From the NCBI RefSeq assembly GCF_900163655.1, contig NZ_FWFG01000089.1:1-42891 (forward strand): a stretch of 42,891 bases of DNA, read 5' to 3'. Below the pieces are notes generated by a model. The model was not told the DNA's origin. It did no database searches and was given only the letters and a program-made list of their open reading frames with translations. Below are positions 1-42,891 of this stretch, in pieces. The position numbers and the translations under genes are program-made. The stretch's first letter is position 1; every line of letters starts with the position of its first letter. The stretch is from Brachybacterium nesterenkovii. GTDB taxonomy: Bacteria; Actinomycetota; Actinomycetes; Actinomycetales; Dermabacteraceae.

Positions 1-2
1 TC

Positions 3-98
3 AACAATCGACCCCGCCGCCGACTGGGCTATCTCACGCCCACCGAGGCATTCGCTCGACTGCTCGCCGGCGAGCCCCATGTTGCTTCGACGCCTTGA
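3..98 (+). pseudogene. IS30-family transposase, C-terminal fragment
   Basis: The frame beginning at base 3 reads NNRPRRRLGYLTPTEAF, then about 14 more residues to a TGA at 96-98. The NNRPR-x-LGY-x-TP-x-EAF pattern is the end of the DDE catalytic domain in IS30-type transposases. The rest of the gene lies outside the window, so it cannot be said whether the element is intact. No obvious IS terminal repeat follows the stop; serine-recombinase coding sequence begins within a few bases. That suggests a deletion or insertion junction rather than a complete IS end. Recognition rests on one short motif, so the family call is good but not certain. Confidence 0.65.
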
Positions 99-99
99 C

Positions 100-493
100 A
101 TCGCCGCCGACGAGATCCCGCTCTCCGTGCTCAAGCGCGAACAGGACCGGATCATCGCCGAACTCGACCAAGTGAACCGCCGCATCGATGCGCACTTCGG
201 CGACTACGCCGACGCCCGCGCCCACCTCGACGACGCCCTCGGACTGCTCACCAACTGCGCCGACATCTACACGCGCTGCGACGACACCAACCGGCGGCTG
301 TGCAACCAGGCGTTCTTCACCAAGGTCTACATCGACGAGGACAACGAGCTGCGCGTCGAGTACAACCGGCCCTTTGAGATGCTCCTCGATCCGCAGGTCA
401 ACGCTAACGCCCTCGACTGGGTTCAGGACAGCGACAAGGCCCGAACCCGAGCCAACGATTCCATTGGCAAGGGTTCGAGCCTTGTGCGTGGGG
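100..493 (+). pseudogene. Large serine recombinase, C-terminal remnant
   Basis: The open frame reads DEIPLSVLKREQDRIIAEL, then a helical segment, then CNQAFFTKVYIDEDNELRV and FEMLL. This is the coiled-coil and closing strand found after the zinc-ribbon domain of large serine recombinases of actinobacterial phages and integrative elements. The catalytic serine domain and most of the DNA-binding region are absent, replaced upstream by the tail of an IS30-type transposase. No stop codon follows the recognisable domain: the frame runs on antisense through tRNA-Ala to 837. The end given is therefore arbitrary and the gene is a non-functional remnant. Its position at the 3' end of a tRNA gene suggests a former integrated element. 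Confidence 0.6.
436..483. repeat. Imperfect 20-bp inverted repeat downstream of tRNA-Ala
   Basis: Bases 436-455 (AAGGCCCGAACCCGAGCCAA) and 464-483 are reverse complements at 17 of 20 positions, with an 8-base loop (456-463). The dyad starts 11 bases beyond the 3' end of tRNA-Ala (minus strand). It could be the factor-independent terminator of the tRNA transcript, although no T-run follows on the minus strand, or part of an attachment site of the recombinase remnant it overlaps. The sequence alone does not decide. Confidence 0.45.
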
Positions 494-566
494 TGGAGCC
501 TACGGGACTCGAACCCGTAACCCCCTGCTTGCAAAGCAGGTGCGCTACCAATTGCGCCAAGGCCCC
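494..566 (-). tRNA. tRNA-Ala (anticodon TGC)
   Basis: The minus strand folds as a 73-base cloverleaf. The acceptor stem GGGGCCT pairs with AGGCTCC (one G-U), followed by discriminator A. The anticodon stem CCTGC/GCAGG encloses TTTGCAA, giving anticodon TGC, and the T-arm contains GGTTCGAGTCC. The CCA end is not encoded, since ACCC follows. It is the last gene of the conserved actinobacterial tRNA-Ile / DLW-39 / tRNA-Ala group after gyrA. Its 3' side faces mobile-element remnants. Confidence 0.95.
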
Positions 567-636
567 TCGTGCCGCGCGGAGCGGCAGGTGCGCCATCGGC
601 GCTGCATCGCGAGGGCGATGCCGGACTGCGGGAGAT

Positions 637-807
637 TCAGGAGCGGACGTGCTCGGCGTCCTGCGGGGCGGCATCGAGGTCTGCGAACTGCGACTCGGCC
701 TGGGACCAGAGGTCCTCGGTGCGGTCGGCCTCGACCTTGCGCCAGACCAGCAGGCCCGCGACAGCGGAGCCTGCGAGGAGCAGGAGGGACGTCAGGAGCT
801 TCTTCAT
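637..807 (-). CDS. DLW-39 family small membrane-anchored protein
   Basis: A 56-residue protein between two tRNA genes. It starts MKKLLTSLLLLAGSAVAG, a single hydrophobic segment (about residues 4-21), followed by a basic WRKVEADR stretch and the signature EDLW (residues 33-36), then an acidic tail. The ATG at 807 has the Shine-Dalgarno sequence GGAGG six bases upstream. Length, N-terminal anchor, DLW motif and position beside tRNA-Ile/tRNA-Ala downstream of gyrA match the actinobacterial DLW-39 family, whose function is unknown. A single N-terminal membrane segment suggests a membrane anchor with a small hydrophilic domain. Confidence 0.85.
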   Translation of the reverse strand: MKKLLTSLLLLAGSAVAGLLVWRKVEADRTEDLWSQAESQFADLDAAPQDAEHVRS

Positions 808-828
808 CAGATCCTCCGATGCTGGGAG

Positions 829-902
829 TGGGCCTAACTGGACTTGAACCAGTGACCTCTGTCTTATCAGGACAGCGCTCTAACCGACTGAGCTATAGGC
901 CC
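829..902 (-). tRNA. tRNA-Ile (anticodon GAT)
   Basis: A 74-base minus-strand cloverleaf. The acceptor stem GGGCCTA pairs perfectly with TAGGCCC, followed by discriminator A. The D-arm contains AGCTCAGTCGGTTAGAGC, the anticodon stem CTGTC/GACAG encloses CTGATAA (anticodon GAT), and the T-arm contains GGTTCAAGTCC. It is the first transcribed RNA after DUF3566. Confidence 0.96.
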
Positions 903-962
903 CCATCGACGGGTTCACCGCGACCGATCCGAGGATCTTCCGGATGCTTCCGCCGACGCACT

Positions 963-992
963 ATGCTACCGCCTCCGTGACGTGCGCGCCAA
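963..992 (-). promoter_or_regulatory. Candidate promoter for tRNA-Ile
   Basis: Read on the minus strand, TTGGCG (987-992) and TAGCAT (963-968) are separated by 18 bases, matching the form of a housekeeping sigma promoter. The predicted start is about 50 bases before the tRNA-Ile 5' end. The -35 match is moderate. Confidence 0.4.
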
Positions 993-1036
993 ACCGGTCC
1001 CCGGGCTTGTACGCGACGTCACAGGCGACGCACCGG

Positions 1037-1648
1037 TTACTCGTCCGTGAACGTCATCTTCAGGCCGCCCAGCAGGCCGGCCACGATGTTGTACAGGAAC
1101 GCGAAGAGGGTGCCCAGTGCCGTGATGATCACGAGGTTCACGAAGGCGATGATCACCGAGTAGGAGATCATCTTCGAGAACTCGAAGAACTCCATGAACT
1201 TCAGCGGCTTGCCGTTGTTCAGATCGCTGGCCAGCGAGTTCATCTTGTCCCACAGGCCGATGCCGTCGACCACGCCCCACAGCAGCGCCGTGCAGATCAC
1301 GGTCGCGATGCCGATGGCGAGCGCGATGAGGAACGACAGCTTCATCACGGAGAACGGGTCTAGCCGGGCGAGGGTCAGGCGGATGCGGCGAGGCCCGCGA
1401 CCGGTGCGGGAGGCCGAGGACTTCCCGGTGCCGCTCTTCCCCGCACCGCTCTTCGCTGCGCCGCCCGTTCCGCCCCCGCCCTTCGAGCTCGCGGACTTCG
1501 CGTCGGTCGACGAGCTCGTCGCGAGCGCCTCGCGGTCGGCGTCGGAGTCAGCGGTGAATGAGGCGAAGCCGCCCCGCGCGCCCTTCTTCCCGTCGCCGGA
1601 GGATCCCTGCGTGCCGCCGGAGGTGCGGCTGCTGCTGGTGGAAGCCAC
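1037..1648 (-). CDS. DUF3566 domain-containing membrane protein
   Basis: A 203-residue protein. The first ~85 residues are Ser/Gly/Lys/Ala-rich and probably disordered and cytoplasmic. Then RRIRLTLARLDPFSVMKLSF leads into a first membrane helix (about 110-130), a loop containing GLWDKMN, and a second helix (about 163-190) ending near NIVAGLLGG. The RLTLxRLDPFSVMKLSF motif followed by two helices is the DUF3566 signature found next to gyrA in actinobacteria. The start is GTG at 1648, three bases after the gyrA stop; the Shine-Dalgarno GAGGAG overlaps the gyrA 3' end, so translation is probably coupled to gyrA. The molecular function is unknown; a role at the cell envelope or division site is only a guess from context. 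Confidence 0.9.
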   Translation of the reverse strand: MASTSSSRTSGGTQGSSGDGKKGARGGFASFTADSDADREALATSSSTDAKSASSKGGGGTGGAAKSGAGKSGTGKSSASRTGRGPRRIRLTLARLDPFSVMKLSFLIALAIGIATVICTALLWGVVDGIGLWDKMNSLASDLNNGKPLKFMEFFEFSKMISYSVIIAFVNLVIITALGTLFAFLYNIVAGLLGGLKMTFTDE

Positions 1649-1651
1649 GGA

Positions 1652-4534
1652 TCACTCCTCGTTCTCGGTGTCGTCGACCGTGTCGTCGTCGGTGCTGTCG
1701 GAGTCCGCATCGTCCTCGGACTCACCCGAGACTAGAGCATCCGCAGCGCCCTTCCCCGGCATATCCGGGCCATCCCCGGGCATGGTCTCCGCCGCAGGAT
1801 CGACCGCGCCGTCGGCGGCAGCCCCCTCAGCGCTCTCCACGCCCTCGGCGCCCTCCGCATCCTCGTCGAGGTCCTCCTCGGACTCCGCGAAGACGGCCAC
1901 CAGCATGATCCGGTCCTTCTTGTCGGGCTTGGCGAAGATGACGCCCATCGTGTCGCGGCCCTTGGCCGGCACGCCCTCGACCTTCGAGCGCACCACCTTG
2001 CCGCGCTCCATCACCACCAGCACCTCATCGGTCTCGTCGACCACGGCGGCGCCCACCAGGTGACCGCGGTCGTCGGGCAGCTTGGCCACCTTGATGCCCA
2101 GGCCGCCGCGGCCCTGGATGCGGTAGTCCTCGATCGGCGAGCGCTTGGCGAAGCCGGAGTCGGTCACGGTGAACACGAAGCTCCCGGGGCGCACGACGTC
2201 CATCGCCAGCAGCTCGTCGTCGCCGCGGAACTTCATGCCGGTGACGCCGCTGGTAGCGCGTCCCATCGGGCGCAGCACGTCGTCGGCGGCCGGGAAGCGG
2301 ACGCTCTGGCCGTTGCGGGAGACGAGCATGAGGTGCTCATCGGAGTTCACCACGCGCGCCGCGACCAGCTCATCCGTCTTCGTGCCATGATCGGTCTCCA
2401 CCTCGCGCAGGTTGATCGCGATGATCCCGCCCGAACGGTTGGAGTCGAACGCCGTCAGCGGGGTCTTCTTCACCAGACCGCGGCGGGTCGCGAGCACCAG
2501 GTGCTCGGCGTCCTCGTAGCTCGAGATCGCGAGCACGGAGGCGATGTGCTCCTCCGGCTGGAACGCCAGGAGGTTCGCCACGTGCTGGCCGCGCGCGTCA
2601 CGGGGCGCCTCGGGCAGCTCGTACGCCTTGGCGCGGTAGACGCGGCCGTGGTTGGTGAAGAACAGGATCCACTGGTGCGTGGTGGTGGTGAAGAAGTGCT
2701 CCACCACGTCATCGGCCCGCAGGGAGGCCCCGCGCACGCCCTTGCCGCCGCGCTTCTGCGCCCGGTACTGGTCGGTGCGGGTGCGCTTGGCGTAGCCGCC
2801 GCGGGTGATCGTGACGACCACGTCCTCCTCGGGGATCAGGTCCTCCATGGACATGTCCCCGTCGAAGGGCACGATCTGGGTGCGGCGGTCGTCGCCGTAC
2901 TTGTCGACGATCTCGGCCAGCTCCTCGGAGACGATCTCGCGCTGGCGGGCGTCCGAGGCCAGGATCGCGTTGTACTCCTCGATGAGCGCGGCCAGGCGGT
3001 CGTGCTCCTCCATGATCTTCTGGCGCTCCAGCGCCGCCAGGCGGCGCAGCTGAAGGCCCAGGATCGCATCGGCCTGCACGCGGTCGATGTCCAGCAGCTC
3101 CATCAGCCCCGTGCGGGCCTCATCGGCGTCGGGCGAGCGGCGGATCAGCGCGATGACCTCGTCCAGCGCATCGAGCGCCTTGAGATAGCCGCGGTAGACG
3201 TGGATCTGCTCCTCGGCCTTGCGCAGGCGGAAGCGGGTGCGCCGGATGATGACGTCGATCTGGTGGTTGACCCACTCGCGCACGAACACGTCGATCGACA
3301 GGGTGCGCGGCACGCCGTCGACCAGCGTCAGCATGTTCGCGGAGAAGTTCTCCTGCAGCTGCGTGTGCTTGTAGAGGTTGTTGAGCACCACCTTGGCCAC
3401 GGCGTCGCGCTTGAGCACGAGCACGAGGCGCTGACCGGTGCGGCCCGAGGTCTCATCGCGGATGTCGGAGATGCCCTGCAGCTTGCCCAGCTTGACCTGC
3501 TCGGCGATCTTGCGGGCCAGCGCATCGGGATTGACCTGGTACGGGAGCTCGGTGACCACCAGGCACATGCGCCCGCCGATCTCCTCCGTGGAGACGACGG
3601 CGCGCTGGGTGATCGAGCCGCGGCCCGTGCGGTAGGCGTCCTCGATGCCCTTCTTGCCCAGGATCGTCGCGCCGGTCGGGAAGTCGGGGCCCTGGATCCG
3701 CGCGAGGCACGCGTCCAGCAGCTCCTCCTTCGTGGCCTCGTAGTTCGTCAGCAGCCACTGGGCGGCGTCGGCCACCTCGCGCAGGTTGTGCGGCGGGATG
3801 TTCGTGGCCATGCCGACGGCGATGCCGGCCGACCCGTTGACCAGCAGGTTCGGGAAGCGCGCGGGCAGGACGGCCGGCTCCTGCAGGGTGCCGTCGTAGT
3901 TGTCGCGCATGTCGACGGTGTCCTCGTCGATCCCGCGCACCAGCTCGATGGCCAGCGGCGCCATCTTGCACTCGGTGTAGCGGTTCGCGGCGGCGCCGTC
4001 ATCGCCGGCCGAGCCGAAGTTGCCCTGCCCGAGGATCAGCGGGTAGCGCATGTTCCACGGCTGGACCAGGCGCACCATGGCGTCGTAGATCGCCGAGTCG
4101 CCGTGCGGGTGGTAGTTGCCCATCACGTCGCCGACGACCTTCGCGCACTTGGAGAACGAGCGCTCGGGGCGGTAGCCGCCGTCGTACATCCCGTAGACGA
4201 TGCGGCGGTGGACGGGCTTGAGGCCGTCCCGCACGTCCGGGAGGGCGCGGTCCACGATCACGCTCATCGCGTAGTCGAGGAAGGATCGCTGCATCTCCTG
4301 GTTGAGGTCGACATGCGTGACGTGGTCGCCCTCGTCGACGGGGTCGACGAGCGTGGTCAGCGGGTCCAGGCCCTTCTCCTCGGCGCTGGGGCCGGGCGCG
4401 GCGGAGCCGGCGGCGGCGCTGGACAGGCCGACGCCTGCGGCCTCGCCGTCCGCGGGGATCTCGCCCGAGCCGGGGGTCGAGCTCGGACCGGTGGTCTCGG
4501 GGTCGCCGGTGGGACCGAGGGGGGTGTCGCTCAT
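1652..4534 (-). CDS. gyrA: DNA gyrase subunit A
   Basis: The 960-residue breakage-reunion subunit of gyrase, which with GyrB introduces negative supercoils. The conserved start is [19 protein letters not shown] (about residue 82). The quinolone-determining segment [11 protein letters not shown] (141-151) keeps the serine (147) and aspartate (151) typical of quinolone-susceptible enzymes. The catalytic tyrosine is in [10 protein letters not shown] (about 186). A GyrA box, QKRGGKG, lies near residue 595 in the C-terminal wrapping domain. The protein is longer than usual because of a roughly 75-residue Pro/Ala/Gly/Ser N-terminal extension and a roughly 80-residue acidic tail after the last beta-pinwheel blade. 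ATG at 4534 has only a weak AAAGG ribosome site. It lies downstream of gyrB and upstream of DUF3566. Confidence 0.98.
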
Positions 4535-4587
4535 GCGGGGGTGCTGCCTTTCGGGTCAGGCGTGCGGTGCGGGGAGGTCGCGGCGGG

Positions 4588-4619
4588 CCGGGGCCGACGG
4601 GCGGGCTCGTGGGCCCCGG
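4588..4619. other. Hairpin in the gyrB-gyrA spacer
   Basis: CCGGGGCC (4588-4595) and GGCCCCGG (4612-4619) form an 8-bp stem. It is extended after one mismatch by ACG/CGT (597-599 with 608-610 of the same block). It lies in the 106-base spacer between gyrB and gyrA. It has no T-run, so it may be an RNA-processing or partial attenuation structure or have no role. Confidence 0.35.
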
Positions 4620-4640
4620 TCGCGCGGTCTCGGAGACGGG

Positions 4641-6752
4641 TCAGATGTCGAGGAAGCGGACGTCCTTGGCGTTCTCCTGGATGAAGCGGCGGCGGGACTC
4701 GACGTCCTCGCCCATCAGCACGGAGAAGACGGCGTCGGCGTCGGCGGCCTCGTCGACGGTGACCTGCTTGAGGGTGCGGACGGCGCGGTCCATGGTGGTG
4801 GACTGCAGCTCCTTCCAGTCCATCTCGCCCAGGCCCTTGTAGCGCTGGATGCCGTTGTCCTTGGGGATCCGCTTGCCCGCGGCGCGGCCCGCGGCCAGGC
4901 TCGCGTCGCGCTCGGAGTCGCTGAACACGTACTCGTGCGGCGCATTGGACCACTTCAGGCGGTACAGCGGCGGCATCGCGATGAACACGTGCCCCAGCTC
5001 GATGAGCGGGCGCATGTAGCGGAACAGCAGCGTCAGCAGCAGCGTGCAGATGTGCTGGCCGTCGACGTCGGCGTCGGCCATCAGGATGATCTTGTGGTAC
5101 CGCAGCTTCGTGGCGTCGAAGTCCTCGCCGATGCCGGTACCGAACGCCGTGATCAGCGAGCGGATCTCCTGGTTGTCGAGCGCCCGGTCCAGCCGGGCCT
5201 TCTCGACGTTGAGGATCTTGCCGCGGATCGGCAGGATCGCCTGGGTGCGCGGGTCGCGGCCCATGACGGCGGAGCCGCCGGCGCTGTCGCCCTCGACGAT
5301 GAAGACCTCGCACTCGGAGGGGTCGTTGGACTGGCAGTCCTTGAGCTTGCCGGGCATGCCGCCGGTCTCGAGAGGCGACTTGCGGCGGGTCGCGTCGCGG
5401 GCCTTGCGGGCGGCCTCGCGGGCCATCGCCGCGCTCTGCGCCTTGCGGACGATGTCGCGCGCCTCATTCGGATGGGACTCGAACCAGGCGCCGAGCTGGT
5501 CGGTCATCACCTTGGAGACGAAGGTGCGGGCGATCGTGTTGCCCAGCTTCGTCTTGGTCTGGCCCTCGAACTGCGGCTCGGCCAGCTTCACGGACACGAC
5601 GGCGGTCAGGCCCTCGCGGATGTCCTCGCCCGTGAGGTTCGCGTCCTTCTCCTTGATGATCCCCTGGGCGCGTCCGTAGCGGTTGACAATGCCGGTCAGC
5701 GCGGAGCGGAAGCCCTCCTCGTGGGTGCCGCCCTCGTGAGTGTTGATGACGTTGGCGTAGGTGTGGACCGACTCGGAGTAGGCGGTGGTCCACTGCATCG
5801 CGACCTCGACGGAGATCATCGACTCGGTGTCCTCGGACTCGAAGTCGATCACCTCGGGGTGGATCACGTCGGCCCGCTTGGCCTTGTTGATGTAGGCGAC
5901 GAAGTCCTTGAGGCCGTCCTCGTAGCGGTAGGTGACGGACTTGGGGCCCTTCTCCTCCGCGGGGGCGGTGCCGTCGGCCTCCGCGACGTCGTCGAGCGGC
6001 TGCTCCTCCTCCTGGGGGCGCTCGTCCGTGAGGGAGAGCTGCAGGCCCTTGTTGAGGAACGCCATCTGCTGGAAGCGCTTGCGGAGGGTCTCGAAGTCGT
6101 ACTCGGTGGTCTCGAAGATCTCCGGGTCCGCCCAGAAGGTGATGGTCGTGCCGGTCTCCTCGGTCTCCTCGCCCTTGTCGAGGGGGGCCTCCGGGACGCC
6201 GCGCCGGTAGGCCTGGCGCCACACGTGGCCCTGGCGGCGGATCTCGACCTCCATGCGGGAGGACAGGGCGTTGACGACGGACGAGCCGACGCCGTGCAGG
6301 CCGCCGGAGACGGCGTAGCCGCCGCCGCCGAACTTGCCGCCTGCGTGCAGCACGGTCAGCACCAGCTCCACGGCGGGCTTGTTCTCCGTCGGGTGCATGT
6401 CCACGGGGATGCCGCGGGCGTGGTCGACCACGCGGATCGCGCCGTCGGCCAGGATCGTGACCTCGATGGTGTCGCCGTGGCCGGCGAGCGCCTCGTCGAC
6501 AGAGTTGTCGACGATCTCGTAGACGAGGTGGTGCAGGCCGCGCTCGCCGGTGGAGCCGATGTACATGCCGGGACGCTTGCGGACGGCCTCGAGGCCCTCG
6601 AGGACGGTGATGTCCGAGGCCTCGTAGTGCTGCTCGAGGATCGCGTCGTGCGGGTCCTCAGCGGTGACTGCGGGGGCGACGGGCGCTGCGTCGGCGGGGA
6701 TGCTCGCGCCGTCGGTCTCGTTCTCGCCGCTGGGCTGGGGGTTCTCGCTCAC
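4641..6752 (-). CDS. gyrB: DNA gyrase subunit B
   Basis: The 703-residue ATPase subunit of gyrase. The GHKL ATP-binding motifs are in order: [11 protein letters not shown] (about 78-89), DHARGIPVD, and [19 protein letters not shown]. The transducer domain follows. The TOPRIM motifs are EGDSAGGSA (about residue 486) and DADVDGQHI (about 557), and the protein ends KDVRFLDI. An ~45-residue acidic/Ala-rich extension precedes the ATPase core. The start is GTG at 6752 with GAGGAG ten bases upstream; a candidate promoter lies near 6895. Transcription runs through gyrA and DUF3566. Confidence 0.98.
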
Positions 6753-6894
6753 GAAGGGGTAACTCCTCGGGATCTGGTGACCCGCGAGGCGGCCGATGGC
6801 CGTCCCCGCGGGCTGGCGGGCGGTCCAGCCGGAGAGCAGGCCTGGGGCGCCGCGTGCGCGGTGCCTCCTGCGCGCGCGAGGCCGAACCTGCTCG

Positions 6895-6900
6895 ATTCTA
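6895..6900 (-). promoter_or_regulatory. Candidate gyrB promoter -10 element
   Basis: The minus strand reads TAGAAT, the best -10-like hexamer upstream of gyrB, in an otherwise GC-rich stretch. It predicts a leader of roughly 135 bases. No convincing -35 element was found at the right distance. Confidence 0.4.
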
Positions 6901-7198
6901 TCCGATCCAGCGGGGTTCCGACCCCGATCGGCCTCCGTTCTGAGGGCCGGGACATGTGGGACATGCCTCTGCGCGGGCCGCGGCGGGCCCTGGGAGGTCT
7001 CAGCAGGAGGGTCGACGAGGGCCCGTATGGTCCCGGGGCTCCTGACGCGTCTGCGGGGCCGTTGGGCGAAGGTGCCTCCGCCACCGAGGCCTCACCATCC
7101 GGACGTGCGTCACCGGACCCCTGGCCCTTCGAGCATCCACCGCGCGATTCCTCGCCGCCTGGACGCTCACCGAGTCTTCCCCCCTCTCCGAACACCCG

Positions 7199-7257
7199 CC
7201 GAGATCGAGGATTCCTGACGGGGACGGGCGGATCTCGTCAGGAATCCTCGATCTCGG
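7199..7257. terminator. Perfect 22-bp hairpin after the trpG-like gene
   Basis: Bases 7199-7220 and 7236-7257 are exact reverse complements (22 bp, arms beginning CCGAGATCGAGG), around a 15-base loop. The left edge extends by a G-T and a C-G pair. It lies 23 bases beyond the stop of the trpG-like gene. There is no T-run, as is common for hairpin terminators in high-GC actinobacteria. It separates the trpE/trpG pair from gyrB. Confidence 0.75.
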
Positions 7258-7280
7258 TGAGGTTCCCCGGGCAGCGCGAC

Positions 7281-7862
7281 TTACGGCGCCACGTAGGTCT
7301 GGTGGAAGCCGCGCAGCAACTCGATGCCCTCGTGCGTGCCCACGGACTCGGGGTGGAACTGGATGGCCTCGATCGGCAGCTCGCGGTGGCGGATGCCCAT
7401 GATGTAGCCGTCGTCGAGGGAGCGGCTGGTCACCTCGAGCTCGGCCGGCATCGTCGCCTCCTCGATAATCAGCGAGTGGTAGCGCGTGACCTCGCGGGTG
7501 GTCCCGGGCTCGCGGCAGTACACGCCGCGGCCGTCGTGCTCGATCGTCGAGGTCTTGCCGTGCATGATGTGCGCGGCCGGGGAGACGGTGGCCCCGTACG
7601 CGGTGCCGATGGCCTGCAGCCCCAGGCACACGCCCAGGATCGGCAGCTTCCCGGCGAAGTGCTCGACGAGCTCCACGTGCCCGGAGTCGACGGGGTGGCC
7701 GGGGCCGGGGCCCAGCACCAGGTAGTCGGGGTCGAGCTCCTCGATGCGGGCGATGTTCCCCGGATCCGAGCGCAGCACGGTCCGCTCCTCGTCCAGCTCC
7801 GCGAGGTACTGGGCGATGATGTGGACGAAGCTGTCGTAGTTGTCGATCAGCACGACGCTCAT
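7281..7862 (-). CDS. Glutamine amidotransferase subunit, anthranilate/aminodeoxychorismate synthase type
   Basis: A 193-residue class I glutamine amidotransferase that would supply ammonia from glutamine to the chorismate-using partner encoded just upstream. The start MSVVLIDNYDSFV, the oxyanion-loop LGPGPGHP, the nucleophile Cys79 in GVCLGLQAIG, and the His170/Glu172 pair in QFHPES are all present, so the triad is intact. VSPAAHIMHGKTS is typical of TrpG/PabA. The ATG overlaps the partner's stop codon (ATGA), indicating translational coupling and a heterodimer. Because the partner carries TrpE-like features, anthranilate synthase component II is the first choice; PabA is the alternative. A long hairpin follows. 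Confidence 0.9.
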   Translation of the reverse strand: MSVVLIDNYDSFVHIIAQYLAELDEERTVLRSDPGNIARIEELDPDYLVLGPGPGHPVDSGHVELVEHFAGKLPILGVCLGLQAIGTAYGATVSPAAHIMHGKTSTIEHDGRGVYCREPGTTREVTRYHSLIIEEATMPAELEVTSRSLDDGYIMGIRHRELPIEAIQFHPESVGTHEGIELLRGFHQTYVAP

Positions 7863-9376
7863 CGGATCTCCTTCCCCGCGACGGCCCAGTAGGTCGAGGC
7901 GAGCTTGCTGAGGGTCTCGTTCCATTCGGCCTCGGGGTCCGAGTCGGCGACGAAGCCGGCCGAGGCCCGCAGCACGAAGGCCCCGTCGCGGTGGACGGCC
8001 ATGCGGATCGCCAGCCCCAGCAGCGCCTCGCGCGCATCGGTGCCGATCAGGCCGAAGGCGCCCGCGTAGAAGCCGCGCCGGGACGTCTCGAGGTCCTCGA
8101 TGATCTCCATCGCCCGCACCTTCGGGGCGCCCGAGACGGTGCCGGCGGGGAAGGACGCGCGCACCACGTCGTAGGCGTCGGCGTCGTCGGCCAGCTCGCA
8201 CGAGACCTGGGAGACGATGTGGAAGACGTGGCTGTACGTCTCGATCGTCATGAGGGTCTCGACGTCGAGGGTGCCGGGCCGGGAGATGCGTCCGAAGTCG
8301 TTGCGGCACAGGTCCACGAGCATGATGTGCTCGGCCCGCTCCTTCGGGTTCGCGAGCAGCTCGGCCTTGGTGGCCTCCTCGTCGCCGCCGCGGCGGGCGG
8401 TCCCGGCGATGGGGCGCATGACGGCGCGGCCGTCCTCGACGCGCACGAACAGCTCGGGGCTCGCGCACACGATCGTGTACCCGGCGGCGGGCAGCAGCGC
8501 CATGTACGGGGAGGGGTTGCGCTCCCGCAGGCGCTCGTAGACCGCCAGCGGCGTCGCCTGCGTGCGCACGGTCAGCGAGTGCCCGAGCTGCACCTGGTAG
8601 ATGTCGCCGATGCGGATGTGCTCGAGGCAGCGCTCGCCGCGCGGGAGGTAGTCCTCGCGCGTGATGTCGTCCGTGACCTCGTCGGGCTCGGGCACCTGCG
8701 GGGCGTCGCCTCCCAGCGGCAGGCACGCGGCGGCCTCGAGGGTGCGGGCCACGGCCTCGCCGTCGATGCCGCTCCAGGCCGAGGGGGCGACGACCGCCAG
8801 GCGGGCGCCGGCGGGGTCGAGCGTCACCAGGGCGTCGACGATGCCGAACACGGCATCCGGCGGGGCATCGGGCAGGTCGGCGATCGTACGGGGCAGCTTC
8901 TCGACGTAACGCGCGGCGTCGTAGCCGAACACCGACAGCAGCGACAGCGCCAGGTTCTCGCGGGACGCTTCATCACCCGGATCCAGCGCGGCCCCGAGCG
9001 CCTGGGGGAGGCGGAACAGGGCGTCGTCGTCGACGAGGCGGCGCTGGCCGTCGACCGTCTCGATCGTGCCGGAGGCGTCGAGGATGCGTTCGAGGGCCTC
9101 GCGGAGGTCCGGTTGTCCGCTCACGCGGACGACGCCGCGCGTCACGGTCACCTCGGCGCGACCGGCGAGGCCGGCCAGCGACACGCGGTTGTCGGTGGCG
9201 GGGCCGCCGACGGACTCGAGCAGGAAGGCGTGCTCGGCGCCGAAGGCGTCGCGCAGGGCGCGGTAGGCCGCGAGGGGGGCCACCGGGGACAGGGTGCGGC
9301 GCTCGACGGTGCAGCGCGCTGTGCCGGCGATCGGGCTGTTTCCGGGCGCGGGGGCGGCGGTGTTCGGGGAGGTCAC
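7859..9376 (-). CDS. Anthranilate synthase component I family protein (TrpE-like)
   Basis: A 505-residue chorismate-binding enzyme. The N-terminal domain has LLES (52-55), the motif linked to tryptophan feedback binding in TrpE. The catalytic half has YQVQLGHSL, NPSPYMALL, RPIAGTARRG, ERAEHIMLVDLCRND and FPAGTVSGAPKVRAMEII (about residue 405-425), all conserved in TrpE/PabB enzymes. The product would be anthranilate (tryptophan or secondary metabolism), or aminodeoxychorismate if PabB. The start is GTG at 9376 with GAGGA seven bases upstream. It overlaps the amidotransferase gene by four bases. The pair is inserted between DUF721 and gyrB, which are normally adjacent in actinobacteria, and no other trp gene is nearby. 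Confidence 0.9.
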   Translation of the reverse strand: MTSPNTAAPAPGNSPIAGTARCTVERRTLSPVAPLAAYRALRDAFGAEHAFLLESVGGPATDNRVSLAGLAGRAEVTVTRGVVRVSGQPDLREALERILDASGTIETVDGQRRLVDDDALFRLPQALGAALDPGDEASRENLALSLLSVFGYDAARYVEKLPRTIADLPDAPPDAVFGIVDALVTLDPAGARLAVVAPSAWSGIDGEAVARTLEAAACLPLGGDAPQVPEPDEVTDDITREDYLPRGERCLEHIRIGDIYQVQLGHSLTVRTQATPLAVYERLRERNPSPYMALLPAAGYTIVCASPELFVRVEDGRAVMRPIAGTARRGGDEEATKAELLANPKERAEHIMLVDLCRNDFGRISRPGTLDVETLMTIETYSHVFHIVSQVSCELADDADAYDVVRASFPAGTVSGAPKVRAMEIIEDLETSRRGFYAGAFGLIGTDAREALLGLAIRMAVHRDGAFVLRASAGFVADSDPEAEWNETLSKLASTYWAVAGKEIR

Positions 9377-9518
9377 GGGTCGGTCCTCTGCTGGACGGGG
9401 GCGGTCTGGCCATTGTGGCAGGTGGGATGGGGCGGACCCGGGCGCGTCCGCCCAGCGGGGCGGGAATCGGGGCAGCGCAGGGCCGGATCACGGGGTGGAT
9501 GGATCACCGGAGCGCGGG

Positions 9519-10235
9519 TCAGCCGTAGGTGTCACGCGGGCCGCGCCAGGTGACGGTGCGCCGTCCCTTCTTCCAGGACTGCGCGGCGGGACCGGTCACC
9601 GTCAGCTCGGAGATCACCGAGGCCCCGACGTGCTCGTGGATGCGGGTGATGATCTGCGGGGTCAGCATCCGCATCTGCGTGGCCCAGGCCGACGAGGACG
9701 CGCTGACGCGGAGCACGCCCGCATCGAGGCTCACGGGGCGGCAGTGCGCAGCGATCTCCTCCCCGACGATCTGGTCCCATTCCTCCAGCACGCGGCCGGA
9801 GCTCATCCCCTCCTCCCAGCCCAGCGAGCCGAGCACGCGCCGCAGCACGTTCTGGATGCCCTGCGGGTCGCGCGGGTCGGGACGGGCACCGGAGTAGCCG
9901 GGGGCGCTGCCGGAGCGATCGCGCAGGTCCCGGGCCTGGGTCTTCGCGGAGATCGGGAACAGGCCGCGGTCCCGTGCGGCCGCACGGGACTGGTTGACGG
10001 TGCGGCGCGCGAGCTCGAAGGGGTCGACGAGGTCGCGCGGCAGGTCCGGCGGATCCCAGGCATTGATGCGGTCGGTCTCGTCCTCTCCCGCACGCCCGGC
10101 GGTGGCCCCGAGCTCATCCTCCGCGCGATCGCCAGGGCCGACCGCCCTCGCATCGGCGCGCTCGTCGGGCCCGCCTCGCCGCCACGTCCCCAGGTCGTAG
10201 GGGTTCGGCGCCCGGTACGGGTCGGGGCTCACCAT
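9519..10235 (-). CDS. DUF721 (DciA-like) family protein
   Basis: A 238-residue protein. The first ~130 residues are hydrophilic with a DPFELARRTVNQSRAAARDRG helix. The conserved C-terminal domain follows: VLRRVLGSLGWEEG, EEWDQIVGEEIAAHCRP, GVLRVSASSSAWATQMRML and a final strand ending near RGPRDTYG. This is the DUF721 domain related to the helicase-loading protein DciA. In actinobacteria it sits directly after recF, as here. ATG at 10235 overlaps the recF stop (a GTG at 10232 is an alternative forming GTGA), with GGGAG upstream. A role in replication or repair at the origin is inferred from family and place. Confidence 0.85.
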   Translation of the reverse strand: MVSPDPYRAPNPYDLGTWRRGGPDERADARAVGPGDRAEDELGATAGRAGEDETDRINAWDPPDLPRDLVDPFELARRTVNQSRAAARDRGLFPISAKTQARDLRDRSGSAPGYSGARPDPRDPQGIQNVLRRVLGSLGWEEGMSSGRVLEEWDQIVGEEIAAHCRPVSLDAGVLRVSASSSAWATQMRMLTPQIITRIHEHVGASVISELTVTGPAAQSWKKGRRTVTWRGPRDTYG

Positions 10236-11518
10236 GCGGCGCTCCCGGTGTCGGCGATGCCGCGGCGGAACCCTCCCTCGCGCACGACGGCGCTGCCCCG
10301 CGTCACGTCCACCACCTGGATCTCCCCCTCGAGGGAGTCGGGGATGTCGGAGTCGTTGGCGGTGGTGATGAGCACCTGGCGGGCGCCGGTGATGATCCGT
10401 CCCAGGCGCTCGCGGCGGTGGGCGTCGAGCTCGCTGAACACGTCGTCGAGCATGAGGATCGGCTCGCCGTCGCCCAGGTCCCCCTCCTCGAGGCGCAGGA
10501 GGTCGTAGCTGGCCAGGCGCAGGGCAAGCGCGAGGGACCAGGACTCGCCGTGGCTCGCATAGCCCTTGGCGGGGAAGTCGTTCAAGCGGATCTCGAGGTC
10601 GTCGCGGTGGGGTCCCACGAGGCTCACGCCGCGGTCGATCTCGTCCTCGCGGCGCTCGGCGATGATCGCCAGGAGCGCGTCGCGGAGCTCGAGGGTCGAC
10701 GGCAGCGTCCCGTCGGGCGCGCCGAGGGCGTCGACCACGGCCCCGCGGTAGCCGATGTCGGCGGGTGAGTCGACCGTGCCGCGGTCCTCGGGCGACAGGT
10801 CGAGGGCCGCCTCGGCGCCCTCGTCGGTGGCGACCCGCAGGTAGGAGTAGCCCAGATGCGGGCGCAGGCGATTGACCAGGTGGATGCGGGCGCGGGTGAG
10901 CTCCGCGCCCAGGCCGGCGAGCTGGGTGTCCCACACCTCGAGGGTCGAGGCGGCGGTCTCGGCGGGGTCGAGGCCGCCGACGCTGCGGCCGCTGCCGCCG
11001 CGCTTCATCGACCGCATCTGCTTGAGCAGGTGGGAGCGCTGCTTGAGCACGCGGTCGTAGTCGGCCTTGACGCTCGCGAAGCGGGGGGCGATCTCGAAGA
11101 GGAGCTCGTCGAGGAAGCGGCGTCGACCGTCGGGGTCGCCCTTGACCAGCGAGAGGTCCTCGGGGGCGAAGAGTACGGCGCGGACCTCGCCGAGGAGGTC
11201 CCGCAGCCGCGAGAGCGCCGCTCCCTGGACCCGAGCGGTGTTGGAGCGCCCGGGGGTGATCTGGAGGTCCACCTGCAGGGGGCGACCGGCGCGGAGGAAG
11301 GAGGCGCGGACGATCGCGGTCTGCTGTCCCCGCGCGACGAGGGCGGCATCGTGCGGGACGCGGTGGCTCGAGAGGGTCGCGAGGTACCAGACGGCCTCGA
11401 CGATGTTGGTCTTGCCCTGCCCGTTGGGGCCGACGAAGACGGTCACCCCGGGCTTCAGGGCGAGCTCGAGGCGGGGGTAGGAGCGGTAGTCGGTGAGGTG
11501 GAGGGCCGTCAGCTCCAT
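10229..11518 (-). CDS. recF: DNA replication and repair protein RecF
   Basis: A 429-residue SMC-like ATPase that helps load RecA at gapped, SSB-coated DNA. Walker A is GPNGQGKT (residues 30-37), the ABC signature region is SHGESWSLALALRL (about 320-333), and Walker B is ILMLDDVFSELD (about 350-361). The length is slightly above the typical ~370-400. ATG at 11518 begins MELTALHLTDYRSY, the usual RecF start. It follows dnaN after 139 bases and overlaps DUF721. Confidence 0.97.
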   Translation of the reverse strand: MELTALHLTDYRSYPRLELALKPGVTVFVGPNGQGKTNIVEAVWYLATLSSHRVPHDAALVARGQQTAIVRASFLRAGRPLQVDLQITPGRSNTARVQGAALSRLRDLLGEVRAVLFAPEDLSLVKGDPDGRRRFLDELLFEIAPRFASVKADYDRVLKQRSHLLKQMRSMKRGGSGRSVGGLDPAETAASTLEVWDTQLAGLGAELTRARIHLVNRLRPHLGYSYLRVATDEGAEAALDLSPEDRGTVDSPADIGYRGAVVDALGAPDGTLPSTLELRDALLAIIAERREDEIDRGVSLVGPHRDDLEIRLNDFPAKGYASHGESWSLALALRLASYDLLRLEEGDLGDGEPILMLDDVFSELDAHRRERLGRIITGARQVLITTANDSDIPDSLEGEIQVVDVTRGSAVVREGGFRRGIADTGSAAW

Positions 11519-11657
11519 GCCGCGTCCCTCCTCGTCTCCATCCGTCCCGACCAGGTGCCCGTCGTCTCAGCGTGCCCAACGTGCCCGGCACGATGCGCAC
11601 GGGGATGGCCGCAGGCCCTCCCGTCCTCCGTGATGTGCGCTGCGACCTGCGCCGACG

Positions 11658-12782
11658 TCAGATCCGCATCGGCATGAGCAGGTACCGGTAGGACGCATCC
11701 GGGCTGCCCTCGAGCGAGTCCTGGCCGCTCATGACCGACGGCTTGATCGAGTCGGTGAAGGTGAGGCGGGCGAAGTCGGTGCCCAGCGCGCCGAGGCCGT
11801 CGAGCAGGAAGCCGGAGTTGAATCCGACCACGAGATCCTCGCCCTCGAGCTGCGCCTCGAGGACCTCGGAGGCCTGGGCGTCGTCGCCGGCGCCGGCCTC
11901 GAGGGCCACCTGCCCCTCGGTGAAGGAGAGGCGGACGGGGGTGTTGCGCTCGGCCACGAGGGAGACGCGCTTGACGGCCTCGATGAGCGGGGCGGTCGCC
12001 ACGACGGCGGTGATGGCCGTGTGATCGGGGAACAGGCGGCGCACCGGCGGGTAGTCGCCGTCTACGAGGGTCGAGGTGGTGCGGCGGCCGCTGGACTCGA
12101 AGCCGATGAGGTGGGCCGCGGAATCGTCGGCCAGGGCGATGTCGACGCTCGCGCCGGTCGACAGGGAGCGGGCGACCTCCTGCAGGGTGCGGCCGCGGAC
12201 CAGGGCGGTCATCTCGGCCGACGGCGAGGCCGGGTTCCACGTCAGCTCGCGCAGCGCGAGGCGGTAGCGGTCGGTCGCCATGAGGGTGACCTTCTCGCCC
12301 TCGATCTCCATGCGCACGCCGGTCAGCAGCGGCAGGGTGTCGTCCTTGGACGCGGCGACGGTCACCTGGCCGATGGCCTCGGCGAGCGTGTGGGCGTCGA
12401 CGGTGCCGGCGACCTCGGGCATGACGGGCAGCTGCGGGTACTCCTCGACGGGGAGGGTCGCGAGCGCGAAGCGGGCGCTGCCGCAGGTGACCTGCAGCTT
12501 CGTGCCCTCGAGGGCCACGGAGACGCTCTTGTTCGGGAGCGCTCGGACGATATCGGAGAGCATGCGCCCCTGGACGAGGACCTCGCCGGGCTGGTCGACC
12601 TCGGCGGCGAGCGTGATCTGCGCGCTGACCTCGTAGTCGAAGGTCGACAGCTGCAGCTCGCCGCTCGCGTCGGCGACGATGCGCACGCCCTGCAGGATGG
12701 GCATCGCGGGCCGGACCGGGAGGGTGCGGGTGGCCCAGGAGACGGCGTCGGCGAGGACGCCGCGATCGAGGTGGAACTTCAC
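11658..12782 (-). CDS. dnaN: DNA polymerase III sliding clamp (beta subunit)
   Basis: A 374-residue sliding clamp with three repeated clamp folds. Typical segments are SWATRTLPVRPAMPILQGV near the start, GRMLSDIVRALPN, and the closing YRYLLMPMRI that forms the conserved C-terminus. The start chosen is the GTG at 12782 (MKFHLDRGVL). GGAG lies eight bases upstream of it, whereas the GTG at 12791 would abut that ribosome site. The gene is transcribed away from the dnaN-dnaA origin region towards recF. Confidence 0.97.
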   Translation of the reverse strand: MKFHLDRGVLADAVSWATRTLPVRPAMPILQGVRIVADASGELQLSTFDYEVSAQITLAAEVDQPGEVLVQGRMLSDIVRALPNKSVSVALEGTKLQVTCGSARFALATLPVEEYPQLPVMPEVAGTVDAHTLAEAIGQVTVAASKDDTLPLLTGVRMEIEGEKVTLMATDRYRLALRELTWNPASPSAEMTALVRGRTLQEVARSLSTGASVDIALADDSAAHLIGFESSGRRTTSTLVDGDYPPVRRLFPDHTAITAVVATAPLIEAVKRVSLVAERNTPVRLSFTEGQVALEAGAGDDAQASEVLEAQLEGEDLVVGFNSGFLLDGLGALGTDFARLTFTDSIKPSVMSGQDSLEGSPDASYRYLLMPMRI

Positions 12783-13413
12783 CGTTGCCACTCCTTCGCA
12801 AGTGGTCGAGCTGTGGTCTGTCAGGGGGTCGCGAGCACGATCTCATGCGCTCGCACGGCACGGGTGCGGATCACGGGAATTCTGGGGATCCGGCCACCTC
12901 GCGCGGATGCCCACAGTAGCCCGCTCGTGGACGACACGCCGAATCGAGTCCTTGACTCGGGGACGATCGTGACTCGCGCTCGCTCACGGACCCGGAGATC
13001 CTCATCGTCCGTGCTCCCTCCGGCCCTCGCTCCCCGCATCCCTCGGCGCCCCCGCCCCCATCCACATCCCCCGTGCTCCAAGAACTACAGACATCCTCTT
13101 CACGGCTGTCGATTCTGGGGAGAACCCGCATCGTCGCAGGTGGGCGCCGGAAAGAACGGTCACAGAGGCACGTGCACGAGTGCCCGTGCGCTGTCGATGC
13201 CCTGTGGAGGAGGACGCTCTGCGGATTCTCGGCGTTCATCGGGAATCCACATGGCGTCGTGGGGAAAGCTCCGTGACTCCACATTGTCCACAGCGTTGTT
13301 CACACTGGGGACAGACGAGGGCTGACCGGCCGTGTGATCCCCTTCCGCCGTCGGTCCCCTGATCTCATCCCACCCTGCGATCGACGACGAGGATCGGCCG
13401 CCGGGGTGTCTGC
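12783..13413. other. dnaN-dnaA intergenic region, probable oriC
   Basis: About 630 gene-free bases between dnaA and dnaN, the usual actinobacterial origin position. Two good DnaA boxes lie at 13284-13292 (TTGTCCACA) and 13296-13304 (TTGTTCACA). Weaker ones are at 13203-13211 (minus), 13243-13251 and the CCATCCACA near 13059. There are fewer strong boxes than expected and no striking AT-rich stretch, so the assignment rests mostly on position. The region must also hold the dnaN promoter. Confidence 0.6.
13284..13304 (+). promoter_or_regulatory. Pair of DnaA boxes
   Basis: TTGTCCACA (exact actinobacterial consensus) and TTGTTCACA (one mismatch) lie in the same orientation, 12 bases apart start to start, in the dnaN-dnaA spacer. 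This is the strongest DnaA-binding signal in the expected origin. Confidence 0.75.
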
Positions 13414-15051
13414 TCAGCCCTGCTGGGAGGACGAGTTCTTGATGCGCGCCGTGAGCTCGGTGACCTGGTTGAAGATCGCCCGCCGCTCCTTCATGAGCTC
13501 GGAGATCTTCTTGTTGGCGTGCATGACCGTCGTATGGTCGCGGCCGCCGAACTCCTGGCCGATGCGGATGAGCGGCATGTCCGTGAGCTCGCGGCACAGG
13601 TACATCGCGATCTGCCGCGCCGTGACGAGGGTGCGGGTGCGAGCCCCGCCGGTGATCTGGTCGACGGTGAGCCCGAAGTAGCTGGCTGTCTGGGCGATGA
13701 TCGTCGGCGCCGTGATCTCCGCGCCGTTGTCATGGGCCAGGAGGTCCTTGAGCACGGACTCCGCCAGCGACACGTCCATCGGCTGCCGGGAGAGCGAGTG
13801 CAGGGCCTGGACGCGGATCAGCGCGCCCTCGAGCTCGCGGATGTTCGAGGAGATGCGCGAGGCGATGTACTCGAGCACATCGCGCGGGACCTCCTGGGTC
13901 CCCTCCATCTGGACCTTCTTGCGCAGGATCGCGATGCGGGTCTCGAGGTCCGGCGGCTGCACGTCCGTCATGAGCCCCATCTCGAAGCGCGAGCGCATGC
14001 GGTCCTCGAAGCCGCCGAGCTGCTTGGGCGGCAGGTCCGAGGTGATGACGATCTGCTTGTCGGCGTTGTGCAGCGTGTTGAACGTATGGAAGAACGCCTC
14101 CATCGTCTCGGGCGCCCGCTGCAGGAACTGGATGTCGTCGATGAGCAGGATGTCGATGTCGCGGTAGCGGCGGTGGAACTCCTGCGCCTTGCCGAACTGG
14201 CCCGACTGGATGGAGTTGATGAAGTCGTTCGTGAACTCCTCGGAGTTGACGTAGCGGACCTCGATACCCGGGTAGAGGCTCTGGGCGTAGTGGCCCACGG
14301 CGTGCAGCAGGTGGGTCTTGCCCAGTCCGGAGCCGCCGTAGATGAACAGCGGGTTGTACGCCTTCGCGGGCGCCTCGGCGACGGCTGAGGCCGCGGCCTG
14401 GGCGAAGCGGTTGGAGGAGCCGATGACGAAGGTGTCGAAGGTGTACTTGGCGTTGAGCCGGGAGTCCGAGCCGAGGGTCGAGCCGTCGTCCGAAACGGAG
14501 GGCTCGGGACGACGGGGCGCCGGGGAGGGCGATGCGGTGCTCGGCGACGGGAAGCCGAGGACGGGTGCGGTGTCCGCGGGAGCCGCGGCGGAGCGGTCGG
14601 CGCGGGAGGAGGCGGCGTGGGTCACAGCGTCGTCCTCGCGTGCCCGATCACCTGCGGAGACGGGGGGAAGAGCGCTCGGGGGTGCGGTCGGTGCCGTGCT
14701 CTCCACAGTGTTGTCCACAGCGGTGCGGGGGCGACCGGAGCCCGTGCTCGGGGAGGGGACGGGATCGTCGTCGCCGTTGGAGAGCAGGGACTCGTCGATG
14801 GTGACCGCGAAGCGGGTGTCGCGCCCGGTGGTCTCCGACAGCGCCTCTCGCAGCGCGACCGGGATCCGCTGCTCGAACACGTCCTTCGCCCAGGGCGAAG
14901 GGGCCGCGAGCAGGGCAGTGTCCGCCACGACACCCATCAGGCGGGACAGGGTCAGGAACGCCATGACGCGCTCGGAGACCGTCTCGTCGCGACGCAGGAT
15001 GCGCAGGGCCTCGTCCCAGGTCGCGTCGAGGTCGACGTCGTTCTCGTCCAT
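13414..15051 (-). CDS. dnaA: Chromosomal replication initiator protein DnaA
   Basis: A 545-residue AAA+ initiator. Domain I runs from [19 protein letters not shown] to about residue 95. A long Pro/Ser/Ala-rich domain II linker (about 100-200) follows. The AAA+ core begins [20 protein letters not shown], with Walker A GGSGLGKT (about 239-247) and Walker [12 protein letters not shown] (about 294-304). Domain IV carries the DnaA signature [15 protein letters not shown] (about 498-512). ATG at 15051 has GGAG seven bases upstream. DnaA-box-like sites upstream (15090, 15122) suggest autoregulation, and the linker coding sequence contains a perfect DnaA box at 14711. Confidence 0.98.
14699..14719 (+). 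promoter_or_regulatory. DnaA-box pair inside dnaA
   Basis: CTCTCCACA (14699-14707) and a perfect TTGTCCACA (14711-14719) lie 12 bases apart within the linker-coding part of dnaA. This is the same spacing as the pair in the dnaN-dnaA spacer. Confidence 0.45.
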
Positions 15052-15089
15052 GTGGTGGCTCCGGGGTCGCGGGCTAATGTCCCCGATAG

Positions 15090-15130
15090 TTTTCCACAGG
15101 ATGGGGGAGAAAGGCACAACGCTGTCCACA
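15090..15130 (+). promoter_or_regulatory. DnaA-box-like sites upstream of dnaA
   Basis: TTTTCCACA (15090-15098) and CTGTCCACA (15122-15130) each differ from TTGTCCACA at one base. They lie 40-80 bases before the dnaA start, a position suited to autoregulation. Confidence 0.5.
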
Positions 15131-15228
15131 ATCCTGGGGTCGCCCGGCCCGACCTGCACGACCGGAGGCGGACCCGCTGGGACCCGGTGAGAAACCGACC
15201 ACATCTCCCCGGGGGTCCGATGATTCCG

Positions 15229-15257
15229 TTGACCCCTCCGAAGGCCCCGCCTAGACT
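15229..15257 (+). promoter_or_regulatory. Promoter of the rpmH operon
   Basis: TTGACC (15229-15234) and TAGACT (15252-15257) are separated by exactly 17 bases: a near-consensus housekeeping promoter, the best in the window. It predicts a start near 15264 and a leader of about 140 bases before rpmH. Confidence 0.8.
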
Positions 15258-15404
15258 CGATCAGTCTGTGCTGCGCAGGAGCGCGGTGACTTCCCCAGGA
15301 TGCGGCGCCTTCGGCGCGCCCGGAGAAGCCCGCCCGGTGCGGCCGGCCGCCCGCCACCGCGATCGCGGACCGCCCCGGTCCGCGTGCCTGTCTGAGGAGA
15401 TGTC

Positions 15405-15542
15405 ATGACCAAGCGCACGTTCCAGCCGAACAACCGCCGCCGCGCCCGCAAGCACGGCTTCCGTGCCCGCATGAGCACCCGCGCCGGCCGCGCGATCATC
15501 AACGCGCGCCGCTCCAAGGGCCGCGCCGAGCTCTCCGCCTGA
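15405..15542 (+). CDS. rpmH: 50S ribosomal protein bL34
   Basis: A 45-residue, strongly basic protein: [19 protein letters not shown], then [15 protein letters not shown] and a short acidic end. This is the full bL34 length and pattern. ATG at 15405 follows TGAGGAGA by four bases. It is the first gene of the rpmH-rnpA-yidD-yidC-jag-rsmG-parAB run, behind a strong promoter. Confidence 0.98.
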
Positions 15543-15588
15543 GCCCCGCCGCTCGGCGCTCTGCTCGTCCAGCCCCCGCAGGGCACCC

Positions 15589-16011
15589 GTGACCTGGTCG
15601 CGGCACCGGATCTCCTCCGGTGACGACTTCCGGCGCACCACCCGTCAGGGCGTGCGCGCCGCCCGATCCCACGTGGTCGTCCATCTGGCCCTCCTCCCGG
15701 AGACGCCGGAGGGCCCCCGCGTGGGATTCGTCGTGTCCAAGAAGGTGGGCAACTCGGTGGTCCGCCACCGCGTGACCCGCCGTCTGCGGGAGATCGTCCG
15801 CCCTCGCCTCGACCTGCTGCCCGCAGGATCCACCTGCGTGGTGCGCACGCTCCCCGGCATCCAGGACGTCCCCTTCGCGGAGCTCGCCGACGAGGTCGCC
15901 GGGGCGATGGCCGCGGCCGCGAGGAAGCTGCGCGGCCGCACCGAGAGCCCGGCGGCGTCTCCGGATCCGACCTCGGCGCCTCAGGCATCGCCGACGGGGA
16001 CGCGATCATGA
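15589..16011 (+). CDS. rnpA: Ribonuclease P protein component
   Basis: A 140-residue protein subunit of RNase P, which with the RNA subunit matures tRNA 5' ends. RRHRI-like start ([18 protein letters not shown]), [20 protein letters not shown] and [11 protein letters not shown] include the conserved basic RNR-type region that contacts the RNA. The start is GTG at 15589 with AGGG six bases upstream; no alternative start lies upstream in frame. A ~25-residue Pro/Ser/Thr tail is non-conserved. It overlaps yidD by four bases (ATGA). Confidence 0.95.
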
Positions 16012-16292
16012 GCCTCGCCTCGCGCCTGCTGCGCCTGCCGATCCGCGCCTATCAGGTGGGGATCTCCCCGTACACGCCGCCGGCCTGCCGCTTCCACCCC
16101 GTCTGCTCGCAGTACGCGATGGATGCGCTGCGCCGGCACGGCGCCGTCAAGGGGAGCCTGCTCGCAGCGGGCAGGATCTGCCGCTGCAACCCGCTGTCGA
16201 GCGGGGGTCTGGACCCCGTGCCCGCCCCGGGCATGTGGACCAACCCTCGCCTCCGCTCCGCTGGGGGAGGGCCCGAGGGCCCGACCCCCTAG
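16008..16292 (+). CDS. yidD: Membrane protein insertion efficiency factor YidD
   Basis: A 94-residue member of the YidD family, a small peripheral membrane protein that assists YidC-dependent insertion. The signature is [20 protein letters not shown], followed by [14 protein letters not shown] and [18 protein letters not shown], with the three family cysteines present. The ATG overlaps the rnpA stop, and yidC follows after about 80 bases. The last ~15 residues are Gly/Pro-rich and unconserved. Confidence 0.95.
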
Positions 16293-16371
16293 TCTTGTCC
16301 GAGACCGACCACCCGCAGCCGTCACATCGCATGACCGTCATGCGCCTACCGACGGCAGGAAGACCAGGCCG

Positions 16372-17463
16372 ATGAACATCCTCTACCCCATCGAGTGGGT
16401 TGTCGCGTGGATCATGGTGCAGTTCCACTCGCTGCTCTCGCTCTTCATGGACCCCGATTCCGGGTGGACCTGGCTGCTGTCGATCGTGGGCCTGACGGCC
16501 GTGATCCGCACGGCGATCATCCCGCTGTTCGTCAAGCAGATCCGCTCCTCGCGCGCGATGCAGATGGTCGCGCCGGAGCTGCAGGCGATCCAGAAGAAGT
16601 ACAAGGGCAAGACGGACCAGGCGTCGCGCCAGGCGATGGCCGAGGAGACCATGGCGGTCTACCGCGAGGCCAAGGCGAGCCCGTTCTCCTCGTGCCTGCC
16701 GATCCTGCTCCAGATGCCGATCTTCTTCGCGCTCTTCCGGATGCTCTACTACAAGCTCCCCGAGGCGGCGAAGACGGCCGAGGGCTTCGGCCCGCTCTCG
16801 CAGGACCTCGCCAAGAGCGCCCACAACGCCGTGATCGTCGGCGCCACGACCATCTCGGACAGCTTCCTGACCGACGGCGCGGGCCTGTCCACCAAGATCC
16901 TCGCGGGCGTCATCATCGCCCTCATGTGCGCCGTCACCTTCATCACCCAGAAGGAGCTGACGATGCGCAACATGCCCGCGTCGGCCCTCGAGGGCCCGAT
17001 GGCGAGCACCCAGAAGATGATGCTGTACATGCTCCCGTTCGTGTACGTGATCTCGGGGCCGGGCATGCCCATCGGCGTGCTCGTCTACTGGCTCACCACG
17101 AACGTGTGGACCCTCGTGCAGCAGTGGATCATCATCCGCAACAGCCCCACTCCCGGCTCCGAGGCGGAGAAGGAGTACCAGAAGCGCGTCAACGAGAAGC
17201 GCGCCCGCAAGGGCCTCGAGCCCATCGACTTCACCCCGAAGAAGAAGGCCGAGCCGATCGAGGCGCAGCCCATCCGCGTGCAGCCGAAAAAGGCGCAGGG
17301 CGGCAAGAAGCTCTCCGACGCGGAGCGCCTCGAGCAGGCCCGCGCCGCCCGCGCCAAGGCACAGGAGGAGCGCCGCAAGGCCGCCCAGGCCGCGGGCGAG
17401 GTGCCGGGCGTGACCACCTCGGGCTCGTCGAAGCGCTCGAAGAAGTCGAAGAAGAACCGCTGA
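16372..17463 (+). CDS. yidC: Membrane protein insertase YidC
   Basis: A 363-residue Oxa1/YidC/Alb3-type insertase of the short Gram-positive form. It starts MNILYPIEWVVAWIMVQFHS. The conserved cytoplasmic hairpin is MVAPELQAIQKKYKGKTDQA, followed by PFSSCLPILLQMPIFFALFR and further membrane helices (about 180-260). The positively charged C-terminal tail (about 285-363, rich in KK and RR) is typical of ribosome-contacting tails. The basic residue needed in the hydrophilic groove is likely in TAVIRTAIIPLFVKQIR. ATG at 16372 was chosen because it begins the conserved protein; AGGAAG lies about 10 bases upstream. Confidence 0.96.
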   Translation: MNILYPIEWVVAWIMVQFHSLLSLFMDPDSGWTWLLSIVGLTAVIRTAIIPLFVKQIRSSRAMQMVAPELQAIQKKYKGKTDQASRQAMAEETMAVYREAKASPFSSCLPILLQMPIFFALFRMLYYKLPEAAKTAEGFGPLSQDLAKSAHNAVIVGATTISDSFLTDGAGLSTKILAGVIIALMCAVTFITQKELTMRNMPASALEGPMASTQKMMLYMLPFVYVISGPGMPIGVLVYWLTTNVWTLVQQWIIIRNSPTPGSEAEKEYQKRVNEKRARKGLEPIDFTPKKKAEPIEAQPIRVQPKKAQGGKKLSDAERLEQARAARAKAQEERRKAAQAAGEVPGVTTSGSSKRSKKSKKNR

Positions 17464-17530
17464 TCCGTCCCCGCCCCCGGCACCCCTGATGCGACGCCGG
17501 AGGGCCCCGTCCAGTCCAGGAGGACCAGGC

Positions 17531-18283
17531 ATGACCGAGAACCAGCCCGAGATCGCCCCCGAGACCGCTCCGGACACGACGGAGGAGACGCCGCAGGAGG
17601 TCGCGGCGGAGTCCGCCCTCGATGCGCGCGAGCTGTCCGCCGCCCGTGAGGCCGGGGCCGAGACCGCCGAGGCGGGCGCCCCGGAGGAGGGTCGGCTCGC
17701 CGAGGCCGACGCCGACGAGGAGCAGGTGCCGATCGACGAGGACGACGACGAGGACCCCTCCCAACCCGCCGCCGCGACGGACGCGGACGACGAGCACGCC
17801 GGGGAGTCCCGCGAGGACCGCCTGAAGCGGCTCGAGGAGGAGGGCGACATCGCCGCCGACTACCTCGAGGAGCTCCTCGACATCGCCGACCTCGACGGCG
17901 ACATCGACATCGACGTGGACGGCGATCGCGCCTCCGTGGAGATCCGCGGCTCCGAGCAGCTCTCGCGCCTGAACAAGCCCAAGGGCGAGCTCATGGACGC
18001 CCTGCAGGAGCTGTCGCGCCTGGCCGTGCAGACCCGCACCGGAAACCGTTCGCGCCTCATGCTCGACATCGACGGCTTCCGCGCCGAGCACCGCTCGAGC
18101 CTCGAGGAGCTGGCCGCCCAGGCCGTGGCCGAGGCCACGTCGGGCTCGGAGCCGGTGCCGATGCGTCCGATGAACCCGTTCGAGCGCAAGGTGGTCCACG
18201 ACGTCGCCAAGCGCGAGGGCCTGCGCTCGGAGTCCGAGGGCGAGGGCAAGGGCCGCCACGTCGTCATCTTCCCGGCGTCCTGA
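17531..18283 (+). CDS. Jag/KhpB-type R3H domain RNA-binding protein
   Basis: A 250-residue protein. The first ~95 residues are very acidic and Ala/Glu-rich. A KH domain follows (about 100-175; DYLEELLDIADLDGDIDID, then ALQELSRLAVQTRTG and LDIDGFRAEHR). A C-terminal R3H domain (about 205-248; MRPMNPFERKVVHDVAKREG to HVVIFPAS) ends the protein. Jag/KhpB proteins bind RNA and affect cell elongation in Gram-positives. ATG at 17531 has AGGAGG at a good distance. It lies between yidC and rsmG. Confidence 0.93.
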   Translation: MTENQPEIAPETAPDTTEETPQEVAAESALDARELSAAREAGAETAEAGAPEEGRLAEADADEEQVPIDEDDDEDPSQPAAATDADDEHAGESREDRLKRLEEEGDIAADYLEELLDIADLDGDIDIDVDGDRASVEIRGSEQLSRLNKPKGELMDALQELSRLAVQTRTGNRSRLMLDIDGFRAEHRSSLEELAAQAVAEATSGSEPVPMRPMNPFERKVVHDVAKREGLRSESEGEGKGRHVVIFPAS

Positions 18284-18290
18284 CCCTCCC

Positions 18291-19166
18291 GTGATGGCTT
18301 CCGACGGTCCGGGGACGGGACGGCGCACGGCTCCTGACGGGACCCGCGCATCGTCCGACGATCCCGCCGGTCGCGCGTCCGGGCCCGCCGCAGCGCTCAC
18401 GAGCACGCCGTCGCCCGTTCCCGCGGATCTGCGCCCGCTCGCCGAGCGCCTGTTCGGCGACCGCCTGGCACTCGCGGAGCGCTTCACGGGACTGCTGATG
18501 GCCCACGGCGTAGAGCGCGGGCTGATCGGCCCCCGCGAGGTGGACCGTCTGTGGGAGCGCCACGTGCTCAACTGCGCGCTGCTCGTCGACGCACTGCCCG
18601 CGCAGGCGCGGACCCTCGCCGATGTCGGTTCCGGAGCCGGCCTGCCCGGGCTGGTCATCGCGATCGCCCGCCCGGACCTGCGCGTGACGCTCATCGAGAC
18701 GATGCAGCGCCGCGTGACCTGGCTCGAGGAGGCCTCGGTGGCGCTGGGCCTTCAGGTCGAGGTGGTGCGCGCGAGAGCCGAGGAGCTGCACGGGCAGCGA
18801 ACCTTCGACGTCGTGACGGCGCGGGCCGTCGCGGCCCTGGACAAGCTGGCGAGGTGGACCCTGCCGCTCGTGGCCGATAACGGGCACCTGCTCGCGATGA
18901 AGGGGAGCTCCGCGGCCACCGAGATCGAGGCCGCGGAGAAGACCCTGCGGCGCCTCGGCGGCCTGGATCCCCAGGTTCACGTGGTCGGGGAGGGCGAGGT
19001 CGAGCTTCCCACTACAGTGGTCACGGTCCGCCGCGCCGAGCGCCCGGAGGCGCCCGTCGCGGGCGCCCGGCGATCGGGGCGGGACGCGCAGGGCAAGCCC
19101 GCTGCGAGGAAGAATGCCTCGCGCACGACGACATCGAGAGGAGCCCGCCATGGCCGCACGCGCTGA
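18291..19166 (+). CDS. rsmG: 16S rRNA (guanine-N7) methyltransferase RsmG
   Basis: A 291-residue SAM-dependent enzyme that methylates G527 (E. coli numbering) of 16S rRNA. The SAM loop is LADVGSGAGLPGLVIAIA (about 108-125), followed by VTLIETMQRRVTWLEE and FDVVTARAVAALDKL. The conserved LWERHVLNCALL precedes it. Both ends carry low-complexity extensions (about 45 N-terminal and 45 C-terminal residues). The start could be GTG 18291 or ATG 18294; neither has a clear ribosome site, and the gene begins seven bases after the jag stop, so coupling is likely. The 3' end overlaps parA by 17 bases. Confidence 0.93.
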   Translation: MMASDGPGTGRRTAPDGTRASSDDPAGRASGPAAALTSTPSPVPADLRPLAERLFGDRLALAERFTGLLMAHGVERGLIGPREVDRLWERHVLNCALLVDALPAQARTLADVGSGAGLPGLVIAIARPDLRVTLIETMQRRVTWLEEASVALGLQVEVVRARAEELHGQRTFDVVTARAVAALDKLARWTLPLVADNGHLLAMKGSSAATEIEAAEKTLRRLGGLDPQVHVVGEGEVELPTTVVTVRRAERPEAPVAGARRSGRDAQGKPAARKNASRTTTSRGARHGRTR

Positions 19167-20172
19167 GTCCGCCCAGGGCCCTGCGACGGGAGAGGGCCCC
19201 GCGACGGGAGAGGGCGCCTCGCGGGGAGCCCGCGGCGCCGGCCGCTCCTCCCGTGCCGCATCGTCACCGCTGGCCGCCGATGCGGCGGCGATGAGCGACA
19301 GCCCGATCATGAAGGCCCTCGCCCAGGACCATGCCCGTCGTCGAGAGCTGGAGGGACTCGTGCTCGATGCCCCGGAGACCACCCGCATCCTGACCGTCGC
19401 CAATCAGAAGGGCGGCGTCGGCAAGACGTCAACCACCGTGAACCTCGCCGCGGCCCTGGCCATGGGCGGGCTGAACGTGCTGGTCATCGACGTGGACCCG
19501 CAGGGGAACGCCTCGACCGCGCTCGGCATCGACCATCACGCCGAGGTCGCGAGCATGTACGAGGTGCTCGTGGAATCGCGTCCGATGGCCGAGGTGGTCC
19601 AGCCCTGCCCCGACATCGAGCGTTTGTGGTGCGCGCCGGCGACGATCGATCTGTCGGGCGCCGAGATCGAGCTGGTGGCGATGGTCGCCCGCGAGAACCG
19701 CCTGCGCGGCGCGATCCGCGACTTCCTGGCGGACCACGCCAAGAGCGGGGCCGAGCGCCTGGACTACGTGCTCATCGACTGTCCGCCGTCGCTGGGCCTG
19801 CTGACGGTCAACGCCCTGGTCGCGGCCCGTGAGGTGCTCATCCCCATCCAGTGCGAGTACTACGCGCTCGAGGGCCTCACGCTGCTGCTCAAGAATATCG
19901 ATCTGCTGCGGGCGCATCTGAACCCGGAGCTCGTCGTCTCGACGATCCTGCTGACGATGTACGACGGCCGCACCCGTCTGGCCTCGCAGGTGGCCGAGGA
20001 TGTGCGCGAGCATTTCCCGGAGCAGACGCTCGAGACGACGATCCCGCGCTCGGTCCGGATCTCCGAGGCCCCGAGCTACGGGCAGACGGTACTCTCGTAC
20101 GACCCGACGAGCTCCGGTGCGCTGGCGTATCGAGCCGCCGCGCGCGAGCTCTCCCTCCGCACCGCTCACTGA
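19150..20172 (+). CDS. parA: Chromosome partitioning ATPase ParA
   Basis: A 340-residue Walker-type ATPase of the chromosomal ParA/Soj family. After an ~80-residue low-complexity N-terminus with a repeated ATGEGP unit come TRILTVANQKGGVGKTSTTV (deviant Walker A with the signature lysine), LVIDVDPQGNAS, and YVLIDCPPSLGLLTVNAL (Walker B). SVRISEAPSYGQTVLSYDP near the C-terminus is diagnostic of Soj-type ParA. ATG at 19150 was chosen for AGGAG six bases upstream. It overlaps rsmG, and parB follows after 93 bases. It works with ParB bound at parS to segregate origins. Confidence 0.97.
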   Translation: MAARAESAQGPATGEGPATGEGASRGARGAGRSSRAASSPLAADAAAMSDSPIMKALAQDHARRRELEGLVLDAPETTRILTVANQKGGVGKTSTTVNLAAALAMGGLNVLVIDVDPQGNASTALGIDHHAEVASMYEVLVESRPMAEVVQPCPDIERLWCAPATIDLSGAEIELVAMVARENRLRGAIRDFLADHAKSGAERLDYVLIDCPPSLGLLTVNALVAAREVLIPIQCEYYALEGLTLLLKNIDLLRAHLNPELVVSTILLTMYDGRTRLASQVAEDVREHFPEQTLETTIPRSVRISEAPSYGQTVLSYDPTSSGALAYRAAARELSLRTAH

Positions 20173-20265
20173 GCCTCCCGGAGCCGAACGGAAATCCCCG
20201 GCGGGACATCGCTGCTCCGCCCGCGGCCGGTCCTCCGGTCGCATATCGCCTGGTGAAGGACGGAT

Positions 20266-22053
20266 ATGACGCAGAAGCGTGGCCTCGGCCGTGGACTCGG
20301 TGCCCTGATCCCGGGGGCCGGCAGCCCGGCGGCGCGCCCCTCGGCACCCTCCCCCGCCCCGGAGCATCGGAGCCCTGCGGAGGCCGACGCGGCGGGCCTG
20401 CGCACGCGCAGCCACCCGCGCACCGCGCCCGAGCCCGGCGAGGCCGGGGCGAGCAGCCGACCCGTCGACATGTTCTTCTCGGGCGACCCCGTGGGGGCGG
20501 CGGAGCGCACCGGCGGTCGCGCCGGGTCGGGCCGCGACGTGGCCGGGGCGATGGCGCGGGCCGCCGCGGAGCGTCGTGCGTCGGGGAAGACCCCGGCGAA
20601 GAAGGCTGCTGCGGAGAAGGCGGTCGTGGAGAAGGCGCCCGCGAAGAAGGCCCCGGCGAAGACCGCTGCGGGGAAGGCCGATGCAGGGAAGACGGCTGCG
20701 ACGAAGCGCTCTCCCCGCTCGACGTCAACGACGCCCGCTGGTGCGACCCCCGAGCCCGCCACCGCTGCACCCGAGACTGCGGCGCCGGAGGATGTGTCCC
20801 CCGAGGAGAGCGCGCTCGAGAGCGCCGTCGAGGTCGAGCGCGTGACGCCGACTCCGGCCCGCTCCCGTCGTCCGGCCCAGGCTGATGCCTCCGATTTCTC
20901 GGATCACGACACCGCGCCTGCGGGTGACGGGGCTGCTGCGCCGGACGCTGACGTGGACGATGCCGGAGCGGTGGGTGACGGTGCTGCGATGGACAAGGCA
21001 GGCACCGCGTCCGCCCAGGACGCGGATGCCGTGACTGAGCCGACCGAGCCCGCCGCGGAGGCTGCTGCAGCCGACGATCTGGAGACTCCGGCTCCCGAGG
21101 ACGACGCTCCGGAGGACGACAACCCGGAGCACGGTGCCCCGGAGGACAGCGACGGCCCTGCCACCGAAAACTCCGGCCGCGAGGACCTGCTGCCCGTCCC
21201 CGGTGCCGAGTTCGCTGAGATCCCGATCCATGAGATCCGGGAGAACCCGCGCAATCCGCGCACGCAGTTCGACGAGGACGCCCTCGATGAGCTCGCCTAC
21301 TCCCTGCGCGAGGTGGGCGTGCTGCAGCCCATCGTCGTCCGCCCCATCCCCGCCACGGACACGGGCGAGTCCTTCGAGCTGGTCATGGGCGAGCGCCGCT
21401 GGCGCGCCGCCCGCCGGGCCGGCCTCGTGACGATTCCCGCGATCATCCGGGAGACCACCGACGACGACCTGCTGCGCGATGCCCTCCTGGAGAACCTCCA
21501 CCGTTCCCAGCTGAACCCCTTGGAAGAGGCCGCGGCGTACCAGCAGCTCCTCGAGGACTTCGGGTGCACCCAGGACGAGCTCTCCGAGCGCATCGGTCGT
21601 TCTCGTCCGCAGATCTCCAACACCCTGCGCCTGATGAAGCTCCCCCCGCTCGTGCAGCGTCGTCTCGCGTCGGGCGCGCTGTCGGCCGGTCATGCGCGCG
21701 CCCTGCTCGGCCTCGACAGTCCCGCGCTGATGGAGGAGCTGGCCCAGCGGATCGTCGCGGAGGGTCTGTCCGTCCGCGCTGTCGAGCGTCTGGTGTCGCG
21801 AGGCGTCGAGCCCGCAGCGGCGACGAAGACCCCGCGCCGCACCTCGTACGATCCCCGCGTGGTCGACTACACCAGTCGGCTCTCCACCCGTCTCGAGGCG
21901 CCGGTGCGCATCGACGTGGGCAAGCGCAAGGGCAAGATCACGCTCGAGTTCACCAACCTGGAGGACCTCGAGCGTCTGATGGACCGCCTGGGGATCGAGG
22001 AGTACCGCTCCGATGCCGCTGAGGGCTCGGAGGCCACCTCCCACCAGGAGTGA
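20266..22053 (+). CDS. parB: Chromosome partitioning protein ParB with long linker insertion
   Basis: A 595-residue centromere-binding CTPase. The N-terminal ParA-contact motif [13 protein letters not shown] is followed by about 290 residues of Ala/Lys then Asp/Glu/Pro-rich, probably disordered, sequence ([10 protein letters not shown] units near 125-145; [11 protein letters not shown] near 65-75). The conserved core starts about 305: [17 protein letters not shown], the CTP-binding GERRWRAAR (375-383), [17 protein letters not shown] (about 409-425), and a helix-turn-helix [22 protein letters not shown]-terminal dimerisation segment ends the protein. Most chromosomal ParBs are about 300-390 residues. 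ATG at 20266 has AAGGA upstream. Ten parS-like sites lie just downstream. Confidence 0.97.
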
Positions 22054-23229
22054 GCAACCGGCCGCGCTGATGCGGCAGGCGGTGGACGTGTTCGGTGCGC
22101 CGCGGGGTAGGGGCGCGCTTGCTGGACGACTCCGTTCCCGCGATCCACATCCCCGACCCCTACGCGCGGATGGACGCCGGGGCATTCCGATCGCCGATCG
22201 TTCGATGCCAGCACCAGCACCGCCGGCCCGCCGCCTCCGCAGGAATGCGCTCCGGCCACGCTGGAAGTCGCGAGGAGGCGTTGCCCGTTCCCTCGTCACT
22301 ACCCCGGGGCGGAGCACTGCGGGGCCGCGATGGTGAGCCCCGTCCCGGCGTGGCCGACGCGGTTGCGCAGAGGGCAGATTTCCTCCGTACCCTCCCGGTA
22401 GCGAGCCGCACCCTTCCCGAAAGCGAGGGCGCGATGCGCTGGATTCCACCGCGCTGCGGCGAGACACGGTGCCATAACAGCATCATTCACGGCCCTTGAC
22501 CGCTAGACCGCGTCACCGCGGCAGTGCCAGCCTGGAGCAGTTGCCGTTGACGTGCACTGGGCGCTGATTGCGGACCATCGGGTGTCGAGCGCTGGATGCT
22601 GCGCGTCGGGGGCCGGGCGCCGGGCAGGAGGATTCGGAAGACGACGGGGTGGCCCCGGTGCCGCATGCCCTGTGGGTCAAGTTCCTGTGCCGCGGCGCGG
22701 CTCGCCTGCTGCACTCCCTCCGCATCGCCCTTGTCGTCCGGGTGGCCTCCCCCTGGCTGCCTGGGGCCTGAGATCGCAGAACTGTGGAGCTCGTCAGTCG
22801 GGTGGGAGCTCAGCGAAGCGGCGCGAACCGGTCGCGCTCCGGTGCCCCTGCTCTGTTCCAGCACGCCGACGCTCCTCCGGTACCGCAGGCGTGCCCCGTT
22901 GCCCGGCAGATGATCGAACGATGGACGGCCACCGCTCAAGAGGACTCGACCCCGCCCTGCGTGAGTCGGACAGCTGCGCGGCCCGGATCGTGGTGAGTAC
23001 GGGCTTGTGACGTGTGTGGTCGGGAGGGCCGAACGCCCCGCTGATACGGCCTCCTGAAACAGAGTGTGTGTCGGAACGGCGCCGCCCGAGGAAGCACCGA
23101 GCGGGACGACGAACAACCGTGCGGGACGAGATGCCGGGCCAGGCTGCACCACCGAGTGTCCTGTCACTGTCAGGCGTCTTCGTAGTGCACCCCGCGCTCG
23201 CGAGCATGTGAGCACCGTGGCTGTGAGGA

Positions 23230-23245
23230 TGTTTCACGCGAAACA
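23230..23245 (+). promoter_or_regulatory. parS-like site 1
   Basis: TGTTTCACGCGAAACA: 15 of 16 matches to the ParB consensus TGTTTCACGTGAAACA; the centre is CACGCG. It is the exact reverse complement of site 8 at 24515. Confidence 0.85.
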
Positions 23246-23377
23246 TCGGCGACGGAGCGTGCCGAGGCGCTGCACTGTGACGCCAGACACACCCTTGCGC
23301 CCCTGTCAAACCTCTCCCGCCGTAGTGGGAGCAGTACGCACGCCGCCATCCAGGGATTCGCCGGGGGTGCGACCCGC

Positions 23378-23393
23378 CGCTTCACGTGAAACG
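23378..23393. promoter_or_regulatory. parS-like site 2
   Basis: CGCTTCACGTGAAACG: 13 of 16 matches to the parS consensus, with an intact CACGTG core and right half-site GTGAAAC. Confidence 0.75.
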
Positions 23394-23663
23394 GAGCGCG
23401 GGGAATGAAGGATCCTGGAGAAGCCCTCGACGTGCGGAGACGCCCCGGGGATTCCGTCACGAAATATCACGGGACTAGTGGCGGACGCACTCCGGGCTAG
23501 CGCAGCCCGGACTCGACCGACCTCCGAGCTTGCGCGTCTCCCGACCGCTGGACCCCGCAGATGAGAGTGGGGTGTCGGCGCCCATTGTCTTGCTCCGCGC
23601 TCTTACCCCTCCCGCTAGCTCCTCCCTCTCGCTCTGAGCGAAGTATCGACAACCTGTTGGATG

Positions 23664-23679
23664 TGTTCCACGTGAAGCA
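23664..23679. promoter_or_regulatory. parS-like site 3
   Basis: TGTTCCACGTGAAGCA: 14 of 16 matches to the parS consensus, with an intact CACGTG core. Confidence 0.8.
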
Positions 23680-23823
23680 CGCGGTGGCCCTCGCTGTTGG
23701 TGCTTGACGTCTACGACGCCATCGTTGTACACAGGTGTCCGTTGTGGCCGGACTGCGGCGCGGCTGAACCGAGAGAGCTGCTGTTAGGCACCCGCCGCCG
23801 ACACCGCGACGTGTTCCAAGGCA

Positions 23824-23839
23824 AGCTCCACGTGAAACC
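23824..23839. promoter_or_regulatory. parS-like site 4 (weak left half)
   Basis: AGCTCCACGTGAAACC: 12 of 16 matches. The core and right half are good and the left half is degenerate. Confidence 0.6.
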
Positions 23840-23930
23840 GGGGTATTGAGCTGTGCCATTCGCATTCACGCTCCCTCGTACCCCATCGCGGCGGAGCAGC
23901 TCACGATCCCATCGGCGTGAAGTGCCTCTG

Positions 23931-23946
23931 GGCTTCACGTGAAACA
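23931..23946. promoter_or_regulatory. parS-like site 5
   Basis: GGCTTCACGTGAAACA: 14 of 16 matches to the parS consensus, with intact core and right half. Confidence 0.82.
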
Positions 23947-24050
23947 ACCACGCCACGTTGCCATGTCTTGTGTCCGTGTCGAATCCTGAGTGCTCGCCCA
24001 CGTGCAGTGGCGCAACCTGCGGTACGCGAGACAGTCGGGCGCAGACGAAG

Positions 24051-24066
24051 TGATTCACGTGAAACC
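24051..24066. promoter_or_regulatory. parS-like site 6
   Basis: TGATTCACGTGAAACC: 14 of 16 matches to the parS consensus, with an intact core. Confidence 0.82.
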
Positions 24067-24185
24067 TGATCAATTGTCGATGCGGAGTCACACGCCGCGC
24101 TGGCGGGTCTCGTTCTCGGCATGTACGTCGGGTCCCGTTCTCGTCATGTCCTAACGACGGTGCGTTGCCCAAGATGCCGGACCCA

Positions 24186-24201
24186 CGTTTCACGTGAAGC
24201 A
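24186..24201. promoter_or_regulatory. parS-like site 7
   Basis: CGTTTCACGTGAAGCA: 14 of 16 matches to the parS consensus, with an intact core and left half-site. Confidence 0.82.
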
Positions 24202-24514
24202 AGTGGCCCCTCGACGCTTCACAGGGATTGGTGACGTCCACGCACCCGTGCCCGCGCGACGCCACATCTCCGCGTCCATACACCGGCCGCACTGCCTGCA
24301 CCTCCGAGGTGGGTTGACGGCGGTGCTCGACCGGCGATACGACGTTCTGCCGACGAGGAGGCATTCGCGACGAGCTCGCAGAGCAGTGGTCACGTCGAGA
24401 TCATCGCCGCTGCTGAGCACCGCTGCGCTTCACTTCCCGTGACAAGGCCGCCGGAGGGGGCATAGACCACGTCATCCCTCTTGACGGACGGGCGGCCAGC
24501 GGCGATCCACACCG

Positions 24515-24530
24515 TGTTTCGCGTGAAACA
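24515..24530 (-). promoter_or_regulatory. parS-like site 8
   Basis: TGTTTCGCGTGAAACA: 15 of 16 matches. It is identical to site 1 read on the opposite strand; the core is CGCGTG. Confidence 0.85.
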
Positions 24531-24794
24531 TGCTGTACGCGGCCATCGAGACATCCCATGTGCTTGCCGCAGGAAGGGAGGGGAATGCCGCGCCGCGTGC
24601 CGATCTCATGTCGACGGATCCACATGTGCAGGCGGATAGCCGAGGCGGCACGGTCGGCCCGACGGCTAGCCCGCAGCGGTGGTGTAGCACTGGCCCTCAG
24701 TCGCAGACCAGAACTTCCGCTTGTGCAGACCGGAGCCTTCGCTCGCTCGCTCCGAGCCGTGGCGTGGGGACCCGAAATGCCGCCCGACGGTGGA

Positions 24795-24810
24795 GGTTTC
24801 GCGTGAAACA
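24795..24810 (-). promoter_or_regulatory. parS-like site 9
   Basis: GGTTTCGCGTGAAACA: 14 of 16 matches, with the same CGCGTG core variant and orientation as site 8. Confidence 0.8.
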
Positions 24811-25079
24811 CGGAAGCGAGGGGGCTCCGTCGGACCCCGTGCGCGGAGGAACGAGGAATTCTGGAGCGTGGCTCGCATTGTCTTTGTCCGTCAGCTGCGC
24901 CGGTCTGTGCCGGCTCGGCGGCCTGCAAGGATGGGATTGCGATACCCGGTGCGGAAGCCCGCTGCGGAGACCCGGTGAGGACAAGCAGAGCGGACACCCG
25001 ACGGGTGGGCCCGGGTGTAATCAGAGCAGCCGGATGGGGCGCGTGTGCCCATCGCCCGTGTCAAGCGCCGAGCCGAAGA

Positions 25080-25095
25080 GGTTCCACGGGAAACG
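25080..25095. promoter_or_regulatory. parS-like site 10 (degenerate)
   Basis: GGTTCCACGGGAAACG: 12 of 16 matches, with core CACGGG. It is the weakest site and marks the right edge of the cluster. Confidence 0.5.
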
Positions 25096-25294
25096 CGGCA
25101 ATGATGCCGAAGCCGTGATGTCCCGACTCCGTGCCGTGGGGTGGGACCGCAACCCATCGGTGGCATCCCCATCGGGGTTTCCGTGAGCAGGCGATCCGCA
25201 AGGACACCGTCGCCGGACCGATGATGTCGTTTACTGCCGCTGCGTCAACGGGGAGTTCGCCCCGTCATGCCGTTGTCCCCCTCGGGGATGACGC

Positions 25295-25303
25295 TGTGGA
25301 TGA
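25295..25303 (-). promoter_or_regulatory. DnaA-box-like site
   Basis: On the minus strand TCATCCACA, one mismatch from TTATCCACA. It lies about 140 bases left of the main DnaA-box group. Confidence 0.4.
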
Positions 25304-25383
25304 CGAGGAGAGGAACGCAGCGCTCTTTTCCACCGCGGGGATGCGGTCCTCGATTCAGGTGGTGCGCTCCGGAGCCACGCAGA

Positions 25384-25503
25384 GACACATTCCTGCAGGT
25401 CACAGCCCATTATGTGACACATTCCTCACCAGCAGTCCACAGTGTGCGCGGGCTGTGGAAAACCGTGTGGACAATAGCTCGACTCGTCAGCACACCTTCC
25501 ACA
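25384..25503. promoter_or_regulatory. Origin-like DnaA-box group with direct and inverted repeats
   Basis: Bases 25384-25394 and 25416-25426 are an 11-base direct repeat (GACACATTCCT) 32 bases apart. Between them lies a TCACA/TGTGA dyad (25400-25417). Box-like sites follow: CAGTCCACA (25433-25441), TTTTCCACA on the minus strand (25454-25462), a perfect TTGTCCACA on the minus strand (25466-25474), and CCTTCCACA (25495-25503). The first two form a head-to-head TCCACAG/CTGTGGA dyad. The segment is visibly AT-richer than its surroundings. It could be an auxiliary or alternative origin element or a DnaA-titration site. Confidence 0.5.
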
Positions 25504-25688
25504 GGAAAAGTAGGGACGACAGTCCCGACATGAGCGTCGTGCGCACCTCTTTCCGCTGCCCTTCGCGATCCCGTTCCCGACTGAGTGCGGATCGACGCGG
25601 GGATGGATGCGGGCTCAGTCACGCCGACGGGTGACGACGTGGAATCACGGGTGCATGTATGGGCCTGCCCCCGTAACGGGAATCCCGC

Positions 25689-26354
25689 TCAGGTCTGTGC
25701 ACCGAGGCTGTCCGGGGATGTGCTGTCCGAGGAAGGGTTGCCCGAGGACGGGCTGTCCCCTGTGCCCGTCGTGTCGTGGTCGGTGGTCCCGTGCCACGGG
25801 CCGGCGTTCAGCGGCGCGCGCCCGTGGGTGGATGTCGCTGTGCTGCTGGCGGTGAAGATGGTCCTCTCCACTTCGTGCTTGGCACGAGCACCTTCGAGCC
25901 GCGAGGTCTCCTGCCATGCAGCGGTGCGGTCGTCATCGGCGCGGTGCGCCCGAGCTCGCTCGAGCCGTACCCACGTGGGGACGACGCTGACCTGCAGGGC
26001 GCCGAGCAGATCCTCGCTCGGCACCTCGTCCCGAAGCAACCGGGGACGCGCACTCGTGGGATCGTCGGTGCCAGACACGGGCCGGTCAGGTGGAACAGCC
26101 CCGCTCTCCTCGGATCCAGGATCCGGCGCACGACGGGCTGGTGCAGGGTCGCCGACGACCACGCGGTATCCCGGGGGAAGAGCCACCAGGGGCTCCGCGA
26201 TGTCCACGACGAGCACCTCGATGCTCTCCTGATGTCTGCGGGCGAGCTCACGCGCCGTGCTCAGTGACGGGCGTGACGGGGTCGCCCAGGAGGCCCAGAA
26301 GAGCAGGACCAGTGCGTCCTGGCGATCGGACCCAGGTGGTGATGACACTGTCAT
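25689..26354 (-). CDS. Thioredoxin-fold protein lacking the redox cysteines
   Basis: A 221-residue protein in the position of trxA/trxC beside trxB. LVLLFWASWATPSRPS (15-30) aligns with the thioredoxin FWAxWCGPCR segment, but the two cysteines are Ala24 and Ser27. The following helix (STARELARRH) and strand (IEVLVVDI) fit the fold. The cis-proline segment VSVVPTWVRL (123-132) is present. An Ala/Pro-rich insertion (about 60-105) separates the halves, and the last ~60 residues are Ser/Thr/Gly/Asp-rich. It has no CxxC and so cannot be an ordinary thiol reductant. ATG at 26354 has only a weak ribosome site. It is probably a diverged thioredoxin with a binding or structural role; no function can be assigned. 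Confidence 0.7.
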   Translation of the reverse strand: MTVSSPPGSDRQDALVLLFWASWATPSRPSLSTARELARRHQESIEVLVVDIAEPLVALPPGYRVVVGDPAPARRAPDPGSEESGAVPPDRPVSGTDDPTSARPRLLRDEVPSEDLLGALQVSVVPTWVRLERARAHRADDDRTAAWQETSRLEGARAKHEVERTIFTASSTATSTHGRAPLNAGPWHGTTDHDTTGTGDSPSSGNPSSDSTSPDSLGAQT

Positions 26355-26520
26355 GGCTGTTCTTCTGTATTGCTGTGCACGATTGCGGGGTCATCGGACT
26401 GTCGTTGCCGAGACCGGTAGATGGTCGGGGCAGGACTTGACGCCGCGCGGCGGCGGGGAGAGCGAACGATCGGAGCCGAGGCCGGAAGACGTCGGCCCGG
26501 GACGCGCGAACGATCGACGG

Positions 26521-26607
26521 CGGGAGCTGACTTCCCGCGGTCCGGGAGCTGACTTCCCGCGGTCCGGGAGCTGACTTCCCGCGTCCGGGACCTGACTCCC
26601 CGCGGTG
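26521..26607. repeat. Four tandem 22-base palindromic units
   Basis: Units start at 26521, 26543, 26565 and 26586. Each contains CGGGAGCTGACTTCCCG or a close variant, in which CGGGA and TCCCG pair around a 7-base loop, followed by CGGTC-like spacing. Units 1 and 2 are identical, unit 3 lacks one G, and unit 4 has two substitutions. They lie just past the trxB terminator hairpin. They look like an expanded terminator-type or slippage-generated array; they are too short and spacer-less for CRISPR. Confidence 0.8.
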
Positions 26608-26615
26608 CGGGCCGC

Positions 26616-26641
26616 GGAGGTGGTCCGTGCGGACCACCTCC
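26616..26641 (-). terminator. trxB terminator hairpin
   Basis: GGAGGTGGTCC (26616-26626) and GGACCACCTCC (26631-26641) form a perfect 11-bp stem with loop GTGC. It begins ten bases after the trxB stop codon on the minus strand and has no T-run. Confidence 0.75.
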
Positions 26642-26650
26642 CGCCCGAGG

Positions 26651-27706
26651 TCAGGCCTGCGCCGCCGCTGCGGCGGTGTCGGCGAGCCAGCGCTCGGCAT
26701 CCAGCGCCGCCTGGCACCCGGAACCGGCCGCCGTGATCGCCTGGCGGTAGGTGTGGTCCACGACGTCGCCGCACGCGAACACGCCCTCGACGCTCGTGCG
26801 GGTCGAACGGCCCTGGCACACGATGTAGCCCTGCTCGTCGAGCTCGAGCTTGCCCGCGAACAGGCCCGAGCGCGGTAGATGCCCGATCGCCTCGAACACG
26901 GCATCGGTGCGGATCTCCCGCTCCTCGCCCGTGACGGTGTCGCGCACGGTCAGAGAGGTGACGGCCTCCTCGCCGCTGATCCGCACCGGCTGCGCGTTCC
27001 ACGCGAACTCGAGCTTCGGGTCGGCCTCGGCGCGGGCGGCCATGATCTTCGAGGCCCGCAGCTGGTCGCGACGGTGCGCCAGGGTGACCGAGCGCCCGTA
27101 GCGGGTCAGGAACGTGGCCTCCTCGACGGCGCTGTCGCCGCCGCCGACCACCACGATGTCCTTGTCCTTGAAGAAGAAGCCGTCGCACGTCGCGCACCAG
27201 GAGACACCACGGCCGGAGAACTCCTTCTCGCCCTCGATGCCGAGCTCGCGGTAGGCGGAGCCGGTCGCGATGATCAGGGCCTTCGCGCGGTAGACCGTGC
27301 CGTCCTCGAGCGTCACCGTCTTCACGGGGCCCTCCAGAGAGACCTCCACCGCGTCCTCGAACAGCACCTCGGCGCCGAAGCGCTCGGCCTGCTCCTGCAT
27401 CGTGGCCATGAGCTCGGGGCCCATCACGCCCTTGGCGAAGCCGGGGAAGTTCTCCACCTCGGTGGTGGTCATGAGCGCGCCGCCGGCATCCAGCGACCCG
27501 GCGATCACGATCGGCTCCATCTCCGCGCGGGCCGCGTAGATCGCCGCCGTGTACCCGGCGGGGCCGGAGCCGATGATGACGACCTCGTGCACGCGATCGG
27601 CCTCGGGGCGGGGCTGATCGCCAGCGCCCACGGCATCGGCGGACGCGGAGGAGCTCGCGCCGACGAGGCCGGGCAGGACGGTGACGGGCTGGACGGGATC
27701 GGTCAT
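26651..27706 (-). CDS. trxB: Thioredoxin-disulfide reductase
   Basis: A 351-residue FAD/NADPH flavoenzyme that reduces thioredoxin. The FAD loop is [17 protein letters not shown] (about 44-60), the active-site disulfide is WCATCDG (Cys171, Cys174), and the NADPH loop is [12 protein letters not shown] (186-197). The C-terminal FAD segment is [19 protein letters not shown]. It has an ~38-residue extra N-terminus. ATG at 27706 has AAGGA about seven bases upstream. The neighbouring thioredoxin-fold gene lacks cysteines, so the substrate thioredoxin must be encoded elsewhere. Confidence 0.97.
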
Positions 27707-27729
27707 GACGGGGTCCTTCCGGATCGGGT

Positions 27730-27748
27730 GCGCGGACGGGGTCCGCGC
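27730..27748. other. Hairpin in the trxB leader
   Basis: GCGCGGAC (27730-27737) and GTCCGCGC (27741-27748) pair over 8 bp around a 3-base loop. The hairpin sits about 10 bases before the trxB ribosome site. It may affect translation initiation or act as an upstream terminator; this is speculative. A TACCAT -10-like hexamer (minus, 27822-27827) lies upstream. Confidence 0.3.
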
Positions 27749-27925
27749 GGCAGATGATGCGCCAGGTGGCGGGGCAGGTGGACGGGTGGGCGGTTCTGAA
27801 CGGAGGGTCGACGGGCGAGCGATGGTATCGGGGCTGAAGGGCGGGACCGGCGGGCGGGGGTGGAGGGCAGGAAGCGGGACGACGGGGGTCGCCGGTGGCG
27901 GTCGGTGACGGCAGTTGGCGAGGGG

Positions 27926-28939
27926 TCAGGCCGGGGACGATGGCTTCAGCATGGTCGACCCGTTCCACAGGAGAGCATCTTGCGCCTGCCCGGTGCCGCA
28001 GCTCGGGCGGACCACGGCCACCTCGACCGCTCCTCCCTCCTGCTGCAGATCGTTCGGGGTGATGTCGCTGTGCACGATCACCCATGACAGTGTCGTCTCG
28101 GGCCCCCAGACCGCCTGCTCGAGGATCAGGACGGGCTGGGTGATGCCCTGCTGCTCGACGCACCGGTGGAGGTCGAAGTCCGCCGCCGACTCGATGTAGC
28201 CGGTGTCGTACAGCGTCTGGACCTCCGGGCCCAGCGACTCCTCCGTGAGAACGGGGACCCCGGGCGGAATGTTCCCGCTCATGCCGTCTTCGAGCGCTGC
28301 GTCACCCGGTGAGGCGCCGCGCGTGGTCAGCACGAGGGCGTAGGAGAGCAGCAGCCCGATGGTCGCGGCGATCGCGAGGCCCGCGGCGAGCAGCGGGACG
28401 GGGAGCCCGAGGATCTGCGGGGCGGCCTGCGTCCGCTCCTCGAGGGCCGATCCGGCCCGTCGCAGTCGTGCGGCCCCCGCGGAGAGTCCGCGACCGCCGT
28501 GGCGCAGGACGCGGCGCGCGCCCGCTGCTCCACGGGCCAGGACCGGCGCGCTCGCCGCCAGGCCCCGTCGTGCGAGATCTCGGCCCGTGCGGGCTCCCTG
28601 CGATATGCCGGACGCGGTGCGGCGGCTCCCGCGGGCGACCGCGCCGTCCGCTTCCCGAGCACCGCGGCCCAGGACGGCCCCGGCCCGACGGCTCCCGCGG
28701 CCGACGGAGGCACCGGCCGTGCGCGATGACTCCCCGATGCGGTCGCGCAGGGGACCTGCCGCGTCGGAGGCGCGCCGCGCGGTCCGGCGCGAGGCCGCAC
28801 CCAGGGCGCGGCCGCCGATCAGCGCGCGTCGCCACGCGGCGGTCGTGCGCATGCGGGCGAGACGGCCGTGCACCACGAGAGTGCGCCGCAGCGCCTTTCC
28901 CCGGGGCGTCGGCTCCTGCTGCGCCTCGCGTGGGCTCAT
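27926..28939 (-). CDS. Single-pass membrane protein of unknown function
   Basis: A 337-residue protein that was not recognised. Residues 1-175 are very Arg/Ala/Gly-rich with repeated RRAG/RGSRR-type units and strongly basic, so cytoplasmic. One membrane helix follows (about 180-203, PVPLLAAGLAIAATIGLLLS). The ~130-residue outer domain has two cysteines (260 and 314) that could form a disulfide, and a hydrophobic core around TQPVLILEQAVWGPETTLSW. ATG overlaps the stop of the pseudokinase gene upstream (ATGA), so the two are translationally coupled and may act together. In mycobacteria this spot between murJ/pseudokinase and trxB holds sigM and its anti-sigma factor; this protein has no sigma-factor domain. 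Confidence 0.8.
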   Translation of the reverse strand: MSPREAQQEPTPRGKALRRTLVVHGRLARMRTTAAWRRALIGGRALGAASRRTARRASDAAGPLRDRIGESSRTAGASVGRGSRRAGAVLGRGAREADGAVARGSRRTASGISQGARTGRDLARRGLAASAPVLARGAAGARRVLRHGGRGLSAGAARLRRAGSALEERTQAAPQILGLPVPLLAAGLAIAATIGLLLSYALVLTTRGASPGDAALEDGMSGNIPPGVPVLTEESLGPEVQTLYDTGYIESAADFDLHRCVEQQGITQPVLILEQAVWGPETTLSWVIVHSDITPNDLQQEGGAVEVAVVRPSCGTGQAQDALLWNGSTMLKPSSPA

Positions 28940-31710
28940 TCGACGCGGATCTCCGCGATCTGCGCGCGGTTGCCCTTGGAGTCGGTCGGCGCCTGCGGGA
29001 TCCACAGCATCAGCTTCTGGGTCGTCAACGGGGCTCCCGGCGCGAGGCGCACCTCGCCGTCGCCGGCGAAGGCGCCCGAGGCGACGGGATCGCCCATCGA
29101 GCCGTCATCGTTGACCGTGCGCAGCTCGATCAGCCCGCCCTGGGACTCCTTGGTGGTCACGACCACGGCGTTCACGGTGGCCGGCGCCGCGAGATCGACG
29201 GTGATGCCGATGCCGGGCTTGATGTTCCCGAACGTCTCCGACCGGTAGATCTTCGAGCGCCAGACGGTGCCCGGGTCCCCGTCGTTCATGCGGCCGGCGT
29301 CCTCGGGGTGGTCCGGCTTGCCGTCGTCGACCTCGGTCACGGACGCGATGACGGGCGGGGCGGCCGGCTGCGACGACTCAGCGGGCGCGGGGGCGGCCGC
29401 CGCCGACTGCTCAGGGGCCGGGGTGGTGGCCGCCGCAGCGGCCGAGCTCGAGGGGGTGGCGCTCGGCGCGGTGGCCGGGTCGCGGAGGGCGGCCGTGATC
29501 GAGCTGAACGCGAGCACGAGGGCGATGATCACGAGGACGACGCCGCCGATCAGGATCCACAGCGCCTGGCGCGACCGGTCCTGCCCGTCCTGGGGGCCGA
29601 GCACGTACGTGCGATCGGAGTCGCGGTCCATCGCCACCCCCACCACGTCGCGCAGATAGGCCGCCGGGGTCGCGCTCCAGGCGTCGGCCTCCTCCTCGAC
29701 CGGGGCGATCGGTCGGGAGCGGCCGGGCACGATGATCGGGCCGTCCTCGGGCGAGCGATCGCCGGCCGCACCGACGATCACGGGGCTGACGGCGGCTGCG
29801 AGCGGCGCGTCGCCCGTCTCCTCGTCCTCCACCTCCGGGGTGCTGCCCGAGGAGTCGGCGGATCGATCGGCGGAGGGCAGGGCGGGATCGTCGTCCTCCG
29901 CGTCCGGGGCCAGGCGCGACGGGGCGGGGACGACCGCGAGGGAGCCCGGGAACGCGGAGGCGCCGCGGTGCTCTGTCAGGTGGAGGTCCTGGACGAGTCC
30001 GCGGGCCTCGTGGGCGGCGGCCGCCTCGGCCTCGGCGCGGGCATCGGCCTCGGCCCGCTGAGAGGTCGCAGGGTCCGTGCCCTCCGCGGTCGCGGTGCCG
30101 TCGGCGGGTGCCGCCCCCGTCTGATCGGCGGCGGCAGAGCCTGACGCGTCCGCGCCGTGGGCAGCAGGGCTGCTGGTCGAGGGGGCTGCGCCCTCGACCA
30201 CGGCGGCGGTATCGGTCTGCGCGGGATCTCGCTGTGCTGCATCTCCCGGTGCCGTCGTGCCCTGGGCTGTCGGGTCCTGCTCGGCGGCTCCCTGCGCGGC
30301 GGCGCGCTCCTCGGCGCGGGCCGCGAGGCGTTCCCGGCGGGCGGCCCGGCGCTCGGCGGCCTTCTCCCGCAGCGACAGGGCCCCCGCCGCGATCGCGGCG
30401 CCGAGGGCGCCGGTCCGCGCGGTCGTCGAGCCGTCGCTCGCCGCGGCAGCGGCGGCATCGGACGCGCTGGAGCCGGCGGCATCGTCTGAGGCGTCGCTGG
30501 ACGTGCTCGGGGCGGTGCCCGCGTCGGGGGTGCTCGGCTCGACGGGAGGCTTAGGCGGATTCGCCTCGGCGGCGGCTGCGGTGCCCTGCTCGTCGCCGGC
30601 GGACTCGGGGGCGGCGACCGCACCGGCGGCGAGTCCGGCGCCCGCGGCCCCTGCGGCGAGTCCTGCGGCCGCGGCGCCGGTGCCGGGGCCGCCCGCATCG
30701 GTGCTTCCCGCGTCGGCGGCACCCGCGGACGAGGCGGTGGACGAGCGATCGGCCTCGGCGGCGGGCCCAGCGGCAGTCGACGTCGCGGCAGCCGACTCCT
30801 CAGCGGCGGGCTTAGCGGCGTCCTCGGTGGGGTCGTAGGCCTGCAGAGTGACCGGGATCGACTGCCACGGTCCCAGCTCATCGAGGAGCTCCCGCGTGGT
30901 CAGCGGAACATCGTCATGGCCGTTCAGCACGCGATCGCAGAGGTCGTCGAGGTCCTCCGGCACGCGGCGGGAGGCCAGCGCCGAGGGCCGGGGGAAGGAC
31001 CCGTCGGCACCGGGTCGGGGCACGCGGCCCGTCAGCGCACGGAACAGCAGCGTGATCAGCGAGACGACGTCCTGCGCGGCGGCCTCATCGCCCGAGGGAT
31101 CGGCCGTGCCGTGGGCTGCGGTCTCCACACCCACGCCCAGCACGCGGACGTCCCCGGAGCGGGTGTCGACGAAGACGCGGTTGGAATCGAGGTGCACGTG
31201 ACGCAGACCGCGGCGGCGGGCGGCCTCGAGCCCGGTCGCGGCCTCCCCGATGATCGAGCGCGCGGTCTCCGGGCGCAGGGCGCCCTTGGACAGCAGCGCG
31301 GCCAGCGGCGGCGCGGGCGGGAACGGGTAGGACACGATCGTCAGCGGACCGTCGGCGGCATCCGCACCGGGATCCGTCGCGCCCGCGTCGGCGTCGTCGG
31401 AGGCGCCGGTCGATCCCTTGCCAGCAGGTCCCTCGGCGGTCGCAGCGCTGCGGGCGGGCGCGTCCTCCCCGAGGACCTCCACATCGAGCACCGGCAGCAG
31501 CCGCTCGTGCTCCACGAGCAGCGCGCGGCGGGCGGCATCGGCGGTCTCGAGAGCGGCCTCGCCCTCGACCAGCATCACGGCGGCGGGATCACCGCTGCGG
31601 GCGGCGCGGGCGCGATGCCAGGACGCTCCCTCGGCGCAGCCGGACAGCGGGATGGTGCCCTCGAGCGTCCAGCGGTCCGCCAGTGCGCCCTCGTGCGGTC
31701 GTCGGTTCAC
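28936..31710 (-). CDS. Membrane pseudokinase with C-terminal discoidin-like domain
   Basis: A 924-residue protein. The N-terminal ~270 residues resemble a Ser/Thr kinase but are degenerate: the catalytic-loop position reads HVHLDSNRVFVD instead of HRDxKxxN, and no glycine loop or DFG is seen. About 440 residues of Ala/Glu/Ser-rich linker follow. A membrane helix (about 713-737, ILIGGVVLVIIALVLAF) and an outer domain (about 790-924; MNDGDPGTVWRSKIY, GIGITVDLAAPATVNAVVV) of the F5/8 C discoidin type end it. In mycobacteria a similar pseudokinase and outer domain are fused to MurJ and control it with FhaA; here it is a separate gene 110 bases after murJ. The start is GTG at 31710 with GGAGG upstream. 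A regulator of MurJ is the likely role. Confidence 0.82.
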   Translation of the reverse strand: MNRRPHEGALADRWTLEGTIPLSGCAEGASWHRARAARSGDPAAVMLVEGEAALETADAARRALLVEHERLLPVLDVEVLGEDAPARSAATAEGPAGKGSTGASDDADAGATDPGADAADGPLTIVSYPFPPAPPLAALLSKGALRPETARSIIGEAATGLEAARRRGLRHVHLDSNRVFVDTRSGDVRVLGVGVETAAHGTADPSGDEAAAQDVVSLITLLFRALTGRVPRPGADGSFPRPSALASRRVPEDLDDLCDRVLNGHDDVPLTTRELLDELGPWQSIPVTLQAYDPTEDAAKPAAEESAAATSTAAGPAAEADRSSTASSAGAADAGSTDAGGPGTGAAAAGLAAGAAGAGLAAGAVAAPESAGDEQGTAAAAEANPPKPPVEPSTPDAGTAPSTSSDASDDAAGSSASDAAAAAASDGSTTARTGALGAAIAAGALSLREKAAERRAARRERLAARAEERAAAQGAAEQDPTAQGTTAPGDAAQRDPAQTDTAAVVEGAAPSTSSPAAHGADASGSAAADQTGAAPADGTATAEGTDPATSQRAEADARAEAEAAAAHEARGLVQDLHLTEHRGASAFPGSLAVVPAPSRLAPDAEDDDPALPSADRSADSSGSTPEVEDEETGDAPLAAAVSPVIVGAAGDRSPEDGPIIVPGRSRPIAPVEEEADAWSATPAAYLRDVVGVAMDRDSDRTYVLGPQDGQDRSRQALWILIGGVVLVIIALVLAFSSITAALRDPATAPSATPSSSAAAAATTPAPEQSAAAAPAPAESSQPAAPPVIASVTEVDDGKPDHPEDAGRMNDGDPGTVWRSKIYRSETFGNIKPGIGITVDLAAPATVNAVVVTTKESQGGLIELRTVNDDGSMGDPVASGAFAGDGEVRLAPGAPLTTQKLMLWIPQAPTDSKGNRAQIAEIRVE

Positions 31711-31819
31711 GCCTCGTCCTCCGGCTCGATGTCAGGGCCCCATGCTACGGAACAGCGGGCACCGCCCGCGCCGATCAGCACCGCGGTGCCCCCGTGGGCG
31801 ATCCTCCGGCGAGGCCCGC

Positions 31820-33565
31820 TCATGCCCGCCGCCGGGAGACGCGCCGCAGCACCTGGTCCGCAAGAGAGCGCAGCTCCTGGACCCGCAGCAGCCAGGCCGT
31901 GGCCGCGAAGACGGCGGTCATGAGCACGCCGATCGCGCTGCAGATCACGAGGGCCGCCGGCCGCGAGGAGTACACGGCATCCTGCAGGAGCGCCATCAGG
32001 CCCAGGCCCGCGCCCAGGGACAGCGCGCCGGCGATCAGCAGCTTCACCATCACCTCGGCGTTCGTGCGCATGGTGGTGATCTCGGTGCCCGTCGCGCGGA
32101 TCCGACGGTTCAGCAGCCAGACGCCGACCACCCAGCACAGCAGGTTGCCCAGCGCGCTCGCGGTCGTCGCCGCGGCTGCCGCCCAGCGCGGATCGACCAG
32201 CAGCAGGATCGGCGCGACCGCCACCAGCGAGGCGAGCGTGTTGGGGATCTGCATGAGGAACGGCGTGCGGCCGTCCTCGTAGGCGTAGAAGACGCGCTTG
32301 ACCAGGTAGGTCGCCGCGAAGGGCACCAGCCCCAGCATGTAGCCGGCCAGCACCCAGCCGTTGGCGCGGGCGCCGACCGGGTCCGAGCCCAGGATGATCA
32401 CCCACATGATCGGGCCCGCCAGGGCGATGAACACGACGGTCGCGAGCATCATCGGCACGGCCAGCAGGCGCGAGGTGCGGGCGTACTGGCGCAGCACCCC
32501 GTCGTGGTCGTGGTCGGCCGCGCTGCGGGAGATCCCCGGGAACGCCGCCGTCACCAGCGAGACCGTGATGATCCCCTGCGGGATCATGAAGGCGAGGTTC
32601 ACCGAGTCGATCGTCCACAGGCCCGGGTACTGGCCGATCTCCGCGGTCCGCCCCTGCTCGTGCAGGCGCTGGACGGCGTCGGCGGCACCCGAGGTGGCCC
32701 AGCGCGTCGCGTAGATGCCCAGCTGGGAGACCCCCAGCATCGCCAGGGTCCACAGCCCGATGCGGGAGAGCTTGCCCAGCCCCAGGCCGCGGAAGCCCCA
32801 GCGGGGCCGCAGGTGCAGGCCCAGGCGGCGCACGTAGATCCACAGGAAGGCGACCTGCGCGGCGCTGCCGCCGACGTTGAAGGCCGCCAGTGCGAGGATC
32901 ATCGGCGTCGTCCACACCCCGGGATCCCCGTTGGAGGTGCCCCAGACCGCCATGAACACGATCGCGCCGAGGATCCCGACCACGTTGTTGAGCACGGGCG
33001 CCCACTGGTAGGGCCCGAAGGACTCGTGCGCGTTCAGCAGCTGACCGGCCATGACGTACAGGGCCGAGAACATGATCTGCGGCATCATCCAGTAGCCCAG
33101 GGCGATCGCGAGCGAGAGCGTCGATCCGCCCAGGTCGCCGCTCGTGATGCGCACGAGCAGCGGGACCGCCGCGATGCAGACGGCGGTGAGCACCGCCGAG
33201 CACAGCACCACGAGCGTCATCAGGCGCGAGACGTAGTCCGAGCCGCGGTCCGCCTGCTTCGTCGCGCGGACGATCGCGGGCACCAGGATGGCGTTGAGGA
33301 CGCCGCCGCCGATGAAGATCCAGATGGAGTTGGGCAGGAAGTTCGCCGCGCTCACGGCGCTCGAGACCGGCGAGGCGTTCACGACGATCAGCGACATGAG
33401 CCCGTTGCGCACGAAGCCGAGGATGCGCGAGACGATCGACCCCGAGGCCATGACGGCGCTCGCGCGCATCATCCGGCGCACCGGGGTCGCGGCGCGGGCG
33501 ACGGGTGCCGCGGCCGTGGCGTCGGCGGACTCCGCGGAGGGGTCGGCCGGGTTCTGCTCGGTCAT
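31820..33565 (-). CDS. murJ: Lipid II flippase MurJ (MviN family)
   Basis: A 581-residue polytopic membrane protein of the MOP superfamily that moves lipid II to the outer face of the membrane. SIVSRILGFVRNGLMSLIVV, AANFLPNSIWIFIGGGVLNA and NAHESFGPYQWAPVLNNVVG are characteristic, and about 14 hydrophobic segments are visible. The start chosen is ATG 33565 (MTEQNPAD), seven bases after the DUF6049 stop; an ATG at 33589 would overlap DUF6049 and has no ribosome site. Unlike the mycobacterial protein, there is no fused pseudokinase. Confidence 0.95.
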   Translation of the reverse strand: MTEQNPADPSAESADATAAAPVARAATPVRRMMRASAVMASGSIVSRILGFVRNGLMSLIVVNASPVSSAVSAANFLPNSIWIFIGGGVLNAILVPAIVRATKQADRGSDYVSRLMTLVVLCSAVLTAVCIAAVPLLVRITSGDLGGSTLSLAIALGYWMMPQIMFSALYVMAGQLLNAHESFGPYQWAPVLNNVVGILGAIVFMAVWGTSNGDPGVWTTPMILALAAFNVGGSAAQVAFLWIYVRRLGLHLRPRWGFRGLGLGKLSRIGLWTLAMLGVSQLGIYATRWATSGAADAVQRLHEQGRTAEIGQYPGLWTIDSVNLAFMIPQGIITVSLVTAAFPGISRSAADHDHDGVLRQYARTSRLLAVPMMLATVVFIALAGPIMWVIILGSDPVGARANGWVLAGYMLGLVPFAATYLVKRVFYAYEDGRTPFLMQIPNTLASLVAVAPILLLVDPRWAAAAATTASALGNLLCWVVGVWLLNRRIRATGTEITTMRTNAEVMVKLLIAGALSLGAGLGLMALLQDAVYSSRPAALVICSAIGVLMTAVFAATAWLLRVQELRSLADQVLRRVSRRRA

Positions 33566-33572
33566 GCGGGGA

Positions 33573-36077
33573 TCATCCGTTCGCGTCATCAGGGTCGTCG
33601 GGGGCTGGGTCGTCGCCGTCGGGGGCAGGGTCGTCGCCGTCGGGGGCAGGGTCGTCGGGATCGGGATCGTCGGGGCTGGCGTCGTCGGGCTCTGCGTCCT
33701 GCTCGCCCGGCGGCTCCTCGGGACGGGGCGCCGACAGGCCCGTGCGGGCCAGGGTCGACGGGTCCTCGGGGCCGCGCACCGCCGGCGCGCGCCGGTCGGA
33801 CCCGTGGCGGCGGGCGCGCAGCACGCCGACCACCACGAGCAGGCCCATCCCGACCACGAGGATCATCGTGGTCCAGTTCTCCCACGACGGGTTCACGGTG
33901 AGGGACACCGTCTGCGGGGCGGTGATCGGCGTGCCGTCCGTGCCCGTCATGAGCACCGAGAGGTTCACCTGGCCGTTGGCGACCGCCTCCACGGGGACTG
34001 AGGCGGTGACGCGTCCGTGGGCGGGGATCTCCACCTCCGTCGAGGGGGACGGGAGGCGCACGAGGGGACGGTCCGCGGAGATCTCGAGGCGCGCGCGCAC
34101 CGGGGTGTCCAGGTCGTTGGTCAGCGTGATCGGCACACTCGCGCCGGAGGCGACGAGGGTGTAGTTCGAGGCCGGGACCACTCTCACGCGCCCGTTGAAG
34201 GCATCCACTGCGCGCGAGGCCGCGCCCGTCCGCTGCAGGTGGCCCTCGGGGTCGCCGAGCCACCGCGTGGAGACGGCCGACAGTACCGTCAACACGGTGT
34301 CGTCCGCCGTCGTGGGGTCGACCATCGTCGACCGCATCGCCTCCAGGCGCAGGGCGTCATCCTGCACGCCCATCACGAGCACCGGGTCCAGCTTCCCCGC
34401 ATCGACGGCCGCGTCCTGGTGCGCGACCCTCCCATCGATCCCGCGCACCGACGGCACGATGGCGTCGGCGGTCACCGTCCCCAGCGACAGCGGCGCCCCC
34501 GTCGTGTCCTGCGAGTCCTGGACGGCGGTGCCCGAGCTCGCCATGTCCAGCAGCTCCCCGGTGCGACCGGAGCGGATCCAGGGGGCCGAGCCCAGCGCAT
34601 CGAGGGCCGATCCGGTCGCCGCGGCGTCCAGCTCGGCGTCCAGCGGCGGCGCGATGAGGAGATGGCGCGGCGCGGTCGTCGGCTCGGAGGCGATCACGGC
34701 GGTCTCGGCGAGGAGGCGCTGGGAGGTCTGCTCGGCGTCCGTGGTGCCGTCCAGCGAGGCCAGCTCGTCGGACAGCACCGGATCGGCGGCGAGCACGGGC
34801 GAGATGCCGGCCTCGGTCGCGACCTCGCCCGCGGACGACGGCGTGACCGTCGCCTCGAGGTCCTCCCGCAGGGACGCCGACGAGGTCAGGATGGTCGTCG
34901 CCCCGGACCGCTGCGCCTGCTCGATGCTCGCGGCGTCCGCCTGCGGGCCCGGGACCACGGCCACGGAACCGCTGGGGGCGAAGCCCGCCGCCTGCGTCGC
35001 CTCCTCGCTGCGGCTCTCCAGGATCCCGCGCAGCTCGGACGCCCCGGCGTCCTGGAGCGAGGGCATGTCCGCCTGCGCGTACGGCAGCGTCAGCACCGTG
35101 CGGTCGCCGACCGCACCGGCCAGCCGCTCCGCGAGCGCCGCGGCCCCGGGCGAGGCCGCGGGGCCCTGATCTGCGGGAACGGTGGGCTCGGCCGACGGGT
35201 CGTCGGCGGCGGACGGCTGGTCCTCTGCGGGCTCCGGGTCCTGGGCAGTCGGCGCCTCGGTCGTCTCGTGCACGGGCGGATCCAGCACGACGGGGTCCAC
35301 GAGCCAGTCGACGTCCTCGCGCTGGGCGAGCTGGCCCAGTGACGCCAGGCGCCCCGTGGTGGTCGTCTCGTCGTACGCCGCGGGGTCGATCGCGGCGAGC
35401 CCGGGGTCATCAGGGGCGATCGGCAGCAGCACGGACTCGGTGATCGACCCGGATGCTCCGCTCGGGCGCCACACCACGAAGGTGCGCAGCGTCGAGACCG
35501 CGGTCCCGCCCGACTCGAGGGTGAGCGCGATCCGGCGGGCGCCCCACAGCTCCGGCGCGGTCGCGTACCCGAGGGAGTCGGCGGGGACCGCGATGGTCAT
35601 CGTGCGGGTCTCGCCGGGGGCCAGGTCCGCGGCGCCGTCCGCCGAAGAGGCGACCGCGCGCCCGGCGCCCGGCGTCGTGTCCTGCTGCCAGGCCTCGAGC
35701 ACGCTGCGGTCCGTGACGCGCGATGTGGGACCGGACAGGGTCAGGCGCGGGGAGGCGACGACGGAGCCGGAGGAGTTGGTGACGGCCACCTCGGCGGTGA
35801 GCGTGTCGCCCGGGACCAGGGCGGCCGGTCCGAGGGAGACGAGGTCCAGCCGCACGCCCTGGTCGTCCTGGGCGGGCGGCCGCGCGGGCGCGCTCTGCCC
35901 CGCGGGCTGGGGTGCGGCCGACGCCGGGGCCACGGGCGCGGCGATAGACTCACCGGGCGCGATCCTCAGGACGACCGTGCCCAGCACCGTGAGCGCGGCG
36001 ACCAGGAGCGCCGCCGTCCGCGCGGCGCGCCCCGGACGCGGCCCGCGCGAGCGCGCGGTCGGTGGCGTGGACGGCAT
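33573..36077 (-). CDS. DUF6049 family exported protein
   Basis: An 834-residue protein directly before murJ, as in other actinobacteria. The N-terminus has basic residues and a hydrophobic segment (about 20-37), a signal peptide or anchor. The large outer region has beta-rich domains (e.g. GDTLTAEVAVTNSSGSVV near 80-110). A C-terminal membrane helix follows (about 733-755, MILVVGMGLLVVVGVL). The cytoplasmic tail is acidic with repeated DDPAPDG units encoded by an 18-base repeat. Family function is unknown; context suggests cell-wall assembly with MurJ. ATG at 36077 lacks a Shine-Dalgarno sequence but sits six bases after a TACAGT -10 hexamer, suggesting a leaderless transcript. Confidence 0.85.
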   Translation of the reverse strand: MPSTPPTARSRGPRPGRAARTAALLVAALTVLGTVVLRIAPGESIAAPVAPASAAPQPAGQSAPARPPAQDDQGVRLDLVSLGPAALVPGDTLTAEVAVTNSSGSVVASPRLTLSGPTSRVTDRSVLEAWQQDTTPGAGRAVASSADGAADLAPGETRTMTIAVPADSLGYATAPELWGARRIALTLESGGTAVSTLRTFVVWRPSGASGSITESVLLPIAPDDPGLAAIDPAAYDETTTTGRLASLGQLAQREDVDWLVDPVVLDPPVHETTEAPTAQDPEPAEDQPSAADDPSAEPTVPADQGPAASPGAAALAERLAGAVGDRTVLTLPYAQADMPSLQDAGASELRGILESRSEEATQAAGFAPSGSVAVVPGPQADAASIEQAQRSGATTILTSSASLREDLEATVTPSSAGEVATEAGISPVLAADPVLSDELASLDGTTDAEQTSQRLLAETAVIASEPTTAPRHLLIAPPLDAELDAAATGSALDALGSAPWIRSGRTGELLDMASSGTAVQDSQDTTGAPLSLGTVTADAIVPSVRGIDGRVAHQDAAVDAGKLDPVLVMGVQDDALRLEAMRSTMVDPTTADDTVLTVLSAVSTRWLGDPEGHLQRTGAASRAVDAFNGRVRVVPASNYTLVASGASVPITLTNDLDTPVRARLEISADRPLVRLPSPSTEVEIPAHGRVTASVPVEAVANGQVNLSVLMTGTDGTPITAPQTVSLTVNPSWENWTTMILVVGMGLLVVVGVLRARRHGSDRRAPAVRGPEDPSTLARTGLSAPRPEEPPGEQDAEPDDASPDDPDPDDPAPDGDDPAPDGDDPAPDDPDDANG

Positions 36078-36083
36078 GGGGCC

Positions 36084-36089
36084 ACTGTA
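36084..36089 (-). promoter_or_regulatory. -10 element of a leaderless DUF6049-murJ transcript
   Basis: The minus strand reads TACAGT, then GGCCCC, then the ATG. Transcription would start at or near the A of the start codon, and there is no ribosome site. A -35 element was not identified. Confidence 0.5.
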
Positions 36090-36128
36090 GACGCGCCGCC
36101 CGCCCAGCCCACGCAGCGAGGAACGACC

Positions 36129-37640
36129 GTGACCGACTCCCCCCAGGACCTCCACATGAGGGAGGCCGACGACGAGGCCGCGCGCCGTCTCGACCTGGCC
36201 CGCTGCCGCGCCGCGACGATGTTCGCCGCCCTGCCCGCGGAGGTGCACGAGCTCGGAGAGATGTTCGAGGCCGACGGGCACGAGCTCGCCCTCGTCGGCG
36301 GCCCCGTGCGCGATGCCGTGCTCGGGCGCTCGAGCGCCGACCTCGACTTCACCACCTCCGCCCGGCCCGAGCAGACCGAGGCGATCCTGCGCCGCTGGAA
36401 CGACGGCGGGGCCCTGTGGGACATGGGCCGCGAGTTCGGCACCCTCGGCGCCGTCCGTTCAGGGGTGAAGGTCGAGGTCACCACGTACCGCACCGAGTCC
36501 TATGACCCCACCAGCCGCAAGCCGGAGGTCGCCTTCGGGGACACCCTCGTCGGTGACCTCTCGCGCCGCGATTTCACGGTCAACGCGATGGCCGTGCGCC
36601 TGCCCTCCCTTGAGCTCGTCGACCCGTTCGACGGCCTCACCGACCTCGCCCGGCGTCTGCTGCGCACCCCCGTCGCCCCCGAGCAGTCGTTCTCCGACGA
36701 CCCGCTGCGGATGATGCGCGCCGCGCGCTTCGTCTCCCAGCTCGGCTTCGCGATCGAGCCCGCGACCGCAGCGGCCGCGGCGGCGCTCGCCGAGCGGATC
36801 GCGATCGTGGCGTCCGAGCGGGTGCGCGATGAGCTGGTCAAGCTGCTCCTGGGCGACCATCCCCGCGCGGGCCTCGTGCAGCTCGTGGACCTGGGGCTGG
36901 CCGATCACGTGCTCCCCGAGCTGCCCGCGATGCGCCTCGAGCTCGACGAGCACCACCGCCACAAGGACGTCTATGAGCACTCGCTGACGGTGCTCGAGCA
37001 GGCGATCGACCTCGAGAGCCCCGCCGGCTCCGGCGGCCCGGTCGAGAGCCCCGATCTGGTGCTGCGCCTGGCTGCGCTGCTCCACGACATCGGCAAGCCC
37101 GCGACGCGCCGCTTCGAGCCCGGCGGCGTGGTCACGTTCCGCTTCCACGAGACCGTGGGCGCGAAGATGGCCGCCAAGCGCCTGCGCGCCCTCACGTTCG
37201 ACAAGGACACGATCAAGCAGGTGGCGCGGCTCATCGAGCTGCACCTGCGCTTCCACGGCTACGCCGACACCGGGTGGACGGACTCGGCGGTGCGGCGCTA
37301 CGTGACCGATGCCGGCCCTCTCCTGGAGCGTCTGCACCGCCTCACCCGCGCCGATGTCACCACCCGCAACCGCCGCAAGGCCCGGGCGCTCGCCGCCGCG
37401 TACGACGACCTCGAGGCGCGGATCGCCGAGCTCGCCGAGGCCGAGGAGATCGGCCGCATCCGCCCGGACCTCGACGGCAACGAGATCATGGCGCTGCTGG
37501 ACATCCCGCCCGGCCGGGAGGTCGGCGAGGCCTACCGGCATCTGCTCGAGCTGCGGATGGAGCACGGGCCGCTCGGTCCGGAGCGCGCCGAGCAGGAGCT
37601 GCGCGCGTGGTGGGAGAGCAGGCAGGCCGACGCGGGCTGA
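36129..37640 (+). CDS. pcnA: CCA tRNA nucleotidyltransferase
   Basis: A 503-residue enzyme that adds or repairs the CCA end of tRNAs, needed here because the two tRNA genes seen do not encode CCA. The nucleotidyltransferase core has LVGGPVRDAVLG (55-66) and metal-binding DLDF (71-74), then DLSRRDFTVNAMAVRL and DPLRMMRAARFVSQLGF. A C-terminal HD domain has RLAALLHDIGKPATRR (His-Asp about 319-320). GTG at 36129 has GAGGA seven bases upstream; an ATG at 36156 is a less likely start. It is divergent from DUF6049 with a 51-base spacer that must hold both promoters. Poly(A) polymerase is a related alternative, but this is the actinobacterial CCA enzyme form. Confidence 0.95.
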   Translation: MTDSPQDLHMREADDEAARRLDLARCRAATMFAALPAEVHELGEMFEADGHELALVGGPVRDAVLGRSSADLDFTTSARPEQTEAILRRWNDGGALWDMGREFGTLGAVRSGVKVEVTTYRTESYDPTSRKPEVAFGDTLVGDLSRRDFTVNAMAVRLPSLELVDPFDGLTDLARRLLRTPVAPEQSFSDDPLRMMRAARFVSQLGFAIEPATAAAAAALAERIAIVASERVRDELVKLLLGDHPRAGLVQLVDLGLADHVLPELPAMRLELDEHHRHKDVYEHSLTVLEQAIDLESPAGSGGPVESPDLVLRLAALLHDIGKPATRRFEPGGVVTFRFHETVGAKMAAKRLRALTFDKDTIKQVARLIELHLRFHGYADTGWTDSAVRRYVTDAGPLLERLHRLTRADVTTRNRRKARALAAAYDDLEARIAELAEAEEIGRIRPDLDGNEIMALLDIPPGREVGEAYRHLLELRMEHGPLGPERAEQELRAWWESRQADAG

Positions 37641-37878
37641 GGGGAGCTCGTGCGCGTGATGTGTCCGAGGGGCGCGCTGTGGGCTGTGCCGCATCGGACG
37701 TGAGCGTCGTGTGAGAGTCGCCGCGCTCGGGTGTCGGGCTGCGGTGATCGGTGTCCATACTGGGTCCCACTGTGCCTCGCGACCGTGCGCGCGAACGGGG
37801 CGCCGCCGTCCAGGTGCCCGTCCGCGGGCCCCGCACCCCGCCCCCGATCCGGCCGCAGCCGGAGGACCAGGAGCACTC

Positions 37879-40656
37879 GTGAGCGACACGCCGCGTCCGT
37901 CGAAGCACACCTCCCGCACCCCTGCCCGTGGCAAGGGCGCGGGCGGGAAGAGCGCGGGCGGCACGGGGTCGGGCGCGAAGGGCTCCGGCATCCCCGACGC
38001 CCCGCGGAAGAAGGCCGCCTGGGTGGGCGGAGCGGGCGCCGGCGGCGCCCAGAGCGGTGCGAAGAACGGCGGTGCGAAGAAGAGCTCCGGCACCACGAAG
38101 GACGGCGCTGCGGCGAAGAACGGCGACCCCCTGACGAAGGGCGACGCCGGGGCGAAGAAGAGCTTCCCGGGCGCGAAGGGGGCTGCCGCGAAGGGCGCCG
38201 GGGCCAAGAGCTCCGGGACCAAGAGCTCCGGGGCCAGGGGCTCGTCGGGCACGCGCGCCGCCGCGACGCTCGGGGCCGTCTCCACCTCCGGGAAGAAGCT
38301 CGCCGGCGGCCGTGCGGCCAAGGGCGGCGCGAAGACCGGCGCCGCCGCGAAGTCCGGTGCCGCGTCGAAGACGGGGGCCGCCGCCGAGGATCGGCGCGCC
38401 GCGCGCACGAGCGCTGCCGCCGCCGCGGGCGGCAAGCGCGGCCGCCTCGCGTCGGCCCTGAACTACCCGCGCGCGGGACGGAAGAGCCCGTGGCGATGGA
38501 TCCCCTCGCTGCGCCTGTTGCTGGGCGCCTTCGCGCTCATGGTCCTCGCCGGCGTCGGCATCACCGCCTGGATCTACGAGACCACGGACGTGCCCGCCCC
38601 CAGCGATATCGCCATCGCCCAGACCAGCCGCGTCTACTTCTCCGACGGCACGACGGAGATGGGCACGTTCTCCGAGATCAACCGCACGATCATCCCCTCG
38701 GACCAGATCCCCGACTCCGTGAAGGAATCGGTGGTGGCCTCCGAGGACTCGACGTTCTACGAGAACCGCGGCATCTCCCCGCGCGGCATCCTGCGCGCCC
38801 TCATCAACAACCTCTCCGGCGGTTCCCGCCAGGGCGGCTCCACCATCACACAGCAGTACGTGGAGCGCTACCACACCGGCACCAACACCTCCTATGTGGG
38901 CAAGGTGAAGGAGATGGTGATGGCGGTGAAGATCGATCAGGAGCTGTCGAAGGACGAGATCCTCTCGCGCTACCTCAACACCATCTACTTCGGGCGCGGC
39001 GCCTACGGCATCCAGGCCGCGGCGCAGGCGTACTACGGCAAGGACGCCAAGGACCTCACCGACGCCGAGGCCGCCGTGATCGTCGCGACCATCCCCGCCC
39101 CCACGGCCTACGACCCGGCGAACAACCACGACAAGGCCGTGCAGCTGTGGGACCGCGTGATCGAGCGGAGGGTCAACGTCACCAAGACCCTCACGCCCGC
39201 CGAGGCCGACGCCCTGCAGTACCCCGAGCCGATCGAGGGCCACAAGCTCAACAAGATGGGCGGCACTAACGGCTACCTCGTGCGCCAGGTCCAGAAGGAG
39301 CTGGTCAAGAACGGCATCTCCGAGGACGAGCTCAACCAGGGCGGCTTCACGATCGTCACCTCGGTGGACGTGGGCATCCAGGACAACACCGTCAAGGCGA
39401 TCGACAACCTGCCCGACGACCGCCCCGAGAACAACCGCGTGGGCACCGTGACGATCGACCCGAACACGGGCGCGATCAAGGCGATGTACGGCGGGCCCGA
39501 CTACGTCCAGCGCAGCTACAACGACGCCGTCGACTCCCACATGATGGCCGGCTCGATCTTCAAGACCTTCGCGCTGGTGGCCGCTCTCGATGACGGCTAC
39601 TCGCTGAGCTCGACGTGGCCCGGCGACTCCCCGCGGACCTTCAAGGGCGGCTGGGAGGTCAATAACTTCAACGATGTCGACTACGGGTCCGTCACCCTGA
39701 CCGAGGCCACCACCAACTCGGTCAACACCGCGTATGCGGCCCTGAACATCGACATGGGGCCCAAGAAGACCCGTGACATGGCCGTGAAGCTCGGCCTCCC
39801 CGAGGACACCCCGGGTCTGGGAGCCGAGCCCTCCAACGTGCTCGGCTCCGCGTCCCCGACCGTCATGAACATGGCCGGCGCCTACGCGACGCTCGCCGCC
39901 AAGGGCGTGCGCCACGAGCCCTACATCACCCAGACCGTGACTCGCTCCGACGGCTCCGTCCGCTACGAGCACCAGGACAAGTCCGAGCAGGTGATCGACG
40001 AGTCCGTCGCGATCAACGCGACCGTCGCCCTGCAGGGCCCGCCGTCGACCGGCTCGGCCCGCTACGTCGGCAAGAACATGAGCGGGCGCCCCGTGGCCGG
40101 CAAGACGGGCACCTCCCAGAGCGTGCGCTCGGCCTGGTTCGTGGGCTTCACCCCGCAGCTCGTGACGGCGGTGGGCATGTTCCAGCCGAGCGCCGACGGG
40201 AAGACGGAGGAGTCCCTCACGCCGTTCGGCGGGGAGGACATCATCACCGGCGGCACGTTCCCCACCGAGGTGTGGGTGGACATCATGAAGCCGTCGCTGC
40301 AGGGGCAGGAGAAGCTGAAGTTCTCCAAGGCGGTCGCGTCCAAGAAGAAGACGAAATCCGGGACCGAGAAGACCACCAAGAAGAGCACGAAGAAGGCCAC
40401 CAAGAAGGCGACGACGAAGGCCCCGACGACCACGCAGGCGCCGGAGCCGACTCCGGAGCCGACTCCGGAGCCGACTCCGGAGCCGACCCCTGAGCCGACC
40501 CCCGAGCCGACCCCTGAGCCCACGACGGAGGCCCCGGCCCCGGAGCCGACGCAGGAGCAGCCAGCACCGGAGCAGCCGGCACCCGAGCAGCCAGCTCCCG
40601 AGCAGCCGACGCAGGAGCAGCCCGCGGCGACCGATCCCAACGCGCCGCAGGGCTAG
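37879..40656 (+). CDS. Bifunctional class A penicillin-binding protein
   Basis: A 925-residue cell-wall synthase. Residues 1-205 are a Lys/Gly/Ala/Ser-rich cytoplasmic tail with repeated GAK and SSG units. One membrane helix follows (about 208-232). The GT51 glycosyltransferase has EDSTFYENRGISPRGI (287-302) and GGSTITQQYVER (about 319-330). The transpeptidase has SxxK at Ser559 (GSIFKTF), SVN at 614, and KTGTS at 742. After about 815 comes a Lys/Thr-rich segment, then PEPT repeats and PAPEQ repeats to the end. GTG at 37879 has GGAGG and AGGAG upstream. It lies between pcnA and rpsF, as in relatives, where it is called PonA-like. The repeat-rich tail would be outside and could cross the peptidoglycan. 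Confidence 0.96.
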   Translation: MSDTPRPSKHTSRTPARGKGAGGKSAGGTGSGAKGSGIPDAPRKKAAWVGGAGAGGAQSGAKNGGAKKSSGTTKDGAAAKNGDPLTKGDAGAKKSFPGAKGAAAKGAGAKSSGTKSSGARGSSGTRAAATLGAVSTSGKKLAGGRAAKGGAKTGAAAKSGAASKTGAAAEDRRAARTSAAAAAGGKRGRLASALNYPRAGRKSPWRWIPSLRLLLGAFALMVLAGVGITAWIYETTDVPAPSDIAIAQTSRVYFSDGTTEMGTFSEINRTIIPSDQIPDSVKESVVASEDSTFYENRGISPRGILRALINNLSGGSRQGGSTITQQYVERYHTGTNTSYVGKVKEMVMAVKIDQELSKDEILSRYLNTIYFGRGAYGIQAAAQAYYGKDAKDLTDAEAAVIVATIPAPTAYDPANNHDKAVQLWDRVIERRVNVTKTLTPAEADALQYPEPIEGHKLNKMGGTNGYLVRQVQKELVKNGISEDELNQGGFTIVTSVDVGIQDNTVKAIDNLPDDRPENNRVGTVTIDPNTGAIKAMYGGPDYVQRSYNDAVDSHMMAGSIFKTFALVAALDDGYSLSSTWPGDSPRTFKGGWEVNNFNDVDYGSVTLTEATTNSVNTAYAALNIDMGPKKTRDMAVKLGLPEDTPGLGAEPSNVLGSASPTVMNMAGAYATLAAKGVRHEPYITQTVTRSDGSVRYEHQDKSEQVIDESVAINATVALQGPPSTGSARYVGKNMSGRPVAGKTGTSQSVRSAWFVGFTPQLVTAVGMFQPSADGKTEESLTPFGGEDIITGGTFPTEVWVDIMKPSLQGQEKLKFSKAVASKKKTKSGTEKTTKKSTKKATKKATTKAPTTTQAPEPTPEPTPEPTPEPTPEPTPEPTPEPTTEAPAPEPTQEQPAPEQPAPEQPAPEQPTQEQPAATDPNAPQG
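40439..40627. repeat. Coding tandem repeats at the PBP C-terminus
   Basis: Repeated 12-base units (CCGGAGCCGACT and variants) encode PEPT, and following 15-base-like units encode PAPEQ. Both are in frame, so copy number could vary by slippage without frameshift. Confidence 0.75.
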
Positions 40657-40681
40657 CGGGCACGGGGCGTGCGCGCCCGCT
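40655..40681 (+). terminator. Hairpin at the end of the PBP gene
   Basis: AGCGGGC (40655-40661) and GCCCGCT (40675-40681) form a 7-bp GC stem starting at the PBP stop codon. It lacks a T-run. Confidence 0.45.
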
Positions 40682-40734
40682 GTGATCCCCGGCGCACGCT
40701 GATCGGGCACCTGGTGGGCCCGCGGTCGAGCCGA

Positions 40735-40740
40735 TAGGGT
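40735..40740 (+). promoter_or_regulatory. Possible -10 element for rpsF operon
   Basis: TAGGGT lies about 110 bases before rpsF, and the sequence between is hairpin-rich leader. The -35 region at the right spacing is poor (TGGTGG). Confidence 0.25.
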
Positions 40741-40758
40741 GGGCCGGTCCGTGTCCGA

Positions 40759-40819
40759 CGGGGCGCCCGCCCCGATCGCGCGGTACGCATGAACCCTCCT
40801 GCCACGGAGAGACCGTGGC
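40759..40819 (+). promoter_or_regulatory. Two hairpins in the rpsF leader
   Basis: Stem 1 is CGGGGC/GCCCCG (40759-40774, loop GCCC). Stem 2 is GCCACGG/CCGTGGC (40801-40819, loop AGAGA). The second lies just upstream of the ribosome site. Many bacteria regulate rpsF-rpsR through an mRNA structure bound by the bS6-bS18 complex; these hairpins are in the right place, but the specific motif was not confirmed. Confidence 0.35.
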
Positions 40820-40850
40820 CGCGAAGACCACAGGAGGTGGGTACTCGAAC

Positions 40851-41141
40851 ATGCGCAAGTACGAAATGGTCGTGATCCTCGACCCCTCGATCGACGAGCG
40901 GACCGTGGGCGGCACCTTCGAGAAGCTGGTGTCGGTCGTCCCCGCCGAGGGCGGCAGCATCGACAACGTCGATGTCTGGGGCAAGCGGAAGTTCGCCTAC
41001 GAGATCGACAAGAAGCCCGAGGGCGTCTACGTCGTCGTCACCTTCACCGCGAAGCCGGAGACGGCCAAGGAGCTGGATCGTCAGCTCGGCCTGAACGAGT
41101 CCGTCCTCCGCACCAAGCTGATGCGGGCCGACGCCCGCTGA
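40851..41141 (+). CDS. rpsF: 30S ribosomal protein bS6
   Basis: A 96-residue protein that binds bS18 on the 30S platform. [37 protein letters not shown] and YVVVTF are conserved, and it ends [14 protein letters not shown] 40851 was chosen because it begins the conserved protein; AGGAGGT lies rather far upstream (about 13 bases). A GTG at 40815 would add 12 unconserved residues. First gene of rpsF-ssb-rpsR-rplI. Confidence 0.97.
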
Positions 41142-41269
41142 TCCGCCGTGCACGCCCACGCCCTTCATGGACGATGCGGCAGGACTTCGATCCTGCTGAC
41201 CATCGACATCGCTGAGCATCGGCACCGCTGGACCTGAACCCCCGAACGACTCGCACGAGGAGCACACCC

Positions 41270-41860
41270 ATGGCCGGAGAGACCATCATCACCGTGGTCG
41301 GCAACCTCACCGCCGATCCCGAGCTGCGGTTCACGCAGTCCGGAGCGGCGGTCGCGTCGTTCACCGTCGCGTCCACCCCCCGCACGTTCGACCGCCAGGC
41401 GAACGAGTGGAAGGACGGCGAGGCCATGTTCCTGCGCTGCTCCATCTGGCGCGACGCCGCGGAGAACGTGGCGGAGTCGCTCGAGAAGGGCATGCGCGTG
41501 ATCGTGCAGGGCCGCCTCAAGCAGCGCTCCTTCACGGACCGCGAGGGCAACAACCGCACCACCATCGAGCTGGACGTCGACGAGATCGGCCCCTCCCTGC
41601 GCTACGCGACGGCCAAGCCGCAGCGTCAGCAGCGCGGCGGGGGCGGCGGCTTCGGCGGCGGCAACCAGGGCGGTGGCGGCTTCGGCGGCGGCCAGCAGCA
41701 GGGCGGCGGCTTCAGCGGCCAGCCCCGCGGGGGCCAGGGCGGCGGCTTCAACGCCGGTCAGCAGGGCGGCGGCTTCGCCGGAGGCCAGGCCTCCGGCGGC
41801 GACGCCGATCCGTGGGCCGGCGGCGGCAACCAGGGGGGGTACGACGACCCGCCGTTCTGA
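41270..41860 (+). CDS. ssb: Single-stranded DNA-binding protein
   Basis: A 196-residue SSB. The OB fold spans about 1-115 ([53 protein letters not shown]). A Gly/Gln/Phe-rich linker with GGGF repeats follows, then the acidic partner-binding tip ending DDPPF. Length and tip suggest the main replicative SSB. It sits 128 bases after rpsF with AGGAG before the ATG. Confidence 0.97.
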
Positions 41861-42059
41861 TCGGCTCGGGCTGCGAGCCCGATCCCGAGCAGGACGCGCG
41901 GACCGACCGATCCCGCACACGCAGCAGCCGCATCGCGGCTGACGCATCCGTCGGATCCCATCTCCGGCGCATCTGCCGGACGGACCCCGTCCGGCGCACA
42001 TCATCCATACATCCATCCCGGGTGCATGCCCGGGCTCCCCTCACAGAAGGAGCACCACG

Positions 42060-42296
42060 ATGGCCAAGCCTGTTCTTCGCAAGCCGAAGAAGAAGCTCAA
42101 CCCGCTGAAGGCAGCGGGCGTCGAGACCGTCGACTACAAGGACGCGGCTCTGCTGCGCAAGTTCGTCTCCGACCGCGGCAAGATCCGCGCGCGTCGCGTC
42201 ACCGGCGTGTCCGTGCAGGAGCAGCGCCAGATCGCGAAGGCCGTGAAGAACGCCCGCGAGATCGCGCTGCTGCCCTACTCGACCTCCGGTCGCTGA
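42060..42296 (+). CDS. rpsR: 30S ribosomal protein bS18 (zinc-less form)
   Basis: A 78-residue protein: [46 protein letters not shown] and [10 protein letters not shown]. The CxxC zinc-binding cysteines found in many bS18 proteins are absent, so this is the C-minus form. It pairs with bS6. ATG 42060 has AGAAGGAG upstream. Confidence 0.97.
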
Positions 42297-42318
42297 TCAG
42301 GTCGGGAAAGGACGTCTC

Positions 42319-42786
42319 ATGACCACCAAGCTCATCCTCACCAGCGAGGTCTCCGGCCTCGGCACCGCGGGCGACATCGTCGAGGTCAAGGACGGCTACG
42401 CGCGCAACTACCTGCTGCCGCGCAGCCTCGCCACCCCGTGGACCAAGGGCGGCCAGCGCCAGCTGGACCAGATCCGCTCGGCCCGCTCCAAGCGCTCCAT
42501 CGAGTCGCTCGAGGAGGCCCAGGCCCTGCGCGATCTGCTGCAGTCCAAGCCCGTCGTCGTCTCCGAGCGCGCCGGTGAGAACGGCCGCCTCTTCGGCGCC
42601 GTCTCCACCAAGGACGTCGCCGAGGGCGTCAAGGCCGTCTTCGACAAGGACATCGACCGCCGCGCCGTCGAGTTCGCCGCCCCCGTGCGCGCGCTCGGCG
42701 AGCACAAGGCGACCGTGCGCCTGCACGAGGACGTCGTCGCGAACCTGCTGATCCAGGTCGTCGCGGCCAAGGGCTCCAAGGCCTGA
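42319..42786 (+). CDS. rplI: 50S ribosomal protein bL9
   Basis: A 155-residue protein of the L1-stalk base. The N-terminal domain MTTKLILTSEVSGLGTAG, EVKDGYARNYLLPR is followed by a long connecting helix (SKRSIESLEEAQALRD) and the C-terminal domain (ENGRLFGAVSTKDVAEGV). ATG 42319 follows AAAGGA. It is the last gene of the operon, with two hairpins behind it. Confidence 0.97.
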   Translation: MTTKLILTSEVSGLGTAGDIVEVKDGYARNYLLPRSLATPWTKGGQRQLDQIRSARSKRSIESLEEAQALRDLLQSKPVVVSERAGENGRLFGAVSTKDVAEGVKAVFDKDIDRRAVEFAAPVRALGEHKATVRLHEDVVANLLIQVVAAKGSKA

Positions 42787-42794
42787 CAGCCGCT

Positions 42795-42860
42795 GTCCGG
42801 GTCTGCGCCCGGACGTCGCAGCCGCGAGCGCCCCGCACCGGATTCGGTGCGGGGCGCTCG
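42795..42860 (+). terminator. Tandem terminator hairpins after rplI
   Basis: Hairpin 1: GTCCGGG/CCCGGAC (42795-42814, 7 bp, loop of 6). Hairpin 2: a perfect 16-bp stem (42825-42840 with 42845-42860, arms beginning CGAGCGCCCC) with loop GATT. No long T-run follows, as usual here. Confidence 0.85.
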
Positions 42861-42891
42861 TGCGTGCGGGGGGCGGGGGACGGCGAGACGC

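Follow-up and report, generated by a model that had tools for sequence, protein, structure and literature searches.

The 42,891-nucleotide stretch of Brachybacterium nesterenkovii DNA analysed here (the window) contains an array of ten parS-like sites downstream of parB (positions 23230..25095, a candidate centromere identified by motif scan). As judged from sequence, this array is probably the centromere of the chromosome's ParABS system, driven by ParA and built from redundant, imperfect sites that have no role in condensin function. The array holds up as a genuine feature and represents a variant of the parS clusters already known. More unusual than its compactness are four traits that coincide in one lineage, with a possible causal link between them, and in which its interest lies: genus-wide degeneracy of the sites, DnaA boxes beside the array, a long linker in ParB and an apparently missing condensin.

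Genomic DNA was scanned for 16-mers resembling TGTTTCACGTGAAACA and for the 14-base core GTTTCACGTGAAAC. The ten sites, none of which is assigned a strand any more than the array as a whole, lie at 23230..23245 (one mismatch to TGTTTCACGTGAAACA), 23378..23393 (three mismatches), 23664..23679 (two), 23824..23839 (four), 23931..23946 (two), 24051..24066 (two), 24186..24201 (two), 24515..24530 (one), 24795..24810 (two) and 25080..25095 (four). The ten starts given in the initial annotation, and the spacings of 148, 286, 160, 107, 120, 135, 329, 280 and 285 bases between them, were reproduced exactly. Its description of the sites as 16-base palindromes held for the match to the consensus (12–15 of 16 positions), but no site is a perfect palindrome, as only 5–7 of the eight arm pairs are complementary. 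Chance can be excluded because eight sites occur at ≤3 mismatches where 0.03 were expected, and none of 100 shuffled sequences reached eight. The genome assembly (3.02 Mb in 119 contigs, 99.98% complete) yielded eight 16-mer sites at ≤3 mismatches, all of them inside the array, while the core scan at ≤2 mismatches returned ten sites genome-wide (reversed control, 0), equal by count to the ten core sites of the array itself. The proposed genome-wide test for enrichment was therefore positive, with no further site elsewhere at the sensitivity used, except that a site in an assembly gap might escape a scan of 119 contigs.

The gene order around the array is dnaN (−), dnaA (13414..15357, −, assigned by family search), yidC, jag, gidB, parA (19114..20172, +, with an uncertain start and a frame that overlaps gidB) and parB (20266..22053, +), then the array, an open reading frame without a Pfam or NCBIfam match (25689..26354, −) and the thioredoxin-reductase-like gene trxB (26651..27706, −), the right bound of the interval. 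The name dnaN is based on gene position and on resemblance to relatives, and trxB on these two together with its Pfam domain. The genes that flank the array therefore point towards it. The dnaA–dnaN gap (12792..13413, no strand), the usual place of oriC, holds two DnaA boxes at ≤1 mismatch. The interval around the array (22054..25688, no strand) was defined as non-coding by family search and tblastn, in agreement with the earlier description of a gene-free interval adjoining parB: six open reading frames across it gave no NCBIfam match at E ≤ 0.1, and 64 stop-to-stop frames of at least 40 aa, compared by tblastn with 24 genus loci, gave one weak match (E 5e-4) in one locus. Of 24 genus loci, 20 show weak conservation of the first ∼50 residues of the bordering frame at 25689..26354. 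Rfam analysis of the window detected two tRNAs only, and a scan for promoter-like (1 hit versus 0.3 in shuffles) and terminator-like elements (3 versus 1.6) was uninformative. In two genus loci (L008 and L060), a conserved terminator-like hairpin could be seen in the alignment directly 3' of parB.

This setting is not that of a plasmid-type centromere, one of two possibilities raised initially: the yidC-jag-gidB-parA-parB order near dnaA is chromosomal, as is the parS motif clustered beside parA-parB, RepB and PRTRC models scored under their cut-offs, and the neighbours include dnaA, yidC and gidB. The other possibility, a point-like chromosomal centromere, fits, as the sites are confined to this interval, non-coding and conserved in the closest pair of loci.

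For comparison across the genus, 26 further loci were fetched, one of which (L050) repeats another (L009), leaving 25 distinct loci, or 26 with the window. All 27 genus loci carry 10–17 sites at ≤4 mismatches in the parB–trxB interval, and the arrays span 1.2–2.3 kb except in L063 (4.3 kb). In this locus (from genome G017) a gap of ∼2.76 kb, perhaps an insertion, splits the array. Three genus loci have one extra four-mismatch match outside the parB–trxB interval. At ≤3 mismatches, matches were found in 35 of 38 genus genomes, the three without being 74–88% complete, and at ≤2 core mismatches each of 13 genomes gave 10–18 hits (reversed controls, 0–1). Among the matches listed for five other genomes, 69 of 69 hits fall in a single 1.7–2.3 kb stretch per genome. 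The expectation that sites would be conserved over diverged flanks was borne out in the closest pair, L008 and L060, where site identity is 89% and windows shifted by at least 16 bp average 44% (maximum 49%). Seven more distant genus pairs have site identities of 47–57% versus 38–39% in the flanks, a drop which indicates that single sites or positions turn over. The spacing of the sites is too even for chance: for 299 spacings from 25 loci, with a median of 139 bp, the mean coefficient of variation was 0.49, compared with 0.84 ± 0.04 for random placement and 0.555 ± 0.026 when a 60-bp exclusion zone was imposed, which is still above the observed value. Helical phasing of the spacings was considered and rejected, with no peak near 10.5 bp; R was highest (0.125) at the limit of the periods tried, 12.0 bp, and 11.0 gave 0.112, where about 0.058 is expected.

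The sites of the genus are degenerate. Among 405 genus sites (32 loci, ≤2 core mismatches), only five have a perfect core, while 218 have one mismatch and 182 have two; the 117 sites from outside the genus comprise 85 perfect cores, 27 with one mismatch and five with two. At least one perfect core is present in two of 32 genus loci versus 20 of 23 outside genomes (21 order relatives and the actinobacterial MAGs L011 and L012, with G044 excluded), the three without being GC-rich order relatives. G044, a complete genome of an order relative, has no parS site at ≤3 mismatches, yet ScpA and ScpB are present. Substitutions in the genus fall mainly at three half-site positions (mostly A to C/G near the centre, and T to C/G), and four other half-site positions are at least 97% constant. 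Most simply, this pattern would mean that a single core mismatch carries little cost in the genus. Half-sites are not independent, because shuffling them within genomes predicts 58 perfect cores where five were observed. Selection against perfect sites was nevertheless rejected as an explanation: active avoidance is not required, because drift on a flat plateau predicts about one perfect site per 28 with a single mismatch, compared with 1:44 observed, in a rough model in which one core mismatch is free and the tolerated changes are picked from the data. The imperfect half has no clear polarity (96 left versus 73 right). The window ParB features R173, T179, K184 and G201, a combination that, according to the accessible text of PMC7383237, is promiscuous when engineered into ParB. 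A promiscuous ParB was rejected as a sufficient cause of degeneracy, since 22 of the 23 outside ParBs also have K or R at position 184, although their sites are mostly perfect.

The window ParB (595 aa, starting at the first start codon of its frame) features a ParB_N domain from residue 315, with the GERRxxA motif present as MGERRWRAA, followed by HTH_ParB and the C-terminal dimer domain ParB_C. Between an N-terminal peptide and ParB_N lies a long linker of ∼300 aa (20314..21205, +, approximate borders), in which no Pfam domain was found. This linker measures 237–464 residues in 30 genus ParBs (median 343.5) and 27–204 residues outside the genus (median 104), where it could be delimited in 16 of 23 ParBs. 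All 30 genus ParBs contain the sequence DMFFSG, as well as a basic 60-residue window (+8 to +15) followed by an acidic one; for the 16 outside ParBs, the charge of the most basic window is −4 at the median but ranges up to +14. A related D-x-F/L-F motif occurs in 21 of 23 ParBs of order relatives. The genus linker is rich in A, P, S, T, K, E and D, and from this composition we describe it as probably disordered and H1-like. Eight ParB positions (54, 58, 96, 193, 195, 197, 231 and 252 in Caulobacter numbering) are fixed in the genus and differ in the order, among them a Q to N change in the NPxQPR motif.

DnaA boxes were counted with the DnaA-box motif TTRTCCACA at ≤1 mismatch. Across 25 genus loci, 130 boxes fall within 600 bp after the array (8.67/kb), 44 within up to 400 bp before it (4.54/kb) and nine in the arrays themselves (0.20/kb), while the density elsewhere is 0.22/kb (24 loci), an enrichment of ∼40-fold just behind the array. 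Twenty scrambled motifs gave ≤0.52/kb in every zone and the reversed motif 0.33/kb. Boxes at the centromere, as known from Caulobacter, were thus found in 25 of 25 genus loci, each with one or more behind the array, and 109 of the 130 post-array boxes are in minus orientation. In the window, three DnaA-box-like sites lie behind the array (25295..25474, −), starting at 25295 (one mismatch), 25454 (one) and 25466 (none). A box before the array is present in 19 of 25 loci; bracketing is not universal, because six of the 25 have none there and, in the window, the preceding 400 bp contain no box at ≤1 mismatch. The dnaA–dnaN gap has a mean of 2.9 boxes in the genus (1.1 perfect, n = 22) versus 4.35 in the order (n = 17), and the 600 bp behind the array have a mean of 5.2 (2.2 perfect, n = 25). 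Outside the genus, 19 loci (L012 counted) have both parB and trxB, and in 18 of them the interval between the two contains 0–2 boxes. The exception is G042 (locus L083), from another family, which has ten boxes and parS downstream of parB, including head-to-tail perfect boxes, and is possibly a parallel case of parS with DnaA boxes in an ScpA-bearing genome. The lower-GC relatives L071 and L080 have six and eight boxes, respectively, between gidB and parB.

It is unlikely that the array interval is a working origin, in which the post-array boxes would be oriC or half of a bipartite oriC and origin and centromere would form one element. Boxes after the array do outnumber those in the dnaA–dnaN gap of the genus, and most share a single orientation, but the gap retains boxes at about the level of relatives, the sequence behind the array has no conspicuously AT-rich stretch and the genes from yidC to parB would run against the replication fork. 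In addition, skew is weakly positive in 22 of 25 arrays, as expected to the right of an origin between dnaA and dnaN, with the qualification that, in the window, skew is mostly a matter of the strand on which genes lie. Relocation of the origin into the array is not supported, and oriC seems, without certainty, to be kept at its usual place. A more serious contender, although still doubtful, is that the boxes are a titration or reactivation site that lies beside the centromere by chance, with no joint function. Clusters of DnaA boxes near oriC, such as datA and DARS, have these roles in other bacteria, which lends this reading some weight. Against it, the boxes lie behind the array in all 25 genus loci and in a member of another genus (G063), and boxes between parB and trxB are rare in the order, where the exception (G042) also has parS there.

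Family searches did not identify an encoded SMC-ScpAB complex, which an SMC-loading centromere would need. ScpA (PF02616) was found in one of 47 family genomes (G066) versus 22 of 22 order relatives. The 46 family genomes without it are G000–G037, G060–G065, G067 and G068, and it was not found in any of the 38 genus genomes, five of which are <90% complete. ScpB (PF04079) was detected in none of eight genus genomes and in 19 of 19 order relatives, and SMC_prok_B, which was run on 16 genomes, all of the genus, had no match above its cut-off of 567 bits, the best score being 44. Model controls scored above cut-off in 10 of 14 genomes for SMC_prok_B and in 9 of 14 each for ScpA and ScpB; among bacterial condensins, the search covered SMC, ScpA and ScpB. 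In the window genome, two SMC_N matches above cut-off are RecN and a RecF-like gene, and the top SMC_prok_B match is a YhgE/Pip membrane protein. The SMC-ScpAB condensin appears to have been lost in the lineage. A review that includes B. faecium places Smc, ScpA and ScpB in nearly all actinobacteria (accessible text of PMC4255298). Natural loss of smc is plausible because its deletion is tolerated in Corynebacterium glutamicum, as stated in the available part of PMC11898615. No published report of condensin absence in actinobacteria was found in the accessible literature, with most subscription journals beyond the search.

Two family members outside the genus suggest an order of events. G063, which belongs to another genus and lacks ScpA, has ten sites at ≤1 core mismatch within 1.08 kb downstream of parB (spacings of 70–163 bp, five perfect cores) with five DnaA boxes right behind them, and its ParB linker of 171 residues has the acidic window first, unlike the genus. 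G066, the sole ScpA-bearing family member, has 14 sites over 7.7 kb, nine of them perfect and one within parB, along with seven one-mismatch DnaA boxes spread thinly over a 7.6-kb interval (four in the last 1.2 kb) and a ParB linker of 214 residues. In a tree built from four protein fragments, G066 branches outside the group of G063 and the genus (local support 0.95 and 1.00), and at the eight genus-fixed ParB positions G063 agrees at all eight and G066 at none. Given this tree and these traits, the earliest step therefore seems to be the shift downstream of parB. Compaction falls on the same branch as ScpA loss, and the degeneration of the sites would have followed later, in the genus. The link between compaction and ScpA loss is a single correlation, because both fall on one branch of the tree, as one event read from two outside family members.

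These data make it very improbable that the array is an ordinary SMC-loading centromere whose degeneracy reflects drift in a GC-rich genome. The remaining ParABS anatomy is ordinary and ScpA-bearing order relatives cluster their sites too, but searches of the genus turned up neither ScpA nor ScpB nor SMC, the SMC_N matches of the window genome are accounted for by RecN and the RecF-like gene, and GC-rich order relatives mostly retain perfect sites, apart from the three without; this reading is already refuted unless a highly diverged SMC-ScpAB is present. Slightly better placed, yet still improbable, is an array made mostly of relics, with one or two working sites and decaying copies around them. 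The rarity of perfect cores (5/405) would agree with this, as would C. glutamicum, in which, in the accessible text of PMC7083940, a single parS is enough and degenerate sites with at least three mismatches do not recruit ParB. Three of the ten window sites carry 3–4 mismatches, which also counts against our explanation. However, each genus locus keeps 10–17 evenly spaced sites, site identity reaches 89% over diverged flanks and changes are confined to three half-site positions, none of which suits decaying copies. Least probable by far is that ParB is a Noc-like nucleoid-occlusion factor with NBS-like sites. Many half-sites are hybrids that carry C at the position specific to NBS, and the top NCBIfam match by E-value is nucleoid_noc, albeit far under its cut-off (205 versus 315 bits), but the gene comes after parA, half-site position 1 is G in 99%, and the window protein has R173 and G201 (Caulobacter numbering) as in ParB, instead of Q173 and R201. 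Residues 173 and 201 distinguish ParB from Noc specificity in the accessible text of PMC7383237, and a Noc identity was rejected on these residues.

We therefore infer a ParA-driven point centromere that would no longer serve SMC loading. ParB dimers would load at the ten imperfect parS sites, close as CTP-dependent clamps and slide across the non-coding interval, and ParA would move the ParB complex and thereby segregate the origin region. As 1.9 kb contains ten loading sites and DnaA would sit at its edge, clamps may accumulate in the gene-free interval, where DnaA could act as a roadblock, as a coupler of segregation to replication, or both. The linker, which contains a basic block and carries the putative ParA-contact peptide at its end, might provide extra reach and non-specific DNA binding. 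The accessible text of PMC7053999 describes ParB clamps that slide after loading at parS and that proteins on the DNA can halt. Many redundant, imperfect and packed sites would suffice here because there would be no condensin to load and parS would serve ParA-driven segregation only. A bolder proposal, which we regard as tentative, is a condensin-free centromere, in which parS and ParB would have become a self-sufficient module once SMC-ScpAB was lost, and in which an even array of weak sites, fenced or gated by DnaA, and a ParB with an H1-like tail condense and segregate the origin without loop extrusion from parS.

The contrast drawn initially between packed sites here and dispersed sites in most bacteria survived only in part: the sites are packed, but most of the 21 order relatives have theirs within a few kb of gidB-parA-parB, so compactness alone is not unusual. 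These relatives share the gene order and have parS a few kb from parAB; they differ in having 2–10 sites (≤2 core mismatches), mostly perfect and mostly around gidB-parA, and in the presence of ScpA (22/22). DnaA binding at the Caulobacter centromere was reportedly described by Mera in 2014. DnaA at this centromere acts in segregation, and the shared element is a DnaA-binding sequence at parS (accessible parts of PMC6399470 and PMC4468827), whereas here several predicted boxes lie beside a ten-site array. In the available descriptions of rctA/parS2 on Vibrio cholerae chromosome II, an initiator-binding site is likewise joined to parS by the origin, but the initiator is RctB and the described effect is on replication. 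Myxococcus xanthus has a denser cluster, with 22 parS sites in 3 kb, ∼4 kb upstream of parA (accessible text of PMC3899335). The likeness lies in many imperfect parS sites in a short stretch near parAB, ∼35 kb from oriC, and the difference in their position upstream of parA and their consensus TGTTCCACGTGGAACG (PMC3899335), compared with ten sites in 1.9 kb downstream of parB here. The window array is of this Myxococcus type, with at least ten parS in ∼3 kb, outside genes and near parAB. C. glutamicum also has ten actinobacterial parS sites in one region, nine of them intergenic, but they extend over 35 kb, lie 73 kb from oriC and load SMC, as far as described in the accessible text of PMC7083940. 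Among the matches listed, no title indicated a study of parS or ParB in Brachybacterium, with most subscription journals beyond the search, and this negative does not prove novelty.

In most bacteria, parS serves both ParA-driven segregation and condensin loading. Because of this double use, the demands that each task places on the sites are hard to separate. A large, culturable genus that apparently lacks SMC-ScpAB is a natural experiment in this respect. With it one can ask how a chromosome is organised without ParB-loaded condensin, which of the features of parS, dispersion and perfect palindromes among them, are there because of SMC, and whether centromeric DnaA serves repeatedly as a means of coupling.
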